From: Pseudodesulfovibrio indicus
GTDB lineage: Bacteria; Desulfobacterota; Desulfovibrionia; Desulfovibrionales; Desulfovibrionaceae
Assembly: GCF_001563225.1 (NCBI RefSeq)
Contig: NZ_CP014206.1
Span: 3,639,486-3,703,485 of the forward strand
Direction: 5' to 3'
DNA length: 64,000 nt
Shown here in pieces: positions 1 to 64,000 of this stretch. Position 1 is the stretch's first letter, and each line of letters starts with the position of its first letter. The notes below the pieces were generated by a model. It was not told the DNA's origin and did no database searches. It worked only from the letters and a program-made list of their open reading frames with translations. A program made the translations under genes and the position numbers.

Positions 1-830
1 ATCTCCTTGGCGCGGCGCAGGATGCACCCGTCGCAGGCGTAGGCCTCGATGCACCCGCGCTTGCCGCAGCGGCAGGGCAGCCCGTCCGGGACCAGGACCA
101 CGTGGCCGAACTCGGCCCCGATGCCGGTGGCGCCCCGGTACAGCTTGCCGTCCACCACGATGCCCATGCCCACGCCGTGTTCCACCGTGACCACCAGAAA
201 GTTGTCGATGCCCTTGCCCTGGCCGAACCATTGTGAGGCCACGGTCACGGAGTTGGCGTCGTTCTCCAGATACACGTCCACGCTCAGCCGCTCGGCCACC
301 AGGTCGCGGATGCGCGTGCGCCCCTTTTTCAGCGGGGTCCACAGACAGTCGGCCGAGGCCGAGTCCACGAACCCGGAAATGGCCACGCCGCAGCCGGAGA
401 TGTCGTCCATGCGCAACCGGGCGTCCTCCACGCAGTGGCGCACCCCGTCCTCGATGAAGTCGGCCACGGTCTCCTCGCGCCGCTCGCTGACCCGGATGGG
501 CATGGTCAGGGACGACTTGACCCCGCCCACGAAATCCACCACCGCGAAACTGATCTGGAAGGCGGATATCTTGACCCCCACCACATGGGCCGCCTCCGGG
601 TCCAGGGTCAGCATGATCCGCCGCCGCCCGCGCCTGGGCTTGCACCCGCACTCCTCCTCGCGGATCAGCCCCTCGCGGATCATGTCGGCGGTGATGTTGG
701 TCACCGACGCCGGGCTCTGCCCGGTTCGGGCGGCGATCTCCACCCTGGAGATGCGTCCGGCCTCGCGGATGCTGTTCAGGATGTTGAATTGATTCACGGC
801 GCGCGTGAAATCGCGATTTGCAGCCTTCAT
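1..830 (-). CDS. ROK-family transcriptional repressor (XylR-like), cut off at the window edge
   Basis: Reads leftward from ATG at 828-830, preceded by an AAGGGA-type ribosome site at 839-844. The first 70 or so residues form a winged helix-turn-helix (ILNSIREAGRISRVEIAA, then TGQSPASVTNITADMI). A ROK sugar-kinase-like fold follows, with the zinc-binding signature CRCGKRGCIEAYACDGC near the window edge; the C-terminal part is missing. ROK proteins of this layout repress sugar-uptake genes and release DNA when a sugar binds. It is divergent from the xylF-like transporter genes, so it is probably their local regulator. The inducer cannot be read from the sequence. Confidence 0.9.
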   Translation of the reverse strand, partial: MKAANRDFTRAVNQFNILNSIREAGRISRVEIAARTGQSPASVTNITADMIREGLIREEECGCKPRRGRRRIMLTLDPEAAHVVGVKISAFQISFAVVDFVGGVKSSLTMPIRVSERREETVADFIEDGVRHCVEDARLRMDDISGCGVAISGFVDSASADCLWTPLKKGRTRIRDLVAERLSVDVYLENDANSVTVASQWFGQGKGIDNFLVVTVEHGVGMGIVVDGKLYRGATGIGAEFGHVVLVPDGLPCRCGKRGCIEAYACDGCILRRAKE

Positions 831-845
831 CCGGCGGGTCCCTTT

Positions 846-862
846 AATTCACTCAGAAAATT
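846..862. promoter_or_regulatory. Candidate ROK operator, copy 1
   Basis: AATTCACTCAGAAAATT lies just upstream of the ribosome site of the repressor gene. It matches AATTCACTGACAAAATT at 1169-1185 at 15 of 17 positions. A shared site on both divergent units is what an autoregulating repressor would leave. Operator function is inferred. Confidence 0.4.
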
Positions 863-1165
863 TAAAAACTGACCAGCGAGTCAATGTCAGCGGCGGAGAC
901 TTTCCGTTTCAATGTCATAATTCACCGTGTTTCTATATAGATACACAAAGCAACACCGTCACGGAACAGGCCACGGCCACGACCATGACCTCCATAGTTA
1001 GCAGGGAACAGTAGGCAATGCAAGAAAGTGCGACACCGCCCGGTGACAATATCGTCGAAAACGAGAGGACATCCACATTTGATTTTAATCATATTTGTCA
1101 TGTTATTTCGAGTTATTATAAAATTATCGCTGATCCGACTGCAACCCTCGGCAGAGGAACCCTTC

Positions 1166-1185
1166 TATAATTCACTGACAAAATT
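1166..1185 (+). promoter_or_regulatory. Candidate xylF promoter -10 with overlapping operator copy 2
   Basis: TATAAT at 1166-1171 is a perfect -10 hexamer and runs straight into the second operator-like 17-mer (1169-1185). A repressor bound there would cover the -10. No good -35 hexamer sits 16-18 bases upstream, so an activator may be needed. The start point would be near 1178, giving a leader of about 240 bases. Confidence 0.4.
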
Positions 1186-1418
1186 AATTCTTGCCACAAC
1201 CCTTATTTTTTGGCAGAGTTCCCAGTAATATGTGGCGTGTCCTCTTTTGCGGGAAGGCGAAAGGGCAATACGGGATGCGCCCATACTCCCGTTTTTCCGG
1301 ATTTCCGTTGCGGGCCCTTCGGGGCAGAGAAAGCCGAAAACGGCGGCGGGACTGCCACCTTACGCAGCCATCCTCCGCCCGGGACGAATAAACGAAATGT
1401 GGCAAGGAGGAACCCCAC

Positions 1419-2441
1419 ATGCTGAAGAAACTCGCACTGCTGGCTGTTGCCGCCGTCGCTGTCCTGGCCTTTGGCGTCAACGCCATGGCCAAGGATCTGG
1501 TGGTCGGCGTGTCCTGGTCCAATTTCCAGGAGGAACGTTGGAAAACCGATGAGGCCGCCATCAAGGATCAGTTGAAGGCCATGGGCGCCAAGTACATCAT
1601 GGCCGACGCCCAGGCTTCCGCCGAGAAACAGATCGCCGACATCGAAAACCTCATCGCCCGGGGCGCCAACGCCCTGATCGTCCTGGCCTGGGATGCCGAC
1701 GCCGTCCTGCCCGCCATCGACAAGGCCATGGCCGAAGGGCTGCCCGTGGTCGGCTACGACCGTCTCATCGAGAAAAAGGGCGTCTTCTACCTGACTTTCG
1801 ACAACAAGGAAGTGGGCCGCATGCAGGCCCGCGCCGTCTACGCCGTGAAGCCCGAAGGCAACTACGTCTTCATCAAGGGCGCGCCCACCGATCCCAACGC
1901 CGAATTCCTGTACGAGGGTCAGCTTGAGGTCCTGGACGAGGCCATCAAGGCCGGCAAGATCAAGAACGTGGCCGCCCAGGGCACCGAGGGCTGGAAGCCC
2001 GAAGTCGCCCAGCGCAACATGGAGCAGATCCTGACCGCCATGAACAACAAGGTCGACGCGGTCGTCGCCTCCAACGACGGCACCGCCGGCGGCGTTGTCG
2101 CGGCCCTCACCGCCCAGGGCATGGAAGGCGTGACCCCGGTCTCCGGCCAGGACGGCGACCATGCCGCCCTGAACCGCGTGGCCCGCGGGCTGCAGACCGT
2201 GTCCGTGTGGAAGGACGCCCGCGTGCTCGGCCAGGCCGCCGCGCGCATCGCGGTCGAACTGTCCCGGGGCGAGCTCCCCAAGGACACCGTCAAGTGGTCC
2301 GGCGGCGCCAAGGGCGTGGAGATGGACGCCATCCTCCTGCCCCCGGTTCCGGTCACCAAGGCCAACCTGAGCCTGGTCGTGGACGCGGGCTGGATATCCA
2401 AGGACGTCCTGTGCCAGGGCGTTCAGGGCCAGTGCCCGTAG
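1419..2441 (+). CDS. xylF: D-xylose-type ABC transporter periplasmic binding protein
   Basis: A 340-residue sugar-binding protein of the periplasmic-binding-protein type I family. It starts at ATG 1419 after a strong AAGGAGG (1404-1410) and has a signal peptide ending near FGVNAMA-KD. Segments typical of XylF are visible: [20 protein letters not shown], the sugar-contact run [19 protein letters not shown], and [14 protein letters not shown] followed by [16 protein letters not shown]. It would capture a sugar, probably xylose or a related monosaccharide, and deliver it to the XylH-like permease encoded next. A terminator lies between this gene and xylH, as expected when the binding protein is made in excess. 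Substrate assignment is by family resemblance only. Confidence 0.85.
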
Positions 2442-2463
2442 ACAGCTGACGAATCGAACAAGA

Positions 2464-2490
2464 GGGGACGTCCTGCCGGGGCGTCCCCTT
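2464..2490 (+). terminator. Hairpin between xylF and xylH
   Basis: GGGGACG (2464-2470) pairs with CGTCCCC (2482-2488), followed by a short TTT. The T run is short, so it probably acts as a partial terminator or mRNA-stabilising hairpin that raises binding protein relative to permease. Confidence 0.6.
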
Positions 2491-2573
2491 TCCGTATACC
2501 CGCCGCCCTTCCCCAAAGGGCCCACATGGGGTATGTGAAACACGAACGGCAACTTTTCAGGAACGGCGGCCCT

Positions 2574-3797
2574 ATGGACTCCCAAGCGACCGAGAGCAAG
2601 CTCTCCCCCTTCGAGAGGCTGTGCGCCTCACTTGAGATCGACACCCGCATGCTGGCCATGATCGGCGCGCTGCTGATCATCTGGTTCACGCTCAACTATC
2701 TCACGGACGGCATCTTTTTCACGGCCCGGAACCTCTACAACCTGGCCGTGCAGACCAGCGTGGTCGGAATCATGGCCACCGGCATGGTGCTGGTCATCGT
2801 GGCCCGGCACATCGACCTCTCGGTGGGGTCGGTCATGGGCTTCACCGGCATGGTCATCGCCTTTCTCCAGGTCCACGCCTTCACCCTGGGCGCCGCCTGG
2901 AACTGGCCGCTGACCGTGGTCTGCGGCCTGGCCCTGGGAGCGCTCATCGGCATCTGGCAGGGCTGGTGGGTGGCCTATCGCGGCGTGCCCGCCTTCGTGG
3001 TCACCCTGGGCGGGCTGCTCATCTTCCGGGGCGCGGCCTACCTGGTCACCGACGGGCGGACCGTGGCCCCCATGGACGAGACCTACCAACTGCTGGGCGG
3101 CGGCATCCACGGCTCCATCGGGGCCACCGGAAGCTGGATATTCGGCGCGCTCTGCATCGCGGTCCTGCTCTTCAACGCCGTCCAGGGCCGCAAGCGGCGC
3201 GCCCGGTTCGGGTGCAAGCCCAAGGCGGTCTGGGCCGAGGCGCTCATCCTGCTCGTGTCCATCGGCCTGGTCTGCGGCTTCGTCATGGTCATGAACTCCT
3301 ATTACAAGCCCAAGACCGAAATCCCGCGCGGCATCCCCATCCCGGTGCTCATCCTCATCGGCGTGGTGGTGCTCATGACCCTGCTGGCCAAGGTCACCAA
3401 GTTCGGGCGCTACGTCTTCGCCATCGGCGGCAACCCCGAAGCGGCGGAACTGTCCGGCATCAACGTCGAGCGGGTGACCATGTTCATCTTCGGGGTCATG
3501 GGACTCCTGTGCGGCGTGGCCGCCGTGATCACCACGGCCCGGCTCAACGCCGGGGCCAACTCCATGGGCATGATGGCCGAGCTGAACGTCATCGCCGCGG
3601 CCGTCATCGGCGGCACCTCGCTGGCGGGCGGACTCGGCTCCATCGCCGGGGCCATCCTCGGCGCGCTGATCATGCAGTCGCTCGAATCGGGCATGGTCCT
3701 GTTGGGCATCTCCAGCGCCATGCGCCAGGTGATCATCGGCCTGGTCCTGATCATCGCCGTGTGGTTCGACGTGGCCTACAACAAGAACAGGAGATAG
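2574..3797 (+). CDS. xylH: Sugar ABC transporter permease, XylH type
   Basis: A 407-residue inner-membrane permease of the BPD_transp_2 (ribose/xylose) family. The chosen start is ATG 2574 (MDSQATES), with AGGAA about ten bases upstream; an in-frame ATG at 2526 would add 16 residues without a good ribosome site. Many hydrophobic segments are visible, including LYNLAVQTSVVGIMATGMVL, followed by the family run ARHIDLSVGSVMGF. Later signatures are VVTLGGLLIFRGAAYLVTDG and FAIGGNPEAAELSGI near residue 300. An insert at about residues 215-245 (KRRARFGCKPKAVWAE) fits the longer XylH subgroup. It should form the channel as a dimer, energised by the ATPase encoded next. Confidence 0.85.
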   Translation: MDSQATESKLSPFERLCASLEIDTRMLAMIGALLIIWFTLNYLTDGIFFTARNLYNLAVQTSVVGIMATGMVLVIVARHIDLSVGSVMGFTGMVIAFLQVHAFTLGAAWNWPLTVVCGLALGALIGIWQGWWVAYRGVPAFVVTLGGLLIFRGAAYLVTDGRTVAPMDETYQLLGGGIHGSIGATGSWIFGALCIAVLLFNAVQGRKRRARFGCKPKAVWAEALILLVSIGLVCGFVMVMNSYYKPKTEIPRGIPIPVLILIGVVVLMTLLAKVTKFGRYVFAIGGNPEAAELSGINVERVTMFIFGVMGLLCGVAAVITTARLNAGANSMGMMAELNVIAAAVIGGTSLAGGLGSIAGAILGALIMQSLESGMVLLGISSAMRQVIIGLVLIIAVWFDVAYNKNRR

Positions 3798-3806
3798 GTG
3801 GCCGCC

Positions 3807-4565
3807 ATGACACAGACCCCACTGGTTCAGATGCGCGGCATCAACAAGCGGTTCGGCGGCGTGCACGCGGTGCGCGACGTGTCCATCGACCTCATGCCCG
3901 GCGAGGTGGTCGGCGTGCTCGGCCACAACGGCGCGGGCAAGACCGTGCTCATGAAGGCCCTGTCCGGGGCCATCCCCTGCGACGAGGGCGACATCCTCAT
4001 CAACGGCGAGAAGGCGGTCATCAAGAGCCCGCGCGACGCCCGCAGGTACGGCATCGAGACCATCTACCAGACCCTGGCGCTCTCGGACAACCTGGACGCC
4101 CCGGCCAACCTCTTCCTGGGCCGCGAGATCATGACCCGCTGGGGAACCCTGGACGACGGGCGCATGGAGAACGAGGCGCGCAAGGTCATCAGCCGCCTGA
4201 ACCCGAACTTCACCAACATCAAGGACCCGGTGCGCAACATGTCCGGCGGCCAGCGGCAGTCCGTGGCCATTGCCCGGGCCATCTACTTCAACGCCAAGAT
4301 CCTGATCATGGACGAGCCCACGGCAGCGCTCGGCCCGCACGAGACCGCCATGGTCGCGGAACTGATCAAGCAGCTCAAGAGCGAGGGCATCGGCATCTTC
4401 CTGATCAGCCACGACCTGCACGACGTCTTCGGCCTGGCCGACCGCGTGTCGGTGATCAAGAACGGCAAGCTGGTCGGCACCCGGCGCACCTGCGACGTGA
4501 CCAAGGACGAGGTCCTGGGCATGATCATCCTGGGCAAGAACCCCGGGGAGTCCCAGGCCGCCTGA
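3807..4565 (+). CDS. xylG: Sugar ABC transporter ATPase, single-domain XylG-like
   Basis: Starts at ATG 3807 nine bases after the xylH stop; a GTG at 3798 is a possible alternative. About 252 residues form one complete ABC domain: Walker [10 protein letters not shown]-loop near IYQTLAL, signature [15 protein letters not shown], Walker [13 protein letters not shown] and the switch His in [10 protein letters not shown]. coli XylG and RbsA have two fused ABC domains of about 500 residues, so this is a half-size version that must dimerise, like FrcA-type ATPases. It is not a truncation: both ends are intact and a strong terminator follows. Confidence 0.8.
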
Positions 4566-4589
4566 CCCCCCTCCCCTCCGCATTCCTCC

Positions 4590-4626
4590 GGGGCCGCTGC
4601 GCGTGACGCAGCGGCCCCGGCCTTTT
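4590..4626 (+). terminator. Rho-independent terminator of the xyl-like operon
   Basis: GGGGCCGCTGCG (4590-4601) and CGCAGCGGCCCC (4607-4618) form a perfect 12-bp stem with a 5-base loop, followed by CGGCCTTTTC. Confidence 0.85.
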
Positions 4627-4737
4627 CCCGCCCCTGTTACAATTGGGCAACTTCCGAAATACCGGTCTTCCATTAATTCCCAAATGCAGTACCCAGTATT
4701 CGGGGCGGCGGACCAACTCCGCCCCGCACGGGAAACA

Positions 4738-5733
4738 ATGAACGCGCCATCACCCCTCATCGTCCGCATCCTGGCGGCCCTCGTCCTGGCCTGGCTGGCC
4801 GTCTCTCCGGCGCGGGCCGGAGAAGCGCCCCTGGTCATGGGCCTCGGTTCCGCCGACTCCAGGGAAGCGGTACTGAACACATGGGGCCCGATCCTCGAAG
4901 ACCTGTCCGCCCGGCTCGGCAGGCGGGTCGTTCCCATGGTCCTGGACGACTACGCAGGGGTCATCTGGTACCTGGCCTCGGGCAAGGCCCAGCTCGCCTG
5001 GCTGGGCAACAAGGCGGCCATCGAGGCCGTGGACCGCGCCGGGGCCGAGATCGTGGCCCAGTCCATGACCAGGTACGGGGCCGGCTACTACGCCCACCTC
5101 ATCGCCAGGCGCGACGGGCCATACGCCGACGCGCAGGACGTTCTCGATCACGCCGGGGAGATCGAGTTCGGCATCGGCGACCCCAACTCCACCTCCGGCT
5201 TCACCGTGCCGAGCTACTATCTCTTCGCCTCTCGGGGCATCGACCCGGAGCGCATCTTCAAGCGGCTGGTCCACCACAACCATGAGGAGAACTTCCTGGC
5301 CGTGGCCGAGGGCAGACTGGACGTGGCCACGGGCAACAGCTCGGCCATGGCCCGCTACAAGGTCCGGTTCCCGGAGGAATCCGCCGGGGTGAAGATCATC
5401 TGGACCTCGCCGCTGATCCCCTCGGACCCCATCCTGGTACGCTCGGAACTGAACCCCGGCCTCAAGAAGCGAATCACGGATTTCTTTGTGGAATACGCCC
5501 GGCCCGGCAAGGACAAGAGCGAAGCCCGGGTGAAGCGCGAGGCCGAAAACCTCGCCGCCCGCAAGTGGACCGGATTCAAACGGTCCGACAACACTCAGCT
5601 GGAACCCGTCCGGCGGCTGGAGCTCTACAAGGACCGGCTCCGGATCGAGGCCGACGAAACGCTGACCGATGCCGAGCGGAAGGCGCGGCTCGGCGAAGTC
5701 GACGCCGCCCTCAAGGGCCTGGACCGGGAGTAG
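4738..5733 (+). CDS. PhnD-like periplasmic phosphate/phosphite/phosphonate-binding protein
   Basis: A 331-residue secreted protein with a signal peptide ending ...LAVSPARA-GE. It shows the PhnD (type II periplasmic binding) pattern: LGRRVVPMVLDDYAGVIWYL, GKAQLAWLGNKAAIEAV, then GDPNSTSGFTVPSYYLF near residue 155 and DVATGNSSAMARYKV around 205. No permease or ABC ATPase of the phosphonate class lies nearby. Instead the gene sits four bases before a membrane histidine kinase, so it most likely acts as the ligand-sensing partner of that kinase. The start is ATG 4738 with only a weak ribosome site. The natural ligand is unknown. Confidence 0.75.
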   Translation: MNAPSPLIVRILAALVLAWLAVSPARAGEAPLVMGLGSADSREAVLNTWGPILEDLSARLGRRVVPMVLDDYAGVIWYLASGKAQLAWLGNKAAIEAVDRAGAEIVAQSMTRYGAGYYAHLIARRDGPYADAQDVLDHAGEIEFGIGDPNSTSGFTVPSYYLFASRGIDPERIFKRLVHHNHEENFLAVAEGRLDVATGNSSAMARYKVRFPEESAGVKIIWTSPLIPSDPILVRSELNPGLKKRITDFFVEYARPGKDKSEARVKREAENLAARKWTGFKRSDNTQLEPVRRLELYKDRLRIEADETLTDAERKARLGEVDAALKGLDRE

Positions 5734-5737
5734 CCCC

Positions 5738-7327
5738 ATGGCCCGCCGCCTGCCCGTGCCGCCGCTCTTCGGCCCCAGGGAATATTTCCCGTCCCTGGCG
5801 GCCAAGATTCTGCTGTCCGTGTTCGTGATCTTCCTGGTCACCAGCGTGACCCTGTATTTCTTCTATTCCGCGCGCATCCGGGAACAGGGCATGGAGAACC
5901 TGCGCAACCAGCTCGAGGCCTTCGCCTCCAGCAAGGCCGCCGAGCTGAGCGAACCGCTCTGGAATTTCCAGGACATCCTCCTGGCGAGTCTCATGCGCAG
6001 CTACCGGGACAACGGCGACCTGCATCGGATCAGCCTGTACGACAACAGCGACAAGCTGGTCATGGAGGAAACCCCGGACGGGCCCGATGCCGGACACACG
6101 ATCCTGACCACGGCGAGGCCGCTGACCCGCACGGTCGGGGGCGAGGTCATGACCATCGGCAGGCTGGTCGTCCAATACCACGACGACCGCATCCGGCGGG
6201 AGATCGCCGGACGACGGCACGAGGATCTCGGCTCCGCCGCCCTGCTCGCCCTCATCGTCTTCGTCTCGGGCTGGTTCATCCTGCACCTGGTGGTGGGCCG
6301 TCCCCTCCAGCGGCTGAAGCTCTCCCTCAGGCACAACGCCAGGAGCGACGCCCGCATGCCGCTGGTCTGGAACAGTCGCGACGAGCTGGGCGAGGTCGTG
6401 GCCGAGTACAACAACCTGCTGCGCGAGGTGGAGCACCAGACTTCACAATTGGTAAAGAAAAACACGGCCCTGGAAAAACTAATCGCCCAGCGTAGAGAGG
6501 CGGAGCGCAAGCTGGCCCGGGCCCACGACGACCTGGAGCAGACCGTGGCCAGGCGAACCCTGGAGCTGCGCGAGGCGAACAAGGAGCTGGTCCGGCTGGA
6601 CAACCAGCGCTCGGCCTTCCTGTCCTCGGCATCCCACGAGCTGCGCACTCCCCTGGCGGCGGTCCTCGGCTTCTCCAAGCTGGTGCGCAAGGAGTTTGCC
6701 AAGCACTTTGCCCCGGCCGCCCCAAGGATGGAGCTGGAGAAAAAGAGCGACGTCATCCTCGGCAACCTGGACATCATCGCCAAGGAGGGCGACCGGCTGA
6801 CCCGGCTGATCAACGACCTGCTCGACATCAACAAGATCGAGGCGGGACAGATGGAGTGGCGGGATACCCTGCTCAACGTGCCGGACGAGCTGAACCGCGC
6901 CCTCCGGACCATGGCCCCGCAGCTCGCCGGGGACGGCCCGGTGCGCCTGGAGACCGACATCCCGGAGTGGATTCCGCCCCTGGTCTTCGACCCGGACCGC
7001 ATGCAGCAGCTCCTCCTGAACCTGCTCTCCAATGCCTACAAGAACACGGACAGCGGGACCATCCGGCTCACGGCGCGGCACGAGGGAAACACCACCCGGA
7101 TCGCCGTGAGCGACACCGGGCGGGGGATTCCGGAGCGGGACCTGGAACTCATCTTCCACAAATTCCATCAGAGCGAGAACGGCCGCCTGGGGAAACCGGG
7201 CGGCACGGGACTGGGATTGGCCATATGCAGGCACATCGTGGACCACTACGGGGGGCGGATCACGGTGGAATCCAAGCTCGGACACGGCTCCACCTTCACC
7301 GTGGAGCTGCCCGCGCAGCCCTTTTAA
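5738..7327 (+). CDS. Membrane sensor histidine kinase
   Basis: A 529-residue kinase with a transmembrane helix at about residues 20-45 (AKILLSVFVIFLVTSVTLYF), a periplasmic region of about 120 residues and a second helix (LLALIVFVSGWFILHLVV) near 180. A HAMP-like linker leads to a long coiled coil (about 235-290). The transmitter has the H-box SASHELRTPLAAVLGFSKL, N-box LLNLLSNAYKNT, G1 SDTGRGIPERDLELIF and G2 GTGLGLAICRHIV. It begins four bases after the PhnD-like gene and was probably translated with it. No response regulator is adjacent, so the output partner must be elsewhere. Its stop overlaps the stop of the convergent next gene by four bases. Confidence 0.9.
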   Translation: MARRLPVPPLFGPREYFPSLAAKILLSVFVIFLVTSVTLYFFYSARIREQGMENLRNQLEAFASSKAAELSEPLWNFQDILLASLMRSYRDNGDLHRISLYDNSDKLVMEETPDGPDAGHTILTTARPLTRTVGGEVMTIGRLVVQYHDDRIRREIAGRRHEDLGSAALLALIVFVSGWFILHLVVGRPLQRLKLSLRHNARSDARMPLVWNSRDELGEVVAEYNNLLREVEHQTSQLVKKNTALEKLIAQRREAERKLARAHDDLEQTVARRTLELREANKELVRLDNQRSAFLSSASHELRTPLAAVLGFSKLVRKEFAKHFAPAAPRMELEKKSDVILGNLDIIAKEGDRLTRLINDLLDINKIEAGQMEWRDTLLNVPDELNRALRTMAPQLAGDGPVRLETDIPEWIPPLVFDPDRMQQLLLNLLSNAYKNTDSGTIRLTARHEGNTTRIAVSDTGRGIPERDLELIFHKFHQSENGRLGKPGGTGLGLAICRHIVDHYGGRITVESKLGHGSTFTVELPAQPF

Positions 7328-7749
7328 TCCAACAACAGCAGCCGGACGGCCTCCACGCCGGACCAGGTCTGGTACAGGGCCAGGACAAAGGCGATCGCGT
7401 TGGCCGCGCCGTGGGTCAGGGCCATGGCCGGACGCTTGCCGCTCGGCTTCTGCAGGATGAAGCCGGTGACCAGCCCCACGAGGATGAACGGCGTCATCCA
7501 CAGCCCGATCTGGTAGTGCGGCCCGGTCAGGCCGAGGGCGCCCCAGCTGTGCACCGCCATGTACAGGCCGAGCACCAGCCCGGCCAGCCACATCCAGGCC
7601 ACCCATTTGCCGAGCAGGACGTGCCGTTTCCAGTTGAAGGCGCACTTGCGCTTGAGGTGCTGGAAACGGAAGCGGTTGATGCCCATGAGCAGGACGTGGA
7701 CGGCGAGAAGCAGCGCGGCGAATTGGAGGAGCGGGTGAATCCAGAGCAT
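7324..7749 (-). CDS. Four-helix membrane protein at the end of the oxidase operon (DUF4079/DUF420-like)
   Basis: 141 residues with four hydrophobic segments, opening MLWIHPLLQFAALLLAVHVL. Conserved-looking histidines (IHPLLQ, RHVLLGKW, VHSWGAL, LTHGAANA) lie at helix ends, as in small haem-handling or cytochrome-b-like membrane proteins of the DUF4079/DUF420 kind. It begins 16 bases after ctaB and is the last gene of the oxidase operon, so a part in oxidase assembly or haem supply is plausible but unproven. Family placement is tentative. Confidence 0.55.
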   Translation of the reverse strand: MLWIHPLLQFAALLLAVHVLLMGINRFRFQHLKRKCAFNWKRHVLLGKWVAWMWLAGLVLGLYMAVHSWGALGLTGPHYQIGLWMTPFILVGLVTGFILQKPSGKRPAMALTHGAANAIAFVLALYQTWSGVEAVRLLLLD

Positions 7750-7765
7750 ATCGGTCCTTGGAATC

Positions 7766-8596
7766 CTAGATGGTGTTCAAAAGCAGCGTGGCCAACCCCA
7801 GAGGCAGGGAGGCGTGCATGGCCGCCGTTGCCGGTCCGTGGCGGTCCGTGGCGGCGAACCCTGCGGCCAGGGCGCCGGCCAGGAGCAGCGCGGGCGGGAC
7901 GATGAACCGCAGGGAGGCCGGTCCGGCCAGCCCGGCCAGGCAGCCCAGAGCCACGAAATAGGCCCCGACCCAGACCCCCATGAGCCTGGCCCGGAGGCGC
8001 GGCGGCAGGGCGGCGTGGAGCACGGCGAACCCGGCGCGCCGATAGTCCTCGCGGTGCTTCTCGGCCAGCAGCCAGAAGTGCGGCACCTGCCAGAGATAGA
8101 AGATGGCCGCCACCCACAGGATGCGCGGGTCGGCCCACCCTCCCCCGGCGGCCAGCCAGCCGGTCAGGGGCGGTGCGGCCCCGGCCACGCCCCCGGCCAG
8201 CAGGGCAACGGGAGAGACCCGCTTCAGCGGGGTGTACAACCCGTTGTACACGGCCACGATGGCCAGACCGACCAGGAACAGGGGAGCGCCCCCGGCCGGA
8301 AGAAACAGGCCGAGACCGGCCAAGCCGAAAATCATGGCCCAGAACAGCCCGCGGCCGACCCCCATCCTACCGGAGGCCAAGGGGCGGTTGCGGGTGCGCT
8401 CCATGCGCGCGTCGAGCCCACACTCCTGCACCTGGTTCAGGGCCGAGCAACCGGCGCACAGGCAGAACGCGCCCGCCGGGGCGAGCAGGACAGCCTGGGG
8501 CCCTCCCCCGCCGTGATAGAGCGCGCCGAACAGGGTTCCGGTCGCCACGGCCAGGCTTACCTTGGGCCGCGCCAGCCGCGCGAGGTCTCGGATCAT
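7766..8596 (-). CDS. ctaB: Protoheme IX farnesyltransferase (haem O synthase)
   Basis: A 276-residue UbiA-superfamily prenyltransferase that adds a farnesyl group to haem b to make haem O for the oxidase. It starts MIRDLARLARPKVSLAVATG; its ATG overlaps the coxB stop by four bases. The first Asp-rich site reads NQVQECGLDARMERTRNRPL (N-x3-D-x2-MxRT-x2-RP) and the second loop reads VPHFWLLAEKHREDYRRAG. Several transmembrane helices fill the rest. No ctaA-like haem A synthase is seen, which suggests haem O rather than haem A at the active site. Confidence 0.9.
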   Translation of the reverse strand: MIRDLARLARPKVSLAVATGTLFGALYHGGGGPQAVLLAPAGAFCLCAGCSALNQVQECGLDARMERTRNRPLASGRMGVGRGLFWAMIFGLAGLGLFLPAGGAPLFLVGLAIVAVYNGLYTPLKRVSPVALLAGGVAGAAPPLTGWLAAGGGWADPRILWVAAIFYLWQVPHFWLLAEKHREDYRRAGFAVLHAALPPRLRARLMGVWVGAYFVALGCLAGLAGPASLRFIVPPALLLAGALAAGFAATDRHGPATAAMHASLPLGLATLLLNTI

Positions 8597-9813
8597 TGCC
8601 CGCCCTCGCCCGCCAGGGACTTCAGGTAGCCGAGAAGCTGGTCCAGGGTGGCCTGGTCCAGGTCGTCGTAGATGGGCATGGCGTCGTCGAACCCTTCGGG
8701 CACGTTGGCGGACGGCTCCACGATGGCCCGGCGGAGATACGCGTCGTCCGCCTTGAGGTCGTAGGGCTTGCCGTCGGCGGTCTTGCCCTTCCGCTCCGAG
8801 CCGTACAGGCCGAGGAAGCTCGGTCCGACGTCGTCGGTGCCGTCCGTGGTGTGGCAGCCGAGGCAGCCCAGCTCGTCGGCCAGGGCCTGGCCCTTGTCGG
8901 GCCTGTCGGGCTTGAGCAGGTAGGCGATCATGGCGTCCAGCTGCGCATCGGAAAGTTCGTCGCCGTAGGGCGGCATCTCGTCGCCCCACCCCTTGACCAG
9001 GGTGGCACCGGGCTCGCGCACGGACTGGCGGATGAAGTCCGCGTCGGGCCGGATGGTCTTCTCGGTGCCGTCGGGCAGGACCACGGTCTGCTCCCGGCCG
9101 CCCAGGTCGAGCAGGCTGGGGGCCGCGTCCTCGGAGAGGTCCATGGAGTGGCAGTCGAAGCAACCGAACTCCTTGAGCAGCGCCAGCCCTACGTCCTCGC
9201 CTTCTTCCGCGCCGCCCTCGGCCAGCCAGGCGTCAAACTCCTCCTGGTCCAGCACCCGCAGGAGGGTGATCATGTCCGCGTGCTTCAGGCCGCAGTATTC
9301 GGCGCAGAAGATGTCGTAGTCGCCCAGGGTGTCGGACTGCAGCCAGGCGTCGGTCTCCATGCCCGGGACCAGGTCCCACTTCACGCGCATGGCCGGGACG
9401 TAGAAGGAGTGGATGACGTCGCGGGAGGCCAGGGCCAGCCGGACCGGGGTGTTCACCGGGATGACCAGCTCGTTGGAGGTCCGCCCGTTCTCGTAGGTGA
9501 AGCGCCAGGACCACATGCGCCCTTCCACGGACACGGTCATGGCCCCTTCCGGGATGGTCCGCATGGCCTTGAACGAGGTCCAGCCGGTCCAGAACAGCCC
9601 CAGGACGATGATCGTCGGCAGGACGGTCCATATTATCTCCAGCCAGACGGACCCCTTGATGTCCGTGGCGTGCGGATTGCGTTTGTGGTCGTACCGCCAC
9701 AGGAAATAGAGCATGGCAACGGTCACGGCCACCAGGATGAACACGGCGAACCCGAGTATGATCAGGAAGGCCTGGTCCACTTCCTTTGCGGCGGAAAATA
9801 TCTGCGGATACAT
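8593..9813 (-). CDS. coxB: Cytochrome c oxidase subunit II with two fused c-haem domains
   Basis: 406 residues. Two N-terminal helices (around 15-42 and 68-93) anchor a cupredoxin domain with an intact CuA site, CAEYCGLKHADM (C-x3-C-x3-H-x2-M), at about residues 168-180. The C-terminal 190 residues hold two cytochrome c domains with motifs CFDCH and CLGCH, each followed by Met-containing segments. One such domain defines caa3/cao3 enzymes; two match the cc(o/b)o3 oxidases described from Desulfovibrio. It would accept electrons from soluble periplasmic cytochrome c, perhaps the small one at the head of this operon. Confidence 0.92.
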   Translation of the reverse strand: MYPQIFSAAKEVDQAFLIILGFAVFILVAVTVAMLYFLWRYDHKRNPHATDIKGSVWLEIIWTVLPTIIVLGLFWTGWTSFKAMRTIPEGAMTVSVEGRMWSWRFTYENGRTSNELVIPVNTPVRLALASRDVIHSFYVPAMRVKWDLVPGMETDAWLQSDTLGDYDIFCAEYCGLKHADMITLLRVLDQEEFDAWLAEGGAEEGEDVGLALLKEFGCFDCHSMDLSEDAAPSLLDLGGREQTVVLPDGTEKTIRPDADFIRQSVREPGATLVKGWGDEMPPYGDELSDAQLDAMIAYLLKPDRPDKGQALADELGCLGCHTTDGTDDVGPSFLGLYGSERKGKTADGKPYDLKADDAYLRRAIVEPSANVPEGFDDAMPIYDDLDQATLDQLLGYLKSLAGEGGQ

Positions 9814-9852
9814 GGTTCCCTCTTCCTTTCCTTCTTCCGGTCGCGGACCGGC

Positions 9853-10140
9853 CTACCTGTTCGCCGTGTCGAAGAACGTGAACCCGATGAAGATGGCCAG
9901 GATGACGAAGGCCACCAGGACCATGGTCTTGAGCGTCCGGTTCTCGTACTTGAGATGCATGAAGAAGAAGACCACCAGGGACGCCTTCAGGGAGGCGATG
10001 GCCATGGCCACGACCACGTTGAGGAACCCCAGGTGGACCTGGGCCACCCCCACCGTGACCGCCGTGAGGACCATGAGCGCTCCCCATATGCCGATGAACA
10101 GCCCGTAGCCGGGTGCGTGATGATTCGTGTTTTCACTCAT
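9853..10140 (-). CDS. coxD: Cytochrome c oxidase subunit IV (bacterial type)
   Basis: 95 residues with three hydrophobic segments (LFIGIWGALMVLTAVTVGVA, VVVAMAIASLKASLVVFFFM, LVAFVILAIFIGFTF). ASLKASLVVFFFMHLKYE is the hallmark of the prokaryotic subunit IV family. It helps oxidase assembly and is not catalytic. It lies between subunits III and II. Confidence 0.85.
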   Translation of the reverse strand: MSENTNHHAPGYGLFIGIWGALMVLTAVTVGVAQVHLGFLNVVVAMAIASLKASLVVFFFMHLKYENRTLKTMVLVAFVILAIFIGFTFFDTANR

Positions 10141-10152
10141 AGGGTCGCCCGC

Positions 10153-10749
10153 CTAGGTGATGAGGTAATAGAGCGGAAAGAGATAGATCCAGATGAGGTC
10201 CACCAGATGCCAGTAGAGGCCCGCGTTCTCCAGGGCCACGAAGTGGTCCGGGGTGCAGCGCTCGAGCCGGATCATGGCCCAGACCCAGGTGAACACGCCC
10301 ATGCCGATGATCACGTGCAGCCCGTGCAGGCCGGTCATGGTGTAGTACAGGGAGAAGAACGCCTGCTTGCCCGGCTCCCACTGGACCAGGGTCTCCCCGC
10401 CGGGGTAGATGCCCGCGTGGATCTTGTGGGACCACTCGAAGTACTTGATGACCAGGAAGCAGCAGGCCAGGGCCATGGTCAGCCCGATGAACAGTTCGGC
10501 CGTCTTCCGGCTGCCCTTCTGGAGCGCGGCCACGGACAGCGCCGCGAACAGGCTGGAGGTGATCAGGACCACGGTGTTGGTGGTCCCCATGGTCACGTCC
10601 AGGAGCTTGCTCGCCTCGTGGAACTCCGTGGGGTAGCGCCCCAGGGTCACGGAATAGAGCACGAACAGGCCGCCGAAGAGAAGTATCTCGGTGAACAGGA
10701 AGAGCCACATGCCCATCTTGGCCCCGACGTAGTCACGGTGTTCAGTCAT
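10153..10749 (-). CDS. coxC: Cytochrome c oxidase subunit III
   Basis: 198 residues, five predicted helices, the short form of subunit III. Typical segments are KMGMWLFLFTEILLFGGLF near the start, GLHGLHVIIGMGVFTW in the middle and GLYWHLVDLIWIYLFPL at the C-terminus. Its start overlaps the end of coxA by eight bases, indicating translational coupling. It stabilises the catalytic core. Confidence 0.92.
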   Translation of the reverse strand: MTEHRDYVGAKMGMWLFLFTEILLFGGLFVLYSVTLGRYPTEFHEASKLLDVTMGTTNTVVLITSSLFAALSVAALQKGSRKTAELFIGLTMALACCFLVIKYFEWSHKIHAGIYPGGETLVQWEPGKQAFFSLYYTMTGLHGLHVIIGMGVFTWVWAMIRLERCTPDHFVALENAGLYWHLVDLIWIYLFPLYYLIT

Positions 10750-12349
10750 CGTCCCGCACCTCGCTGTAGTCGTACGGGCCGTGGGTCACGACCGGCACTT
10801 CGTCGAAGTTGTGGGTCGGCGGCGGGGACGGCAGGGTCCACTCCAGGGTGGCCGCCTTCCACGGGTTGCGCCCGCACGGAGCGCCCTTGTAGCGCGACCG
10901 GACCAGGTTCCAGAGCATCAGGGCCAACCCCACGAAGGTGATCCAGGAGCCGTAGGTGGACAGCTGGTGCAGCGGGGTGAACTGCGGCAGATAGTCGTAG
11001 TAGCGGCGCGGCATGCCCTGCAGCCCCAGCAGGTACATGGGGAAGTACAGCCCGTTGAGACCGATGATCAGCAGCACGGCCGCGATCATGGCCTGCTTGC
11101 GGTTGTACATCCGTCCGTACATCTTGGGGAACCAGTAGTGGATGGCGGCAAACATGCCGAAGCCGGTGCCGCCGAAGATGACGTAATGGAAATGGCCGAC
11201 TACGAAATAGGTGTCGTGGACGTGCATGTCCGTGCCCGCGCTGCCGAGCACCAGGCCGGTGATGCCGCCCATGGCGAACAGGAAGATGAACCCCAGGGCA
11301 TAGACCAGGGGCGGCTCCAGCCGGATGGACCCCTTGTACATGGTGGACAGCCAGTTGAAGACCTTGATGGCCGAAGGCACGGCCACGATGAAGGTCAACA
11401 GCGAGAAGACCATGACCGCCGTGTCCGACATGCCCGACACGAACATGTGGTGCGCCCAGACCAGGGAGCCGGCAAAGGCGATGGCCAGGGAGGAGCCGAC
11501 GATGGTCTTGTAGCCGAAGATGGACTTGCGGCAGAAGACCGGGATGATGTCCGAGATCACGCCCATGGCGGGCAGGATCATGATGTAGACCGCCGGGTGG
11601 GAATAGATCCAGAAGAGATGCTGGTAGAGGATCGGGTCGCCGCCCCGGGCCGGGTCGAAGATGCCCATGCCGAGCAGCCGCTCGATGATGATCAGGACCA
11701 CGGTGATGGACAGGATGGGGGTGGCCAGCACCTGGATCCAGGCCGTGGCGTAGAGCGCCCAGGCGAACAGGGTCAGCCGGGTCCAGGAGAGCCCCGGCGC
11801 GCGCAGCCGGTGAATGGTGACGATGAAGTTCAACCCGGTCAGGATGGACGAGAAGCCGAGGATGAACACCCCGGCCACGGCCACCGAGACGTTGGTCGTG
11901 GTCACCGCCGAGAACGGGACGTAGAAGGTCCAGCCCGTGTCGGGCGCGCCCCCGCCGGTGAACAGCGAGATCAGCGCCGTGGCCCCGCCGATGAGGTAGA
12001 GCCAGAAGGAGAACATGTTCAGCCGCGGGAAGGCCACGTCCTCGGCCCCCAGTTGAAGCGGCAGGAAGATGTTTCCGAAGGCCGCCGGGATGGAGGGAAT
12101 GACCACGATGAAAATCATGATCACCCCGTGCAGGGTGAAGACCGCGTTGTAGGTCTGCGGGCCGATGAAGTCCCGGCCGGGCCAGAACAGCTCCATGCGG
12201 ATGAGCAGCCCGAGGAACACCCCGACGATGAAAAAGGCCATGATGCACCACAGATACAGCATGCCGATACGCTTGTGGTCTATGGTGAAGAGCCACTCGC
12301 GTATCCAGGATTTGCCTCCGGGAGCCATGAATCCGGCGTCAACGTTCAT
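10742..12349 (-). CDS. coxA: Cytochrome c oxidase subunit I, A2-type heme-copper oxygen reductase
   Basis: 535 residues with about twelve helices. The CuB and cross-linked Tyr region reads WIYSHPAVYIMILPAMG; the Glu of the usual GHPEVY is replaced and the preceding Tyr-Ser is present, which is the mark of the A2 subfamily. The second CuB histidine pair is in WAHHMFVSGM and the haem ligands are in the HVHDTYFVVGHFHYV region. It reduces O2 to water and should pump protons. It directly follows the SCO gene with no gap. In an otherwise anaerobic metabolism the likely role is oxygen defence or microaerobic respiration. Confidence 0.95.
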   Translation of the reverse strand: MNVDAGFMAPGGKSWIREWLFTIDHKRIGMLYLWCIMAFFIVGVFLGLLIRMELFWPGRDFIGPQTYNAVFTLHGVIMIFIVVIPSIPAAFGNIFLPLQLGAEDVAFPRLNMFSFWLYLIGGATALISLFTGGGAPDTGWTFYVPFSAVTTTNVSVAVAGVFILGFSSILTGLNFIVTIHRLRAPGLSWTRLTLFAWALYATAWIQVLATPILSITVVLIIIERLLGMGIFDPARGGDPILYQHLFWIYSHPAVYIMILPAMGVISDIIPVFCRKSIFGYKTIVGSSLAIAFAGSLVWAHHMFVSGMSDTAVMVFSLLTFIVAVPSAIKVFNWLSTMYKGSIRLEPPLVYALGFIFLFAMGGITGLVLGSAGTDMHVHDTYFVVGHFHYVIFGGTGFGMFAAIHYWFPKMYGRMYNRKQAMIAAVLLIIGLNGLYFPMYLLGLQGMPRRYYDYLPQFTPLHQLSTYGSWITFVGLALMLWNLVRSRYKGAPCGRNPWKAATLEWTLPSPPPTHNFDEVPVVTHGPYDYSEVRDDD

Positions 12350-13360
12350 CTAGCGCCTCTTTTTCCTGCCCCCCAGGAACAACCAGGCCAGGAACAGGCC
12401 CACGAAGCCCAGGATGGCGAACCCGGAGACGCGCAGGATGTCGAAGACATACCGCCGCCCCTGGGGGTCGTAGTTGTAGCAGTAGGAGAGCAGCCGCTTT
12501 ACGGAAAGCCCGGTCTTGCCCTGGGCCGCCTCGGTTCCCGCCATGGTGATGTCGAAGGGCAGGAAGCTTGAGCCGTAGAGATAGCGCACGATCTTGCCGC
12601 CGGGCGCGATGGCGATGGCCGCCACCGGATGCGCCCACAGCCCGGCCTGCTTCTGGACCGTGTAGCCGATGGCCTTGAGCGTGGCGTCGATGGCCTGCTG
12701 GTCGCCGGTCAGGAAGGTCCAGTACTCGGCCGGGAAGGCGTCGCCCGAAATGGCCGTGTAGTTGCGCTTGGCCCTGGCCGCGTCCTTTTGGGTCTCGCGG
12801 GCGTCGAAGCTCAGGGAGACGACCTTGAGCTCCTTGCCCGGAACAAGCTTCACCTGGGGCAGGATGGAGGCCACCGAGCCCTGGAGCAGGTTGCAGACGT
12901 CGGGACAGCGGTAATAGATGGGCAGCAGCAGGACCGGGGTGTCCATCAGGGAGAGCAGCCGGACCTCCTTGCCCTCGGAGTCGGTGAAGGCCACGTCGGG
13001 GAGCATGTCGCCCAGGTGTTCCTCGATGCCCACGGGCAGGTCTGCCTCCTCGGCCTCCTCCATCATCTTGGCGTGGTCGTGTTCGGCGATCCCGTCCGCG
13101 GCCATGTCCGCAGCCATGTCGCCCTGGGCCGCATGGTCCATGGCGTCGTGAACGGCCTCGCCCGCGTCACCCGCCGCCATGTCGCCGGTGGCCGCATGGT
13201 CCATGGTTGAATGATCCGTGGCCGCGTGATCCACGGGAGACTCCATGACCCCTTGTTCCATGGCCGAATGGCCGGTGGTCATGGCCCCGTCCTCTCCGGC
13301 CGCCCGACAGGGGGCGGCCGCAAGAAGACAGAGAGCCAGGACGAGGATGAAGGAACGCAT
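12350..13360 (-). CDS. SCO1/SenC-type copper chaperone with a Met/His-rich N-terminal region
   Basis: 336 residues: a signal peptide, a long low-complexity stretch rich in His, Met and Asp (about residues 25-95, with repeats such as DHAATDHSTMDHAATGDMAA), a thioredoxin-like SCO domain and a C-terminal helix (FAILGFVGLFLAWLFLGG) followed by RKKRR. The copper-binding CPDVC lies in YYRCPDVCNLLQG and the distal His in LWAHPVAAIAI. SCO proteins load copper into the CuA site of subunit II. The His/Met-rich segment is an extra feature that may store or collect copper. It lies 12 bases after the cytochrome gene and abuts coxA. Confidence 0.88.
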   Translation of the reverse strand: MRSFILVLALCLLAAAPCRAAGEDGAMTTGHSAMEQGVMESPVDHAATDHSTMDHAATGDMAAGDAGEAVHDAMDHAAQGDMAADMAADGIAEHDHAKMMEEAEEADLPVGIEEHLGDMLPDVAFTDSEGKEVRLLSLMDTPVLLLPIYYRCPDVCNLLQGSVASILPQVKLVPGKELKVVSLSFDARETQKDAARAKRNYTAISGDAFPAEYWTFLTGDQQAIDATLKAIGYTVQKQAGLWAHPVAAIAIAPGGKIVRYLYGSSFLPFDITMAGTEAAQGKTGLSVKRLLSYCYNYDPQGRRYVFDILRVSGFAILGFVGLFLAWLFLGGRKKRR

Positions 13361-13372
13361 CCCGGCCGATCC

Positions 13373-13678
13373 TTACAGGGAGCCTATGTAGGCGGAGACG
13401 GCCTTGAGTTCGTCGCCGGACAGCCCCTTGGCCATGCGCTCCATGACCTTTTTCTTGGCCCCGCCGTAAGTGCCGTCCACATAGCCGGTGAGCTTCATCT
13501 CGATCTCCTGGGCGGACTGGCCCTTGAGCACGACGTCGCCGCCGGCCTTGGAGGATTCCGAGCCGTCGCGATGGCACTTGGCGCACCGTTTCTGGTACAC
13601 CTCACCGCCGTCCACGGCAAAGGCGGCAGTCACGCCGAAACAGAGTATGATGGTCAGAATGGCGAATACTTTTTTCAT
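13373..13678 (-). CDS. Small periplasmic monohaem cytochrome c
   Basis: 101 residues with a clean signal peptide (MKKVFAILTIILCFGVTAAFA) and one haem motif, YQKRCAKCHRDG. A Met in KKKVMERMAKGLS is a plausible axial ligand, and the C-terminal LSGDELKAVSAYIGSL helix is typical of class I c-type cytochromes such as c553. It is the first gene of the oxidase operon, so it is the natural candidate electron donor to the haem-bearing subunit II. Confidence 0.88.
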   Translation of the reverse strand: MKKVFAILTIILCFGVTAAFAVDGGEVYQKRCAKCHRDGSESSKAGGDVVLKGQSAQEIEMKLTGYVDGTYGGAKKKVMERMAKGLSGDELKAVSAYIGSL

Positions 13679-13899
13679 GATGTCCTCTTTTCGATTTTTA
13701 ATTAGGGTTGCGTTACTGAGGCTTACGGAACCATACTCCTTTTCAACTTTTTTTCAAACGCTAGAACATGATTTTCTGCCCCTGGAAAAATACCGACGCA
13801 TAAATTCAAATTTCTAATAGCTATACAAGCTCGTTTCATCTTACCGTTTCGGACAATACGGTCTATTGCCGCATCAAATGCCATGGAGGAGAGTCTATT
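13679..13899. promoter_or_regulatory. Divergent promoter region between the oxidase operon and the chemoreceptor
   Basis: 221 bases, clearly AT-rich in the middle (about 13690-13830). It must drive the oxidase operon leftward and the chemoreceptor rightward. I could not assign hexamers or a regulator site with confidence. A GGAGGAG ribosome site for the chemoreceptor is at about 13884-13890. Confidence 0.45.
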
Positions 13900-15924
13900 A
13901 TGAGCATCAAGTGGAAATTGCTTCTTATCACAGGGTTGCCCGTTTCGGCCGTTTTGATCATCTTTGCCGTGGGTCTGACCAGCTTCAACATCCTGGATTC
14001 GAGCATGCAGTCCGCCAACTCCCTGCACCTGGACAGGGCGACGATGATCGACGCCGATCGCGATGCCTACCAGGCCGAAGTCGCGGTGATGAACGCCATG
14101 AAAGCGACCTCCATGGAAGCCCTCAAAGCGGATAGCGAGGCCTGCGCCGAGAACATGCAGCAGACCTGGGACCGGATCACCGGCCCCGGCGAGAACTTCA
14201 CCCCGACCATGAGCGGTGACTTCGACGCCTTCAAGGCCCGGTTCGCCGAGTGGAAGAAGGCCAACGAAGCCATCCTCGCCCTGACCCGAGAGACGCTGGC
14301 CTCCAACCTGGAGCGCGACAAGGCCGAAGAAGAAGCCCTCGCCTCCTTCGACGCCATGCGCGACGCCATCGACAAGCTGGGCGAAATCGCCAACAACGCC
14401 CTGGCCGAGCCGGGCCTGCCCGACTTCCAGCGGCAGCGCGCCGAGCAGGCCCTGTCCCTGATCCTCAATGCCGACCGCGACGCCTACCAGGCCTATGTGG
14501 CCCAGCTCCTCGTGACCCGCACCCTCGACCCGGAAACCATCAAGACAGAGGCCGAGGCCTTTGCCGAAAACCTGAGCCAGACGCGGGACCGCGTGACCAA
14601 GGGCGCGGACATCCTGGGCAGCTCGACCGCCGCCCTCAAGGCCGACTTCCTGGCGCAGCTGGCCATCTGGCAGGAGCACAGCCAGCAGGTCGTGGACCTG
14701 ACCGCCGCCAACGCGGGCAAGAATCGTGAGCGCGTCTCCCTCTACAAGAGCAGCGAAAGCGCCTTTGCCGCCATGCGCGACACCATCGACAAGCTCGGCC
14801 AGGCCGAGGTCGAACGGGTCGAAGCCGAAATGCAGGCCCTTGACGCGGTCATCAGCAGCACCATCTGGACCTATATCCTGATCTCCCTGCTCTTCACCCT
14901 GGCCTCCGTGGCCGTGACCCTGATCTTCTCGTCCAAGATGGCCTCCGTCATGAAGCAGGCCGCCTCCGTGGCCCAGTCCCTGGCCAAGGGCGACTTCACC
15001 GTGCGCCTCGACGTCAAGCGCAACGACGAGATCGGCCAGCTGGGACAGGCCATCGGTCAGATGATCGAAAAGCTCAGCGCCATCGTCCTTGAGGTCCAGG
15101 AGGCGGCGTCCAGCGTGGCCAGCAGCTCCGAAGAACTGGCCGGGTCCTCCCAGACCCTAAGCCAGGGCGCCACGGAGCAGGCCGCCTCGGTGGAGGAGGT
15201 CTCGGCCTCCATGGAGCAGATGTCCGCGAGCATCGGCCAGAACACCGAAAGCTCCTCCAAGACCGAAGCCATCGCCCGGAGCACCGCCGAGGAAGGCCGC
15301 AAGGGCGGCGAGGCCGTGCGCCAGACCGTGGACGCCATGACCCAGATCGCGGAGAAGATCTCGATCATCGAGGAGATCGCCCGGCAGACCAACCTGCTGG
15401 CCCTGAACGCGGCCATCGAGGCCGCCCGTGCGGGCGAGCAGGGCAAGGGGTTCGCCGTGGTCGCGGCCGAGGTGCGCAAGCTGGCCGAGCGAAGCGGCTC
15501 CGCGGCCGCCGAGATCGGCGAGCTGTCCGCCTCCAGCGTGGAGGTCGCCGCCAGGGCCGGAAAGATGCTCGACTCCATCGTGCCGAACATCGAGCAGACC
15601 GCCGAACTGATCCAGGAGATCACCGCCGCCAGCAGCGAGCAGAACGTGGGCGCGTCCGAAATCAACAACGCCCTGCAGCAGCTCGACACCGTGGTCCAGA
15701 CCAACGCCAGTTCCTCGGAGGAGATCGCCTCCACAGCCGAAGAGCTTTCCTCCCACGCGGCGCGGATGGAGGCCACCATGTCCTTCTTCAACCTCAGACA
15801 CCAAACGTCCGTCTCTCCGACGCGACGGGCCGTGGTCCAGCGGAAGCAGCCCATGCTCCAGGCCGCCGAGCCCGAAAGCGTGGACCTCGACATGGGCGAA
15901 GACGACGCCTTCGAGCGGTTCTGA
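13900..15924 (+). CDS. Methyl-accepting chemotaxis protein with a duplicated helical sensor
   Basis: 674 residues. Helix 1 spans about 8-32, the periplasmic region about 33-320, helix 2 ([19 protein letters not shown]) about 325-347, then HAMP and a cytoplasmic signalling domain. The conserved tip reads [20 protein letters not shown], with [19 protein letters not shown] after it. The periplasmic part is all-helical and contains two related modules, each opening with ADRDAYQA (about residues 52 and 192) and followed by TWDRIT / TRDRVT segments, which resembles the helical bimodular sensor class. The ligand is unknown. The C-terminus lacks the NWETF-type tether. Confidence 0.9.
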
Positions 15925-15949
15925 TTCCCTCTCCCATAACTCCGACAAC

Positions 15950-15980
15950 GGGCGGCCCCAGCACGGGGCCGCCCTTTTTT
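15950..15980 (+). terminator. Terminator of the chemoreceptor gene
   Basis: GGGCGGCCCC (15950-15959) pairs with GGGGCCGCCC (15965-15974), followed by TTTTTT. Confidence 0.9.
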
Positions 15981-16155
15981 CGCGCCTCGCCCCGGATCGG
16001 CGGACAGTACGGAACCATGAAAAATGGATTATCCACGAACCGGACTCCATTCACCGTGGACCGGGGGTTCCGGGATACGAAGGCCGAAACCATTTGGTCA
16101 CATTTATTATTTCAAATATTTCGAGAACTTATTAACTATTTTCAGACTATCCACT

Positions 16156-16171
16156 TGGCATGTCCCTTGCT
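16156..16171 (+). promoter_or_regulatory. Sigma-54 promoter of the tadE-tadE-tadG operon
   Basis: TGGCATGTCCCTTGCT matches the sigma-54 consensus TGGCACG-N4-TTGCW with one mismatch. The invariant GG (16157-16158) and GC (16169-16170) have the required 10-base spacing. The start point would be near 16182, about 26 bases before the first ATG. The AT-rich DNA at 16095-16150 could bend or bind IHF; an enhancer-binding protein should be needed. Confidence 0.8.
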
Positions 16172-16207
16172 TCGTACAATGCACATTCCTGATTGGAGGA
16201 TGCACCG

Positions 16208-16609
16208 ATGCAAAAGACAGATAAGCGCAGACAGGGAAGGCGCGGGCTGGCCGCCGTTGAGATGGCCATGCTGTTGCCGATCTTCCTGCTGCTGTTGATG
16301 GGCGTCATGGACGTGGCCCGGCTGTACTGGACCCAGGGAGTGGTCCGGGACGCCGCGTTCGAGGGCGCCCGCATAGCCATCTTGAACGAGGCCACCGCCG
16401 CCCAGATCGAGACCGAGATCGCCAGGAAGCTTCTCAGGGGCGGCCTTGACCAGGCGCCGTCCATCGAGATCGGCCCGAGGGAGCCGTCCCGGCCCGTGGA
16501 CGTGACCGTGTCCGTTCCCTTCGAATTTCTGGTCATCGGCAGCATGGTCCCGCAAATGGCCGATGAAACGCAGGTGGCGGCCACCGCCGTCATGACCCAC
16601 GAGAGGTAG
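16208..16609 (+). CDS. TadE-like pseudopilin, first copy
   Basis: 133 residues starting at ATG 16208, seven bases after GGAGGA. It has a basic N-terminus then the TadE signature: AAVEMAMLLPIFLLLLMGVM (Glu at +5 after the processing-type site, then a hydrophobic helix) and DVARLYWTQGVVRDAAFEGA. TadE proteins are minor pseudopilins of tight-adherence (Flp) pili, processed by a prepilin peptidase at the inner membrane. It is the first of three co-transcribed Tad-type genes. No tadA/B/C ATPase or platform gene and no flp major pilin is in this window. Confidence 0.8.
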   Translation: MQKTDKRRQGRRGLAAVEMAMLLPIFLLLLMGVMDVARLYWTQGVVRDAAFEGARIAILNEATAAQIETEIARKLLRGGLDQAPSIEIGPREPSRPVDVTVSVPFEFLVIGSMVPQMADETQVAATAVMTHER

Positions 16610-16611
16610 CC

Positions 16612-17001
16612 ATGCGCAATAACGGAGAACACCGACGAGGCAGCGCCGTCATGGAATTCGCGCTGCTCATCCCCCTGCTCCTGATCCCGCTGCTGACGGG
16701 CATGTGGGACGTGTCCACGATGATCGACATGAACCAGATCCTGACCCGCGCGGCCAGGGAAGGCGCGGTCATGGCCTCCCGGGGCGACGACCCGGTCTCG
16801 GCCGTGAAGTCCTACGTGGAGACCGAGGGGCTGGTCACCGACAACCTGACCGTGGACGTCGAGCTCGGCCAGCCCGACCCGGTCCTGGGCCAGGAGGTCG
16901 CGGTCTCCCTCACCTATAATTTCGCGGACGCCACCGTGTACCCCTGGCAGGAACTGCTGCCGGGCGGCCTGCGCGCCAGCGCCCGCGCCAAGATGGAGTA
17001 A
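16612..17001 (+). CDS. TadE-like pseudopilin, second copy
   Basis: 129 residues, two bases after the previous stop. The N-terminal helix reads SAVMEFALLIPLLLIPLLTG, with a Glu in the same place, followed by DMNQILTRAAREGAVMASRG. A beta-rich C-terminal half follows. Together with its neighbour it resembles a TadE/TadF pair. Function is inferred from the family and the operon. Confidence 0.78.
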   Translation: MRNNGEHRRGSAVMEFALLIPLLLIPLLTGMWDVSTMIDMNQILTRAAREGAVMASRGDDPVSAVKSYVETEGLVTDNLTVDVELGQPDPVLGQEVAVSLTYNFADATVYPWQELLPGGLRASARAKME

Positions 17002-17005
17002 GGCC

Positions 17006-18175
17006 ATGCGCAGAGTTCCCGACGTCATCCGAAACGAGCACGGCTTCGCCACCGTGATGGTCAGTCTGTGCATGGCCGCCCTCATGGGGCTGACCGCGCT
17101 GGCCGTGGACCTCGGCAGGGCCTACCTCAAGCGCAGCGCCCTCCAGACCGCCGCAGACGCGGGCGCCCTGGCCGGAGCCAACTCCCTGCTGGCCGAAGGC
17201 CGCGATTTCGAGAAGCTCCGGCTCATCGTCGCCAGCTACGCCGCCCGCAACCTGACCGAGGCGGACAACCCGTCCGAGGCCGTCACCGACGCGGACATCA
17301 TCTTCCTCCGCGACGGCGTGCCCGACGAGGAGAACCCCAACCAGGTGGAGGTCAGCGTGACCCTGTCCGGCGAACGCGGCAACGCCTTCCCGCTCTACTT
17401 CGGCAGCGTCGTGGGCAAGGGGGCCATGACCATTGAAGTCACCGCCCGCGCCGGGCTGGCGGGCATGTGCTCCTCCAAGTGCACGAAGCCGTTCGTGGTC
17501 CCCACCAAGTTCGAATGGGACGACTCTGCCGCGCCCGGCACCAAGTACTACCAGAACGGGACCTTCGACGTGGAAAGCGCGGAGGAGCTCGCCTCGGTCA
17601 ACGTGCTCGGCTACACCCAGGAGGACATGGGCACCCAGATCATCATCAAGCCCGGCGACCCCAGCCTGGCCATCGCGCCCGGACAGTACAACCTGGTGGA
17701 CCTGCCGCCCGTCAACAAGGGCGACCCGATCACCGGCGCGGCCATGGTCAAGGAGAACATCGAGGGCTGCACCGGCTCCAACAGCTTCGCCACCGTGGCC
17801 CCGGGCGACGAACTGCTCATCGAACCGGGCAACTCCGCCGGACCGGTCAAGGCCGGGACCTCCACCGTCATCTCAATGGACCCCTACGCAGCCTGGGACC
17901 CGACGACCCGGTCCATCGAGGGCAGCTCCTACGCCGACCCCCTGGACAGCCCCCGCGTGGTCATCATCTCCTTTTACGATCCCCGGTACCCGCCCACCGG
18001 AGGCCGCAACTCCATCATGGTCTACGAGCTGGGCGCGTTCTTCCTCGAAAGCGTGGACAGCGCGGGCAACGTCACCGCCCGGTTCATCAACACCGTGGCC
18101 GTGGACCCCGAATCATCGGGCGACGACTGCCTGCTGCGGATCAGCCGGCTGATGCTCGACTCCACCCGGCAATAG
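17006..18175 (+). CDS. TadG-like protein with N-terminal Tad domain
   Basis: 389 residues. The first 50 match the Tad N-terminal pattern: EHGFATVMVSLCMAALMGLT, then ALAVDLGRAYLKRSALQTAA and DAGALAGANSLL. The remaining exported region holds a CSSKC motif near residue 155 and no recognisable von Willebrand A domain. TadG proteins are envelope components linked to Flp pilus or surface-protein export. It ends the three-gene operon and is followed by a strong terminator. Confidence 0.78.
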   Translation: MRRVPDVIRNEHGFATVMVSLCMAALMGLTALAVDLGRAYLKRSALQTAADAGALAGANSLLAEGRDFEKLRLIVASYAARNLTEADNPSEAVTDADIIFLRDGVPDEENPNQVEVSVTLSGERGNAFPLYFGSVVGKGAMTIEVTARAGLAGMCSSKCTKPFVVPTKFEWDDSAAPGTKYYQNGTFDVESAEELASVNVLGYTQEDMGTQIIIKPGDPSLAIAPGQYNLVDLPPVNKGDPITGAAMVKENIEGCTGSNSFATVAPGDELLIEPGNSAGPVKAGTSTVISMDPYAAWDPTTRSIEGSSYADPLDSPRVVIISFYDPRYPPTGGRNSIMVYELGAFFLESVDSAGNVTARFINTVAVDPESSGDDCLLRISRLMLDSTRQ

Positions 18176-18199
18176 CCCTGCCACCCTCCCTCCGGCAAG

Positions 18200-18232
18200 A
18201 CGCCGCCCGCCACCTCCGGGCGGCGTCTTCGT
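18200..18232 (+). terminator. Terminator of the tadE-tadE-tadG operon
   Basis: ACGCCGCCCG (18200-18209) pairs perfectly with CGGGCGGCGT (18217-18226), then CTTCGTTT. Confidence 0.85.
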
Positions 18233-18501
18233 TTGCTCGCCATTTTCCTCCTTATCAAGTGGGAAAATACCCCTCAACTCGGCCGCGATGCCCGCGCCGG
18301 GCGCTTTTTTCATTTTTAACTCCCAAATAACGAACCCACCCGGTCTGAAATACCCATTTAACTCTGAAAAGAATGGACTATTTTCTTCCCATGTGCTTAT
18401 ACATAGCTCTGTCTCAGGTCGAGAGGGTTCCGATTGCCGGAACCATGCGGGAATTTATGGGAATTTCCGTCTCACGGCCGGGACTTGAGCTGATGACAGC
18501 A

Positions 18502-18580
18502 ACGGGACCGGGGGTGCGCTTTGGGAAGGGAGCACCTCATCGCCGGGGCGGTTCGGGCCGCACCGGAGATCCGGTCCCGT
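18502..18580 (+). ncRNA. Candidate structured leader RNA (three-way junction) upstream of tmcD
   Basis: A perfect 10-bp closing stem, ACGGGACCGG (18502-18511) with CCGGTCCCGT (18571-18580), encloses two hairpins. The first is GGTGC (18513-18517) with GCACC (18532-18536). The second is CCGG-G-GCGG (18543-18551) with CCGC-A-CCGG (18558-18566), broken by one G-A mismatch. This looks like a folded cis-regulatory element, but it matches no riboswitch class I recognise. GC-rich DNA can fold by chance, so confidence is moderate. Confidence 0.4.
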
Positions 18581-18821
18581 AAGGGTGTCGAAATCGCCCG
18601 GGCGACGATCATGGGTTGATCGTTCTTGGCGGGTTCAAAAGCCTGTTCACGGGTCATCCCCTTGGACTACACATATCCGTCCGCCGGGAGCGCATGGCGC
18701 CGCCCGAAGGACGGCTCAAGCCGATGATCCGGTCGGGACGGCCCGCGCGGACCGTCGCACGGCGAACACGACCCCACGTTGAATGACCTGTCCCGCCCTT
18801 TGCCGGTCGGGATGATTTGTT

Positions 18822-18841
18822 GCCGTCTTCCCGGAGACGGC
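18822..18841 (+). promoter_or_regulatory. Hairpin just upstream of the tmcD ribosome site
   Basis: GCCGTCT (18822-18828) and AGACGGC (18835-18841) form a perfect 7-bp stem with a 6-base loop, ending 10 bases before the AAGGGGGTG ribosome site (18852-18860). It could affect tmcD translation or mRNA stability; this is inference. Confidence 0.4.
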
Positions 18842-18862
18842 GTCACAACACAAGGGGGTGCT

Positions 18863-20122
18863 ATGGGAAAAATCTCCTCTTGGGATTGGGAACCCGGCCA
18901 AAAAACGGTCGTCAACTCCCTCTCCCCTCTCGAAGGACATGAATGGCAGGAAGAGCCGTATGCCTCGCCTGACGGCGAGACCATCGCCGCCATCGTCAAA
19001 GTGGGCGACGGCGAATTCTCCATTCGGACCAACGACACGGTATGGGAAGCCACGTTCGAAAAGATCTGGGCTCCGAAATTCTCTCCGGACGGTCGCCTGA
19101 CCGCCATCTGCCAGCAGGACATGGAATGGGTCCTGGCCGTGGACGGCGAGCTCATGGGCGAAACCACCGACTACATCTGGGACACCATGTTCAGTGAAGA
19201 CGGATCGGTCATCGCCACCATGTACAAAGGCATGGAAAGGTACGGCATGTGCCTGAACGGCGAGCCGTGGGAGAACCTCTACGAGAACCTCAATCAGCCC
19301 GTTCTGTCCAAGGACGGCGCCCACTCCGCGGGCGTGGCACAGGTGCAGAGCCTCGGCGCGGCCGACCTGGAAGGGTTCAAGCGCGGCGTCTACACCGTGG
19401 TCGTGGACGGACAGCCCTGGGAAAAGACCTACGTCAACGTCTGGACCCCGGTGTTCAACTCCGACGGCACCTCCGTGGCCGCCACCTGCCGCACCACCGT
19501 CTACAACCACACGATCACCGTGGACGGAAAGGCCTGGGACGCCACCTACAATCAGGTCTGGGAACCCGTCTTCTCGCCCAAGGACAACAGCGTCGCCGCC
19601 CCGGTCCGCGTGGCCGGCAAGTGGGGCGTGGCCAAGGACGGCAAGATGCTGTGGGATCCCCGCTACGTCCAGTGTCTGTACCTCCAGTACGACGCCAGCG
19701 GCGAGAAGCTGTGGGGCGTCGTCGCCACCAGCTACGGCCAGTTCACCGCCTGCGTGAACAACGCCCCCTGGGGCGAGACCTGGCCCACCGTGTCCGACCT
19801 GGTGGTCAGCCCCGACGGCCAGCGCGCCGCCGTCCTGGCCTCCAACTGCAACGAGGACTTCAAGATCGTGGTCGACGGCACCGCCTGGGCCGGCACCTAC
19901 GACATGGCCTGGCCCGTGGTCTTCTCTTCGGACTCCAAGTCCGCGGCCTGCAAGGTCGAGAAGAGCGGCCGGTACCGCATCCTGGTGAACGGCAAGTCCT
20001 ATGAACGGGACTTCGACGCCGTGTGGCCCCCGATCTTCAGCGAGGACGGCACCAAGGTGCTGATCCGCGCCATAGAGAACAACAGCTTCGTCCGCATCGT
20101 CGCGGAAGTATGCAACTTCTAA
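18863..20122 (+). CDS. tmcD: TmcD, tryptophan-rich propeller-like subunit of the Tmc complex
   Basis: 419 residues starting at ATG 18863 after AAGGGGGTG. It has no signal peptide, so it should be cytoplasmic. It is built of at least eight repeats of about 45-50 residues, each with a Gly-x-x-Trp turn and a Trp-x-Pro-x-Phe-Ser-x-Asp-Gly strand: for example GQPWEKTYVNVWTPVFNSDG, GKAWDATYNQVWEPVFSPKD, GTAWAGTYDMAWPVVFSSDS and GKSYERDFDAVWPPIFSEDG. This resembles a WD40-like beta-propeller and matches the tryptophan-rich TmcD subunit known from Desulfovibrio. Its role in the complex is structural or unknown. The gene opens the tmc operon here. Confidence 0.85.
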   Translation: MGKISSWDWEPGQKTVVNSLSPLEGHEWQEEPYASPDGETIAAIVKVGDGEFSIRTNDTVWEATFEKIWAPKFSPDGRLTAICQQDMEWVLAVDGELMGETTDYIWDTMFSEDGSVIATMYKGMERYGMCLNGEPWENLYENLNQPVLSKDGAHSAGVAQVQSLGAADLEGFKRGVYTVVVDGQPWEKTYVNVWTPVFNSDGTSVAATCRTTVYNHTITVDGKAWDATYNQVWEPVFSPKDNSVAAPVRVAGKWGVAKDGKMLWDPRYVQCLYLQYDASGEKLWGVVATSYGQFTACVNNAPWGETWPTVSDLVVSPDGQRAAVLASNCNEDFKIVVDGTAWAGTYDMAWPVVFSSDSKSAACKVEKSGRYRILVNGKSYERDFDAVWPPIFSEDGTKVLIRAIENNSFVRIVAEVCNF

Positions 20123-20135
20123 GGGGGGATCAGAT

Positions 20136-20795
20136 ATGACTGCATTCTATGTCTTCGTCACCGGTCCCCTCGCCTGGATCGCCTGGGGCGTCTTCGTCCT
20201 GGGCGCCATCTACCGCCTGGTCAGCATGTATTCGCTGGCCAAGGCCAAGGACGGCTCGTCCATCGCCTACATGAGCTGGTTCTACGGCCTGCGGTCCATC
20301 CTGGCCTGGATGGTCCCCTTCAAGTCCATGGGCTGGAAGTCCGATCCCCTGATGACCGTGACCACCTTCGCGTTCCACATCTGCTTCCTGCTGGTGGCCG
20401 TGTTCCTGGGCGCGCACGTGGTCCTCTGGGACACCGCGTTCGGCATCAGCCTCCCGAGCCTGCCCTCGCAGGCCGGTGACATCATCAGCTTCGTGGCGCT
20501 CGCCGGCTGCGCGGTCTTCGCCTACCGCCGGTTCGCCCTGCCCCACGTCAAGGGTGTCACCCGCTGCCAGGATTGGTTTGCCCTGATCCTCGTCGCGCTG
20601 CCGTTCATCACCGGCGTCCTGGCCTATCACCAGATCGGCCCGGTCCTGCTGATGACCACCCTGCACGCGCTCTCCGGTGAACTGCTGATCGCCCTGATCC
20701 CGTTCACCCGGCTGAGCCATGCGCTGTTCGTCCTGTTCACCAGGGCGTACATGGGTTCCGAATTCGGCGGCGTCCGCCATGCCAACGACTGGTAG
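20136..20795 (+). CDS. tmcC: TmcC, membrane cytochrome b subunit
   Basis: 219 residues with five to six hydrophobic helices, a NarI/DsrM-like diheme cytochrome b. Candidate haem-ligand histidines are in TFAFHICFLLVAVFLGAHVV, LAYHQIG, TLHALSGE and RLSHAL. It carries electrons from the periplasmic cytochrome TmcA across the membrane to the iron-sulfur subunit TmcB. It follows tmcD by 13 bases after a GGGGG ribosome site. Confidence 0.9.
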   Translation: MTAFYVFVTGPLAWIAWGVFVLGAIYRLVSMYSLAKAKDGSSIAYMSWFYGLRSILAWMVPFKSMGWKSDPLMTVTTFAFHICFLLVAVFLGAHVVLWDTAFGISLPSLPSQAGDIISFVALAGCAVFAYRRFALPHVKGVTRCQDWFALILVALPFITGVLAYHQIGPVLLMTTLHALSGELLIALIPFTRLSHALFVLFTRAYMGSEFGGVRHANDW

Positions 20796-20828
20796 GCCAA
20801 ACCATCATTGAAACGCGAGGTACGAACA

Positions 20829-22148
20829 ATGAGTCACATTGCTGACAGAATCATATCCGATGTCGGCCTTGAGGCCGGCGTCGCCGCGCTGACCACCGAG
20901 AAAATCGAAGAAGTGGTCAACCGGATGCTCAAGGGTGAAACCGGGGCCAAACTCCGGGCATACAGGGAGACCTGCATGCGCTGCGGCCTCTGTTCCCAGG
21001 GCTGCCATTACTACATGTCCCACGACGCCGACCCGAGCTACTCTCCGGTCAACAAGGCCACGGAGACCATGTACGAGCTGATGGACAAGAAGGGCAAGGT
21101 CACCCCCCAGCGCATCTACGAGATGGCGCAGATGGCCTTCACCGAATGCAACCTCTGCAAGCGGTGCGCCCACTACTGTCCGGTCGGCATCGATACCGGC
21201 TACATCATGTCCATGGTGCGCCGCATCTGCTACCTGCTGGACGTGGTCCCGCAGTACATCCGCGATACCGCGCACTCCCACGCCTCGACCATGAACCAGA
21301 TGTGGGTCAAGGACGACGAGTGGATCGACTCCCTGCAATGGCAGGAGGACGAGGCCCGCGACGAGTTCCCGGACCTGCGCATCCCGCTCGACAAGGAAGG
21401 GGCCGAGGTCTACTACTCGGTCATCGCCCCGGAACCCAAGTTCCGGACCCAGCTCATCTACCAGGCCGCGGCCATCATGAACGCCGCCGGCATCGACTGG
21501 ACCATGCCCTCCCATCCGGGTTGGGACAACTCCGACATGTGCATGTTCGTGGGCGACTTCGAAAACATGGGCCGCCTCAAACGCGCCCACTACGAGTCCG
21601 CCCAGAAGCTGCGGGTCAAGCGCATCGTCATGGGCGAGTGCGGCCACGCCTTCCGCTCGGTCTACGACATGGGCAACCGCTGGCTCGGCCACAAGAAGAT
21701 GCCGGTCCCGGTCATCCACGCCATCGACTTCTACTGGGAGCTGATCAACGAAGGAAAGATCAAGATCACCCACCAGTACGAGAACCCGGTGACCATTCAG
21801 GACCCGTGCAACATCATCCGCGGCCGAGGCCTCATGGACAAGCTCCGCGACGTGGTCCACTTCCTGTGCAAGGAAGTGGTCGAGATGACCCCCAACCGCG
21901 AGCACAACTACTGCTGCTGCGCGGGCGGCGGCGTCATCAACTGCGGTCCGCCGTTCAAGAACACCCGCATGGTGGGCAACCGCGTCAAGGCCGAGCAGCT
22001 CAAGGCTACCGGCGTCCACGACGTGGTCATCCCCTGCCACAACTGCCACGGCGGCATTGAAGACATCATCGGTTACTATGATCTCGGGATGCACGGTAAG
22101 TTCATCAGCGACATCATCTACGAACTGATGGAAAAACCGGAAGTCTAG
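20829..22148 (+). CDS. tmcB: TmcB, HdrD-like cytoplasmic iron-sulfur subunit
   Basis: 439 residues starting at ATG 20829. The N-terminal half holds two [4Fe-4S] motifs, CMRCGLCSQGCHYY (around 52-65) and CNLCKRCAHYCPVG (around 109-122). The C-terminal half has CCG-domain sequences, DPCNIIRGRG and YCCCAGGGVINCGPP, ending PCHNCHGGIED, like the catalytic noncubane cluster of heterodisulfide reductase subunit D. In Tmc it takes electrons from the cytochrome b subunit; the cytoplasmic acceptor is not established. The Cys residues of both cluster types are intact. Confidence 0.92.
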   Translation: MSHIADRIISDVGLEAGVAALTTEKIEEVVNRMLKGETGAKLRAYRETCMRCGLCSQGCHYYMSHDADPSYSPVNKATETMYELMDKKGKVTPQRIYEMAQMAFTECNLCKRCAHYCPVGIDTGYIMSMVRRICYLLDVVPQYIRDTAHSHASTMNQMWVKDDEWIDSLQWQEDEARDEFPDLRIPLDKEGAEVYYSVIAPEPKFRTQLIYQAAAIMNAAGIDWTMPSHPGWDNSDMCMFVGDFENMGRLKRAHYESAQKLRVKRIVMGECGHAFRSVYDMGNRWLGHKKMPVPVIHAIDFYWELINEGKIKITHQYENPVTIQDPCNIIRGRGLMDKLRDVVHFLCKEVVEMTPNREHNYCCCAGGGVINCGPPFKNTRMVGNRVKAEQLKATGVHDVVIPCHNCHGGIEDIIGYYDLGMHGKFISDIIYELMEKPEV

Positions 22149-22157
22149 GAGGACGCC

Positions 22158-22556
22158 ATGAAAAAGAACACCTTCACCATCGCGGCCTCCATGCTGACCA
22201 TCATCCTGTTGGTCGTCGCATACATGGCCCCCACGGCCTTTTCCCAGGACGACATGACCGAGGTGCCGGTGGACGGCTTCGCCAAGCTCGAACGCCCGCG
22301 CGTGCCTTTCATGCATGACGCCCACAACGAAAAGGCCGGACTGGACGATTGCGTGGTCTGCCACCATTCCAAGAATGACGACGGCACGCAGAACACCGAG
22401 GATTCCTCCGAGGGCGAATCGTGCAGCTCCTGCCATGCGGAGACGCGCACCGACGACGGCACCCCGCTGATGCGGGCGTACCACCTGCAGTGCCAGGGTT
22501 GCCACGAGGCGCAGGGCAAGGGTCCCGTGGCCTGCGGCGAGTGCCATCCCAAATAG
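22158..22556 (+). CDS. tmcA: TmcA, type II tetrahaem cytochrome c3
   Basis: 132 residues with a signal peptide (ends near MAPTAFS-QD) and four c-haem motifs: CVVCH, CSSCH, CQGCH and CGECH. The paired HH in CVVCHHSK and other His residues supply distal ligands. It is acidic, as expected for type II cytochrome c3. It receives electrons from periplasmic hydrogenase via type I cytochrome c3 and passes them to TmcC. The ribosome site AGGAGG starts right after the tmcB stop. It is the last gene of the operon in this window. Confidence 0.93.
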   Translation: MKKNTFTIAASMLTIILLVVAYMAPTAFSQDDMTEVPVDGFAKLERPRVPFMHDAHNEKAGLDDCVVCHHSKNDDGTQNTEDSSEGESCSSCHAETRTDDGTPLMRAYHLQCQGCHEAQGKGPVACGECHPK

Positions 22557-22579
22557 AGGATAGAAGACCCCCGAAATGC

Positions 22580-22607
22580 AAGGCGGCCCGCAAGGGCCGC
22601 CTTTTTT
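22580..22607 (+). terminator. Terminator of the tmc operon
   Basis: AAGGCGGCCC (22580-22589) and GGGCCGCCTT (22594-22603) form a perfect 10-bp stem with a GCAA tetraloop, then a T run to 22607. Confidence 0.95.
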
Positions 22608-22717
22608 CATGGAACGCATAGGGTTGGTTCCCTTTTCACGAACCGAAAGCCGTCGCGGAAAGAGCCGAGTTGATGGCAGTGGCTCCGGCAAAGCCTTAGC
22701 CGCCCCCTTGGTTGCCT

Positions 22718-23305
22718 TTAACGGGTCATCCTTGTTTTTTCCGCCAGTGCGCCTGATCCATCGGCCGCAAGCCAGGCTAGCGCGGTTCCAAACCCGGCAA
22801 TGCCGGTTGCCGTTGCAAGCCCCATTGGCAACGGCACAAATAACCCGCCGGGTCCGCCCCGTTCACCGGGGCATCCAGACAATACCCGTACCAGTCCGGG
22901 TCGCCGCCCCGATCTCCAATCGGATCGGCCGCGGTCCATCTGCCGGTTTTGACGTCGTAGTGATTCGGGCCGTCCATGGCCCTCACCCCTTCGGGGCGTT
23001 GCGGAAAGACCGCAACGTCATCGCTGCTGTCGTTAGCTCTAAGACCGAGGAGACTCGGCCTAAGAGCTAATGCCAAATCCGCTGTCCTGCGGATTTGTCC
23101 CGCCCGCCGAAGCGGACGAAACCCAGGTCCCGGTCGTGCAGGCCGCCCGCAAAGCCGAGCGGGATGCGGAAGCCCGGGTTGGTGTCCTCGATGATCCCGC
23201 CGAACGGGTCGTACGCGATTTCCTTGATCACGTTGTCGTGCTTACCCACAGCCTGGTACGGGGAGCCGACCTGGTTGTGGGAGAGCCGTCGCTGGCGCTC
23301 CTCCA
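22718..23305 (-). pseudogene. Remnant of an RHS repeat-associated core protein
   Basis: Read leftward, the segment 23305-23097 encodes the RHS core: HNQVGSPYQAV, VIKEIAYDPFG, PLGFAGGLHDRDLGFVRFGG then RD. The next RHS-core residues, YDVKTGRWTAADPIGD followed by DPDWYGYCLDAPVNGADPAG, resume only at 22962. A 134-bp hairpin-rich insertion separates them. After DPAG the expected hydrophobic tail (LFVPLPMGLATATGIAG and onward) continues in another frame to 22718, so there is also a frameshift. No N-terminal RHS repeats are present. The copy is clearly dead and is only a 3' fragment of a once much larger gene. Confidence 0.85.
22963..23096. repeat. 134-bp hairpin-rich insertion inside the RHS remnant
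   Basis: The insert lies exactly between the RHS codons for RD and YD. It contains CCCC-TTC-GGGG (22986-22996), GTTGCGG/CCGCAAC (22998-23004, 23010-23016), a 17-base stem TTAGCTCTAAGACCGAG / CTCGGCCTAAGAGCTAA (23033-23049, 23054-23070; 15 of 17 pairs) and a perfect 8-bp stem AAATCCGC/GCGGATTT (23075-23082, 23089-23096) that ends at the insert edge. It has no coding capacity. It looks like a non-autonomous palindromic mobile repeat; the family is not recognised. Confidence 0.6.
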
Positions 23306-23331
23306 TGTTTTTTTGGAGCCCTCCCGGCGGG

Positions 23332-23383
23332 GTTCTTTCTTTTTCCAAAGCAAAAAAGAAAGAACGAAAGAAAAATGCTTTGG
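23332..23383 (+). repeat. A/T-rich hairpin with possible pseudoknot
   Basis: GTTCTTTCTTTTT (23332-23344) pairs perfectly with AAAAAGAAAGAAC (23353-23365). The loop holds CCAAAGC (23345-23351), which is fully complementary to GCTTTGG at 23377-23383. The RNA could form an H-type pseudoknot or switch between two stems. It flanks the RHS remnant and probably belongs to a dispersed intergenic repeat; no gene overlaps it. Confidence 0.5.
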
Positions 23384-23660
23384 GGGGTAGCCCACCGCCC
23401 GGAGTTTGGCCGCTGAGAATCCGATCCGCTCGGGGCGGCTCCATCTGATCAAAAGTATAGGGACAGTCTCCACCAGAGCGCCCCTTTTATGGGATACCGA
23501 GAGGCCACGGGAGCGGAGCCGCCGCCCTTTCGCGGTCGGCTTCCAGGCGTCCAGAACAGGGCTCGCTGCGTGCGGCTTGACGGGATGGCGGGGTATGTAA
23601 GCCGCTGTTTGAGGCTGCGGCCCCAAAATCGCTCCCAAGACAGTCCTCTGCTGCTTCGCC
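23384..23660. other. Intergenic stretch without a recognisable gene
   Basis: About 277 bases between the pseudoknot-like element and the first palindromic repeat. I see no reading frame with a ribosome site or recognisable product, and no promoter that I would defend. Confidence 0.5.
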
Positions 23661-23787
23661 CCGCCGAAGGCGGCGACAAAGAGTTTGGGAGGGGGAGAAA
23701 GGGATGGGGGTCCAGGGGGAAGGGGAAGAGGGGGGACCTTTTGCAAAAGGTCCCCCCTCTTCCCCTTCCCCCTGGCCGCCGGAGGCC
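23661..23787 (-). repeat. Palindromic intergenic repeat, copy A (perfect 64-bp palindrome)
   Basis: Bases 23712-23743 and 23744-23775 are exact reverse complements, centred on TTTTGCAAAA, with no loop. The right flank is GCCGCCGGAGGC. On the left are GATGGGGGTCC, an AGTTTGGGAGG segment and a small CCGCC-GAA-GGCGG hairpin (23661-23673). The same layout recurs at 42.1, 49.7, 57.3 and 57.5 kb. It lies just past the 3' end of the minus-strand gene at 23794 and can act as its terminator. Confidence 0.85.
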
Positions 23788-23793
23788 TCTTGT

Positions 23794-26385
23794 CTAACCT
23801 CCTTCGGGCGGGGCGTCGAAGAGTTTGAAGTCTTCGAGGAACTTGGCCTTGCGGCGGGCCACGGCGGAGTCGTCGGACATGATCATGTCGAGCTGGCGGG
23901 TGTGGGTAATGAGGTAGCCGATGATCTTGAGCCGGTTGGCCATGGTTTCGCGGTCGAGGCCTTCGACGCGGGCGAACATGTTGTCCTGGCGGACGCGGAC
24001 GCGGAAGTCGAACATTTCGAGCAGGTCGCCCACGAACCGGGCGCGGCGGATGCGGCGCTCCATGTTGGCGGCCCCGCCCTTGAACTGGAAGGAGGCGTAG
24101 TTCTCGCTGACCCGCTCGCCCACCAGGGCCTCGACCCCGCAGAAGTGGAAGCCGAAGCGGGACTGGAGCGAGCAGTAGTTCTTCGAGACCATGAAATAGT
24201 TCTTCTGGGTGTAGCGGGTGCCGGCGGACGGGACCAGGTCCGGGTTCATGGTGGCCTCGAACATGACCGACATCAGCCCCCTGCCGTGGACCGGTGGCGG
24301 ACCCTGCCAGGGCACGGCCTGCATGCCTTCCCAGAGCATGCGCATGGGGAAGGAGACCACGTGTTTCAGGGGGATGCAGCGGTCCTTGCGGTCCTGCCCC
24401 TCCGGGGAAAACCCGTCGTCGAGGTTGAGAATCCAGAACTGCTTGGGCACGTCGCAGATGAGCTGGCGGCTGGCGGCCTCGATGAAATCGTCGTGGGTGC
24501 CGAACTCGAACATGACGTTCACGGCCCGCTCGTGGCAGTAGCGCATGACGTCGTGCAGGGTGCGGCAGTTGGACGGCTTGAACTCCGGGGATTCCGGGTT
24601 GGTCAGGTTGAGCCGGACGATGTGCCGCGCGGCCTTGCGCAGGGCCGCCTGGACCGGGGAGCCGCGCATGATGCGCTCGCGCGGGGCGTCCTTGAGCAGC
24701 GGCTCCACCGCGCCCTCGTAGACCGCGCGGCCGTCGGCGTCCACGGTCAGGATGGCGCCGTTCTCGAACCGCCCCACCGCGTTCTTGACCCCGAACAGGG
24801 CCGGGACGCCGAACTCGCGGGCCACGTTGGCCAGGTGCCCGGCCATGCCGCCCTGCTCGGAGATGAGCGCGCTGCACCGGTCGAGCAGCGCCGCCCGGCT
24901 GGGCAGGGCCTGGCGCAGGATCATCACGCCGCCGTCCGGGAAGGTCAGGGCGTCCACGTCCTTGCGCACGGTGAAGGCCGGGCCCACGCCCACGCCGGGG
25001 CTGGCGGTCTTGCCGCCGGACAGGACCGGCTTGGGCAGGTTGGCCGCGACGGTCTCGTGCTCCGGGCCGGTGGACAGGCGCATGAGCGGGCGGCACTGGA
25101 GCAGGTGGAAGACCCCGTCCGGGGTCATGGCCCATTCGATGTCCTGGGACACGCCGAAATGTTCCTCGATGCGCACGGCCTCGCGGGCCACGGCCAGGGC
25201 CTGCTCGTGCGTGAGGGACGGCTCGTTGCCCCGGTCTTCGAGCAGGGTTTCGCGGCACACGCCCTCGTCCCGGCGGCAGACGTACATGTCGGTCTTCTCG
25301 GCCACCACGACCTCCTCCACGCGCAGGGGGTCGCGGGCGACGATGAATTCGTCGGCCCCGGCAGTGCCGTCCACCACGGGCTTGGGCAACCCCCAGACCG
25401 AGTGGATGGACACGCGGTCGTCGCGAACGTTGACCGGGTTGCCGGAATAGGCCACGCCGCCGGACATGGACTCGATCATGGTCATGCAGCCCACGCTCAT
25501 GGCCACGTCCTCGTCGCGGATGCCGTGGGTCAGCCGGTAGGCCATGGCCTGGCGCGAGTACTTGGAGGCGACCACCTCCTTGTAGGCGTCCAGCAGGGAG
25601 GAGCGCTCCACGTTGAGCACCGACCGGTACTGGCCCGCGAAGGACGACCCCTCGATGTCCTCGCCCAGCGCGCTGGAGCGCACGGCCAGGTCGGGCGGCG
25701 CGCCCAGGGTTTCGGCCAGCCGGTCGTAGGCGGCCAGGATCGCTTCGGCCAGGTCGTCCGGCAGCCGGGTCTCGATGACCAGCTGCATGATGTTGGAAGA
25801 AACCCGGAACACGGACTCGCGGTCGTCGCCGTCCATGGTCTGGATGAGGCGGTCGATCTCGGTCCCCAGCCCATGGGACTGCATGAACCGGTGAAAGGAG
25901 GCCACGGTGATGACGAACCCCGCCGGGATGCGCAGCCCCAGGCTGTGCCCGGCCTCGCCGAGCATGGCCATCTTGGGGCCGCAGAGGTCCGCATGGTCGC
26001 GGTTGACCTCGGTAAGGTCGATGACCGGCAGGCCCTCGGCCTGATGGGCGTCCGGCTCCAGCTCCTCCATGATCCGCTCGTTGATGGACTGCATGGCGGC
26101 CACGAGGTCCGCATTGCCCGACGGGTCCAGCTCGCCCATGTGACGGACCATCTGGAAGATGGCCGTGGAGATGCGCGTGCACAGGGTGCGCACGAAGTGC
26201 ATGCCGTAGGGGGTGAAGCCGCGCAACGCCTCCTCCAGCTCGCCCATCAGCTCGTGGGCGCGGGTGTTGGCCTGGATGAGCAGCCGGAAATGGTCGTAGC
26301 GGGTGGCGAACACCCGGCGCATCTCGGCCCGCTCTTCGGGGGTCTTTTCCTTCTTGCGGAACGGCAGCCAATCGAACAGGCCCAT
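23794..26385 (-). CDS. PEP-synthase-like protein with ATP-grasp and phosphohistidine domains but no PEP barrel
   Basis: 863 residues. An N-terminal extension of about 140 residues is followed by the PEP-synthase/PPDK nucleotide-binding domain (GEAGHSLGLRIPAGFVIT at about 130-150, PPDLAVRSSALGEDIEGSSF near 220 and AYSGNPVN further on). A swivelling phosphohistidine domain follows, with the catalytic His in ISEQGGMAGHLANVAREFGV near residue 525. The last 260 residues are not the expected PEP/pyruvate TIM barrel but an unfamiliar domain (FGFHFCGVEAL, FQFKGGAANMERRIRRARFV). It could phosphorylate its own His from ATP but has no visible PEP site. It ends a run with three receivers and a histidine kinase. 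Confidence 0.7.
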   Translation of the reverse strand: MGLFDWLPFRKKEKTPEERAEMRRVFATRYDHFRLLIQANTRAHELMGELEEALRGFTPYGMHFVRTLCTRISTAIFQMVRHMGELDPSGNADLVAAMQSINERIMEELEPDAHQAEGLPVIDLTEVNRDHADLCGPKMAMLGEAGHSLGLRIPAGFVITVASFHRFMQSHGLGTEIDRLIQTMDGDDRESVFRVSSNIMQLVIETRLPDDLAEAILAAYDRLAETLGAPPDLAVRSSALGEDIEGSSFAGQYRSVLNVERSSLLDAYKEVVASKYSRQAMAYRLTHGIRDEDVAMSVGCMTMIESMSGGVAYSGNPVNVRDDRVSIHSVWGLPKPVVDGTAGADEFIVARDPLRVEEVVVAEKTDMYVCRRDEGVCRETLLEDRGNEPSLTHEQALAVAREAVRIEEHFGVSQDIEWAMTPDGVFHLLQCRPLMRLSTGPEHETVAANLPKPVLSGGKTASPGVGVGPAFTVRKDVDALTFPDGGVMILRQALPSRAALLDRCSALISEQGGMAGHLANVAREFGVPALFGVKNAVGRFENGAILTVDADGRAVYEGAVEPLLKDAPRERIMRGSPVQAALRKAARHIVRLNLTNPESPEFKPSNCRTLHDVMRYCHERAVNVMFEFGTHDDFIEAASRQLICDVPKQFWILNLDDGFSPEGQDRKDRCIPLKHVVSFPMRMLWEGMQAVPWQGPPPVHGRGLMSVMFEATMNPDLVPSAGTRYTQKNYFMVSKNYCSLQSRFGFHFCGVEALVGERVSENYASFQFKGGAANMERRIRRARFVGDLLEMFDFRVRVRQDNMFARVEGLDRETMANRLKIIGYLITHTRQLDMIMSDDSAVARRKAKFLEDFKLFDAPPEGG

Positions 26386-26465
26386 GCGGTGTCGTCCTCC
26401 GGGGGTAGTCGTCCGGGAAATTCAGGGTTCGGGTGTGGCGGGGGCGGTGCTCCGGAGGGGGTGGA

Positions 26466-26876
26466 TCACGAACTGTGCGACCGGGCCGCGATCCGCTCCT
26501 CGTGATGGCGCTTGCGGTTCGAGGCGTCCTCCAGCTTGTAGAGCAGCTCCTCGAACTCCACGGGCTTCATCAGGTAGTCGAAGGCGCCCAGCTCCATGCC
26601 CCGGATGGCGATCTCCATGCTGGCGTGGCCGGTGAGCATGACCACCTCCACCAGGGGCTGCGCCTCCTTGATCTTGTGCAGGGCGGTCAGGCCGTCCATG
26701 CCCGGCATCTTGACGTCGAGCAGGATCACGTCCGGCTGGAACGCCTCGAGCCGCTCGAGGGCTTCCTCGCCCGACCCGGCCTGGGCCACGGTCATGCCGC
26801 GCCGGGTCAACCGTTTTCCCAGCGCATTCCTGAATGATTCCTCGTCGTCCACGAGGAGCGCTTTAATCTCGGCCAT
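26466..26876 (-). CDS. Receiver-only response regulator (third of three)
   Basis: 136 residues, one CheY-like receiver domain. The acidic pair is in ALLVDDEESF, the phospho-acceptor Asp in VILLDVKMPGMDG and the conserved Thr/Lys in MLTGHA and YLMKPVEF. The C-terminal tail KRHHEERIAARSHSS has no DNA-binding or enzymatic domain. It lies five bases after the second regulator and 80 bases before the PEP-synthase-like gene. Its partner is probably the histidine kinase at the head of the operon. Confidence 0.9.
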   Translation of the reverse strand: MAEIKALLVDDEESFRNALGKRLTRRGMTVAQAGSGEEALERLEAFQPDVILLDVKMPGMDGLTALHKIKEAQPLVEVVMLTGHASMEIAIRGMELGAFDYLMKPVEFEELLYKLEDASNRKRHHEERIAARSHSS

Positions 26877-26881
26877 GAGCC

Positions 26882-27280
26882 TCACTCCGTTTCGTTCTGC
26901 GAGGACGCCGTCCCTGCGGCGGCCTCGCCTATCTTGTCCAGCAGATCGTCCAGGGCGCACGGCTTGAGCAGGTAGTCGAAGGCCCCGGATTTGACGCCTT
27001 CGCGGGCCGCCTGCTCCGAGCCGTGGCCCGTGAGCATGATCACCGGCAGGTCCGGCACCATCTTCTTCATTATCTGCAAGACCTCGATGCCGTCCATGTC
27101 CTCCAGCTTGAGGTCCAGGACGGCCACGTCGAAATCGTTGCCCCTGAGCACCTGGATGCCCTCGGCCCCGCTGCCCGCCGTGGTCACCGCGTAGCCCCGC
27201 TTGCCCATGCGCTTGGCCAGCACATCGAGGAAGCCGATCTCGTCGTCGACCAGCAGAACGCGGACGGGGGACTCGCTCAT
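26882..27280 (-). CDS. Receiver-only response regulator (second of three)
   Basis: 132 residues starting at ATG 27280 (MSESPVRV) behind GGAGGT. Receiver signatures: VLLVDDEIGF, acceptor Asp in VAVLDLKLEDMDG, then MLTGHGSEQ and YLLKPCAL. No output domain. It sits eight bases after the first regulator. Such proteins shuttle phosphate or act by protein contact. Confidence 0.9.
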   Translation of the reverse strand: MSESPVRVLLVDDEIGFLDVLAKRMGKRGYAVTTAGSGAEGIQVLRGNDFDVAVLDLKLEDMDGIEVLQIMKKMVPDLPVIMLTGHGSEQAAREGVKSGAFDYLLKPCALDDLLDKIGEAAAGTASSQNETE

Positions 27281-27288
27281 GGGACCTC

Positions 27289-27720
27289 CTAGTCCCCGCG
27301 CCGAAGGACGATATGCCTGGCGCGCGCCTCCAGGATCTTGTTCTCGTGGGCCTGCTTCTTGTCGTAGGCGTCCTCCACCTTGGACACCAGGTCCTCCAGG
27401 TTGCACGGCTTCATCATGTAGTCGAACGCCCCGGACTTCATGCCCTCGATGGCCGACTCCACGGTGGCGTGGCCGGTGAGCATGATGACCTCCACCAGGG
27501 GGTGGTCGGCCTTGACGATCTTGAGCACCTCATTGCCGTCCATGCCGGGCATCTTCACGTCCAGGACGACCACATCGTACCAGACGTCGCCGTCCAGCGC
27601 GGCGAGGGCTTGCGGGCCGTCGTAGGCCACGCCCACGGTATAGCCCCGGTTCTCCAGCCGCTTGGCCATGGTGTCCACAAAACCCCGTTCGTCGTCAACG
27701 AGTAGAATCCTTGCAGGCAT
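27289..27720 (-). CDS. Receiver-only response regulator (first of three)
   Basis: 143 residues. Receiver signatures: ILLVDDERGF, acceptor Asp in VVVLDVKMPGMDG, MLTGHATVES and YMMKPCNL. A charged helical tail of about 20 residues (KKQAHENKILEARARHIV) follows. It is closest to the histidine kinase (37-base gap). The three receivers resemble one another strongly and probably arose by tandem duplication. Confidence 0.9.
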   Translation of the reverse strand: MPARILLVDDERGFVDTMAKRLENRGYTVGVAYDGPQALAALDGDVWYDVVVLDVKMPGMDGNEVLKIVKADHPLVEVIMLTGHATVESAIEGMKSGAFDYMMKPCNLEDLVSKVEDAYDKKQAHENKILEARARHIVLRRGD

Positions 27721-27757
27721 CTCGCCCTCCTGATGGTCAAACTGTGTTCCGGCCCGT

Positions 27758-29458
27758 TCAGGCCGCTTCCTCCGTGTCCGTGTCGTCGACCCGCCCGGCG
27801 GGCAGCCGGATGGTGAAGGTCGTGCCCTCGCCCACGGCGGAGCTGACCGAAATGGTCCCGCCCATCTTGTTGATGATCCCGTAGATGATGGACAATCCCA
27901 GTCCCGTGCCCTTGCCCACCGGCTTGGTGGTGAAGAACGGGTCGAAAATGCGCGAAAGATTGGCCTGGGGAATGCCGCACCCCGTGTCCGAGATGGAGAT
28001 GGCCACCACGTCGCCCTCCTGGCGGGTGATGACGTCCAGGTCGCCGCCGCCGGAATCCATGGCGTCGATGGCGTTGTTCACCAGGTTGAGAAAGACCTGC
28101 TGCATCTCGGACGGGCTGGCCTTGACCGGCGCGATGCCGTCGCCCAGGCTGGTCTCGATGATCACGTTGGCGTACTTGGCCCGCTGCTGGGAGAGTTCCA
28201 CAATCTCGAGGACCAGCTCGTTGAGGTCGAAGGACATGACCGTGGGGTCGATCTTGCGGGCAAAGGACAGGAGCTTGTGGGTGATCTCCTTGCAGCGCGC
28301 GCCCTGGGTGCGGATCTGGTTCAGCGCCCGCTGGACCTCGCGCTCGTTGTCGCTCTTGGACAATCCTTCCTCCAGAAGGTCCTGAATCCAGCCCGCCTCC
28401 TCGACCATGATGGCCACCGGGTTGTTGATCTCGTGGGCGATGCCCGCGGCCAGCTCGCCCACGCTGGCCAGCTTGCCCGCCTCGATGACCTGATCGTTCA
28501 TGATGTCCTTGGCCGCGTCGGCCTTCTGGACCTTGCGGGCCATGCGGCGGCTGGTCAGGACGGCCATGGCGGTGATGGCCACGCCGCCGATGAAAAGGAT
28601 GAAGATCGCCAGGTTGCGGCTGCGGTTCAGGGTGGCGAAGGCGTCGGCCGTGTCCTGCTGGTAGACCATCAGCCAGTCGCCGCCCTTGATGGGACTGGTC
28701 ACGAAGATCGTCTCCAGGCCCGTGGCCGGGTTGTCCATGATGGTCATGGCCGCGCGGTCGCCGCTCTCGGCCATGGACTCGGCCATGCCCTTGAGGAACG
28801 GGACCTCGGCGGCCATGTCGCGGCGCGGGGTGGTCTGGAACTCGCCCTTGCGGTTGAGGATGTAGGCCATGCCGGTCTCGCCGATGCGGATGTCCTCCAC
28901 CAGCCGGTTGAAGGCGATGAAGTCCAGGGTGGTGCGCAGGACGTAGCGTTTTCCCCCGGCGTCCATGCGCAGGGCGATGATGAAATGCGGCACCCCGCGC
29001 AGCCCCAGCCCCACGTCGCTGACGTGGACCGGATGCTGCTGGACGGCCCGGAACCACTCCTCCCCGGAGTAGTCCACGCCCTGGAGCTGGAACGGGCCGG
29101 AATAGGCCACCTGGATGCCGTGGTCGTCGATCAGCCCGAGGTCCACGAAGTCCGTGCCGTGGCCCTGGACCAGGGCCTGGTGCAGGGCCTCGATGCCTTC
29201 CGGGTTGGCCAGGTGGCCGAGGTCGATGACCTCCGCCAGGACGCGGATTTCGGCGACTTTTTCTTCGAGATAGGCGTTGATGGTCTGGTCGTGCTTGAGG
29301 ACCAGCTCGCGCAGGTGGGCCTCGACCTTCTCCTCGTAGGCCACGCTGTACTGGTATCCGGCGATAAGCACGACCACGAACAGCGGGGCAAAGGAGACGA
29401 GTATGATGGTGAACATCATGCTCTTGGCCAACCCCTTGTAATAGTGAACGTCCGACAT
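27758..29458 (-). CDS. Sensor histidine kinase with double-Cache-like periplasmic domain
   Basis: 566 residues, start ATG 29458 after GGAGCTGG. One helix (MMFTIILVSFAPLFVVVLIA) near the N-terminus, a periplasmic sensor of about 240 residues with dCache-like features (RYVLRTTLDFIAFNRLVEDI, GMAYILNRKGEFQTTP, WLMVYQQDTADAF), and a second helix (LAIFILFIGGVAITAMAVL) near residue 295. The transmitter has the H-box ELAAGIAHEINNPVAIMVEE, N-box VFLNLVNNAIDAM, and ATP-lid runs ISDTGCGIPQANLSRIFDPF and GTGLGLSIIYGII. It heads the minus-strand signalling operon with three receivers and the PEP-synthase-like protein. Confidence 0.9.
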   Translation of the reverse strand: MSDVHYYKGLAKSMMFTIILVSFAPLFVVVLIAGYQYSVAYEEKVEAHLRELVLKHDQTINAYLEEKVAEIRVLAEVIDLGHLANPEGIEALHQALVQGHGTDFVDLGLIDDHGIQVAYSGPFQLQGVDYSGEEWFRAVQQHPVHVSDVGLGLRGVPHFIIALRMDAGGKRYVLRTTLDFIAFNRLVEDIRIGETGMAYILNRKGEFQTTPRRDMAAEVPFLKGMAESMAESGDRAAMTIMDNPATGLETIFVTSPIKGGDWLMVYQQDTADAFATLNRSRNLAIFILFIGGVAITAMAVLTSRRMARKVQKADAAKDIMNDQVIEAGKLASVGELAAGIAHEINNPVAIMVEEAGWIQDLLEEGLSKSDNEREVQRALNQIRTQGARCKEITHKLLSFARKIDPTVMSFDLNELVLEIVELSQQRAKYANVIIETSLGDGIAPVKASPSEMQQVFLNLVNNAIDAMDSGGGDLDVITRQEGDVVAISISDTGCGIPQANLSRIFDPFFTTKPVGKGTGLGLSIIYGIINKMGGTISVSSAVGEGTTFTIRLPAGRVDDTDTEEAA

Positions 29459-29517
29459 GGTCCAGCTCCGGTCCCAGTTGGGCGCGCGCCTGACCCTGGC
29501 CGCGCGCATTCATTCAA

Positions 29518-29546
29518 TTGCAACATAAACCTGTAATATATATAAT
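29518..29546 (+). promoter_or_regulatory. Strong sigma-70-type promoter facing right
   Basis: TTGCAA (29518-29523), a 17-base spacer and a perfect TATAAT (29541-29546) point rightward from the divergent region. The start point would be near 29553. A hairpin with a T run follows about 30-70 bases later, so the direct product looks like a short RNA rather than the DUF748 mRNA. Confidence 0.55.
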
Positions 29547-29552
29547 GGCAAC

Positions 29553-29625
29553 AAAATCCGTATTTTCCATACCGGAAAAGAGCGCGCCCCCGGCCCTCCG
29601 CCTTCCGGACGGGCGCTTTTTGCAT
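29553..29625 (+). ncRNA. Candidate small RNA of about 70 nt
   Basis: Defined by the promoter at 29518-29546 and an intrinsic terminator: AGCG-(CG)-CCC then CCGG at about 29581-29594 pairs with CCGG then GGG-CGCT at about 29605-29617, followed by TTTTT. No ribosome site or reading frame lies inside. It could be a free small RNA or an attenuated leader for the DUF748 gene downstream. Its ends are estimates. Confidence 0.4.
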
Positions 29626-29721
29626 AAAGAAACCAATTAGCTGCCCTGAAACGTGGATTCCCCGACGAAATTGGGCTAGCATGAGGGCATACCGCAACAC
29701 CAAGCCACAAGCGAGTTTTGC

Positions 29722-32700
29722 ATGCTCTCCTTCCTCGACAAGATCAAAATCGGAACCCCGCTCATCCGGCGCACCGTCTTCTGGCTGCTGACCGCGTTCA
29801 TCGCCTACACCCTGTTCGGTTTCTTCGCCGTGCCGCCCATCCTGGAGAAGGTCGCCCTGAGCCAGATCGACACCAACCTGCACCGCAAGGGCGAGATCGG
29901 CGAGGTCTATTTCAACCCGCTCACCCTCCACCTGCGCGTGACCGGGTTCAAGATCGCCAACCGCGAGGAGGAGGGCGATCTCGTCGCCTTCAATTCCCTG
30001 GAAATTTCCCCCGGCGCCTCCTCCATCTGGGAGCTGGCCCCGGTCATCTCCCTGCTCAAGATCGACGGCCTGGCCGTGAACCTGACCTTCTACGGCGAAG
30101 GCCGCTACTCCATCTCCGACCTGCTCGGCTCGCCCGAGGGACAGGCCCCGGAGGAGACCGGCGACCAGAAGGGCGCGGTCTTCCCCTTCGCCCTGTACGG
30201 GTTCGAGCTGACCAACGCCAACATCACCTTCGACGACAGGCCGCACGGCAAGAAACACGTCATTTCCGATATTTTCCTGCGCGTGCCGTTCACCTCCAGC
30301 ATCCCGGACAAGGTCAAGGAGTTCACCCAGCCCAAGTTCACCGCCGTGGTCAACGGCGATCCCATCGAACTCAAGGGGCGGACCCTGCCCTTCGACAAGA
30401 CCCTGCTCACCGAGTTCGAGTTGGGGGCCGTGGACGTCAACCTGAACCAGTACTGGAAGTACGTGCCCATCGAGACCCCGCTGACCCTCAAGGGCGGGCG
30501 GTTCACCTCGGACATCTCCCTGTTCTTCGAGCGCGCCGACGCCCAGCGCATGAACCTCTACCTGGGCGGCGGCGGCACCCTGAGCGACCTGGACCTGGCC
30601 GACCCGGCCCGGGGCACGGTCTTCTCCATGAAGAAGCTGGTCTTCGAGATGGAGCGCTTCTCGCTCGGCGACAACGCCCTGATCGTCAAGAACGTGGCCA
30701 TGACCCGCCCGTTCTTCAAGGTCGTGCGCAAGGCCGACGGCGCCATCAACTGGGTCGACTACTTCCCCGGCTCCCAGGCCGCGCCCTCCGGTCCCAAGCT
30801 CAAGACCAAGGCGGACAACGACGCCCAGTTCGTCCTGGACATCCGCAAGTTCGAGCTCAAGGAAGGGGCCGTGGACTTCGAGGACCAGTGCGTGACAGGC
30901 GGCTTCAAGCACGTCTTCACCCCGCTGGACCTCTCGGGCGAGGGCATCTCCACCCGCGCCGACCGGCCCAGCGTGTTCCAGGGGTCCCTCGGCACCAAGG
31001 GATTCCTCTACCTGAACGGCCAGGCCACCCTGGAGCCCGTGGCCGCCAAGTTCACGGTGTCGGGCAAGGACCTGGACCTGCCGCTTTTCACCCCGTACAT
31101 CAACGAGGCCCAGCCCCTGATCCTGGACAGCGGCAAGGCCGGTTTCTCCGTGGACCTGGATTTCAGCCAGCCCGGCGGCGAACCGGCCCTGACCGTGGCC
31201 AACGGCAGCCTGAAGCTGACGGACCTGGCCGTGCGCAAGCCGGATGCGAAGGAGCCGAGCCTGACCCTGGACGCGCTGGACGTGACCGGAGCCGCCATGG
31301 ACCTGGCGGGCCGCACCGTCCACGCGGACGAGGTCAAGCTGACCGGGCCGTCGGCCACGGTGGTCCGGAACAAGGACGGCAGGCTCGACCTCGAAAGGCT
31401 CTTTGCCGATGCCGAGGAGGAAGGCGACGAAGCGGCCCGGGCCGTGGGCGACGAACCGGAGACAGACGCGGAGGCGGCCGTGGACGGGGAGCAATCCCCC
31501 TGGGTGGCCACCGTGGGGCGCTTCGCCCTGGAAGACGGCTCGGTCGATTTTCGCGACCTGGCCCTGGCCAACCCGGCCTCCCTCGGCGTACGGAAGTTCT
31601 CCCTCGAAGTGGACGACGTGACCACGGAAAAGGGCGCGACCATACCCTTCTCCCTGGACGGCGGCTGGACCGGGGGCGGCTGGTTCTCGGTCAACGGCAA
31701 CGGCTCCCTTGATCCGTTGCGCTCCTCCGGCTCGATCAAGGTCGACAAGCTGGGGCTGCGGCCCCTGGACGGCTACCTGGCCGAGGACACCGAGATGCTC
31801 ATCGCCGACGGCGCGGTCCACGCGAACCTGTCCTACACCTTTGCCGGTGGCGAAACCCCGGAGATCACGGTCAAGGGCGGCGCGGCCCTGAGCGACCTCA
31901 AGGTCAAGACCACCTTCGACGACATCGAGATGGCGGGCATCGACCGGCTGGACGTGCGGTCCATCGACTTCGCCAGCGAACCGGGCAGGTTGTCCGTGGG
32001 CGAGATCAACCTAAACGGCCCGCGCGCCAGGGTCCACTTCGACAAGGAGGGGCGGCTGAACATCCGCCGCGCCCTGCGCATCCCGGAACCTCCGCCCGCG
32101 CCAGACCCCGCCGAGAACAAGGCGACCGGCGAGGCCGGGGACGAAAAGATCGTGACCGCGACCAAGGCGGAGCCGGAACCCGCCCCGAATCCCGACGCCC
32201 CCCCCGCCGAGGAAGAGGGCTTCCTGGAGACCATGACCATCGGCAAGGTGGGCATGCAGAACGGCGCGGTCAAGTTCCGCGACGATTCCACCACCCCCGC
32301 CTTCGCCACCGAGCTGACCGACATGACCCTGGTCCTGACCGACATCGGCCAGTCCCAGGAGGCGCGGCCCAAGGTGGACTTCAAGGCCAACATCGGCCCC
32401 ACGCCCATGTCCGTGACCGGCGTGCTCAACCCGGTCATCTCGCCCATCTACTCCGACCTGGCCATCTCCGTGAGCGGGCTGGAGCTGGTCCCGCTCTCCC
32501 CCTACACCCTCAAGAACCTGGCCTACCCGGTGGAAAAGGGGCGGCTCTACGCGGACGTGAAGTTCAAGACCGAGGACTGGGTGCTGGACGCCAAGAACAA
32601 GTTCTTCATCGAGCAGCTCAAGCTGGGCAGGAAGGACAAGCGGCCCGACGCGCCGAACATCCCGGTGGAGTTCGGCCTGGCCCTGCTCCAGGATTCCAAC

Positions 32701-33420
32701 GGCAACATGCAGCTCAACCTGCCCATCAGCGGGCGGCTGGACGACCCCAACTTCCGCATCGGCGGCATCGTCTTCAAGGCGATCATCAACCTGCTCTTCA
32801 AGGCCCTGACCTCCCCCTTCTCGCTGATCGGCTCCATGTTCGGCGGCGGGGACAACATGGACTTCGTGGTCTTCCAGCCCGGCCGGGCGAAGCTCGACGC
32901 CGGGGGCAAGCAGAAGCTCGACACGGTGGTCAAGGCCATGACCGCACGGCCCAAGCTCAAGCTCGAGGTGGACGGCGTGATCGACGCCACGGCGGACCGC
33001 AACGGGTTGGTCCAGGCCATCCTCGAATACAAGATCAAGAAGGCCAAGTACGAATCCCTGCCCCGCTCCAAGCGCGCGGAAACCACGGTGGAGGAGATGG
33101 TCATCGAACCCGATGAATACGAGGACATGCTCTACGAGGCCTATGCGGACGAGCCGGACGAGGAGGACGTCAAGCCCACCACCCTGTTCGTCACCGACCG
33201 GCAGCCCGTGGAGGTCATGGAGAAGTTCATCCGCGACCGGATCGTGATCACCGACGAGATGCTCCACGAGCTGGAGATGCGCCGGGCCAACGCGGTCAAG
33301 GAGTACATCATCACCAGCAAGCCGGAACTGACCGAACGCGTCTTCCTGCTCGACCGCCGCGAAAAGGCCAAGGGCAAGACCGGCGTGCCCGAGCACCGCG
33401 CCGACCTCGGCATCGACTAA
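29722..33420 (+). CDS. Large DUF748 / AsmA-like envelope protein
   Basis: 1232 residues. A single N-terminal helix (RRTVFWLLTAFIAYTLFGFF, about 17-36) anchors a very long periplasmic region of AsmA/DUF748 type. Repeated strands of the form GAVDFEDQ, GSVDFRDLAL and GAVKFRDDST recur roughly every 300-400 residues. A DUF748 signature, LSPYTLKNLAYPVEKGRLYA, is near residue 925 and KFKTEDWVLDAKNKFFIEQL follows. The C-terminal 190 residues carry an OmpA-like strand-helix segment (VVFQPGRAKLDAGGKQKLDT). Proteins of this class are thought to form lipid-conducting bridges between the membranes. It stands alone, with strong terminators behind it. Confidence 0.8.
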   Translation: MLSFLDKIKIGTPLIRRTVFWLLTAFIAYTLFGFFAVPPILEKVALSQIDTNLHRKGEIGEVYFNPLTLHLRVTGFKIANREEEGDLVAFNSLEISPGASSIWELAPVISLLKIDGLAVNLTFYGEGRYSISDLLGSPEGQAPEETGDQKGAVFPFALYGFELTNANITFDDRPHGKKHVISDIFLRVPFTSSIPDKVKEFTQPKFTAVVNGDPIELKGRTLPFDKTLLTEFELGAVDVNLNQYWKYVPIETPLTLKGGRFTSDISLFFERADAQRMNLYLGGGGTLSDLDLADPARGTVFSMKKLVFEMERFSLGDNALIVKNVAMTRPFFKVVRKADGAINWVDYFPGSQAAPSGPKLKTKADNDAQFVLDIRKFELKEGAVDFEDQCVTGGFKHVFTPLDLSGEGISTRADRPSVFQGSLGTKGFLYLNGQATLEPVAAKFTVSGKDLDLPLFTPYINEAQPLILDSGKAGFSVDLDFSQPGGEPALTVANGSLKLTDLAVRKPDAKEPSLTLDALDVTGAAMDLAGRTVHADEVKLTGPSATVVRNKDGRLDLERLFADAEEEGDEAARAVGDEPETDAEAAVDGEQSPWVATVGRFALEDGSVDFRDLALANPASLGVRKFSLEVDDVTTEKGATIPFSLDGGWTGGGWFSVNGNGSLDPLRSSGSIKVDKLGLRPLDGYLAEDTEMLIADGAVHANLSYTFAGGETPEITVKGGAALSDLKVKTTFDDIEMAGIDRLDVRSIDFASEPGRLSVGEINLNGPRARVHFDKEGRLNIRRALRIPEPPPAPDPAENKATGEAGDEKIVTATKAEPEPAPNPDAPPAEEEGFLETMTIGKVGMQNGAVKFRDDSTTPAFATELTDMTLVLTDIGQSQEARPKVDFKANIGPTPMSVTGVLNPVISPIYSDLAISVSGLELVPLSPYTLKNLAYPVEKGRLYADVKFKTEDWVLDAKNKFFIEQLKLGRKDKRPDAPNIPVEFGLALLQDSNGNMQLNLPISGRLDDPNFRIGGIVFKAIINLLFKALTSPFSLIGSMFGGGDNMDFVVFQPGRAKLDAGGKQKLDTVVKAMTARPKLKLEVDGVIDATADRNGLVQAILEYKIKKAKYESLPRSKRAETTVEEMVIEPDEYEDMLYEAYADEPDEEDVKPTTLFVTDRQPVEVMEKFIRDRIVITDEMLHELEMRRANAVKEYIITSKPELTERVFLLDRREKAKGKTGVPEHRADLGID

Positions 33421-33430
33421 TGCAGCACCG

Positions 33431-33468
33431 GCATCCGGGAGCGGCGCATCTGCGCCGCTCCCGGATGC
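33431..33468 (+). terminator. Perfect 18-bp hairpin after the DUF748 gene
   Basis: GCATCCGGGAGCGGCGCA (33431-33448) and TGCGCCGCTCCCGGATGC (33451-33468) are exact complements with only TC between them. There is no T run, so it may mainly protect the 3' end of the mRNA. Confidence 0.7.
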
Positions 33469-33487
33469 CTCACTGCGGTTGGCAAGA

Positions 33488-33520
33488 AAAAGGGTTCATC
33501 GAATGTCGATGAACCCTTTT
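33488..33520. terminator. Bidirectional terminator between DUF748 and moaA
   Basis: AAAAGGGTTCATCGA (33488-33502) pairs perfectly with TCGATGAACCCTTTT (33506-33520) around an ATG loop. A tracts on one side and T tracts on the other allow it to serve both convergent genes. Confidence 0.85.
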
Positions 33521-33567
33521 GCTTGAACAATGGGACGGCGCAGATCGCCGTTTTTCAACAGTCTGCC

Positions 33568-34575
33568 CTAGCCGCCGATGGAGGCCATGCGCGTCTTGCA
33601 CACGCCGTGGTCGCTGGCGCGCATCTTCTTGAGCAATTCGTTGCCGATGGGCTTGGAGTGCCCGGCGAGGCGGATGATCCGCTCCACGTGCTCCATGCCC
33701 AGGCGCGGGTGGCGCAGGGCCGGGCGCAGCCGATAGACCTTGTCCGAGAACAGGCAGGTCCGCAGGTTGCCGTCCGAGGTGATGCGCAGCCGGTTGCAGG
33801 TGGAGCAGAAGTGATTGGTGTAGGGGGAAATCAGCCCGATGCGGCCCAGGCCGTCCTTGATGTCGTACATCCGGGCCGGGCCGTGGCGGCGCTCGCCCGC
33901 AGCGGTCACCGGGGTCAGCACGGCCAGCTTGTTCGCCTCGGACAGAATCTCGTCCGCGGTCCAGACCCGCTGGTCCTCCCAGCCGGTCTCCAGCCCCACG
34001 GGCATGAACTCGATGAACCGGAAGTCCACGGGGTGGGTACGGGCGAACTCCACAAAGGCGGGCAGTTCGTCGTCGTTGACCCCGTGCATGGCCACGGCGT
34101 TGATCTTGAGCCGCATGCCCGCTTCCAGGCAGCGGTCGATGTTCTCGCGGACCGTGTCGTAGTGGTCGCGGCCGGTGATGGTCTTGAACTTGTCCCGGTT
34201 CATGGTGTCCAGGGAGATGTTCACCCGGCGGATGCCCGCGGCGGCCAGCCGTTCCACATCCGGGCCGATGAGGGTGGCATTGGTGGTCACGCACAGGTCC
34301 AGGTCCTTGAACCGCCCGGCGGCTTCGATCATGAAGTCGCCGAACCCCTTGCGCACGAACGGCTCCCCGCCGGTGAAGCGGACCTTGTGCACGCCGAGGT
34401 TGCGGGCCATGGACATCAGCTCCATGATCTCCTCGTAGCGCAGGATGTCCGGGTGGGGGATGAACTCCATGCCCTCCCCGGCGCAATAGGTGCACCGCAG
34501 GTTGCAGCGGTCCGTCACGCTGATGCGCATGTAGGAGACGGCGCGGCCGTGGATGTCCTCAAGGGTCTTGTGCAT
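33568..34575 (-). CDS. moaA: GTP 3',8-cyclase (molybdenum cofactor biosynthesis)
   Basis: 335 residues, a radical-SAM enzyme that starts molybdopterin synthesis by rearranging GTP. The N-terminal cluster motif is DRCNLRCTYC (about 22-31), followed by VRFTGGEPFVRKGF. The C-terminal cluster motif is FCSTCNRLRITSDGNLRTC with a later Cys. The protein ends ...RMASIGG; the terminal Gly-Gly is needed for catalysis in this family. It is 12 bases downstream of a MoaE-like gene, and MoaC-type partners are not in the window. Confidence 0.95.
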   Translation of the reverse strand: MHKTLEDIHGRAVSYMRISVTDRCNLRCTYCAGEGMEFIPHPDILRYEEIMELMSMARNLGVHKVRFTGGEPFVRKGFGDFMIEAAGRFKDLDLCVTTNATLIGPDVERLAAAGIRRVNISLDTMNRDKFKTITGRDHYDTVRENIDRCLEAGMRLKINAVAMHGVNDDELPAFVEFARTHPVDFRFIEFMPVGLETGWEDQRVWTADEILSEANKLAVLTPVTAAGERRHGPARMYDIKDGLGRIGLISPYTNHFCSTCNRLRITSDGNLRTCLFSDKVYRLRPALRHPRLGMEHVERIIRLAGHSKPIGNELLKKMRASDHGVCKTRMASIGG

Positions 34576-34587
34576 GATCGCCCTTTT

Positions 34588-34950
34588 CTACGCGAAGATT
34601 TCTTTCTTGGTCACGGCCTCGGCCTTGACCCGGTCGAGGAAGTCCGCCAGGGCGGGCTTGACGTTCTCGCGGATGTCGCCGGCCACGATGAGGAAGAGGA
34701 CGTCGTCGCCCGGGACCATGCGGCCCGCGTTGGCGTGAGCCACGGCCCGGAAGATGCCCTCGCGGGCCTCGATCTCCTGCCGGATCTCCTCCATCTTCTC
34801 ATAGTCGGGAGTGATCTCGATGGCCACGACCTCGCCCTTGTCCTTGCGGGACCAGCCTCGGACGACGCCGTTGTGGACCAGCATCATGCCCACGTTGTCG
34901 GCAAAACCGGGTTCCTTCTTCAGATCGGCCAGGGCCTTATTGATATCCAT
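34588..34950 (-). CDS. moaE: MoaE-like molybdopterin synthase large subunit
   Basis: 120 residues from ATG 34950 behind AAGGAG. It keeps the MoaE pattern in short form: MMLVHNGVVRGWSRKDKG, AHANAGRMVPGDDVLFLIVA, then RENVKPALADFLDRVKAEAV with lysines at the end (TKKEIF). MoaE with MoaD inserts sulfur into precursor Z to make the dithiolene. E. coli MoaE is about 150 residues, so this is a shorter variant. Co-transcription with moaA supports the assignment. Confidence 0.7.
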   Translation of the reverse strand: MDINKALADLKKEPGFADNVGMMLVHNGVVRGWSRKDKGEVVAIEITPDYEKMEEIRQEIEAREGIFRAVAHANAGRMVPGDDVLFLIVAGDIRENVKPALADFLDRVKAEAVTKKEIFA

Positions 34951-35315
34951 GATGAACTCCTTGGTGATTCGCTTGAGTACCGGGCAAGGGTATTCCTTGG
35001 TGTCCGGACAGACAACCATTTAATTATTCCCCCGGATCAGACACCTCGCCCGGTGGAAGAAAATAATACCAATGGCCACGTTTCGCGGTATGGTTGGACA
35101 AACGGCCGCACAGGCCGCACCAACATCGGCACTCCTCTCACTGTTGACGACCCGTCGGCATCGACCAGGAGAGGCCGCGCGCCGAAGGCCAAAGCCCTCC
35201 ACTGCCTGGCCGGCGGCACCTGCAACGCGGTCTCGATGCGCAAGGGACGTCGTGCATGGGGCCAGGGACAGCTTCCGGAAAAAACCCGTCCGGAACCGCC
35301 TGGCCCCAACCTTTT
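34951..35315. other. Intergenic region between ispH and moaE
   Basis: 365 bases. The left end should hold the moaE promoter (AT-rich around 35018-35070). The middle (35080-35250) is GC-rich with no recognisable gene on either strand. The right end is a nested hairpin: GGGGCCAGG (35258-35266) with CCTGGCCCC (35299-35307), enclosing TTCCGGA (35273-35279) with TCCGGAA (35289-35295). This probably terminates ispH transcription. Confidence 0.5.
35258..35307 (-). terminator. Nested hairpin after ispH
   Basis: Outer 9-bp and inner 7-bp perfect stems as described for the surrounding region; a run of six T on the minus strand lies inside the inner loop. Placed directly beyond the ispH stop. Confidence 0.5.
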
Positions 35316-36164
35316 TCAGAGGGCGGCCAAGCCGTCCAGGACCTTCTCGATGAGCGACCTCGGCGTGGACGCCCCGGCCGTGACCCCGATGCGGGCGTAT
35401 CCGGCCAGATCCTCCAGCGGAAGGTCGTCCACGGTCTCCACATGACGGCACGGGGTGCCCTGGTCCGAGACGACCTGGGCCAGCCTGCGGGTGTTGCCGC
35501 TGTTGTAGCCGCCGACCACGACCATGAAATCCACTTTCCGGGCCAGCTCCTTGGCCTCGGCCTGGCGCAGCTTGGTGGCGTCGCAGATGGTCTCCAGCAC
35601 GGTCACGTCCAGGTCGCCGCGCTCCTTGAGCCCGGCGGCGATGCGCTCGAAGTGCACCCGGTCCTGGGTGGTCTGCGCGGCCAGCACGTACCGCTTGCCG
35701 GGCACCAGCCCGTGCGCGGCCAGCGCCTCCTCGGAGTCGAACACGAAATACCCGTTGCGGGCGTAGCTCACCAGCCCGGCCACTTCCGGGTGGTCCGCCT
35801 CGCCGTACAGCAGCAGCTCGCTGCCGTCGTCGGCGTGCCGCCCGATGAGCAGCTGCGCCTTCTTCACCCGGGGGCAGGTGGCGTCCTTGATCTTCACCCG
35901 GCGGGCGCGCAGCGCTTCCTCCACCTGGCGGGTGATGCCGTGGGCGCGGATGACCACGAAGGCCCCGGCCGGGACCTCGGACGGATCGGTCGCCATGACC
36001 ACGCCCTTTTCCGCGTACCGCTTGAGCACCTGCGGGTTGTGAATGATGGGACCGAGGATGTAGATGGGGCATCCCTCGGCGCTCAGGATCAGCTTGTCCA
36101 GCCGCCTGAGGGCCAGGTCCACCCCCATGCAGAATCCAGCGGTTTCGGCGAGTACGACTTCCAC
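35316..36164 (-). CDS. ispH: 4-hydroxy-3-methylbut-2-enyl diphosphate reductase
   Basis: 282 residues from a GTG start at 36162-36164 behind GGAAGGAGCG; this start gives the usual length and begins VEVVLAETAGFCMGV. It makes IPP and DMAPP in the last step of the MEP pathway. The three cluster cysteines are visible in GFCMGV, DATCPRV and ETICDATKLRQ. Family segments YILGPIIHNPQV, VVIRAHGI, VVGGYNSGNTRRLAQV and VTAGASTPRSLIEKV are intact. It is alone on the minus strand and divergent from a TetR-type regulator. Confidence 0.95.
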   Translation of the reverse strand: MEVVLAETAGFCMGVDLALRRLDKLILSAEGCPIYILGPIIHNPQVLKRYAEKGVVMATDPSEVPAGAFVVIRAHGITRQVEEALRARRVKIKDATCPRVKKAQLLIGRHADDGSELLLYGEADHPEVAGLVSYARNGYFVFDSEEALAAHGLVPGKRYVLAAQTTQDRVHFERIAAGLKERGDLDVTVLETICDATKLRQAEAKELARKVDFMVVVGGYNSGNTRRLAQVVSDQGTPCRHVETVDDLPLEDLAGYARIGVTAGASTPRSLIEKVLDGLAAL

Positions 36165-36306
36165 TCGGTGCGCTCCTTCCGGGTTCGGCGAACGCCGCCG
36201 TTCCGGGAAAATCCTTGACTTGGCGACTCCACTCATGAATAAAATCCGTCAAACATGCGTTTCAAGCAACGTTGACCTCTTTTTTGCCCGCGCAGGACCA
36301 TTAATT

Positions 36307-36933
36307 ATGAACGAATCCCCGGACGTCAATACCAAAACCGCGCTTTTGCTCGCCGCCATGGAGGTTTTCGCCGACAAGGGCTTCGATTCGGCCACCGTGC
36401 GCGACATCTGCGGCCTGGCCAAGGCCAACGTGGCCGCCGTCAACTACCATTACGGCAGCAAGGACGGCCTGTACGCCTCGGTCCTGGAGGAAATCTTCCC
36501 CAAGGGCGAGGAGTGGAGCTCGGAGGACAACCGGGGGTTGCCCGTTGAGGAGCGGCTGAGAAAGTTCGTCAAGGGACTGGCCGAGGAGATATACCTTCAG
36601 TCCACCGGACAGATCGCCCAGAAATGGGCCATCTTCCTGCGGGAAATGGCCAAGCCGAGCAAGAACCTCGACATCATCGTCCAGCACCAGGTCCAGCCGC
36701 GCGCCAACGAGCTGCGCGACATCCTTTCCGAACTCCTCGGACCGGACACCCCGGACCGGACCCTGGCCTATTGCAGCTCCAACATCTGGGCCTTGATGCT
36801 CGACCATCTGCTGACCAGGCCCATCCTGGACCGCCTCACCCCGCACCGCCCCAGCCTGGAGGTCAACGTGGACGACTTCGTGGATCACGTGGTCTCCTTC
36901 TCTCTGGGCGGCATCATGGCGGTGAAGAAGTAA
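36307..36933 (+). CDS. TetR-family regulator with CecR-type C-terminal domain
   Basis: 208 residues from ATG 36307. The N-terminal helix-turn-helix reads FDSATVRDICGLAKANVAAV followed by NYHYGSKDGLYASVLEE. The C-terminal ligand domain resembles the DUF1956/CecR family (AIFLREMAKPS, then CSSNIWALMLDHLLTRP). No efflux pump or enzyme operon follows, so it may act on itself or distant genes. An imperfect palindrome AAACATGCGTTT at 36251-36262, between the genes, is a possible operator. Confidence 0.85.
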   Translation: MNESPDVNTKTALLLAAMEVFADKGFDSATVRDICGLAKANVAAVNYHYGSKDGLYASVLEEIFPKGEEWSSEDNRGLPVEERLRKFVKGLAEEIYLQSTGQIAQKWAIFLREMAKPSKNLDIIVQHQVQPRANELRDILSELLGPDTPDRTLAYCSSNIWALMLDHLLTRPILDRLTPHRPSLEVNVDDFVDHVVSFSLGGIMAVKK

Positions 36934-36993
36934 GCAAGGGACGCGGGGCCGGCACCCTCCCAGACCATAGACCGGTCCCACGCCGCCTTCCCC

Positions 36994-37036
36994 CCGGAGC
37001 GGGGAGCGGCATCACCGGATGCTTCCCCCCGCTCCG
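36994..37036 (+). terminator. Long hairpin after the TetR gene
   Basis: CCGGAGCGGGG (36994-37004) pairs with CCCCGCTCCGG (37026-37036); inside, GCATC (37009-37013) pairs with GATGC (37018-37022). There is no T run. It lies 21 bases before the next start codon, so it could also act in that mRNA leader. Confidence 0.55.
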
Positions 37037-37057
37037 GCAACCACCGAGGCACGCACC

Positions 37058-37834
37058 ATGCGCCGCGCAACCCTGATCCTGATCCTGGCCGCACTGGCCC
37101 TTCTCCCGCTCCCCGCACGCGCCGAAGCACCGGTCATCCCCTGCGCGGTCATCGCCGAGCACCCCCACGATCCGGGCACCTCCACCCAGGGACTGTTCTA
37201 CCTGAACGGGCTTTTCTATGAATCCTCCGGCGGCTGGGGACGGTCCTTCGTGACCGTGTCCGACCCGGAAACCGGCCGCAGGCTCAAGACCACGAACGTG
37301 GACCCGCACTTCTTCGCCGAGGGCATCGCGCCCGGCGAGGGCGTTTTCTCCATGCTGACCTGGAAATCGGGCATCGGCCTGACCTTCGGGCTGAAGGACC
37401 TGGACCCGCGCCACCGGTTCGCCTTCGCGGCCACGGGAGAGGACCTCGAAGGCTGGGGACTGGCCCGGGACGAGGACCGCTACATCCTGTCCTCCGGCAC
37501 CGCCCGGCTGGAGTTCCGCGCCCCCGGGACCTTCGCCCGCACCGGGACGATCACGGTGCGCGACGGCGACGCGCCGGTCCGGCTGCTCAACGAGCTGGAG
37601 ATGGTGGACGGGTGGCTCTACGCCAATGTCTGGAAATCGGACCGGGTGGCGGTCATCGACATCGGTGACGGCGCGGTCCGCGCCTGGCTGGACCTCGCCC
37701 CCCTGCGCGCCCGGCTGGCCAAGGGGAGCGGCGTGGCCAACGGCATCGCCTGGGACCGGGAAACGGGCCGCTTGTGGGTCACCGGCAAGAAGTGGGACAA
37801 GGTGTTCGAGATCGGGGTCCCGGTCCTACGCTGA
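37058..37834 (+). CDS. Glutaminyl-peptide cyclotransferase family protein, exported
   Basis: 258 residues from ATG 37058, with a signal peptide ending PLPARA-EA. It matches the plant/bacterial glutamine cyclotransferase family, a five-bladed propeller: [66 protein letters not shown]. These enzymes cyclise N-terminal Gln to pyroglutamate on exported proteins. Its stop overlaps the stop of the convergent lgt gene by nine bases. Confidence 0.85.
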
Positions 37835-38608
37835 CTTGCGGTAGGCCCAGAGCATCCAGCCCGCGCCGAAGAGGATCATCGGCAGGCAGAGCACCTGGCC
37901 CATGGACATCCAGTCCAGGGCCACGAACCCCAGCTGGCGGTCCGGCTCGCGGGCGAACTCCACGATGAAGCGGAAAGTTCCGTAACCGAGCAGGAAGAGC
38001 GCCCCGACGCACCCCTTGGGCCTCGGCTTGGCCGAATACCACCAGACCACGGCGAAGAGCACCGCGCCCTCCAGGGCCGCCTCGTAGAGCTGCGAAGGAT
38101 GGCGCGGCAGCCCGCCCGCGTCCGGGAAGCGCATGGCCCACGGCAGGTCGGTATAGCGGCCCCACAGCTCGCCGTTGATGAAGTTGCCGAGCCTGCCGAA
38201 GAACAGGCCGGGCGGGACCAGGGGCGAGACGAAGTCGCCGACCTCCGTGAAAGTCATGTCATGGGCGCGGCCGAAGAGCCAGCACGCCAGCAGCACGCCC
38301 AGGCACCCGCCGTGGAAGGACATGCCGCCCTCCCAGACAGCGAATATCTTGAGCGGCTCGGACAGGAAATAGGACGGGTTGTAGAACAGGACATAGCCCA
38401 GCCTGCCGCCCAGGACCACGCCGAGGATGGCCCAGGTGATGAAGTCGTCCATCAGCGGCGGGGTCATCTTGTTCCACGGCTTGGTGGCGCGGTAGCGGCC
38501 CAGCAGCCAGCCGGACAGGATGCCGAAGACGTACATCATGCCGTACCACCGCAGGTGCAGGGGACCGATGGAGATCATGATCGGATCGAACTGGGGGAAT
38601 TGCAGCAT
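37826..38608 (-). CDS. lgt: Prolipoprotein diacylglyceryl transferase
   Basis: 260 residues from ATG 38608. It attaches diacylglycerol to the lipobox Cys of prolipoproteins in the inner membrane. Visible features are [20 protein letters not shown], the catalytic-His region [15 protein letters not shown], and the Lgt signature [20 protein letters not shown] followed by RHPSQLYEA. About seven helices are present. The stop overlaps that of the convergent neighbour. Confidence 0.96.
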
Positions 38609-38721
38609 GCAAAGGTCTCCGGGATTGATGTCCCTGCTTGTTTTCCTCAAAAAATCGGGTACGCTGAAGGCCAACGGTAGGGTGTCCCTTTTTGAACCGG
38701 TCCGTCAACCCCAAAAGAACC

Positions 38722-39468
38722 ATGAACAAGCCGCCTGAACTCGACATCCTGGAAATGCCCGTGGAAGGGCTGGCCGCCTACTGGCTGTCCATCAAGAAGA
38801 TCATGGACGCCCGCAAGGGGCGCGATATCCTGGACGAGGAGATCGCCAACACCTCGGAGCCGTATATCCTGCACCTGCTGGAGACGGTCTTCTCCGGCCT
38901 GGAGACGCCGCTGGTCCGGCGGTTGGCCGAGGTCAGGAAGGATATCCTGATCGACGACTACCGGACCAAGATCGACCTCATGCGGCTGGCCATCTTCGCC
39001 ATCGCGTCCGGCGAGAACCCGCGCATCACCCTGGTGCGCATGGACTCCAAATTCGCCCACCCGCTGATGACCGAGGACCGCGCCTTCGACATGGCCACGG
39101 CCATGTTCGACGCCATCAAGCCCAAGGGCGTGGACCTGGACCTGCTGCTCTCGGTGAACCACAAGTTCCGGGCCGACCGGCTGCTGGTCAAGCTGCTCTT
39201 CTTCACCATGTACGCCCGCCGCGAGGGGCGCCAGAACCTGGAGCGGTTCATCCCTCACCTGGGGTCGCGCTTCTTCTCCGAGGGCGTGTCCCTGGCCATC
39301 GACAATTTCGAGGCCGACTTTTTGGCCAACCACCTGGAATCCATCCGGGACCGGGTCATGATCGATACCGCGCGCAAGATGGACATGGCCCTGGAAATGG
39401 CCCTGGCCATCCGCAACAAAGTCAATTACGACAATATATTCCGTATAGCCAGGACATACATGCCCTGA
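38722..39468 (+). CDS. Conserved-looking cytoplasmic protein of unknown function
   Basis: 248 residues from ATG 38722; a TTG at 38692 could add ten. No signal peptide or membrane helix. It is mostly alpha-helical, with charged helices such as LESIRDRVMIDTARKMDMAL at the C-terminus. I do not recognise the family. It precedes the exported helical protein by 16 bases and probably shares its transcript. Confidence 0.65.
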   Translation: MNKPPELDILEMPVEGLAAYWLSIKKIMDARKGRDILDEEIANTSEPYILHLLETVFSGLETPLVRRLAEVRKDILIDDYRTKIDLMRLAIFAIASGENPRITLVRMDSKFAHPLMTEDRAFDMATAMFDAIKPKGVDLDLLLSVNHKFRADRLLVKLLFFTMYARREGRQNLERFIPHLGSRFFSEGVSLAIDNFEADFLANHLESIRDRVMIDTARKMDMALEMALAIRNKVNYDNIFRIARTYMP

Positions 39469-39484
39469 CAAGGAGGCAACCAAC

Positions 39485-40141
39485 ATGCGTACCACACGAA
39501 GCATCGTTCTCGCCCTCGCCGTCCTGCTGGCCTCGGCCCTGCCCGTCACGGCGGACGTCCGCACCGGCGACCGCAACTTCGAACGCGCCTGGCGGGTCTA
39601 CGTCACCAGGAACACCGAGCGGGCCATGGAATACTTCAAGGCCTCGGCTGCGGGCTACGAGGACGCCCTGAAAATGGACCCCATGGAGCGGACCATGAAC
39701 TTCGAGTCCACCCAGATCAAGGCGAGCATCGCCTTCTACTTCGCCGGGCAGTTTCAGGCCTGCGTCAAGACCGCGAAGACCGCCCTGGGCGACAAGAACA
39801 AGATCTGGGACGCCGCCCTGTTCATGGCCCTGGCCCAGGGCCGCATGGGCGACCAGGACGCCATGACGGATTCCTTCAAGCTCTTCCTGGATGCCAACCC
39901 CTCCCAGCGCTACATCACCACCGAACTGTCCAAGGACCTGCCCGCCCTGACCGGCGGCACCATGTCCCTGGCCGACTTTCTGGACGCCATGGACAGCCAG
40001 GTCCAGCGCCAGTTCGTGGACAACGTCATGCGCTACAACAACCGCGCCGGGATGATCCCGGCAACGGAGTCCTGCGACGGCCAGTTCTGGTGGCGCAAGA
40101 ACAGCTCCCCGTGCATGCGCGGGGTGTACCCCGGCTTCTAA
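39485..40141 (+). CDS. Exported TPR-like protein of unknown function
   Basis: 218 residues behind AAGGAGG, with a signal peptide ending ALPVTA-DV. The central part has helix pairs reminiscent of tetratricopeptide repeats (ERAMEYFKASAAGYEDALKM, CVKTAKTALGDKNKIWDAAL). The C-terminus holds two Cys (ATESCDGQFWWRKNSSPCMR) that could form a disulfide. Periplasmic. No assigned role; co-transcribed with the unknown gene before it, and followed by a terminator. Confidence 0.65.
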   Translation: MRTTRSIVLALAVLLASALPVTADVRTGDRNFERAWRVYVTRNTERAMEYFKASAAGYEDALKMDPMERTMNFESTQIKASIAFYFAGQFQACVKTAKTALGDKNKIWDAALFMALAQGRMGDQDAMTDSFKLFLDANPSQRYITTELSKDLPALTGGTMSLADFLDAMDSQVQRQFVDNVMRYNNRAGMIPATESCDGQFWWRKNSSPCMRGVYPGF

Positions 40142-40147
40142 ACGGCA

Positions 40148-40179
40148 AAGCGCCCGTCCGGTTAACCGGGCGGGCGCTT
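40148..40179 (+). terminator. Terminator after the TPR-like gene
   Basis: AAGCGCCCGTCCGGTT (40148-40163) pairs with AACCGGGCGGGCGCTT (40164-40179), 15 of 16 pairs. Confidence 0.75.
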
Positions 40180-40250
40180 CACCTTCTGCTTGACGAACTT
40201 GCGGGAATGTACAACCATCCGCCAAAACTTCAAACGAACGTCAGGCTTAG

Positions 40251-40865
40251 ATGACCACGGACACCACAGACATTCCGCAACAGTACCTGCGCTCCTTCAC
40301 CAAGGATGAGATCAACGAGATGCCCCTTCGCCATTACGAGGGGGAAATCAAGGTCGTCCGCAGCGAGGAGGACCTCGAAGAGGCCATCGAGGGGATGCGC
40401 GATTCGTCCCTGCTCGGCTTCGATACCGAGACCCGGCCCGTGTTCAAGAAGGGCAAGAAACCCGGCCCGCCGTCCCTGCTCCAGTTGGCCACCGCCGACT
40501 GCGCCTACGTCTTTCAGCTGAACGTCCTGCCCCTGGGCAAAGGGGTCTGCGACATCCTGGCCAACCGCCGCATCCTCAAGACCGGCGTGGCCGTGCGCGA
40601 CGACATCCTCGGCCTGCAGAAGCACGCCCGGTTCAAGCCCAGCGGCTTCATCGACCTCTCGACCATCACCGCCAAGTACAATCTCCAGACCCACGGGCTG
40701 CGCAACATGGCCGCCAACCTGCTCGGCTTCCGCATCTCCAAGTCCGCCCAGTGTTCCAACTGGGCCAAGGACAAGCTCTCGCGCCAGCAGGTCGTCTACG
40801 CGGCCACCGACGCCTGGATCAGCCGCGAGCTGTACCTCGCCCTGGAAGAGCTGGGCCTGACCTAG
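40251..40865 (+). CDS. RNase D-like 3'-5' exonuclease domain protein
   Basis: 204 residues. A single DEDD exonuclease fold: motif I LLGFDTETRP (Asp-x-Glu), motif II region TGVAVRDDILGLQK and motif III VYAATDAWISRELYLALE, with Tyr in place for the DEDDy class. The HRDC domains of full RNase D are absent. It may trim RNA or DNA 3' ends; the true substrate is unknown. Convergent with arfB. Confidence 0.82.
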   Translation: MTTDTTDIPQQYLRSFTKDEINEMPLRHYEGEIKVVRSEEDLEEAIEGMRDSSLLGFDTETRPVFKKGKKPGPPSLLQLATADCAYVFQLNVLPLGKGVCDILANRRILKTGVAVRDDILGLQKHARFKPSGFIDLSTITAKYNLQTHGLRNMAANLLGFRISKSAQCSNWAKDKLSRQQVVYAATDAWISRELYLALEELGLT

Positions 40866-40876
40866 ACCCGCTACAG

Positions 40877-41305
40877 CTAGTATTCCCCGGAGACGTCCGG
40901 CGTCCTGCGCCCGCGCTTGCGCTCGGCGGTCTGCCGCTTGCGCTCGAGCCGCCTGCGCTTGGCGGACTTGGGCACCCGGGTCTCCTTGCGCGGAACCACG
41001 GGCTTGAGCGCCCACTGCATCAGTTCCACGAACCGCTCGACGGCCGAGTCCTTGTTGGTCTTCTGGCTGCGGAACTTCTGGCTGGTCACCTTGAGCACGC
41101 CGCGCTTGTCGATCCGCCGCCGCAGCTTGCCCTTGACCGCGACCTTCTGCAATTCGGTCAGGCTGGGGGAGTTGTCCACGTCAAAGAACAGCGTGACCCG
41201 CGTGTCGGCGGTGTTCACGTGCTGGCCTCCGGGGCCGGAGCTGCGGCAGGCGATGAAGCGCAGCTCCTCATAGGGGATGACGACCCTGTCGCTGATTCTG
41301 AGCAT
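40877..41305 (-). CDS. arfB: Ribosome-rescue peptidyl-tRNA hydrolase ArfB (YaeJ)
   Basis: 142 residues with the catalytic GGQ in RSSGPGGQHVNTADTRVTL and a lysine/arginine-rich C-terminal tail (KSAKRRRLERKRQTAERKRG) that enters the mRNA channel of stalled ribosomes. It releases nascent chains from ribosomes lacking a stop codon. No release-factor decoding domain is present, consistent with ArfB rather than RF1/RF2. Confidence 0.92.
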   Translation of the reverse strand: MLRISDRVVIPYEELRFIACRSSGPGGQHVNTADTRVTLFFDVDNSPSLTELQKVAVKGKLRRRIDKRGVLKVTSQKFRSQKTNKDSAVERFVELMQWALKPVVPRKETRVPKSAKRRRLERKRQTAERKRGRRTPDVSGEY

Positions 41306-41622
41306 GGACGCAGGGTGCCAGACCGCGCCGCCCGGGGCAAGCGGTTACTCCGGCGAAAACCCCTCGCCGCCCGATTTCGGGAGCGCCCTAGGGTTGTTCG
41401 CCGACACCGCGTCAAAAAAAGTCAAGGCCGCCGCGCACCTGGATATCCGCGAGGGTCCGGCTTTTTTCCGCAGCACAACACCATCAGAGGCTCTTGCGCG
41501 GCCCGTAGCCCCTCGCCTACAATCCACTGAACGCGGCCACCGGGCAATAATGCAGCACTCTCCATTGACAGGCGGGCCGTTTTCTCTACAATCCGCTGAC
41601 CAAAAACCCAACGAGGTACACC
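41306..41622. promoter_or_regulatory. Promoter region of the YchJ-like gene
   Basis: 317 bases between divergent genes. A strong promoter (41565-41592) and a similar upstream copy lie in the right half; both -10 elements sit inside a 14-base direct repeat CTACAATCC(A/G)CTGA at 41517-41530 and 41586-41599. The left half has no recognisable feature. Confidence 0.55.
41565..41592 (+). promoter_or_regulatory. Sigma-70 promoter of the YchJ-like gene
   Basis: TTGACA (41565-41570), a 16-base spacer and TACAAT (41587-41592). The start point would be near 41599, 24 bases before the ATG. Confidence 0.7.
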
Positions 41623-42111
41623 ATGACCAAAGAATGTCCCTGCGGTTCCGGGCTGGAACACACCCAGTGCTGCACCCCCTATATCTCCGGCCAGGCCAAG
41701 GCCCCCACGGCCGAGGCGCTCATGCGCTCCCGCTACTCCGCCTACGTGTTCAAGGAGCTGGACTACCTGAAGGCCACCCTGTCCGAAGAGGCCCTCAAGG
41801 ACCATGACGACGAGTCCGTGCGCCAGTGGGCCGAATCCGCCGAGTGGCTGGGCCTCACCATCCACGACACCTGGGCGGGCCAGGAAGGCGACGAGGCGGG
41901 CATCGTCGAGTTCTCCGCCAAGTACGCCATCGACGGCGAGGAGCAGGAACACCGCGAACGCAGCGAGTTCCGCAACGACAACGGCCAGTGGCTCTACGTG
42001 GACGGCCACATGGTCTCCGGCCCGCCCATCCGCAAGGAGCGCAAGGTCGGCCGCAACGAACCCTGCCCCTGCGGCTCCGGCAAGAAATTCAAGAAGTGCT
42101 GCGGGCGCTAG
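41623..42111 (+). CDS. YchJ-family protein with SEC-C motifs at both ends
   Basis: 162 residues. The N-terminal zinc motif is [13 protein letters not shown] and the C-terminal one is [17 protein letters not shown], the SEC-C motif also found at the tail of SecA. Between them is the NTF2-like YchJ middle domain ([30 protein letters not shown]). The function of the family is not settled; it may deliver zinc or bind SecB or ribosomes. Expressed from its own strong promoter. Confidence 0.88.
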
Positions 42112-42129
42112 CGCGCGCGGCTGAACGTC

Positions 42130-42231
42130 TCGGGGGAAGGGGAGGAAAAACCCTTTGAAAAGGGTTGTTTCCTCCCCTTCCCCCGGACCCCCATCCCCTC
42201 CTTTTCCCAAACTTTTTGTGTGCCTTCGGCA
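42130..42231 (+). repeat. Palindromic intergenic repeat, copy B
   Basis: CGGGGGAAGGGGAGG with AAAAACCCTTT pairs with its complement ending at about 42185 (one bulged base); then GGACCCCCATCCCCTCC, CCAAACTTTTTG and a small TGCC-TTC-GGCA hairpin (42221-42231). Lies between convergent genes. Confidence 0.8.
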
Positions 42232-42302
42232 GGGGCGTGCGTGAGCTGAGGCCGTGCTGATGCGCGGGACCTCGGGATTTGTCGCGTCCGGCGGACGGAC
42301 GA

Positions 42303-43193
42303 TCAGGATATCTTTTCGAGCCAGAGGGAGGTTTCGAAGGATTCGGCGGGACGGGGGATGGGCCAGTTCTCGATGGCCCTGCTCATGTGGCGGCGGACGT
42401 ACGCCGAGGCCAGGCGAACCTTGAACCGGCCGCCGCCGGCCAGCAGCGCGGCCACCAGGTTCTGCTCGTTGTAGCCCCGCCACTCCCAGGCGTCCGGGTA
42501 GCCGTGGGGCAGGAAGATGTCGTGAACGTGGACCCACACGCCGGGGTTGAGCCGGGGCAGGACCCGGTTGACCAGGGTGTCCGCGTCCGAGCCGGGCATG
42601 GCGATATGGCTGCCGTCGAAAAAGAGGATGTCGTTCCCGCCCAGCCCGTCGAACAGCGAGAGGTCAGCCTTGTCCAGGGTGGTGCGCACCACCTCGGCGC
42701 ACAGATGGTCGATGGACCGCCTCGGCGCGGGATCGATGGAGGTCAGCCTGGTGGCCAGCCCGCCGTCGAGGATGGCCCGGGCCATGAACCGGGTGGAGTG
42801 GCCGGAGCCGATCTCGATGATCCGCGCGGGCGCAAGCTCCCGGACCAGCCCGTAGGCGGCGGCCCCGTCCAGCCCGGGACACCAGCTCTGGTCGAAGCGC
42901 GGCGCGTCGCCGTCGCCGGGATCGAGGGCGGCGAACCCCGCCAGGGTGTCCAGATGCTTTTCGATGCGGTCCAAGGTCTCCCGGAACGTCCCCTGGTCCG
43001 CGTCCCAGGCCGCCTTCAGCCACTCATAGGTATGGTCTTCGGTGAAGGGTTCGAGGGTCCCGGCCCATTCGTAGGGGATGTAAAAGCCGAATTTCGTGCC
43101 GCCCCACCCCATCCAGTGGCGCAGGGTGGCCAGGCCGCGCAGGAAGCGCCGCCACCGGTTCGAAGCCGGTCCCCGGTTTCGGCGGCAGGCCAT
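42303..43193 (-). CDS. Class I SAM-dependent methyltransferase-like protein
   Basis: 296 residues from ATG 43193, one base past the dxs stop. The SAM-binding motif I is ARIIEIGSGHSTRFMARAI (about residues 117-135), with motif II LTSIDPAPRR and a later NDILFFDGSH. This is the Methyltransf_24 pattern. A metal-site-like HVHDIFLPHGYP follows. The substrate is unknown; genes of this type often modify glycans or cell-surface molecules. Translationally close to dxs but functionally unrelated as far as I can see. Confidence 0.8.
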   Translation of the reverse strand: MACRRNRGPASNRWRRFLRGLATLRHWMGWGGTKFGFYIPYEWAGTLEPFTEDHTYEWLKAAWDADQGTFRETLDRIEKHLDTLAGFAALDPGDGDAPRFDQSWCPGLDGAAAYGLVRELAPARIIEIGSGHSTRFMARAILDGGLATRLTSIDPAPRRSIDHLCAEVVRTTLDKADLSLFDGLGGNDILFFDGSHIAMPGSDADTLVNRVLPRLNPGVWVHVHDIFLPHGYPDAWEWRGYNEQNLVAALLAGGGRFKVRLASAYVRRHMSRAIENWPIPRPAESFETSLWLEKIS

Positions 43194-43194
43194 G

Positions 43195-45093
43195 CTAGCC
43201 GCACAGGCCAAGCAGGCCGCGCTTGATGCCGTCCTTGTCGATGCCGAGCATCTGCCGAAGCTCCTTCTGGGTGGCGTGCTCAATGAACTCGTCCGGCACG
43301 CCGAGCTGGGCGATCTTCTTGCCGTCCAGCACCCCCCTGGCCACGAACAGCTCCAGCACGGCGGACCCGAAGCCGCCCGCCAGGGCGTTCTCCTCCACCA
43401 GCAGGATGCGCTCGAACCGCCCGGCCAGCTCCAGGAGCTGCGCTTCGGGCAGCGGCTTGACGAAGCGCGTGTTGAACACGGCCACGTCCAGCCCGTCCTC
43501 CACCAGCTCCATGGCCGCCTCCACCGCCGGGTAGACGCGGGAGCCAATGGTGATGATGGCCGCGTCCGTGCCGTCGCGCATCAGCTCGCCCTCGCCGATG
43601 GGCAGCGGCTTGGGGGTGGCCGGGACCTTGGCCCCGACCCCGGTGCCGCGCGGATAGCGCACGGCGCACGGCCCGTTGTGATCGAAGGCCGTGGCCATCA
43701 TCCGGGCCAGCTCGGCCTCGTCCTTGGGGGCCATGACCACCAGGTTCGGGATGTGGCGCAGGAAGCTGAAATCGTACACCCCGTGATGGGTGGCCCCGTC
43801 CTCGCCCACCAGACCGCCCCGGTCCAGGAAGAAATTCACGTTCAGGTTCTGCAGGCAGACGTCGTGGACCACCTGGTCGTAGGCGCGTTGCAGAAACGTC
43901 GAATAGATGGCCACGGCGGGCTTGTACCCCTCGGTGGCCAGCCCAGCGGCGAAGGTCACGGCGTGCTGCTCGCAGATGCCCACGTCCACGAACCGCTCCG
44001 GGTAGTTCTTGTGGAAACATTCGGTGCCCGTGCCCTCGGGCATGGCCGCGGTGATGGCCATGATCTTCTCGTCCCTGGCCGCCAGCGAGCACAGGGTGGA
44101 ACCGAAGATGGAGGTGTAAGACGGCAGCCCCAGGCCGGAGAATTTCCGGGCCAGGCCGGTCTCGGGCACGAACTGGCCCACCCCGTGGTAGTGGGACGGG
44201 TCCGACTCGGCGGGCTCGTACCCCTTGCCCTTCTTGGTCATGACGTGGACCAGCACCGGCTTGTTGATCTTCTTCACCTCTTCGAACACCTTGACCATGG
44301 TCGCGGTGTCGTGGCCGTCGATGGGGCCGACGTAGGTGAAGTGGAAGGCCTCGAACAGGATGCCGGGGGTGAAGAAGGACTTCACCGAGTCGCCGTACCG
44401 CTTGGCATACACGGCCAGGTCGCCGCCGATCTTGGGGATGGTCGCCAGCAGCCCCTCCACGTCGGACTTCAGCCGCTGGAGGAACGGGGAGGTCATCTTG
44501 CGGCTCAGGAACTGGGACAGCGCGCCCACGTTCCGGGAAATGGACATCTCGTTGTCGTTGAGGACCACGACCATCTTGCGGCCCAGGTCGCCCGCCTGGT
44601 TCAGCCCCTCGAAGGCCAGCCCGGCGGTCAGGGAGCCGTCCCCGATGACCGCCACCACCTCGTGGTCCTCGCCCTTCAGGTCGCGGGCCATGGCCATGCC
44701 CAGCGCGGCGGAGATGGAGGTGGACGAGTGGCCCACCCCGAAATGGTCATAGGGGGATTCGGCCATGCGCGGGAAGCCGCTCAGGCCGCCCTTCTGTCGC
44801 AGGGTGTCGAAGCGGTCCACGCGCCCGGTGAGCAGCTTGTGCGCATACGCCTGATGCCCCACGTCCCAGACCAGCTTGTCCCGCTCCAGGTCGAAGGAAC
44901 GGAACAGGGCGAGCGTCAGCTCGACCACGCCGAGCGACGGCGCGAGATGGCCGCCGTGGGCGGACACCTGGCTGATGATGATGTCGCGAATTTCCTGGGC
45001 CAGCACTTCCATCTGGTCCCCTTCCAGGTCACGGACGTCGCCTGGCTTGCGGATCTTCGATAGAATGGCCGTCTGCTTCGGGTCTTTGATCAT
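43195..45093 (-). CDS. dxs: 1-deoxy-D-xylulose-5-phosphate synthase
   Basis: 632 residues, the usual length. It condenses pyruvate and glyceraldehyde 3-phosphate using thiamine diphosphate, the first step of the MEP pathway. Cofactor motif: AVIGDGSLTAGLAFEGLNQA with NDNEMSIS (GDG-x-NDN). Other signatures: SAHGGHLAPSLGVVELTLAL, WDVGHQAYAHKLLTGR, the transketolase central region DVGICEQHAVTFAAGLA, and HHGVYDFSFLRHIPN. It forms a minus-strand run with ispA and xseB. Confidence 0.97.
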   Translation of the reverse strand: MIKDPKQTAILSKIRKPGDVRDLEGDQMEVLAQEIRDIIISQVSAHGGHLAPSLGVVELTLALFRSFDLERDKLVWDVGHQAYAHKLLTGRVDRFDTLRQKGGLSGFPRMAESPYDHFGVGHSSTSISAALGMAMARDLKGEDHEVVAVIGDGSLTAGLAFEGLNQAGDLGRKMVVVLNDNEMSISRNVGALSQFLSRKMTSPFLQRLKSDVEGLLATIPKIGGDLAVYAKRYGDSVKSFFTPGILFEAFHFTYVGPIDGHDTATMVKVFEEVKKINKPVLVHVMTKKGKGYEPAESDPSHYHGVGQFVPETGLARKFSGLGLPSYTSIFGSTLCSLAARDEKIMAITAAMPEGTGTECFHKNYPERFVDVGICEQHAVTFAAGLATEGYKPAVAIYSTFLQRAYDQVVHDVCLQNLNVNFFLDRGGLVGEDGATHHGVYDFSFLRHIPNLVVMAPKDEAELARMMATAFDHNGPCAVRYPRGTGVGAKVPATPKPLPIGEGELMRDGTDAAIITIGSRVYPAVEAAMELVEDGLDVAVFNTRFVKPLPEAQLLELAGRFERILLVEENALAGGFGSAVLELFVARGVLDGKKIAQLGVPDEFIEHATQKELRQMLGIDKDGIKRGLLGLCG

Positions 45094-45114
45094 AAGGGCG
45101 AAAGTCTAGTCCAA

Positions 45115-46020
45115 TCAATACACCCTGTCCACTATGTATCGGGCCAGCTGCCAAAGGAACTCCTGCTCCCCGCCGTAGTATCCCGAAAGGTGGGTCAGGG
45201 CCGTTTCCACATATTCGACGGCCAGTTGCTTGCTCTTGTCCAACCCCATGAGCGCGGGGTAGGTGGTCTTGCCCATGGCTTCGTCGCTGCCCGCCGGTTT
45301 GCCCAGAGTCTCGGTGTCGCTGACCACGTCCAGCACGTCGTCCACGATCTGGAAGGCCACGCCGATGTTGCGCCCGAACTCGCGGGCGTTGGCCACGTCC
45401 GCCTCCGGGGCTCCGGCCAGGATCGCACCGCACTCGCAGGCCGCGGTGATCAGCGCCCCGGTCTTCATGGCGTGCATCCGCTGCAGCTCCGGAAGCGGAA
45501 CCCCGGTGCGCCCCGTGAACTCCATGTCCACGGCCTGGCCGCCGACCATGCCGCCCGCCCCGGCGGCTTGGGCCAGAACGAAGATCGCCCTGAGCACCCG
45601 GTCCGCCGGGAGCCCCCTGACGATGGACGCGGCGGACATCAGCCCGAACGCCTCGGTGAGCAGCCCGTCGCCCGCCAGGATGGCCGTGGCCTCGTCGAAC
45701 CGCTTGTGGTTGGACGGCTTGCCGCGCCGCAGGTCGTCGTCGTCCATGGCGGGCAGATCGTCGTGGATCAGCGAATAGGTATGGATGCACTCCATGGACG
45801 CGGCAAAGGGCATGGCCTTGTCCGGCTCGCCGCCGAGCATCCCGCACCAGGACAGGACCAGCACGGGCCGGAGCCGCTTGCCCCCGGCCAGCAGGGAATA
45901 CTCCATGGAGGCCAGCAGCCGGTCCGGGATGCCGCGATCCCGGAGGCAGGTGACCAGAAACTCCTCGACCGAGGCCGCACGCCGGGCCAGCTCTTCCTTT
46001 ACGGTCGCTGCGGCGGTCAC
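45115..46020 (-). CDS. ispA: Short-chain polyprenyl diphosphate synthase (farnesyl diphosphate synthase)
   Basis: 301 residues. First Asp-rich motif LIHDDLPAMDDDDLRRG (DDxxxxD), second motif FQIVDDVLDV (DDxxD), with GGKRLRPVLVL near the start. It extends DMAPP with IPP to geranyl and farnesyl diphosphate, precursors for quinones, undecaprenyl carriers and haem O. Its ATG overlaps the xseB stop by four bases. The conserved xseB-ispA-dxs order supports the call. Confidence 0.93.
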   Translation of the reverse strand: MTAAATVKEELARRAASVEEFLVTCLRDRGIPDRLLASMEYSLLAGGKRLRPVLVLSWCGMLGGEPDKAMPFAASMECIHTYSLIHDDLPAMDDDDLRRGKPSNHKRFDEATAILAGDGLLTEAFGLMSAASIVRGLPADRVLRAIFVLAQAAGAGGMVGGQAVDMEFTGRTGVPLPELQRMHAMKTGALITAACECGAILAGAPEADVANAREFGRNIGVAFQIVDDVLDVVSDTETLGKPAGSDEAMGKTTYPALMGLDKSKQLAVEYVETALTHLSGYYGGEQEFLWQLARYIVDRVY

Positions 46021-46259
46021 TGCTCGTCCTCCGCGTCGGAGGCCAGCCCCTCAAGTCCGTCGAACTCGCGGATCAGCCCTTCGGACACGAGCTTGACCTC
46101 GTGCCGGGCGTTCTCCAGCTGCTTGCCGCACGCCTTGACCAGCTCCAGCCCCTCCTTGTACAGGGCCACGCCGTCCTCCAGGGGAAGGTCGCCGCGCTCC
46201 AGCCGGTCGACCACGTCCTTGAGCCGCTCCAGCCGGTCTTCAAAGGTATCTTTCGCCAC
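46017..46259 (-). CDS. xseB: Exodeoxyribonuclease VII small subunit
   Basis: 80 residues, helical, with the family pattern TFEDRLERLKDVVDRLERGD then LPLEDGVALYKEGLELVKAC. XseB binds in several copies to XseA to form exonuclease VII. Its own gene is intact although xseA in this window is frameshifted. Confidence 0.93.
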   Translation of the reverse strand: MAKDTFEDRLERLKDVVDRLERGDLPLEDGVALYKEGLELVKACGKQLENARHEVKLVSEGLIREFDGLEGLASDAEDEQ

Positions 46260-46294
46260 GGGTTCCTCCGTCAGCTGTATTAATCAAATTCCTT

Positions 46295-47194
46295 TTATTC
46301 AAACGAGTTGCCATCAGTAATTTTCAATAAAGTCTCCGGGTCCACCACCGCGCCCTGGACGAATGCGGCCAGGTGCAGGTGCGCGCCGGTCACCCGGCCC
46401 GTGGCCCCGGACAACCCGATGGTCTGCCCGGCCTCGACCAGATCCCCATCCTTCACCAGGACCTTCGACATGTGGCAGGACATGGTCACCAGGCCGTTGC
46501 CGTGGTCGAGAAACACGCAGTTGCCAGCATAGTAGAAGTGACCGGTGAGGACAACTCTTCCGGCGGCGATGGCGTGCAGCGGCGTGCCGAGCCAGGCCCG
46601 GAAGTCCAGTCCGGTGTGGCGCCCGGCGGTGGTCCCGTTGAAGACCCGGTGCAGCCCGAACCGGCTGAGCATCTTGCCCTTGACCGGGCGGGTGAAAGGC
46701 AGGGTCCAGTACCGCTCGGGCGACACGGTCCCCCGGGCCGCGCGCATCAGCTCCCTCTCGCGCTCGATGCGCGGGCGCTCGGACTCCGGCGGGTCGATCA
46801 TCTTGGGCGGCACGGTCAGGGTCTCCTCCTGCCATGCGGACTCGACCACCTCCACCGTGCGCGAGAACCTGCGCTCATGCCCCCAGATGCGCGCGGTCAC
46901 CGTCAGGGTCCGCACGCCGGTCTCGGCCCGCAGGTCCACGCCGAGCAGCACCGGCGCTTCGGATTTGCCGGACCGCACGGTCACGGCCGGGCGCACGGTC
47001 CCGCCTTCCCACTCCACCGCCAGGTCTTCCAGCGGGTACCAGGTGGCGATGCGCACGAGAAACGGCTTGCCGGTGCCCGCGCGCGCGGGCGCGTCGACCT
47101 CGACCATTTCCAGCCCCGCGCCAAAGGCGGGACCGGCGAGACACAGACAGAGCAGCAGAGCGCCGAGGGCGCGTCGACAAAAATGATGTTTCAT
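46295..47194 (-). CDS. M23-family peptidoglycan peptidase (first of two paralogues)
   Basis: 299 residues, signal peptide ending GPAFG-AG. An N-terminal Ig-like domain (about 25-125) precedes the LytM domain: HTGLDFRAWLGTPLHAIAAG (HxxxD), HGNGLVTMSCHMSKVLV and GAHLHLAAFV (HxH). All metal ligands of an active M23 endopeptidase are present. It cleaves peptide cross-links or acts as an amidase activator. It lies next to a close paralogue. Confidence 0.88.
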   Translation of the reverse strand: MKHHFCRRALGALLLCLCLAGPAFGAGLEMVEVDAPARAGTGKPFLVRIATWYPLEDLAVEWEGGTVRPAVTVRSGKSEAPVLLGVDLRAETGVRTLTVTARIWGHERRFSRTVEVVESAWQEETLTVPPKMIDPPESERPRIERERELMRAARGTVSPERYWTLPFTRPVKGKMLSRFGLHRVFNGTTAGRHTGLDFRAWLGTPLHAIAAGRVVLTGHFYYAGNCVFLDHGNGLVTMSCHMSKVLVKDGDLVEAGQTIGLSGATGRVTGAHLHLAAFVQGAVVDPETLLKITDGNSFE

Positions 47195-47203
47195 GGCGGA
47201 TCT

Positions 47204-48187
47204 CTATTGCAGCATGTCGTCGGCCTTGGCCTGGAACAATCCGGCGGGATCGACCAGCTCGCCCAGCACCGACAGGGAGAAATGCAGATGGGGGCCGGTG
47301 GCCCGGCCGGTCATGCCGGTCAGTCCCACGGTCTGGCCGCGCTCGACCGCGTCCCCTTCCTTGACCGTGGGTTCGGACAGGTGAAAATACATGGAGACCA
47401 CGCCGTTGCCGTGGTCCACGTAGACCGAGTTGCCCGCATAGTAGTGGTCGCCCACCAGGATGACCTTGCCCGCGGCCACGGACTTCACCGGGTTGCCCAT
47501 GGGGGAGCGGAAATCCAGCCCCCGGTGCGGGTTCTTGGGCTTGCCGTTGAGGATGCGCCGCGCCCCGTACACGCTCAGGACGATACCGTCCACGGGCCGC
47601 TCCAGGGGCAGGGTCCACAGCCGCTGGGCCGAGACCGTGTTCTTGGCCTCGGAGGTCTTCACGCCCTCGGCCGCGATGCGGTCCAACACGTCCTGGGGCG
47701 GGGTGACCATCTTCTCCGGCAGGGTCAGCTCCTGGGTCGGATAGTCCACCGAGGTCACGCGCACCGTGCGGCGCAGGGTCGACTCCTTGCCGTCCACCGA
47801 GGCGATGACCGAGAGGTCCTCCTTGCCGGGCCGCTCGGACAGCACGTCCGTGCCGAGCATGGCCAGGGCCACGTGGCGGTTGTTCCAGACCGAGATGGAC
47901 GGGACCACCTCGCGCCCCTGCCAGTGGATGGACACGGACTCCAGCGGCAGGTCCGAGGTCAGCCGGACCAGGAACGGACGGCCCACGCCGACCTTGCTCG
48001 GCGCGGCCAGGACCAGCGCCGGGACCGACTGCGCCGGGGCCGGGGCCGGAGTCCCGGCCTCCGCGTCCTTGGGCAGGACCACGCCCGCGTCGTCGCCCTC
48101 CTCCAGGCCGAAGCTCTGGGCCGGGGCCGGAGCCGGGGCCAGCATCAGGCAGACCGCCATAACCAACATCAAAACAAACCGTCGCAT
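47204..48187 (-). CDS. M23-family peptidoglycan peptidase (second of two paralogues)
   Basis: 327 residues from ATG 48187, signal peptide followed by a Pro/Ala-rich linker. Same Ig-like plus LytM plan as its neighbour: HRGLDFRSPMGNPVKSVAAG, HGNGVVSMYFHLSEP and GPHLHFSLSVLG. Active-site ligands are intact. The two genes are nine bases apart and surely arose by duplication. xseA is immediately upstream. Confidence 0.88.
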   Translation of the reverse strand: MRRFVLMLVMAVCLMLAPAPAPAQSFGLEEGDDAGVVLPKDAEAGTPAPAPAQSVPALVLAAPSKVGVGRPFLVRLTSDLPLESVSIHWQGREVVPSISVWNNRHVALAMLGTDVLSERPGKEDLSVIASVDGKESTLRRTVRVTSVDYPTQELTLPEKMVTPPQDVLDRIAAEGVKTSEAKNTVSAQRLWTLPLERPVDGIVLSVYGARRILNGKPKNPHRGLDFRSPMGNPVKSVAAGKVILVGDHYYAGNSVYVDHGNGVVSMYFHLSEPTVKEGDAVERGQTVGLTGMTGRATGPHLHFSLSVLGELVDPAGLFQAKADDMLQ

Positions 48188-48194
48188 ACTACCT

Positions 48195-49689
48195 CTATTC
48201 ATCCTTGTGCCGGGCGGAGGTCACCACCGCCCCGACCTTGCCGTCACGGACCGTAATATCAAGAGCGGCGCCTTCCGTCACCCTTCGGGGGTCGCGCAAA
48301 AATTCTCCGGTCCCGGTCACCCTGACCAATGCGTAGCCGCGCGTGAGCGGACCCTCCGGGTCCAGCCCGCGCAGCGCCGTCTCCAGCACGGTCAGCCGCT
48401 GGCCCAGCCCCTCGGGCAGCCGCTGCCCGGCCTTGTCCAGCCGGTGCGCCAACCCGTCCACCGCTGCCTCCAGCCCGTCCAACCGGTGGGGGCCGAAGGC
48501 GCGACCCAGCCGCTCGGCCAGCCGCACGGCGCGTTCCGCGCACCCGAAATACCGGTCCAGCCCCGCGCCGTCCAGCCGGGACATGAGCGCGGACAGCCGG
48601 TCCTCCATGCGCTCCACCCGCCGCCGTGGGGAGAGCCACACCAGCGCCTTGCGCAGGTGCTCGAAATCCTTTGCCTTGGCCGACAGCCAGCCCGCGTAGG
48701 CCCTGTTCAGCCCCAGGTCCAGGGAGTCCACCTTCTGGGCCAGGGTCTCGCGCCGGGGCCACAGCTCCTGGGCCGCGTGGCTCGGCGTGGCCGCCCGCCT
48801 GTCGGCCACGAAGTCCGCGATGGTCACGTCCGGTTCGTGGCCCACGCCGGTGATCACCGGCAGCCGGGCGCGGAAGATGGCGTCCGCCACCTCCTCGGTG
48901 TTATAGGCCCACAAATCCTCCAGCGAGCCGCCGCCGCGGATGAGCACCGCGACCTCGGCCCATCCCTCGCCGTCCACCAGGTCCAGCGCCGCCGCGATCT
49001 GCGCCGGGGCGCGGTCGCCCTGCACCAGGGTCGGGTAGATGCGGATCTCCGCCCCGGTGCCGCGCGTGGCCGCGATGCGCAGGAAATCCCGGATGGCCGC
49101 CCCGGATTTGGAGGTGATCACCGCCACCCGCCTCGGGTCGCGCTCCAGCTCCAGCTTGCGGTCCTCGTCGAAATAGCCCTTGGCCGCCAGCTTCCGCTTC
49201 AGCGCCTCGAAGGCCAGCGCCAGGTCGCCCACGCCCTGGGCCTGGACCAGCTCGGCCACCAGCTGGTACTGGCGCGCGGCTCGCCGCGCGCCGCGGAACG
49301 CCCACGCCCTGGGCCTGGACCAGCTCGGCCACCAGCTGGTACTGGCCGCGCGGCTCGTACACGTTGAGCCGCCCCGCGCAGAGCACCTCCATGCCGTCCT
49401 CAAGCCCGCTGCCCGTGAGCGCCGTGTCGCCCTCGGCCTCCTCGATCTCCCCGGTCAGCGGGTTGACCCTGTCCGCACCCTGCTGCACCGGCTCCGCCGA
49501 GCGCTGCGAGGACTTGAACCAGACCACGGACAACGCCGCCTCGCCATCGGTCAGCGTGAAATAGACGTGCCCGGACGCGGGCCGCGCCAGGTTGGAGACC
49601 TGCCCCCGCACCCAGACGAACGGAAACTCGGCCTCCAGCAGCGCCTTTACGGATTGAGTGAGTTCGGAAACGGTCAGTATATTGGACAA
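48195..49689 (-). pseudogene. xseA: Exodeoxyribonuclease VII large subunit, frameshifted by a tandem duplication
   Basis: Translation starts at TTG 49687-49689 (MSNILTVSELTQ) behind GGAGG. The OB-fold N-terminus (FVWVRGQVSNLARPASGHVY, FTLTDGEAALSVVWF) is intact up to NVYEPRGQYQLVAELVQAQG. There a 73-bp tandem duplication shifts the frame. The rest resumes in another frame with DLALAFEALKRKLAAKGYFD, then VAVITSKSGAAIRDFL and GVGHEPDVTIADFVADRRAA, to a proper stop at 48195. Removing 73 bp restores about 473 residues, the normal length. Either the gene is broken or the duplication is an assembly error. Confidence 0.85.
49226..49346. repeat. 73-bp tandem duplication within xseA
   Basis: A 48-base segment at 49226-49273 is repeated exactly at 49299-49346 (offset 73, which is 1 modulo 3). 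The junction after copy 1 contains a perfect inverted repeat GGCGCGCGGC (49271-49280) / GCCGCGCGCC (49283-49292) with a TC loop. Such a hairpin would favour replication slippage. Confidence 0.9.
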
Positions 49690-49694
49690 AGAAA

Positions 49695-49821
49695 TGCCTC
49701 CGGCGGCCAGGGGGGAAGGGGAAGAGGGGCACCCTTTGGAAAAGGGCTTCCCCTCTTCCCCTTCCCCCCTGGACCCCCCAACCCCAACTCCCCTCCTAAA
49801 CTTTGTATAGCCGCTTCGCGG
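49695..49821 (+). repeat. Palindromic intergenic repeat, copy C
   Basis: Flank GCCTCCGGCGGCCAG, then a long palindrome from 49707 to 49772 (near-perfect; mismatch only near the centre), then GGACCCCCCAACCCC, AAACTTTG and a CCGC-TTC-GCGG hairpin (49811-49821). The reverse of its flank, GCCGGAGGC, supplies the GGAGG ribosome site of xseA. It separates LysE from xseA on the minus strand. Confidence 0.85.
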
Positions 49822-49861
49822 TGGGGGGGGCGGGGGGCCGGTTGATTTTACACTACAACAG

Positions 49862-50476
49862 TTACTCCGCCGCGATGGCCGCGCCCGCGCCGATCATGAT
49901 GGTTCCGGCGGAGCGGTTCATGATCTTCCACAGCCGGGTCGAGCGGATGGCGTTGCGGCCCCGCGAGGCCAGCCAGGCGTAGACCAGGGGGACCGTGCCG
50001 ATGATCGGGACGATGATGCCCATGACCAGGGCCACGTCGGTCCCGGTCAGGGACGCCATGTCCACGAAGCCGGGCAGGAACCCGCAATAGAAGGCGATGG
50101 CCTTGGGGTTGCCCAAGGTCACGCACAGCCCGGCCAGGAAGCTGCGCCCGGTGCGGGCCGTGGCCGCGCACTCCGGCTGCGGATCGAAATTCGGCTTGGC
50201 CGTCCAGCACTTCACGCCCATGTAGACGAGATAGGCCGCGCCCGCCCACTTGAGGATGACGAAATACGGCCCGATCTGCGAGGCCACCCAGCCCATGCCG
50301 AACAGGGCCGTGAGCAGGTAGCACACGTCCCCGAGGGCCAGCCCCAGGGTGAACCCGGCACCCGCCTTGAACCCGCGCGCCAGCGACTGGGCCACCACGG
50401 CCGAAATCCCCGGCCCCGGTATGCACGCGAACACCAGCGTGGCCAGCGCCAACGCGATTCCACTTTCAAAGGTCAT
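49862..50476 (-). CDS. LysE/RhtB-family amino-acid exporter
   Basis: 204 residues from ATG 50476 behind GGGAGAG. Six helices, with the LysE signature ACIPGPGISAVVAQSLARGF near the N-terminus and the FLAGLCVTLGNPKAIAFYCG segment at about 120. Such proteins export amino acids or related solutes in exchange for protons. Substrate unknown. It is between two terminators and probably a single-gene unit. Confidence 0.88.
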   Translation of the reverse strand: MTFESGIALALATLVFACIPGPGISAVVAQSLARGFKAGAGFTLGLALGDVCYLLTALFGMGWVASQIGPYFVILKWAGAAYLVYMGVKCWTAKPNFDPQPECAATARTGRSFLAGLCVTLGNPKAIAFYCGFLPGFVDMASLTGTDVALVMGIIVPIIGTVPLVYAWLASRGRNAIRSTRLWKIMNRSAGTIMIGAGAAIAAE

Positions 50477-50541
50477 TTTCTCTCTCCCGAAGGTTGTGTC
50501 CGGTCCATCCGTGGCATACCACCCGGCGGACCGGACCGACA

Positions 50542-50578
50542 ATAAAAAAACCCGGCGCGGTCGATTCCGCGCCGGGTT
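50542..50578 (-). terminator. Terminator of the ispG-proS operon
   Basis: AACCCGGCGCGG (50549-50560) and CCGCGCCGGGTT (50567-50578) form a perfect 12-bp stem; on the minus strand it is followed by a run of seven T. Confidence 0.93.
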
Positions 50579-50602
50579 GGCATGACGATATATGTCCGGA
50601 AT

Positions 50603-52345
50603 CTAGGGGGTTTCAAGGCCCCAATTATTCCAGATACCATTGCGCCAGGCAGCGAAGGACTCGGCAAAGGTGTCGAGCGGGAGCTCGATCTTTTCACCGG
50701 TCTTGCGATCCTTGGCTTCGATGATGCCGCTTTTGAGCCCCTTGCCGCCGAGCACCAGCTGCATGGGGTAGCCGATCAGGTCGGCCTCGGCGAACTTGAC
50801 GCCGGGGCGTTCGGCCCGGTCGTCGAAGGCCGCATCCACGCCGAGCTTCAGCAGTTCGGCGTACAGCTCCTCGGCCTTGTCGGCCACGTCCTGGTCCTTG
50901 CCGCCGAGCGAGATCAGGCAGACCTCGAAGGGCGCGATGGACGGCGGGAAGCAGCAGCCGTTCTCGTCGAAGTTCTGCTCGATGGCCGAGGCCACGATGC
51001 GGGACACGCCGATGCCGTAGCAGCCCATGATCATGAACTGGGACTTGCCGTTCTCGTCCAGGAAGGTGGCTTCCATCTTCTGGGAGTACTTCAGGCCGAG
51101 CTTGAACACGTGGCCCACCTCGATGCCCTTGGTGAACTCGATGGCCCCGCCGCATTCCGGGCAGGGGTCCGTGGGCTCGATGACCCGCAGGTCGGCGTAT
51201 TGCTCAACCTTGCAGTCGCGGCCCAGCGCCAGATGCAGGACGTGGGTGTCGCCCTTGTTCGCCCCGGCCACCCAGTCGGTCCCGGCCAGCAGTTCGTGGT
51301 CGGCATAGACCGGCACGCTGGGGTCCAGCCCGGCGGGACCGGCGAAGCCCACGGGCGCGTTGGTCAGCTTGCGGACCAGCGCCTCGTCGGCCAGCTCGAT
51401 CTCGTTGCCGCCCGCCAGGTTGCGCAGCTTGACGTCGTTCAGTTCGCGGTCGCCGCGCACCAGCCCGGCCACGGGCTTGCCGTCCACCACGAAGAGCAGG
51501 GTCTTGACCAGCTTGTCGGCGGAAATGCCGAGGAAGTTGCAGACCTCCTCCACGGTGTGCGTGCCGGGGGTGGCGACCTCCTCAAGTGCGGGAACGGTCG
51601 ATTCGTCCGCCGGAGCGGTCGTGGGAGCGGCCACCTTGGCCTTTTCCAGGTTGGCCCCGAAGTCGCAGGACAGGCAGGAGGCGATGGTGTCCTCGCCGGT
51701 CTCGGCCAGGACCATGAACTCGTGGGAGAAATCGCCGCCGATGGCTCCGGAGTCCGCCTGGACCGGCTTGAAGCGCAGCCCGATGCGCGAGAACGCGGCC
51801 TTGTAGGCGTTGAACATGTCGAAATAGGACTTCTCCGCGCCCGCCTCGTCCTTGTCGAAGGAGTAGGCGTCCTTCATGATGAACTCGCGGCCGCGCATGA
51901 GGCCGAACCGGGGACGGATCTCGTCGCGGAACTTGGTCTGGATCTGGTACAGATTGACCGGCAGCTGCTTGTAGGACTTGATCTCGCCGCGCACCAGGTC
52001 GGTGATGACCTCCTCATGGGTGGGTCCGAGGCAGTAGTCCCGGTCGTGGCGGTCCTTGAACCGGAGCAGCTCCTTGCCGTAGTACTCCCAGCGGCCGGTC
52101 TCCCTCCAGAGGTCGGCGGGCTGGACCATGGGCAGGAGGACCTCCAGCGCGCCCGCCCGGTTCATCTCCTCGCGCACGATCTGCCCCACCTTGTTGATGG
52201 AGCGCAGCCCCAGCGGCAGATAGTTGTAAATGCCGCTGGTCAGCTTGCGGATCATGCCCGCGCGCATCAGGAGCTTGTGGGAGACGACCTCGGCGTCGGC
52301 CGGGTCCTCCTTCAGGGTCGGGATGTAATAGCGGGAAAGACGCAT
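50603..52345 (-). CDS. proS: Prolyl-tRNA synthetase
   Basis: 580 residues, the long bacterial form with an inserted editing domain. Class II motifs: motif 2 region [20 protein letters not shown] and motif 3 [20 protein letters not shown]. The editing (INS) domain spans about 225-390, including [20 protein letters not shown]. The N-terminus reads [20 protein letters not shown]. Its ATG directly abuts the ispG stop, so the two are one operon. Confidence 0.97.
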
Positions 52346-53419
52346 CTATTCGGTTCTCCTTTCTTCCAGGAATTTATCGATCTCTTTCATGAATTCGGGC
52401 AGCAGATTGGCGTTGCCCCGGACCTTGCGGACCACCTCCCCCTTGCGGAAGATGATGCCCAGGTCGCGGCCGCCCGCGATGCCGATGTCGGCCTCGCGCG
52501 CCTCGCCGGGGCCGTTGACCACGCACCCCATGACGGCCACGGTGAAGACCTCCTCCACCCCCCTCAGCGCCGCCTCCACCTGCTCGGCCAGCTCGATCAG
52601 GCCGATCTCGGTGCGCCCGCAGGTGGGGCAGGATATAATCTCCGGGCCGCGTTCCCGCAAGCCCAAGCTGCGCAGGATTTCGTAGGCCACGCCGATCTCG
52701 GCCACCGGATCGTGGGTCAGGGACACGCGCAGGGTGTCGCCGATGCCCTCGAAAAGCAGGATGCCCAGCCCCACGGCGGACTTGACCGCACCGCGCACCA
52801 GGGTCCCGGCCTCGGTGATGCCGATGTGCAGCGGGTAGTCCACCTCGTCGGACATGAGCCGGTACGCCTCGACGGTCTTGAGCACGGACGAGGTCTTGAG
52901 CGATATCTTGATGTCGTGAAAGCCGCGCGCCTCCAGCATGCGCACGTGCCGCAGGCCGGACTCGACCATGGCCTGGGGCGTGGGACCGCCGAATTTGGCG
53001 AGCAGGTCCTTTTCCAGGGACCCGCCGTTGACCCCGATGCGGATGGGCGTGCCCTGCGCCTTGGCCGCGCGGACCACGGCGTCCACCTTGGATTCGTCCC
53101 CGATGTTGCCGGGGTTGATGCGCAGCCCGTCGAACCCGGCGTCGAGCGCGGCCAGGGCCAGCCGGTGGTCGAAATGGATGTCCGCGATGAGCGGCACCGG
53201 CGACTGTTCGCGGATGGTCGCGAGCACGGCCGCCGCCGCCTCGTCAGGCACGGCCAACCGCACGATCTCGCACCCGGCGTCGGCCAGTTGGGTGATCTGC
53301 GTCACCGTGGCCAGGACGTCGCGCGTGTCCGTGTTGCACATGGACTGGACCCGGACCGGGTTGTCCCCGCCGATGCCCACGTTGCCGATGTTCACGACTC
53401 TCGTCTTCTTGCGTTGCAT
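52346..53419 (-). CDS. ispG: 4-hydroxy-3-methylbut-2-en-1-yl diphosphate synthase
   Basis: 357 residues from ATG 53419 (MQRKKTRVVNIGNVGIGGDN). It converts MEcPP to HMBPP in the MEP pathway with a [4Fe-4S] cluster. Cluster cysteines lie in SCPTCGRTEIGL and VMGCVVNGPGEAREADIG. PLIADIHFDHRLALAALDAG and RINPGNIG are typical TIM-barrel segments. The Glu after the cluster region (NGPGEA) is present. Confidence 0.97.
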   Translation of the reverse strand: MQRKKTRVVNIGNVGIGGDNPVRVQSMCNTDTRDVLATVTQITQLADAGCEIVRLAVPDEAAAAVLATIREQSPVPLIADIHFDHRLALAALDAGFDGLRINPGNIGDESKVDAVVRAAKAQGTPIRIGVNGGSLEKDLLAKFGGPTPQAMVESGLRHVRMLEARGFHDIKISLKTSSVLKTVEAYRLMSDEVDYPLHIGITEAGTLVRGAVKSAVGLGILLFEGIGDTLRVSLTHDPVAEIGVAYEILRSLGLRERGPEIISCPTCGRTEIGLIELAEQVEAALRGVEEVFTVAVMGCVVNGPGEAREADIGIAGGRDLGIIFRKGEVVRKVRGNANLLPEFMKEIDKFLEERRTE

Positions 53420-53837
53420 AAGGAATCGCACGTTACGCAATTTCCCGCCCCAAGCCAAGGGCTCCGATACGGTCCCCGCGCCCCTCCGGCACAGGATGGG
53501 GACGGGGTGTCGCCCGACCGGTTTGCCGACGTGCTATCCGGGTCGCATGGCCGTGCGGCGGCCCGGACCGGACCGCATCCACCGGTTTGCGGAAGGCCGG
53601 GTTCCCGCCGAGAGCGAAAGCCGCTCCCGTCTTCCCCTCTCAATGGCCTGCGCCCCCTCCCTGGCAGCCGCCCGGGCATTCCCGCTCCCCTTGCTAAACC
53701 GAGCGTCCGAGTCCGAATTCACATCCCCCTTGACGGGTCTCTTTCTTTCTTCTATCACCCAATTGTGTTACTTTTTATTAATCAGTAACAATATCCATAT
53801 TTGATTCAACAAATCATACGCTGAAAAGGGTGCCCGA
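53420..53837. promoter_or_regulatory. Divergent promoter region between ispG and the metal-type ABC importer
   Basis: 418 bases. The left 300 are GC-rich with no recognisable gene. The right 85 (53750-53835) are strongly AT-rich and should hold the importer promoter. A perfect inverted repeat TGTTACT (53766-53772) / AGTAACA (53784-53790), 25 bp in all, lies 48 bases before the start codon; a second symmetric run TGATT-caaca-AATCA follows near 53802-53816. These are candidate regulator sites. Confidence 0.5.
53766..53790. promoter_or_regulatory. Candidate operator of the ABC importer operon
   Basis: TGTTACT and AGTAACA arms, 7 bp each and perfect, separated by 11 AT-rich bases. It does not fit the Fur-box pattern well. 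The bound protein is unknown. Confidence 0.4.
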
Positions 53838-54950
53838 ATGGAATTAGTTCATCGTTTCCGTTTCCTGGCTGCGGTCCTGGTCCTGGCCTTGTTCATCCCC
53901 CTGCCCGCCCAGGCGCGATCCGTGACCGACGCCGGCGGCAAGGTGATCGAGATTCCGGACGCGGTGGAGCGGGTGATCTGTTCCGGTTCCGGCAGCCTCC
54001 GGTTGCTGACCTATCTTCAGGGCCAGTCCCTGGCGGTGGCCGTGGACGACATCGAGAGCCGACGGTCGCGGTTCGATTCCCGACCCTACGCCATCGCCAA
54101 CCAGCAGTTCAAGACCATGCCCGTGTTCGGCCAGTTCCGGGGGCACGACAACCCCGAACTGATCCTGACCCTGGAGCCCCAGCCGCAGGTCGTCTTCAAG
54201 ACCTTTTCCACCATGGGCCACGATCCCGCCGAGCTGGAGCAGAAGACCGGCATCCCGGTGGTGGTCCTGGACTACGGCAACCTGGGCGCCCGGCGCGACC
54301 AGCTCTTCGCCACCCTGCGCCTGATGGGCGAGGTGGTGGGCCGCGAGCAGCGGGCCGAGTCGGTCATCGCCTACATCACCGAGCTGATCGACGACCTGAA
54401 CAAGCGCACGGCCGACATCCCGGAGCAGGACCGCCCCTCGGCCTTCGTGGGCGGCGTGGCCTTCAAGGGGCCGCACGGCTTCCAGTCCACGGAACCGACC
54501 TACCCGCCCTTCTCCTTTGTCCGCGCCCGGAATCTGGCCTACGACGCCAATTCGGCGGGCAAGGGGCTGAGCCAGTCCGACGTGGCCAAGGAGAAGATCG
54601 TGGAGTGGAACCCGGACTACCTGTTCCTGGACCTCTCCACCCTGCAGATGGGCGACGAGGCGGGCGGCCTGTTCGAGCTGCGCACCGACCCCGCCTACCG
54701 CACCCTGGCCGCCGTGAAGGCGGACCGCGTCTACGGCGTGCTGCCCTACAACTGGTACTCCATCAACTACGGCTCGATCCTGGCCAACGCCTATTTCATC
54801 GGCAAGACCCTGTACCCGGACCGGTTCGCGGACGTGGACCCCGCGGCCAAGGCGGACGAGATATACACCTTCCTGGTGGGCAAGCCGGTATTCGCGGACA
54901 TGAACCACATGTTCCAGGGTATGGCCTACGTCCCGGTGCGGGTGAACTAG
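53838..54950 (+). CDS. Periplasmic substrate-binding protein of siderophore/cobalamin-type ABC importer
   Basis: 370 residues from ATG 53838, signal peptide ending LPAQA-RS without a lipobox. Class III (TroA/BtuF-like) binding-protein features: RSVTDAGGKVIEIPDAVERV at the start, GHDNPELILTLEPQPQVVFK, GIPVVVLDYGNL and a C-terminal WNPDYLFLDLSTLQ. It delivers a metal complex, corrinoid or oxyanion to the permease downstream. The nature of the ligand is not evident. First gene of a four-gene operon ending with an FmdE-like protein. Confidence 0.85.
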   Translation: MELVHRFRFLAAVLVLALFIPLPAQARSVTDAGGKVIEIPDAVERVICSGSGSLRLLTYLQGQSLAVAVDDIESRRSRFDSRPYAIANQQFKTMPVFGQFRGHDNPELILTLEPQPQVVFKTFSTMGHDPAELEQKTGIPVVVLDYGNLGARRDQLFATLRLMGEVVGREQRAESVIAYITELIDDLNKRTADIPEQDRPSAFVGGVAFKGPHGFQSTEPTYPPFSFVRARNLAYDANSAGKGLSQSDVAKEKIVEWNPDYLFLDLSTLQMGDEAGGLFELRTDPAYRTLAAVKADRVYGVLPYNWYSINYGSILANAYFIGKTLYPDRFADVDPAAKADEIYTFLVGKPVFADMNHMFQGMAYVPVRVN

Positions 54951-54951
54951 C

Positions 54952-56022
54952 GTGCACTTCGAAGACGGACAGGTGCCGGAGGAATACCGGCGGTACATCG
55001 GCTGGAAGGTCGGACTGGTCTGCCTGACCGGCGGACTGCTGGCCCTCGCCCTGGTGATCTCCATTTCCCTGGGCGCGGCGAACATCCCCCTCGACGAAGT
55101 GGCCCGGGCCCTCATGGGCTGGGCCTCGTCCAAGCGGTTCGACGTCATCGTCTGGAACATCCGGCTCCCCCAGGCCCTGACCTCCATCGTGGCCGGAGCC
55201 GGGCTTTCCGTTGCGGGCGCGGCCATGCAGTCCATCCTGCGCAACCCGCTCGGCTCCCCCTTCACCCTGGGCATCTCCCACGCGGCCGCCTTCGGCGCGG
55301 CCTTTGCCGTGATGATCCTCGGCGGCGGCATCATGACCTCGGCCAGCGCCGACACCGTGAACGTGACCAGCCCGTACCTGACCACAGGCGTGGCCTTCCT
55401 CTTCTCCCTGCTGGCCGCCGGGGTCATCGTGGCCGTTTCCCGGCTGCGCGGCGCGACCCCGGAGATCATGATCCTGACCGGCGTGGCGCTCGGCGCCCTG
55501 TTCACCGCTGGGACCATGTTTCTCCAGTACTTCGCCGATGACGTGCAGCTGGCCGCCATGGTCTTCTGGACCTTCGGCGATACGGCCCGGGCCTCCTGGT
55601 CCGAGCTGGGCGTCATGTCCGCCGTGACCCTGGTCTGCACGGTCTACTTCCTGGCCAACGGCTGGAACTACAACGCCATCGACGCGGGCGACGAGACCGC
55701 CAAGGGGTTGGGCGTGCGCGTGGATCGCGTGCGCATGGTCGGCATGCTGCTGGCCTCCATGCTCACCGCCGTGATCATCGCCTTCCTCGGGATCATCGGC
55801 TTCGTCGGCCTGGTGGTGCCGCACATGGTCCGCCGCGTCATCGGCTCGGACCACCGGTTCCTGCTGCCCGGCTCCATCCTGGCGGGCGGGCTGCTGCTCC
55901 TGGCCGCGGACACCACCGCGCGCCTCGTGCTCGCACCCCACGTCCTGCCCGTGTCCGTGCTCACCGCGTTCCTGGGCGCACCCGTGTTCATCTATCTCAT
56001 CATAAGGGGGCAGCGCAGATGA
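54952..56022 (+). CDS. FecCD-family ABC permease
   Basis: 356 residues from GTG 54952, one base after the previous stop. About ten helices with the FecCD/BtuC signatures IRLPQALTSIVAGAGLSVAG followed by AAMQSILRNPLGSPFTLGIS, and the cytoplasmic coupling segment AKGLGVRVDRVRMVGMLLAS. IGFVGLVVPHMVRRVIGSDH is near the C-terminus. It should form a homodimeric channel. Confidence 0.92.
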   Translation: MHFEDGQVPEEYRRYIGWKVGLVCLTGGLLALALVISISLGAANIPLDEVARALMGWASSKRFDVIVWNIRLPQALTSIVAGAGLSVAGAAMQSILRNPLGSPFTLGISHAAAFGAAFAVMILGGGIMTSASADTVNVTSPYLTTGVAFLFSLLAAGVIVAVSRLRGATPEIMILTGVALGALFTAGTMFLQYFADDVQLAAMVFWTFGDTARASWSELGVMSAVTLVCTVYFLANGWNYNAIDAGDETAKGLGVRVDRVRMVGMLLASMLTAVIIAFLGIIGFVGLVVPHMVRRVIGSDHRFLLPGSILAGGLLLLAADTTARLVLAPHVLPVSVLTAFLGAPVFIYLIIRGQRR

Positions 56023-56774
56023 TCCTCTCGGTCTCCGGCCTCGATTTCGGCTACAACGGCAAATCCGTGCTCCACTCCGTGGAGTTCGACCTGCACGGCG
56101 GGGAACTGCTGGCCATCCTCGGCCCCAACGGCGTGGGCAAAACCACCCTGCTCAAGTGCATCAACGCCATCCACGCGCCCGCCAAGGGCAAAGTCCTGGT
56201 CGAGGACCGCAACGTGCTCAGGATGCGCCCCGCCGAAATCGCGCTGGGCATCGGCTACGTGGCACAGCGGTCCGAGGCCGCCCGGCTGACCGTGTTCGAC
56301 GCCGTGCTCATGGGCCGCAAGCCGCACATCGTCTGGCGGGTGGGCGAAAAGGACCTGCGCATGGTCGATTCGGCCCTGAAACGGCTGCGCCTGGATCACC
56401 TCTCCTTGCGCCACATCGACCAGCTCAGCGGCGGCGAGCTCCAGAAGGTCGCCATCGCCCGCGCCCTGGTCCAGGAACCCAAGCTCCTGCTCCTGGACGA
56501 GCCCACCTCCAGCCTCGACCTGCGCAGCCAGGTGGACATCCTGTCCATGCTCCGCCACGTGGTCAAAGGCCACAACCTGGCCGCCATCATGACCATGCAC
56601 GACCTGAACACCGCCCTGCGCTACGCCGACAAGGTCCTGTTTCTCAAGGACGGCCGCATCCACTCCACCGGACCCGCCTGCGAAGTCACCCCGGACGTGG
56701 TGGAGGAAGTCTACGGCCTGCCCGTTCACATCCATACCGTGCAGGGACACCCCATGGTCGTCCCCGCCGGCTGA
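56019..56774 (+). CDS. ABC transporter ATPase of the FecE/BtuD type
   Basis: 251 residues, overlapping the permease stop by four bases. Walker A GPNGVGKTT, Q-loop GYVAQR, signature LSGGELQKVAIARALVQE, Walker B LLLLDEPTSSLD and switch MTMHDLNTAL. It powers the importer. Confidence 0.93.
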   Translation: MILSVSGLDFGYNGKSVLHSVEFDLHGGELLAILGPNGVGKTTLLKCINAIHAPAKGKVLVEDRNVLRMRPAEIALGIGYVAQRSEAARLTVFDAVLMGRKPHIVWRVGEKDLRMVDSALKRLRLDHLSLRHIDQLSGGELQKVAIARALVQEPKLLLLDEPTSSLDLRSQVDILSMLRHVVKGHNLAAIMTMHDLNTALRYADKVLFLKDGRIHSTGPACEVTPDVVEEVYGLPVHIHTVQGHPMVVPAG

Positions 56775-56788
56775 TACAAGGAAAAACC

Positions 56789-57322
56789 ATGCCCTGCACC
56801 CTGCCCAAGGAAAAACTCGACGAAACCATCCGCTTCCACGGCCACCACTGCCCCGGCCTGACCATCGGCATCCGCGCCGTGGAGCTGGCCGAACGCGAAC
56901 TCGGCGACCTTGCCCAAACCGACCTCGTGGCCGTCAGCGAGACCGACATGTGCGGCGTGGACGCCATCCAGTTCCTCACCGACTGCACGCTGGGCAAAGG
57001 CAACTTCATCCACCGGGACTACGGAAAGCGCGCCTTCTCCTTCTATGACCGCAAGTCCGGCAAGGGATTCCGCGCCCTGCTCAAGGACCTCGCCCCCGGC
57101 GACCGCAGCCGCGAACAGGCCATCGACCACTTCATGACCATCGACCTCGACGACATGTTCGACCTCACCCCCCTCGACGCCCTGGCCCCCCGCCCCGCAC
57201 AGGTCCTCGAAAGCCTGCGCTGCGAACACTGCGGCGAGATGACCATGGAATCCCGCACCCGCCGCTTCGCCGGCAAGACCTACTGCATCCCCTGCTTCTC
57301 CGACATCGACCAGAAGTTATAG
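56789..57322 (+). CDS. FmdE-family protein with C-terminal zinc ribbon
   Basis: 177 residues from ATG 56789 behind AAGGA. The N-terminal FmdE motif is FHGHHCPGLTIGIRAVELAE, followed by ETDMCGVDAIQFLTDCTLGK with conserved Cys and Asp. The C-terminus has a CEHCGE...CIPC zinc-ribbon (about 150-172). FmdE was first noted as a subunit of formylmethanofuran dehydrogenase; stand-alone relatives are common in anaerobes and often sit beside metal importers. Here it is the last gene of an ABC importer operon, so it may bind or deliver the imported metal or cofactor. No formylmethanofuran dehydrogenase genes are present. Confidence 0.85.
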   Translation: MPCTLPKEKLDETIRFHGHHCPGLTIGIRAVELAERELGDLAQTDLVAVSETDMCGVDAIQFLTDCTLGKGNFIHRDYGKRAFSFYDRKSGKGFRALLKDLAPGDRSREQAIDHFMTIDLDDMFDLTPLDALAPRPAQVLESLRCEHCGEMTMESRTRRFAGKTYCIPCFSDIDQKL

Positions 57323-57330
57323 GAGAAGAA

Positions 57331-57415
57331 TGCCTCCGGCGGCCAGAGGGGGAAACTTTCGAGAAAGTTTCCCCCTCTGGACTCCCCCTTCAAAGCTTTT
57401 TGCGTGCCTTCGGCA
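57331..57415 (+). repeat. Palindromic intergenic repeat, copy D
   Basis: Flank GCCTCCGGCGGCC, then CCAGAGGGGGAAACTTTC (57343-57360) and its perfect complement GAAAGTTTCCCCCTCTGG (57363-57380) around GA. Then GGACTCCCCC, CAAAGCTTTTTG and a TGCC-TTC-GGCA hairpin (57405-57415). Confidence 0.85.
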
Positions 57416-57499
57416 GGTCCGTGCGAGCGCGGTTTAGCGTGCGGGGTTGGTCTGAACGAATTCAATTTAAAGGAATCAACTCACTCGAACCTCACCCCT

Positions 57500-57611
57500 C
57501 GCGCAGCGACATAAAAAGTTTTGGAAGAGAGGGGGATGGGGGTCCGGGGGAAGGGGGAGAGAAACCTTTCTCAAAAGGTTTCTCTCCCCCTTCCCCCGGC
57601 CGCCGGAGGCA
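57500..57611 (-). repeat. Palindromic intergenic repeat, copy E
   Basis: CCGGGGGAAGGGGG and onward (57544-57569) is a perfect 26-bp match to its complement at 57574-57599 with a CTCA loop. Right flank GGCCGCCGGAGGC; left flank GATGGGGGTCC and AAAAAGTTTTGG. Opposite orientation to copy D. Confidence 0.85.
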
Positions 57612-57627
57612 TCTTCTCCCATAAATA

Positions 57628-57654
57628 AAGCCCCGGCTCGGTGAGCCGGGGCTT
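57628..57654. terminator. Terminator at the end of the ech operon
   Basis: AAGCCCCGGCTC (57628-57639) pairs perfectly with GAGCCGGGGCTT (57643-57654) around GGT. T-rich sequence lies on both sides, so it can serve both converging operons. Confidence 0.9.
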
Positions 57655-57685
57655 ACTTTATTGATCGAAGAGGGAGGGGGTCAGC

Positions 57686-58060
57686 CTATTTCTCTTCTTT
57701 CTTTTCAGCGGTTTTCTTTTTCGGTTTGGGCGGGGTGCCCTGTTCGATCCAGGTGATCTTCTCGGTCATGGGCTTGCGGTGCACGTCCTTCATGGACAGG
57801 CATTTGGTCGGGCAGTTGTCCCGGCAGATGCCGCAGTACACGCAGGCGTGCGGATCGCACTGCCAGGTCCCGGCGTTCTTGTCCACGGTGATGCACTGGC
57901 TGGGGCACTTGCGGGAGCAGGTGCCGCAGAAGATGCAGCCGTCGATGTCGATGACCAGCTCGCCCCGGTAGTTGGGGAACGGCTCGCGCACGGTGAACGG
58001 GTAGTTCCGGGTGGCGGGCTTTTTCAGCAGGTTCTTGATGACGGTGGGTGTAAACAGCAT
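57686..58060 (-). CDS. echF: Ech hydrogenase subunit F, two-[4Fe-4S] ferredoxin-like
   Basis: 124 residues with two complete cluster motifs, CIFCGTCSRKCPSQC and CVYCGICRDNCPTKC, as in the NuoI/HycF family. It relays electrons between ferredoxin and the proximal cluster in EchC. The C-terminal tail is Lys-rich (KPKKKTAEKKEEK). Last gene of the operon, nine bases after echE. Confidence 0.93.
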   Translation of the reverse strand: MLFTPTVIKNLLKKPATRNYPFTVREPFPNYRGELVIDIDGCIFCGTCSRKCPSQCITVDKNAGTWQCDPHACVYCGICRDNCPTKCLSMKDVHRKPMTEKITWIEQGTPPKPKKKTAEKKEEK

Positions 58061-58069
58061 GCGGTCCTC

Positions 58070-59149
58070 CTAGCGTTCGGTGCAGCTGATGCACGGGTCG
58101 ATGGACAGCACGATGACCGGGACGTCCGCCAGCTCGCATTCGGGCAGCATGGCCAGAAGAGGCGGGATGTTGGCGAAGGTCGGGGTACGGATGCGCAGGC
58201 GATCGAGGTGCTTGGTGCCGTTGCCCCGGATATAGTAGACGCACTCGCCGCGCGGCTGCTCGACCCGGGTGAAGATCTCGCCCTCGGGCGGGTTGCCCTT
58301 GACCTTGGCGGCCAGCTCGCCCTCGGGGAGCTTGGCGATGGCCTGGCGGACCAGGTCGATGGACTGCAGGGTCTCGCGGAAGCGCACGGTGGAGCGCGCC
58401 CAGCAGTCGCCTGCGGTCTCGACGACCGGTTCGAAGTCGAGCATGTTGTACGCGCCGTAGCCGAGCATGCGCATGTCCTGCGCCACGCCGGAGCCGCGCA
58501 GGGTCGGGCCGGCGGCGCCGAGCTCGTAGGCCTGGGCCTTGGTCAGCACGCCGACGCCCACGGTGCGGGACTTGACGGTATAGTCGTTCATGATGGTGTC
58601 CTGCATGGCCTTGACCTCTTTCTCGACGATCTCGAGTTCGGACAGGATCCAGCGGATCTGGTCCGGGGAGAGGTCGGCGCGGACGCCGCCGATGACGTTG
58701 ACGGACACGATGACGCGGCTGCCGGTGGTGGCCTCGTTGATGTCCATGATCCGCTCGCGGACTTTCCAGAACTGCATGAACAGGGACTCGAAGCCGAAGG
58801 CGTCGGCGAACAGGCCCAGCCAGAGCAGGTGGGAGTGGCAGCGATGGAGTTCGGACCAGATGACGCGCAGCACCTTGGCGCGGTCCGGGACCTCGACGCC
58901 CATGAGTTCCTCGATGCCCTGCGAGTAGCAGACGGCGTGGATCATGGAGCAGATGCCGCAGACGCGCTCGCAGACGTTGATCATCTGGTGGTAGTCGCGG
59001 ATGTCGGCCAGTTTTTCCAGGCCGCGGTGGACGTAGCCCAGGGCCGGGATGGCCTCCTTGACGATCTCGTCCTCGACCTTCAGGGTGAGGTGCACCGGTT
59101 CGGGCAGGACGGGATGCTGCGGGCCGAAGGGAATTACGGTAGTAGCCAT
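58070..59149 (-). CDS. echE: Ech hydrogenase large (NiFe) subunit E
   Basis: 359 residues, related to NuoD. Nickel-binding motifs are RVCGICSMIHAVCYSQG near residue 65 and DPCISC at the very C-terminus, followed by only TER, so no long processed tail is present. HPVLPEPVHLTLKVEDE opens the protein. It holds the NiFe site where protons and H2 are interconverted. Confidence 0.96.
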   Translation of the reverse strand: MATTVIPFGPQHPVLPEPVHLTLKVEDEIVKEAIPALGYVHRGLEKLADIRDYHQMINVCERVCGICSMIHAVCYSQGIEELMGVEVPDRAKVLRVIWSELHRCHSHLLWLGLFADAFGFESLFMQFWKVRERIMDINEATTGSRVIVSVNVIGGVRADLSPDQIRWILSELEIVEKEVKAMQDTIMNDYTVKSRTVGVGVLTKAQAYELGAAGPTLRGSGVAQDMRMLGYGAYNMLDFEPVVETAGDCWARSTVRFRETLQSIDLVRQAIAKLPEGELAAKVKGNPPEGEIFTRVEQPRGECVYYIRGNGTKHLDRLRIRTPTFANIPPLLAMLPECELADVPVIVLSIDPCISCTER

Positions 59150-59158
59150 TTCAGCCCC

Positions 59159-59527
59159 CTATTTTTTCGGCTCGATCTTGACGTTGGACACCAGGGGAAC
59201 CTGGGTGACCTCGGGGTCAAGGTAGAGCGTGCGGTTGAAGTCGAGGACCAGGCCGTCGAACTTGACGTCCCACTGGTCGCGGATTTCGTTTTCCACCAGG
59301 AGCGCGGCGAAGAAGACGCCGGACACGCTCGGAATGGGCTTGTCCATGTCGGTTTCAAGCCGCAGGTGGGTGATTTCCAGGTTCTTGTCGAAGTGGTAGA
59401 GGATGCCGATGCCCTTTTCTCCGACCTGGTAGGTGGAGTAGGTGACAAGCCTCTGCCCGTCGTTCTTCATGTTCATGACCTCGCCGACAAGGGTGTCGAG
59501 GGTCACGTCTATAACTTTACCTTGCAT
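59159..59527 (-). CDS. echD: Ech hydrogenase subunit D
   Basis: 122 residues, related to NuoC, with a GQRLVTYSTYQVGEKGIGIL segment and HFDKNLEITHLRLET. It contributes to the peripheral arm. Its position between echC and echE is the standard Ech order. Confidence 0.88.
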   Translation of the reverse strand: MQGKVIDVTLDTLVGEVMNMKNDGQRLVTYSTYQVGEKGIGILYHFDKNLEITHLRLETDMDKPIPSVSGVFFAALLVENEIRDQWDVKFDGLVLDFNRTLYLDPEVTQVPLVSNVKIEPKK

Positions 59528-59545
59528 TATGTACCTCGTTCGAAG

Positions 59546-59989
59546 CTACTCGGCTTCTTCCACTTTCTGGGCGAATTTGCCGAGTCCGGCCACGACGCCG
59601 TCGATGATGGCCTCGGGTTTCGCCGGGCAGCCGGGGACGTAGACGTCCACGGGGATGACCTGGTCCACGCCGCCCACGACGTTGTAGGCGTCGCGGAAGA
59701 CGCCGCCGGTGTTGCCGCACGCGCCGATGGCGATGACGGCCTTGGGCTCGGGCATCTGGTCGTAGATGTTCTTGAGCACCTTTTTGTTCCGGTGGTTGAC
59801 CGTGCCGGTGACCAGCAGGACGTCCGCGTGCTTGGGGTTGCCGACGTTGATGATGCCGAACCGCTCCACGTCGTAGAGGGGGGTCAGGCAGGCCAGGACC
59901 TCGATATCGCAGCCGTTGCAGCTACCGCAGTCGAAGTGCATGATCCACGGTGACTTGGCGCGAGATTTCTTGATGAATGATCCGAACAT
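59546..59989 (-). CDS. echC: Ech hydrogenase small subunit C
   Basis: 147 residues, related to NuoB. Cysteine ligands of the proximal [4Fe-4S] cluster are in CGSCNGCDIEVLA, AIGACGNTGG and VYVPGCPAKPEAI. It passes electrons from EchF to the NiFe site in EchE. Confidence 0.95.
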   Translation of the reverse strand: MFGSFIKKSRAKSPWIMHFDCGSCNGCDIEVLACLTPLYDVERFGIINVGNPKHADVLLVTGTVNHRNKKVLKNIYDQMPEPKAVIAIGACGNTGGVFRDAYNVVGGVDQVIPVDVYVPGCPAKPEAIIDGVVAGLGKFAQKVEEAE

Positions 59990-59992
59990 GAT

Positions 59993-60841
59993 TTACCCCG
60001 CGTACAGCCAGATGAGGTTAACGACGCACAAGCCCATGCCGAGCAGCCAGACGCGCTTGAGCATCCAGCGCCAGGTCATGCGGGCCATGGTGTTGTCCAC
60101 CAGGATTTCAAGCATGTAGGTGGCCGCGAGCAGAAGCGCCATCCAGGCCACGTTGGTGTGCCAGAAGAGCGCGCACAGGCCGAGCACCAGGATGGTCTCG
60201 TACCAGTGGGCGATCTCGATCAGGGCCAGGTAGGGGCCGGAGTACTCGGTGAGCATGCCCTTGACCAGTTCCTGATGGCCGTGGTGGGAGGTGGAGAAGT
60301 CGAACGGCGACTTGCGCAGCTTGATGGTCAGGGCGTAGCCGAGCGCCAGGTAGAGCAGCGGCATCTTGGCCAGCAGCGGCATCTCCTGGGCCCAGATGGC
60401 CTCGATGGAGAAGGAGCCGGTGACCATGTAGAAGCCGACGAAGACCAGGATCAGGATCGGCTCGTAGGCCAGGATCTGCATCAGCTCGCGCTGCGCGCCG
60501 ACCTGGGAGTACGGGGACTTCGCGGCCATGGCGCCCATGACCAGGAAGACCGCGCCCACGGCCTGCACGAAGAAGACGAGCAGCAGGTCGCCCTGCGCGA
60601 AGAACAGCGCCACGGAGGTGGCGGCCGCGATCAGGTAGACCCAGGCGCAGATGATCTGCCACTGGTTGACGACCATCTTCTCCTTGCCCAGGAGTTTGGC
60701 CACGTCATAGAAGGCCTGCATGATCGGGGGACCCTGGCGGGACTGGAACCAGGCGGTGACGCGACGGTCCAGGCCGGCGATCAGGCCGCCGGCGAGCGGG
60801 CCGACAAGAAGTCCGATGATGACGAGAATAAGGGTTTCCAT
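59993..60841 (-). CDS. echB: Ech hydrogenase membrane subunit B
   Basis: 282 residues with about eight helices, related to NuoH. Signature: SRQGPPIMQAFYDVAKLLGK near the start and SPFDFSTSHHGHQELVKGML later. It anchors the peripheral arm and takes part in ion translocation. Its start overlaps the echA stop by one base. Confidence 0.95.
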   Translation of the reverse strand: METLILVIIGLLVGPLAGGLIAGLDRRVTAWFQSRQGPPIMQAFYDVAKLLGKEKMVVNQWQIICAWVYLIAAATSVALFFAQGDLLLVFFVQAVGAVFLVMGAMAAKSPYSQVGAQRELMQILAYEPILILVFVGFYMVTGSFSIEAIWAQEMPLLAKMPLLYLALGYALTIKLRKSPFDFSTSHHGHQELVKGMLTEYSGPYLALIEIAHWYETILVLGLCALFWHTNVAWMALLLAATYMLEILVDNTMARMTWRWMLKRVWLLGMGLCVVNLIWLYAG

Positions 60842-62739
60842 TACAGCGCCCCTCCCAGCATGAGGACGATCAGCGCGACCGCCAGTGCGTTGAAGACAGG
60901 CGTGAGTTTGCCTTCGGCGAACAGCTCGCCCAGATACATGTTGCCCGCGGCGAAGGGAACATCGCCGTTCATGGGGCCGACGTAGGTGCCGTCAACGGAG
61001 GAGTTGGCGCCGCCCAGGTAGGGAGGCATGACCTTCACCTTGCGGTAGCCGGAACCGGCCTTGACCGCATAGAGCAGGCCCAATCCGAGCACCAGGAACA
61101 GGGGCACCACCACGAACGTGCCGTGGGCGGACTCCAGGGAGCCGAAGCCGACCATGAACGGGGCGGACCCGAGCCAGGGGGCCAGCAGGGAGTTGTAGAT
61201 CCAGGGGGAGGCGATGGACAGGACCACCGCGCCCAGACAGAGGATCAGCAGGGGCAGGCGGGTCAGGGTCGGCTGGGATTCACAGCGGCCGCCCTCTTCG
61301 CGGGTGGCCATCATGGAACCGGCCCAGCGGGCCAGGAAGACGACCATCAGGGCGGAGCCCATGGCCAGCATGACGACGATGAAGATGTTGGAGTCGGCGG
61401 AGGCCTCGATGGCCATCCACTTGCCGAGCAGCACGCCGAACGGCGGCAGCATCATGGTCAGGATGCCGATGATGGTGATCAGCGCCGTGCGCGGGAGCCT
61501 GGCGTACAGGCCGCGCATGTCCTCGATGTCGCGGGAGCCGATGGCCTGCTCGATGGTGCCCACGCACAGGAAGAGCAGCGACTTGGAGATGGCGTGGAAG
61601 AGGATCAGCATGACCGCGGCGGTCAGGGCCAGCGGGGTGTTGATGCCCGCGCAGCAGATGATCAGGCCGAGGTTGGCCACCGTGGAGTAGGCCAGGATCT
61701 TCTTGCCGTTGGACTGCCCCACGCCGAGGGCGGAACAGGCGATGAAGGTGAACGCGCCGCAGACGGCCACGCCGGTGGACAGGAAGGACCCGGCATAGGC
61801 CGGGGCGAACCGCAGGACCACGAAGACGCCCGCCTTGACCATGGTCGAGGAGTGCAGCAGCGCGGAGACCGGGGTCGGCGCAACCATGGCGCCGAGCAGC
61901 CAGGACTGGAACGGGACCTGGGCGGCCTTGGTGAACCCGGCCAGGCACAGGAAGCCGAGGCCGGTGAGCATCAGGGCGGTCTGGTTGCCGGAGGTCAGGA
62001 TGGCGGCGATGTTCAGGGTGCCCGCTTCCATGTAGACCAGCATCATGCCGAGCACGAAGGCGAGGCCGCCCATGGCGTTCATCCACAGGGCGCGGACCGA
62101 GTTCCTGGTGGCGATCTCGGTGGCGTCGTGGCCGATGAGCATGAAGGAGCACAGGGTGGTGACCTCAAAGAAGAAGTACATCCACAGCACGTTGTTGGAC
62201 AGGACCAGTCCGTTCATGGCGCCCAGGAAGAGCACCAGGAAGAAGAAGAATCGCGGCTGGCGGGACTTCTTCAGGTGGAGATGCTCTTCGTGTTCCTTCA
62301 TGTACGGAATGGCGAAGATGCAGATCAGCGAACCGATGATGGAGATCACCAGGACCATGATCAGCGAGAGCTGGTCGCCCGCCAGGGCGGGGACGGCTTC
62401 GTGCTTGACCATGACGATCTCGAACCAGGCGAGCAGCACGGCCTGCGCCGCGGTGAAGGCCTGAATCAGAATGCTCTTGTGTTTGATACCATAAAAAAAG
62501 ATGACACCCAGCAGCGCGAAATCCAGGACGGTAACCAGGAAGTCGCTGCCGATCCCCAGAATCGAGCCGACCTCGATCGGCTCGAACACCCCGTGCGAGA
62601 GCAATCCCAGCGACGCGAGCGTCAGGATGGCTCCGGTGGCGAGCACGGTCAGATTCCGAACGGCCGACGACCGGACGAAATAGCAGACCCCCGCCGCTGC
62701 CGCCGGCAGCAGGATGAGAAGCAGTAACAGATTCGACAT
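60841..62739 (-). CDS. echA: Ech hydrogenase membrane subunit A
   Basis: 632 residues with 14 or more helices, related to NuoL and Mrp antiporters. Typical proton-channel segments are TKAAQVPFQSWLLGAMVAPT then PVSALLHSSTMVKAGVFVVL, with the key Lys and Glu/His residues, and ISKSLLFLCVGTIEQAIGSR. It is the first gene of the ech operon (ribosome site GAGG at about 62747-62750). It translocates protons or sodium driven by ferredoxin-dependent H2 evolution, or the reverse. Confidence 0.95.
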   Translation of the reverse strand: MSNLLLLLILLPAAAAGVCYFVRSSAVRNLTVLATGAILTLASLGLLSHGVFEPIEVGSILGIGSDFLVTVLDFALLGVIFFYGIKHKSILIQAFTAAQAVLLAWFEIVMVKHEAVPALAGDQLSLIMVLVISIIGSLICIFAIPYMKEHEEHLHLKKSRQPRFFFFLVLFLGAMNGLVLSNNVLWMYFFFEVTTLCSFMLIGHDATEIATRNSVRALWMNAMGGLAFVLGMMLVYMEAGTLNIAAILTSGNQTALMLTGLGFLCLAGFTKAAQVPFQSWLLGAMVAPTPVSALLHSSTMVKAGVFVVLRFAPAYAGSFLSTGVAVCGAFTFIACSALGVGQSNGKKILAYSTVANLGLIICCAGINTPLALTAAVMLILFHAISKSLLFLCVGTIEQAIGSRDIEDMRGLYARLPRTALITIIGILTMMLPPFGVLLGKWMAIEASADSNIFIVVMLAMGSALMVVFLARWAGSMMATREEGGRCESQPTLTRLPLLILCLGAVVLSIASPWIYNSLLAPWLGSAPFMVGFGSLESAHGTFVVVPLFLVLGLGLLYAVKAGSGYRKVKVMPPYLGGANSSVDGTYVGPMNGDVPFAAGNMYLGELFAEGKLTPVFNALAVALIVLMLGGAL

Positions 62740-63067
62740 GAAGACCTCGTTTCAGATGATGGACAAAACGAGTACAGCAGGCACGTGAAATCCGGTTCAC
62801 CTCCAACCGGAAATCGGTGCGAATGCACTTTACCCTTAGCCTAGTAAACAACTGTCCTTAGGGGAAGTTGACCGTCAGGTCAAGACCCGAACCCGACTTT
62901 TGCCTCATCCTTTTTGGACGCGCAAATAAATGGTTTTTCACGCGATTTTGCACTAAATCACGTTTTTGAAAATATTGGGTACAAAAAGGTAGGAAATGTT
63001 GTGAATTAATTCTCAAATTACCCGGAAGCCCCGGCCCAAGCGGGTTGCGGAAGGATGGCGCAGAGGC
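62740..63067. promoter_or_regulatory. Upstream region of the ech operon
   Basis: 328 bases, AT-rich at 62880-63020. It holds a hairpin TCCGGTT (62791-62797) / AACCGGA (62805-62811) in the echA leader and an inverted repeat ACGCGATTT (62940-62948) / AAATCACGT (62955-62963), 8 of 9 pairs. The inverted repeat is a candidate regulator site. I found no clear sigma-70 or sigma-54 promoter toward echA. Confidence 0.45.
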
Positions 63068-63742
63068 CTAAAAATAGCCCAGGGAAGTGAGCGAACCGAG
63101 AATTTTTTCCTTGTCCCCGGAGCGGCCCGACCGTTCTCCCCCGCCCTGGCCCGGAAGTGCGGTGCACGGACGGCAGCCCAGCGACCGGTAGCCGAGGTCG
63201 TAGAGGGAACAATGGGGCAGGCCGAACCGGTCGTGGAAGGCCCAGACGTCGGTCTCGGTCCAGTCGAGGATGGGGTTGACCAGGGTGTGATCGGGGTCGG
63301 TCCGCGGCTCCAGCGCCTCGCGGGCCGCCCGGTCCGGGTGCTCGTCGCGCCGGATGCCGGTCAGCAGCCGGGTGGTCCCGGTCTCGCGGAGCGCCCGCTT
63401 CAGGGGGGCTACCTTGAGCTCGCGGCAGCACGCCAGGGGGTCTGCGGCCAGGGGATAGCCGTCCAGGGAGACCAGCGGCCGGGCGATGTGCAGGTCAACG
63501 CCCCACTCCACGGCCAGCCGGTCGCGGAAGGCCAGGACCTCCGGGAACTTGCACCCGGTGTCCAGGTTGACGGCCTTGACCGGCCCCGCGCCCGCGTGGT
63601 CCAGCAGCGCCTTCCAGATGAACAGGACCACGGTGGAATCCTTGCCCCCGGTCCAAGCCGCGCGCACCGAACCGGGGTCGCGGTCCAGCAGGGACGCGAG
63701 CAGCCCTTCGGCGCGTTCGATTTTTCTGTCCAGGGTATCCAT
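63068..63742 (-). CDS. CysH-family APS/PAPS reductase-like protein
   Basis: 224 residues from ATG 63742; an ATG at 63754 is an alternative. PP-loop RAAWTGGKDSTVVLF (about 26-40), the Cys pair ACCRELKVAPLKRAL, and YRSLGCRPCTALPGQGGGER give the CC...CxxC arrangement of [4Fe-4S] adenylylsulfate reductases. It may reduce APS for assimilation or act as another PP-loop sulfur enzyme. The final catalytic Cys in a C-terminal EC motif is absent: the end reads GSLTSLGYF. Confidence 0.75.
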   Translation of the reverse strand: MDTLDRKIERAEGLLASLLDRDPGSVRAAWTGGKDSTVVLFIWKALLDHAGAGPVKAVNLDTGCKFPEVLAFRDRLAVEWGVDLHIARPLVSLDGYPLAADPLACCRELKVAPLKRALRETGTTRLLTGIRRDEHPDRAAREALEPRTDPDHTLVNPILDWTETDVWAFHDRFGLPHCSLYDLGYRSLGCRPCTALPGQGGGERSGRSGDKEKILGSLTSLGYF

Positions 63743-63797
63743 CTTGCTCCACATCTTTATAATGGCGATCCTTGAAAAGGTGCCGTAGAGACCTTTC

Positions 63798-64000
63798 ATG
63801 AGCAAGGAAAACCTGCGTCTAATCGACGATCTCATCTGCACCGAGGAATTCTGCGTGCTCTGCACCGCGGACGGCTCCCAGCCCCACAGCTCCCTGATGC
63901 ACTTCTTCGCGGACCACGCGGCCATGAAATTCTATTTCCTGTCCCGCCGGACCACGAAAAAGAACAGGAACATCCACGCCAATCCGCACGTCTCCATCCT
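63798..64000 (+). CDS. Pyridoxamine 5'-phosphate oxidase-like FMN split-barrel protein, cut by the window end
   Basis: The first 67 residues are present from ATG 63798: LRLIDDLICTEEFCVLCTAD, then SLMHFFADHAAMKFYFLSRR and NIHANPHVSI. This is the start of the flavin-binding split barrel. It runs off the window. Divergent from the CysH-like gene with a 55-base gap. Confidence 0.75.
   Translation, partial: MSKENLRLIDDLICTEEFCVLCTADGSQPHSSLMHFFADHAAMKFYFLSRRTTKKNRNIHANPHVSI

Follow-up and report, generated by a model that had tools for sequence, protein, structure and literature searches.

What do receiver proteins act on when neither they nor the proteins encoded alongside them carry a DNA-binding domain? 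This question is raised by five minus-strand genes at 23794-29458 of the window (the whole 64,000-nucleotide stretch of Pseudodesulfovibrio indicus DNA analyzed here), which form an operon in the order HK-RR1-RR2-RR3-PPS with gaps of 37, 8, 5, and 80 bp. HK (27758-29458, with the start chosen by the codon model and the reading frame open to 29509) encodes a sensor histidine kinase with HisKA and HATPase_c domains and a dCache_1 domain that scores 65 bits against a Pfam cut-off of 45. RR1 (27289-27720, which in other genomes is the receiver that comes next to HK), RR2 (26882-27280), and RR3 (26466-26876, the receiver type that immediately precedes PPS) match only Response_reg in Pfam, share 44-53% pairwise identity, and retain their Asp, Thr, and Lys residues. 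PPS (23794-26385) encodes an 863-residue PEP-synthase-like protein with the Pfam domains PPDK_N and PEP-utilizers. An earlier note on this DNA had described a dCache-like kinase, three similar receiver-only proteins, and an 863-residue protein without DNA-binding output; its coordinates and domains are right, and Pfam finds no DNA-binding domain in any of the five proteins. The sensor kinase and receivers of a two-component system are therefore present, and a known output domain on RR1-RR3 is absent. Because they have no DNA-binding domain, the receivers must act on a protein. A sigma-54 promoter pattern was not enriched in the window, and none was found upstream of HK. We conclude that the five-gene set is probably an undescribed signaling output that works by ATP-driven phosphate transfer and not by gene switching.

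The front end of PPS is that of a PEP synthase relative. An N-terminal helical bundle (residues ~16-109; 26059-26340, minus strand), visible as three long helices in the model and without a Pfam match, is followed by an ATP-grasp domain (residues 133-444; 25054-25989, minus strand; PPDK_N, PF01326, 289 bits) and a swivelling phosphohistidine domain with His517 in the motif GGMAGH (residues 482-551; 24733-24942, minus strand; PEP-utilizers, PF00391, 55 bits). The full-length model (pLDDT 87) matches PEP synthase 2ols with an E value of 5e-23, and also rifampin phosphotransferase. Residues K138, R236, D415, E417, Q430, R432, and His517 are invariant in an alignment of 72 homologues, and alignment with solved PEP synthases places the invariant residues in conserved ATP-site and His motifs. 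Given this invariance across the 72 homologues, ATP-dependent self-phosphorylation of His517, of the kind suggested in the earlier note, may soundly be inferred from sequence. PEP synthase and PPDK are controlled by a DUF299 kinase. PPS has Ala two residues before its catalytic His, a position that is Thr in both enzymes, and control of PPS by a DUF299 kinase is therefore unlikely.

The same residues bear on whether PPS might be a regulatory scaffold with vestigial catalysis, which we consider very improbable. Arg or Gln does replace the catalytic His in 6 of 122 homologues, mostly beside an intact copy, but proteins of the window type show no variation at His517 or at the ATP-grasp residues, and His517 is present in all 77 wider homologues. 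The replaced copies (L057, L059, L071, L079, L080, and L081) have a weak ATP-grasp match and mostly share an operon with their intact second copy, hinting at possible pseudoenzyme-enzyme (regulatory) pairs.

Two named enzymes are the closest points of comparison. PEP synthase (PpsA, EC 2.7.9.2) has the ATP-grasp domain, the swivelling His domain, and the invariant catalytic residues in common with PPS, but it carries a pyruvate/PEP barrel, whereas PPS has no barrel and an added N-terminal helical bundle; the PPS score against the PEP synthase NCBIfam model TIGR01418 is 304.7 bits, below the cut-off of 739.75. Rifampin phosphotransferase (Rph) resembles PPS in that its ATP-grasp and His domains are of the PEP synthase kind and are joined to an acceptor domain that is not for pyruvate. 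In Rph the order is ATP-grasp, RIF domain, and His domain last, whereas in PPS the His domain precedes the C-terminal domain, and the PPS score against the Rph NCBIfam model is 219.5 bits, below the cut-off of 999. PPS thus lacks the barrel and falls under the cut-off of PEP synthase, falls under that of Rph, and appears from its sequence to share the front-end chemistry of both.

The C-terminal domain (residues 561-863; 23797-24705, minus strand; alignments A1 and A2) belongs to an unnamed family. Pfam finds nothing in PPS from residue 552 onward, including the PEP barrel PF02896, and residues 561-863 gave no convincing match in Pfam, NCBIfam, or PDB sequences. A model of the domain built from 72 sequences (pLDDT 86) has a mixed alpha/beta fold and not a (beta/alpha)8 barrel. 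Foldseek returned no PDB match for this model at E <= 0.001; PDB searches by sequence and Foldseek searches of viral models gave weak matches only. The best VIA-align hits (Z 6.7) cover ferredoxin-like pieces only and lie within the tool's stated noise, and McsB and arginine kinases occur among the weak matches at Z of about 5, level with unrelated entries. The absence of PF02896 and the modelled secondary structure rule out a PEP barrel, and the proposal in the earlier note that a different domain takes its place is confirmed. Near-unbroken motifs run through the alignments (C.TLHDI.RFCHE..V.EMF, RFGFHF..VE, ENY..FQFKGGAA..RR, and HTRQLDM), and the invariant polar residues are H611, D612, R615, H618, E619, R743, H747, R777, R781, D801, R830, Q831, and D833.

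Within the order, 130 of 150 genomes carry the C-terminal domain, in up to nine copies each; for the phylum, the figure is 147 of 395 sampled genomes. The few matches labelled as lying outside the phylum come from Nitrospirota and Myxococcota bins. The dissimilatory sulfite reductase gene dsrB is present in 140 of the 147 genomes with the domain and in 50 of the 248 others (odds ratio 79, a raw count that ignores shared descent). PPS is thus not confined to a single operon but belongs to a large protein family found in sulfate reducers, and an orphan or one-off operon is ruled out by the wide recurrence of both domain and gene set. More than one in three of the phylum's sampled genomes carry the domain, yet the libraries searched give it neither a family name nor an assigned function. 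The suggestion in the earlier note of an undescribed system holds insofar as the literature search found no paper describing the module as such; it must be qualified in that a relative lies in a published nitrate cluster, the nearest precedent (PMC4001038).

Genes around PPS homologues were called with the codon model and searched with the window's proteins, yielding 125 loci flanked by 4 kb or more on each side, and a neighbor was defined as lying within five genes and 7 kb. A bare receiver lies near PPS in 112 of the 125 loci and a dCache kinase in 68; shared descent makes some of the loci redundant, and the counts are therefore descriptive. For comparison, a point picked at random in the window's genome has a 27% chance of lying within 8.3 kb of any receiver. 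The expectation in the earlier note that homologues would stand beside receivers in other genomes is thus borne out. The commonest sensor-led order is HK-RR1-RR2-RR3, with a permease next in 24 loci and PPS next in 11; written in full, it is HK-RR1-RR2-RR3-(permease-P236)-PPS. Some sets are shorter and have one receiver or two. The five-gene arrangement is more than chance, because it recurs across many genera. Some family members have no receiver nearby (the remaining 13 loci; L201 and L205). At L201:5263-8744 lies a PPS relative of ~1058 residues with an extra C-terminal stretch, located by a housekeeping-like cluster and a rhodanese gene.

The receiver directly upstream of PPS is of the RR3 type in 56 of 63 cases, with a median gap of 52 bp, and RR3 is for this reason the best candidate partner of PPS. 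Distance matrices of HK and RR1-RR3 against PPS were uninformative about the cognate receiver, as the correlations (r 0.54-0.76) all follow common descent. Gene order by itself does not fix the direction of signaling. Phosphohistidine is a natural donor to a receiver Asp, and PPS could therefore be a phosphate donor whose ATP-made phosphohistidine is passed to the receivers, reporting the ATP/AMP state in addition to the sensor signal. This alternative, raised in the earlier note, fits receivers that keep their Asp, Thr, and Lys sites, and it fits a linkage of PPS to receivers that exceeds its linkage to the dCache kinase. We nevertheless judge it improbable: a histidine kinase is usually present for receiver phosphorylation, the highly conserved C-terminal domain would be left unexplained, and the receivers of the core module have no output domain of their own. 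Control of PPS by the receivers is favored over phosphorylation of the receivers by PPS.

Permeases are the other frequent neighbors. By Pfam, TauE/SafE permeases (TSUP in our shorthand) lie near PPS in 75 of the 125 loci, permeases of the Na+:sulfate-symporter type in 21, and any permease in 85. The unnamed TauE/SafE-PPS operons of Desulfobacterota (L096-L175) have the same protein family and the same HK-RR1-RR2-RR3-PPS order as the window, but they carry the permease and a ~230-residue partner between RR3 and PPS, and the window's genome has both of these at another locus. This partner, P236, has no Pfam match and starts with a likely membrane helix (L044:6091-6798, L209:8286-8969); it was found in 58 of the 125 neighborhoods and in many adjoins the TauE/SafE permease. 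At two other loci (L202:10870-15525 and L203), PPS comes after the gene for a membrane sigma-54 activator that is weakly similar to dCache, and it is divergent from another TauE permease; the sensor differs here, but the theme is alike.

Linked transporters are also what would be expected if PPS were a metabolic dikinase whose C-terminal domain phosphorylates a small molecule that the permease imports, possibly a sulfur oxoanion or organic acid, with HK and the receivers tuning its level or rate. This is the main rival to the mechanism proposed below, although we hold it to be rather unlikely. Small molecules are the substrates phosphorylated by all known relatives with ATP-grasp and swivelling His domains that match PPS (PEP synthase, PPDK, and rifampin phosphotransferase), and the many invariant polar residues of the C-terminal domain are such as an active site would have. 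On the other hand, one C-terminal domain accompanies permeases of several families, and the receivers, as noted above, must act on a protein.

A further argument against a dikinase comes from the nitrate cluster. Korte et al. (2014) found that nitrate no longer inhibits D. vulgaris and D. alaskensis when transposons disrupt genes of a cluster with poor annotation, DVU0251-DVU0245/Dde_0597-Dde_0605; insertions in the TauE permease, the bare receiver DVU0247, and the PPDK-like DVU0246 each had this effect, as did others, and a leaky thiosulfate transporter was suggested (PMC4001038). Nitrate should still enter cells that have merely lost a downstream enzyme, yet insertion in the PPS-like gene confers nitrate resistance (PMC4001038). 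Simple polarity does not explain the effect of this insertion, because the permease precedes the PPS-like gene in the published order. These data are from transposon mutants without complementation of the permease, receiver, and PPS-like genes, and pool and isolate behavior differed for DVU0250 (PMC4001038). A phosphatase mutant had the opposite phenotype in D. vulgaris, and not in G20 (PMC4001038); by analogy, the D. vulgaris phenotype would fit an antagonist of a kinase.

The D. vulgaris cluster was matched by gene order, sizes, and annotation to a locus of its relative Desulfovibrio sp. A2 (L200), which encodes a DUF169 protein, a TauE permease, a 196-residue protein, a phosphonate-binding-type protein, a kinase, a 119-residue receiver, PPS, and a dual-specificity-type phosphatase. 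The A2 PPS carries the same C-terminal domain as the window PPS, with ~30% identity between the two in this domain. The nitrate cluster and the window thus have in common a histidine kinase, a bare receiver, and a PPDK-like protein with this domain; L077, the window genome's own nitrate cluster, which lies elsewhere, also shares it. The nitrate cluster differs in having one receiver, a PAS-type kinase, a linked TauE permease, a PtxB-like protein, and a phosphatase; none of the last three is found within 23794-29458.

Together, these observations point to a signaling module of sulfate reducers with bare receivers gating a phosphohistidine transferase that is driven by ATP and needed for the activity of an anion permease or a similar target, a reading to which we give an even chance. 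It draws on the conserved gene order, the receiver and permease linkage (112 and 85 of 125 loci), and the invariant residues, and it has a precedent in the single phenotype shared by permease, receiver, and PPS-like mutants of a relative (PMC4001038). In this mechanism, the dCache kinase HK would sense a periplasmic signal and phosphorylate the bare receivers, and RR3 would dock on PPS and gate it. The ATP-grasp domain of PPS would phosphorylate His517, as in PEP synthase, and the His domain would then swing to the C-terminal domain, which would replace the pyruvate barrel and hold or select the acceptor. In most relatives, PPS output would be required for the activity of the linked anion permease (TauE/SafE, Na+:sulfate symporter, or SulP). 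In the window, PPS would be split from its permease operon, and the target could be an unlinked permease at 2.98 Mb or an electron-transfer step. The direction of signaling, the docking, the phosphate acceptor, and the target in the window are inferred.

The module raises the question of whether a receiver can switch an enzyme of the PEP synthase type. More tentatively, it may represent a new output class in which receivers directly switch PPS and PPS phosphorylates a transporter or other protein, so that sulfate reducers could adjust anion uptake or electron flow quickly and without transcription. If the module does gate anion entry or electron flow, it would account for what many of the receiver-only proteins in sulfate reducers do and for how the so far unexplained mutants come to resist nitrate, and it would offer a point at which souring and corrosion could be controlled.

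The earlier note had also drawn attention to the neighboring tmc genes. The tmcDCBA genes at 18857-22556 are convergent with the PPS operon, and all pass the NCBIfam TmcA-D cut-offs: tmcD (18857-20122; NF045725, 612 bits), tmcC (20136-20795; NF045723), tmcB (20808-22148; NF045724), and tmcA (22158-22556; NF045722), each on the plus strand. Between tmcA and PPS, at 22777-23444 on the minus strand, two short frames resemble the broken end of an RHS/YD-repeat protein, the second with a TEN_YD-shell match below cut-off.

In a survey of co-occurrence as proposed in the earlier note, tmcB was found to adjoin PPS in 15 of 24 close orthologues (identity ~73% or more, within the genus; counted from listed positions), and tmcB matches occur in all 36 genomes of the genus, 34 of them over cut-off. 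The tmc-adjacent PPS copies form one clade (6/6, support 1.0) nested among the PPS of permease operons in the tree. The position beside tmc therefore stands for the window and much of its genus, but it is confined to that clade, and the usual neighbor of PPS is an anion permease. This distribution bears on the idea that the operon directly regulates the adjoining Tmc electron-transfer complex, which we think decidedly unlikely. The convergent neighbor in the 15 orthologues would fit such regulation, as would the occurrence of tmc beside other histidine-kinase and receiver genes in two other lineages (L237 and L238). However, nearly all family members lie elsewhere, and some close orthologues within the same genus lie away from tmc even though tmc is present. 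As a general partner of PPS, tmc is ruled out on these grounds; the linkage is real but local, a single derived event in one genus.

That no permease is linked to the window PPS counts against the gated-transferase mechanism, as do the family members that have no receiver nearby and the limits of the nitrate-cluster mutant data. Elsewhere in the same genome L209 has the order HK-RR1-RR2-RR3-TauE-P236-HK-regulator without PPS. In L097, the next branch to the tmc-adjacent clade, both half-operons lie side by side. The simplest account is that the sensor-receiver set was duplicated, the permease was split from PPS, and PPS later moved beside tmc. Besides its nitrate-cluster copy (L077), the window's genome has a further copy in a symporter-RR-PPS-HK locus (L076).

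At L237:417-11066 and L238:1627-17500, both from other Desulfovibrionaceae, the signaling genes beside tmc are different ones (kinases, receivers, and a universal stress protein), and tmc seems to have gained signal-transduction neighbors more than once. One genome carries a tandem pair of complete tmcABCD sets (L240:6563-14509).
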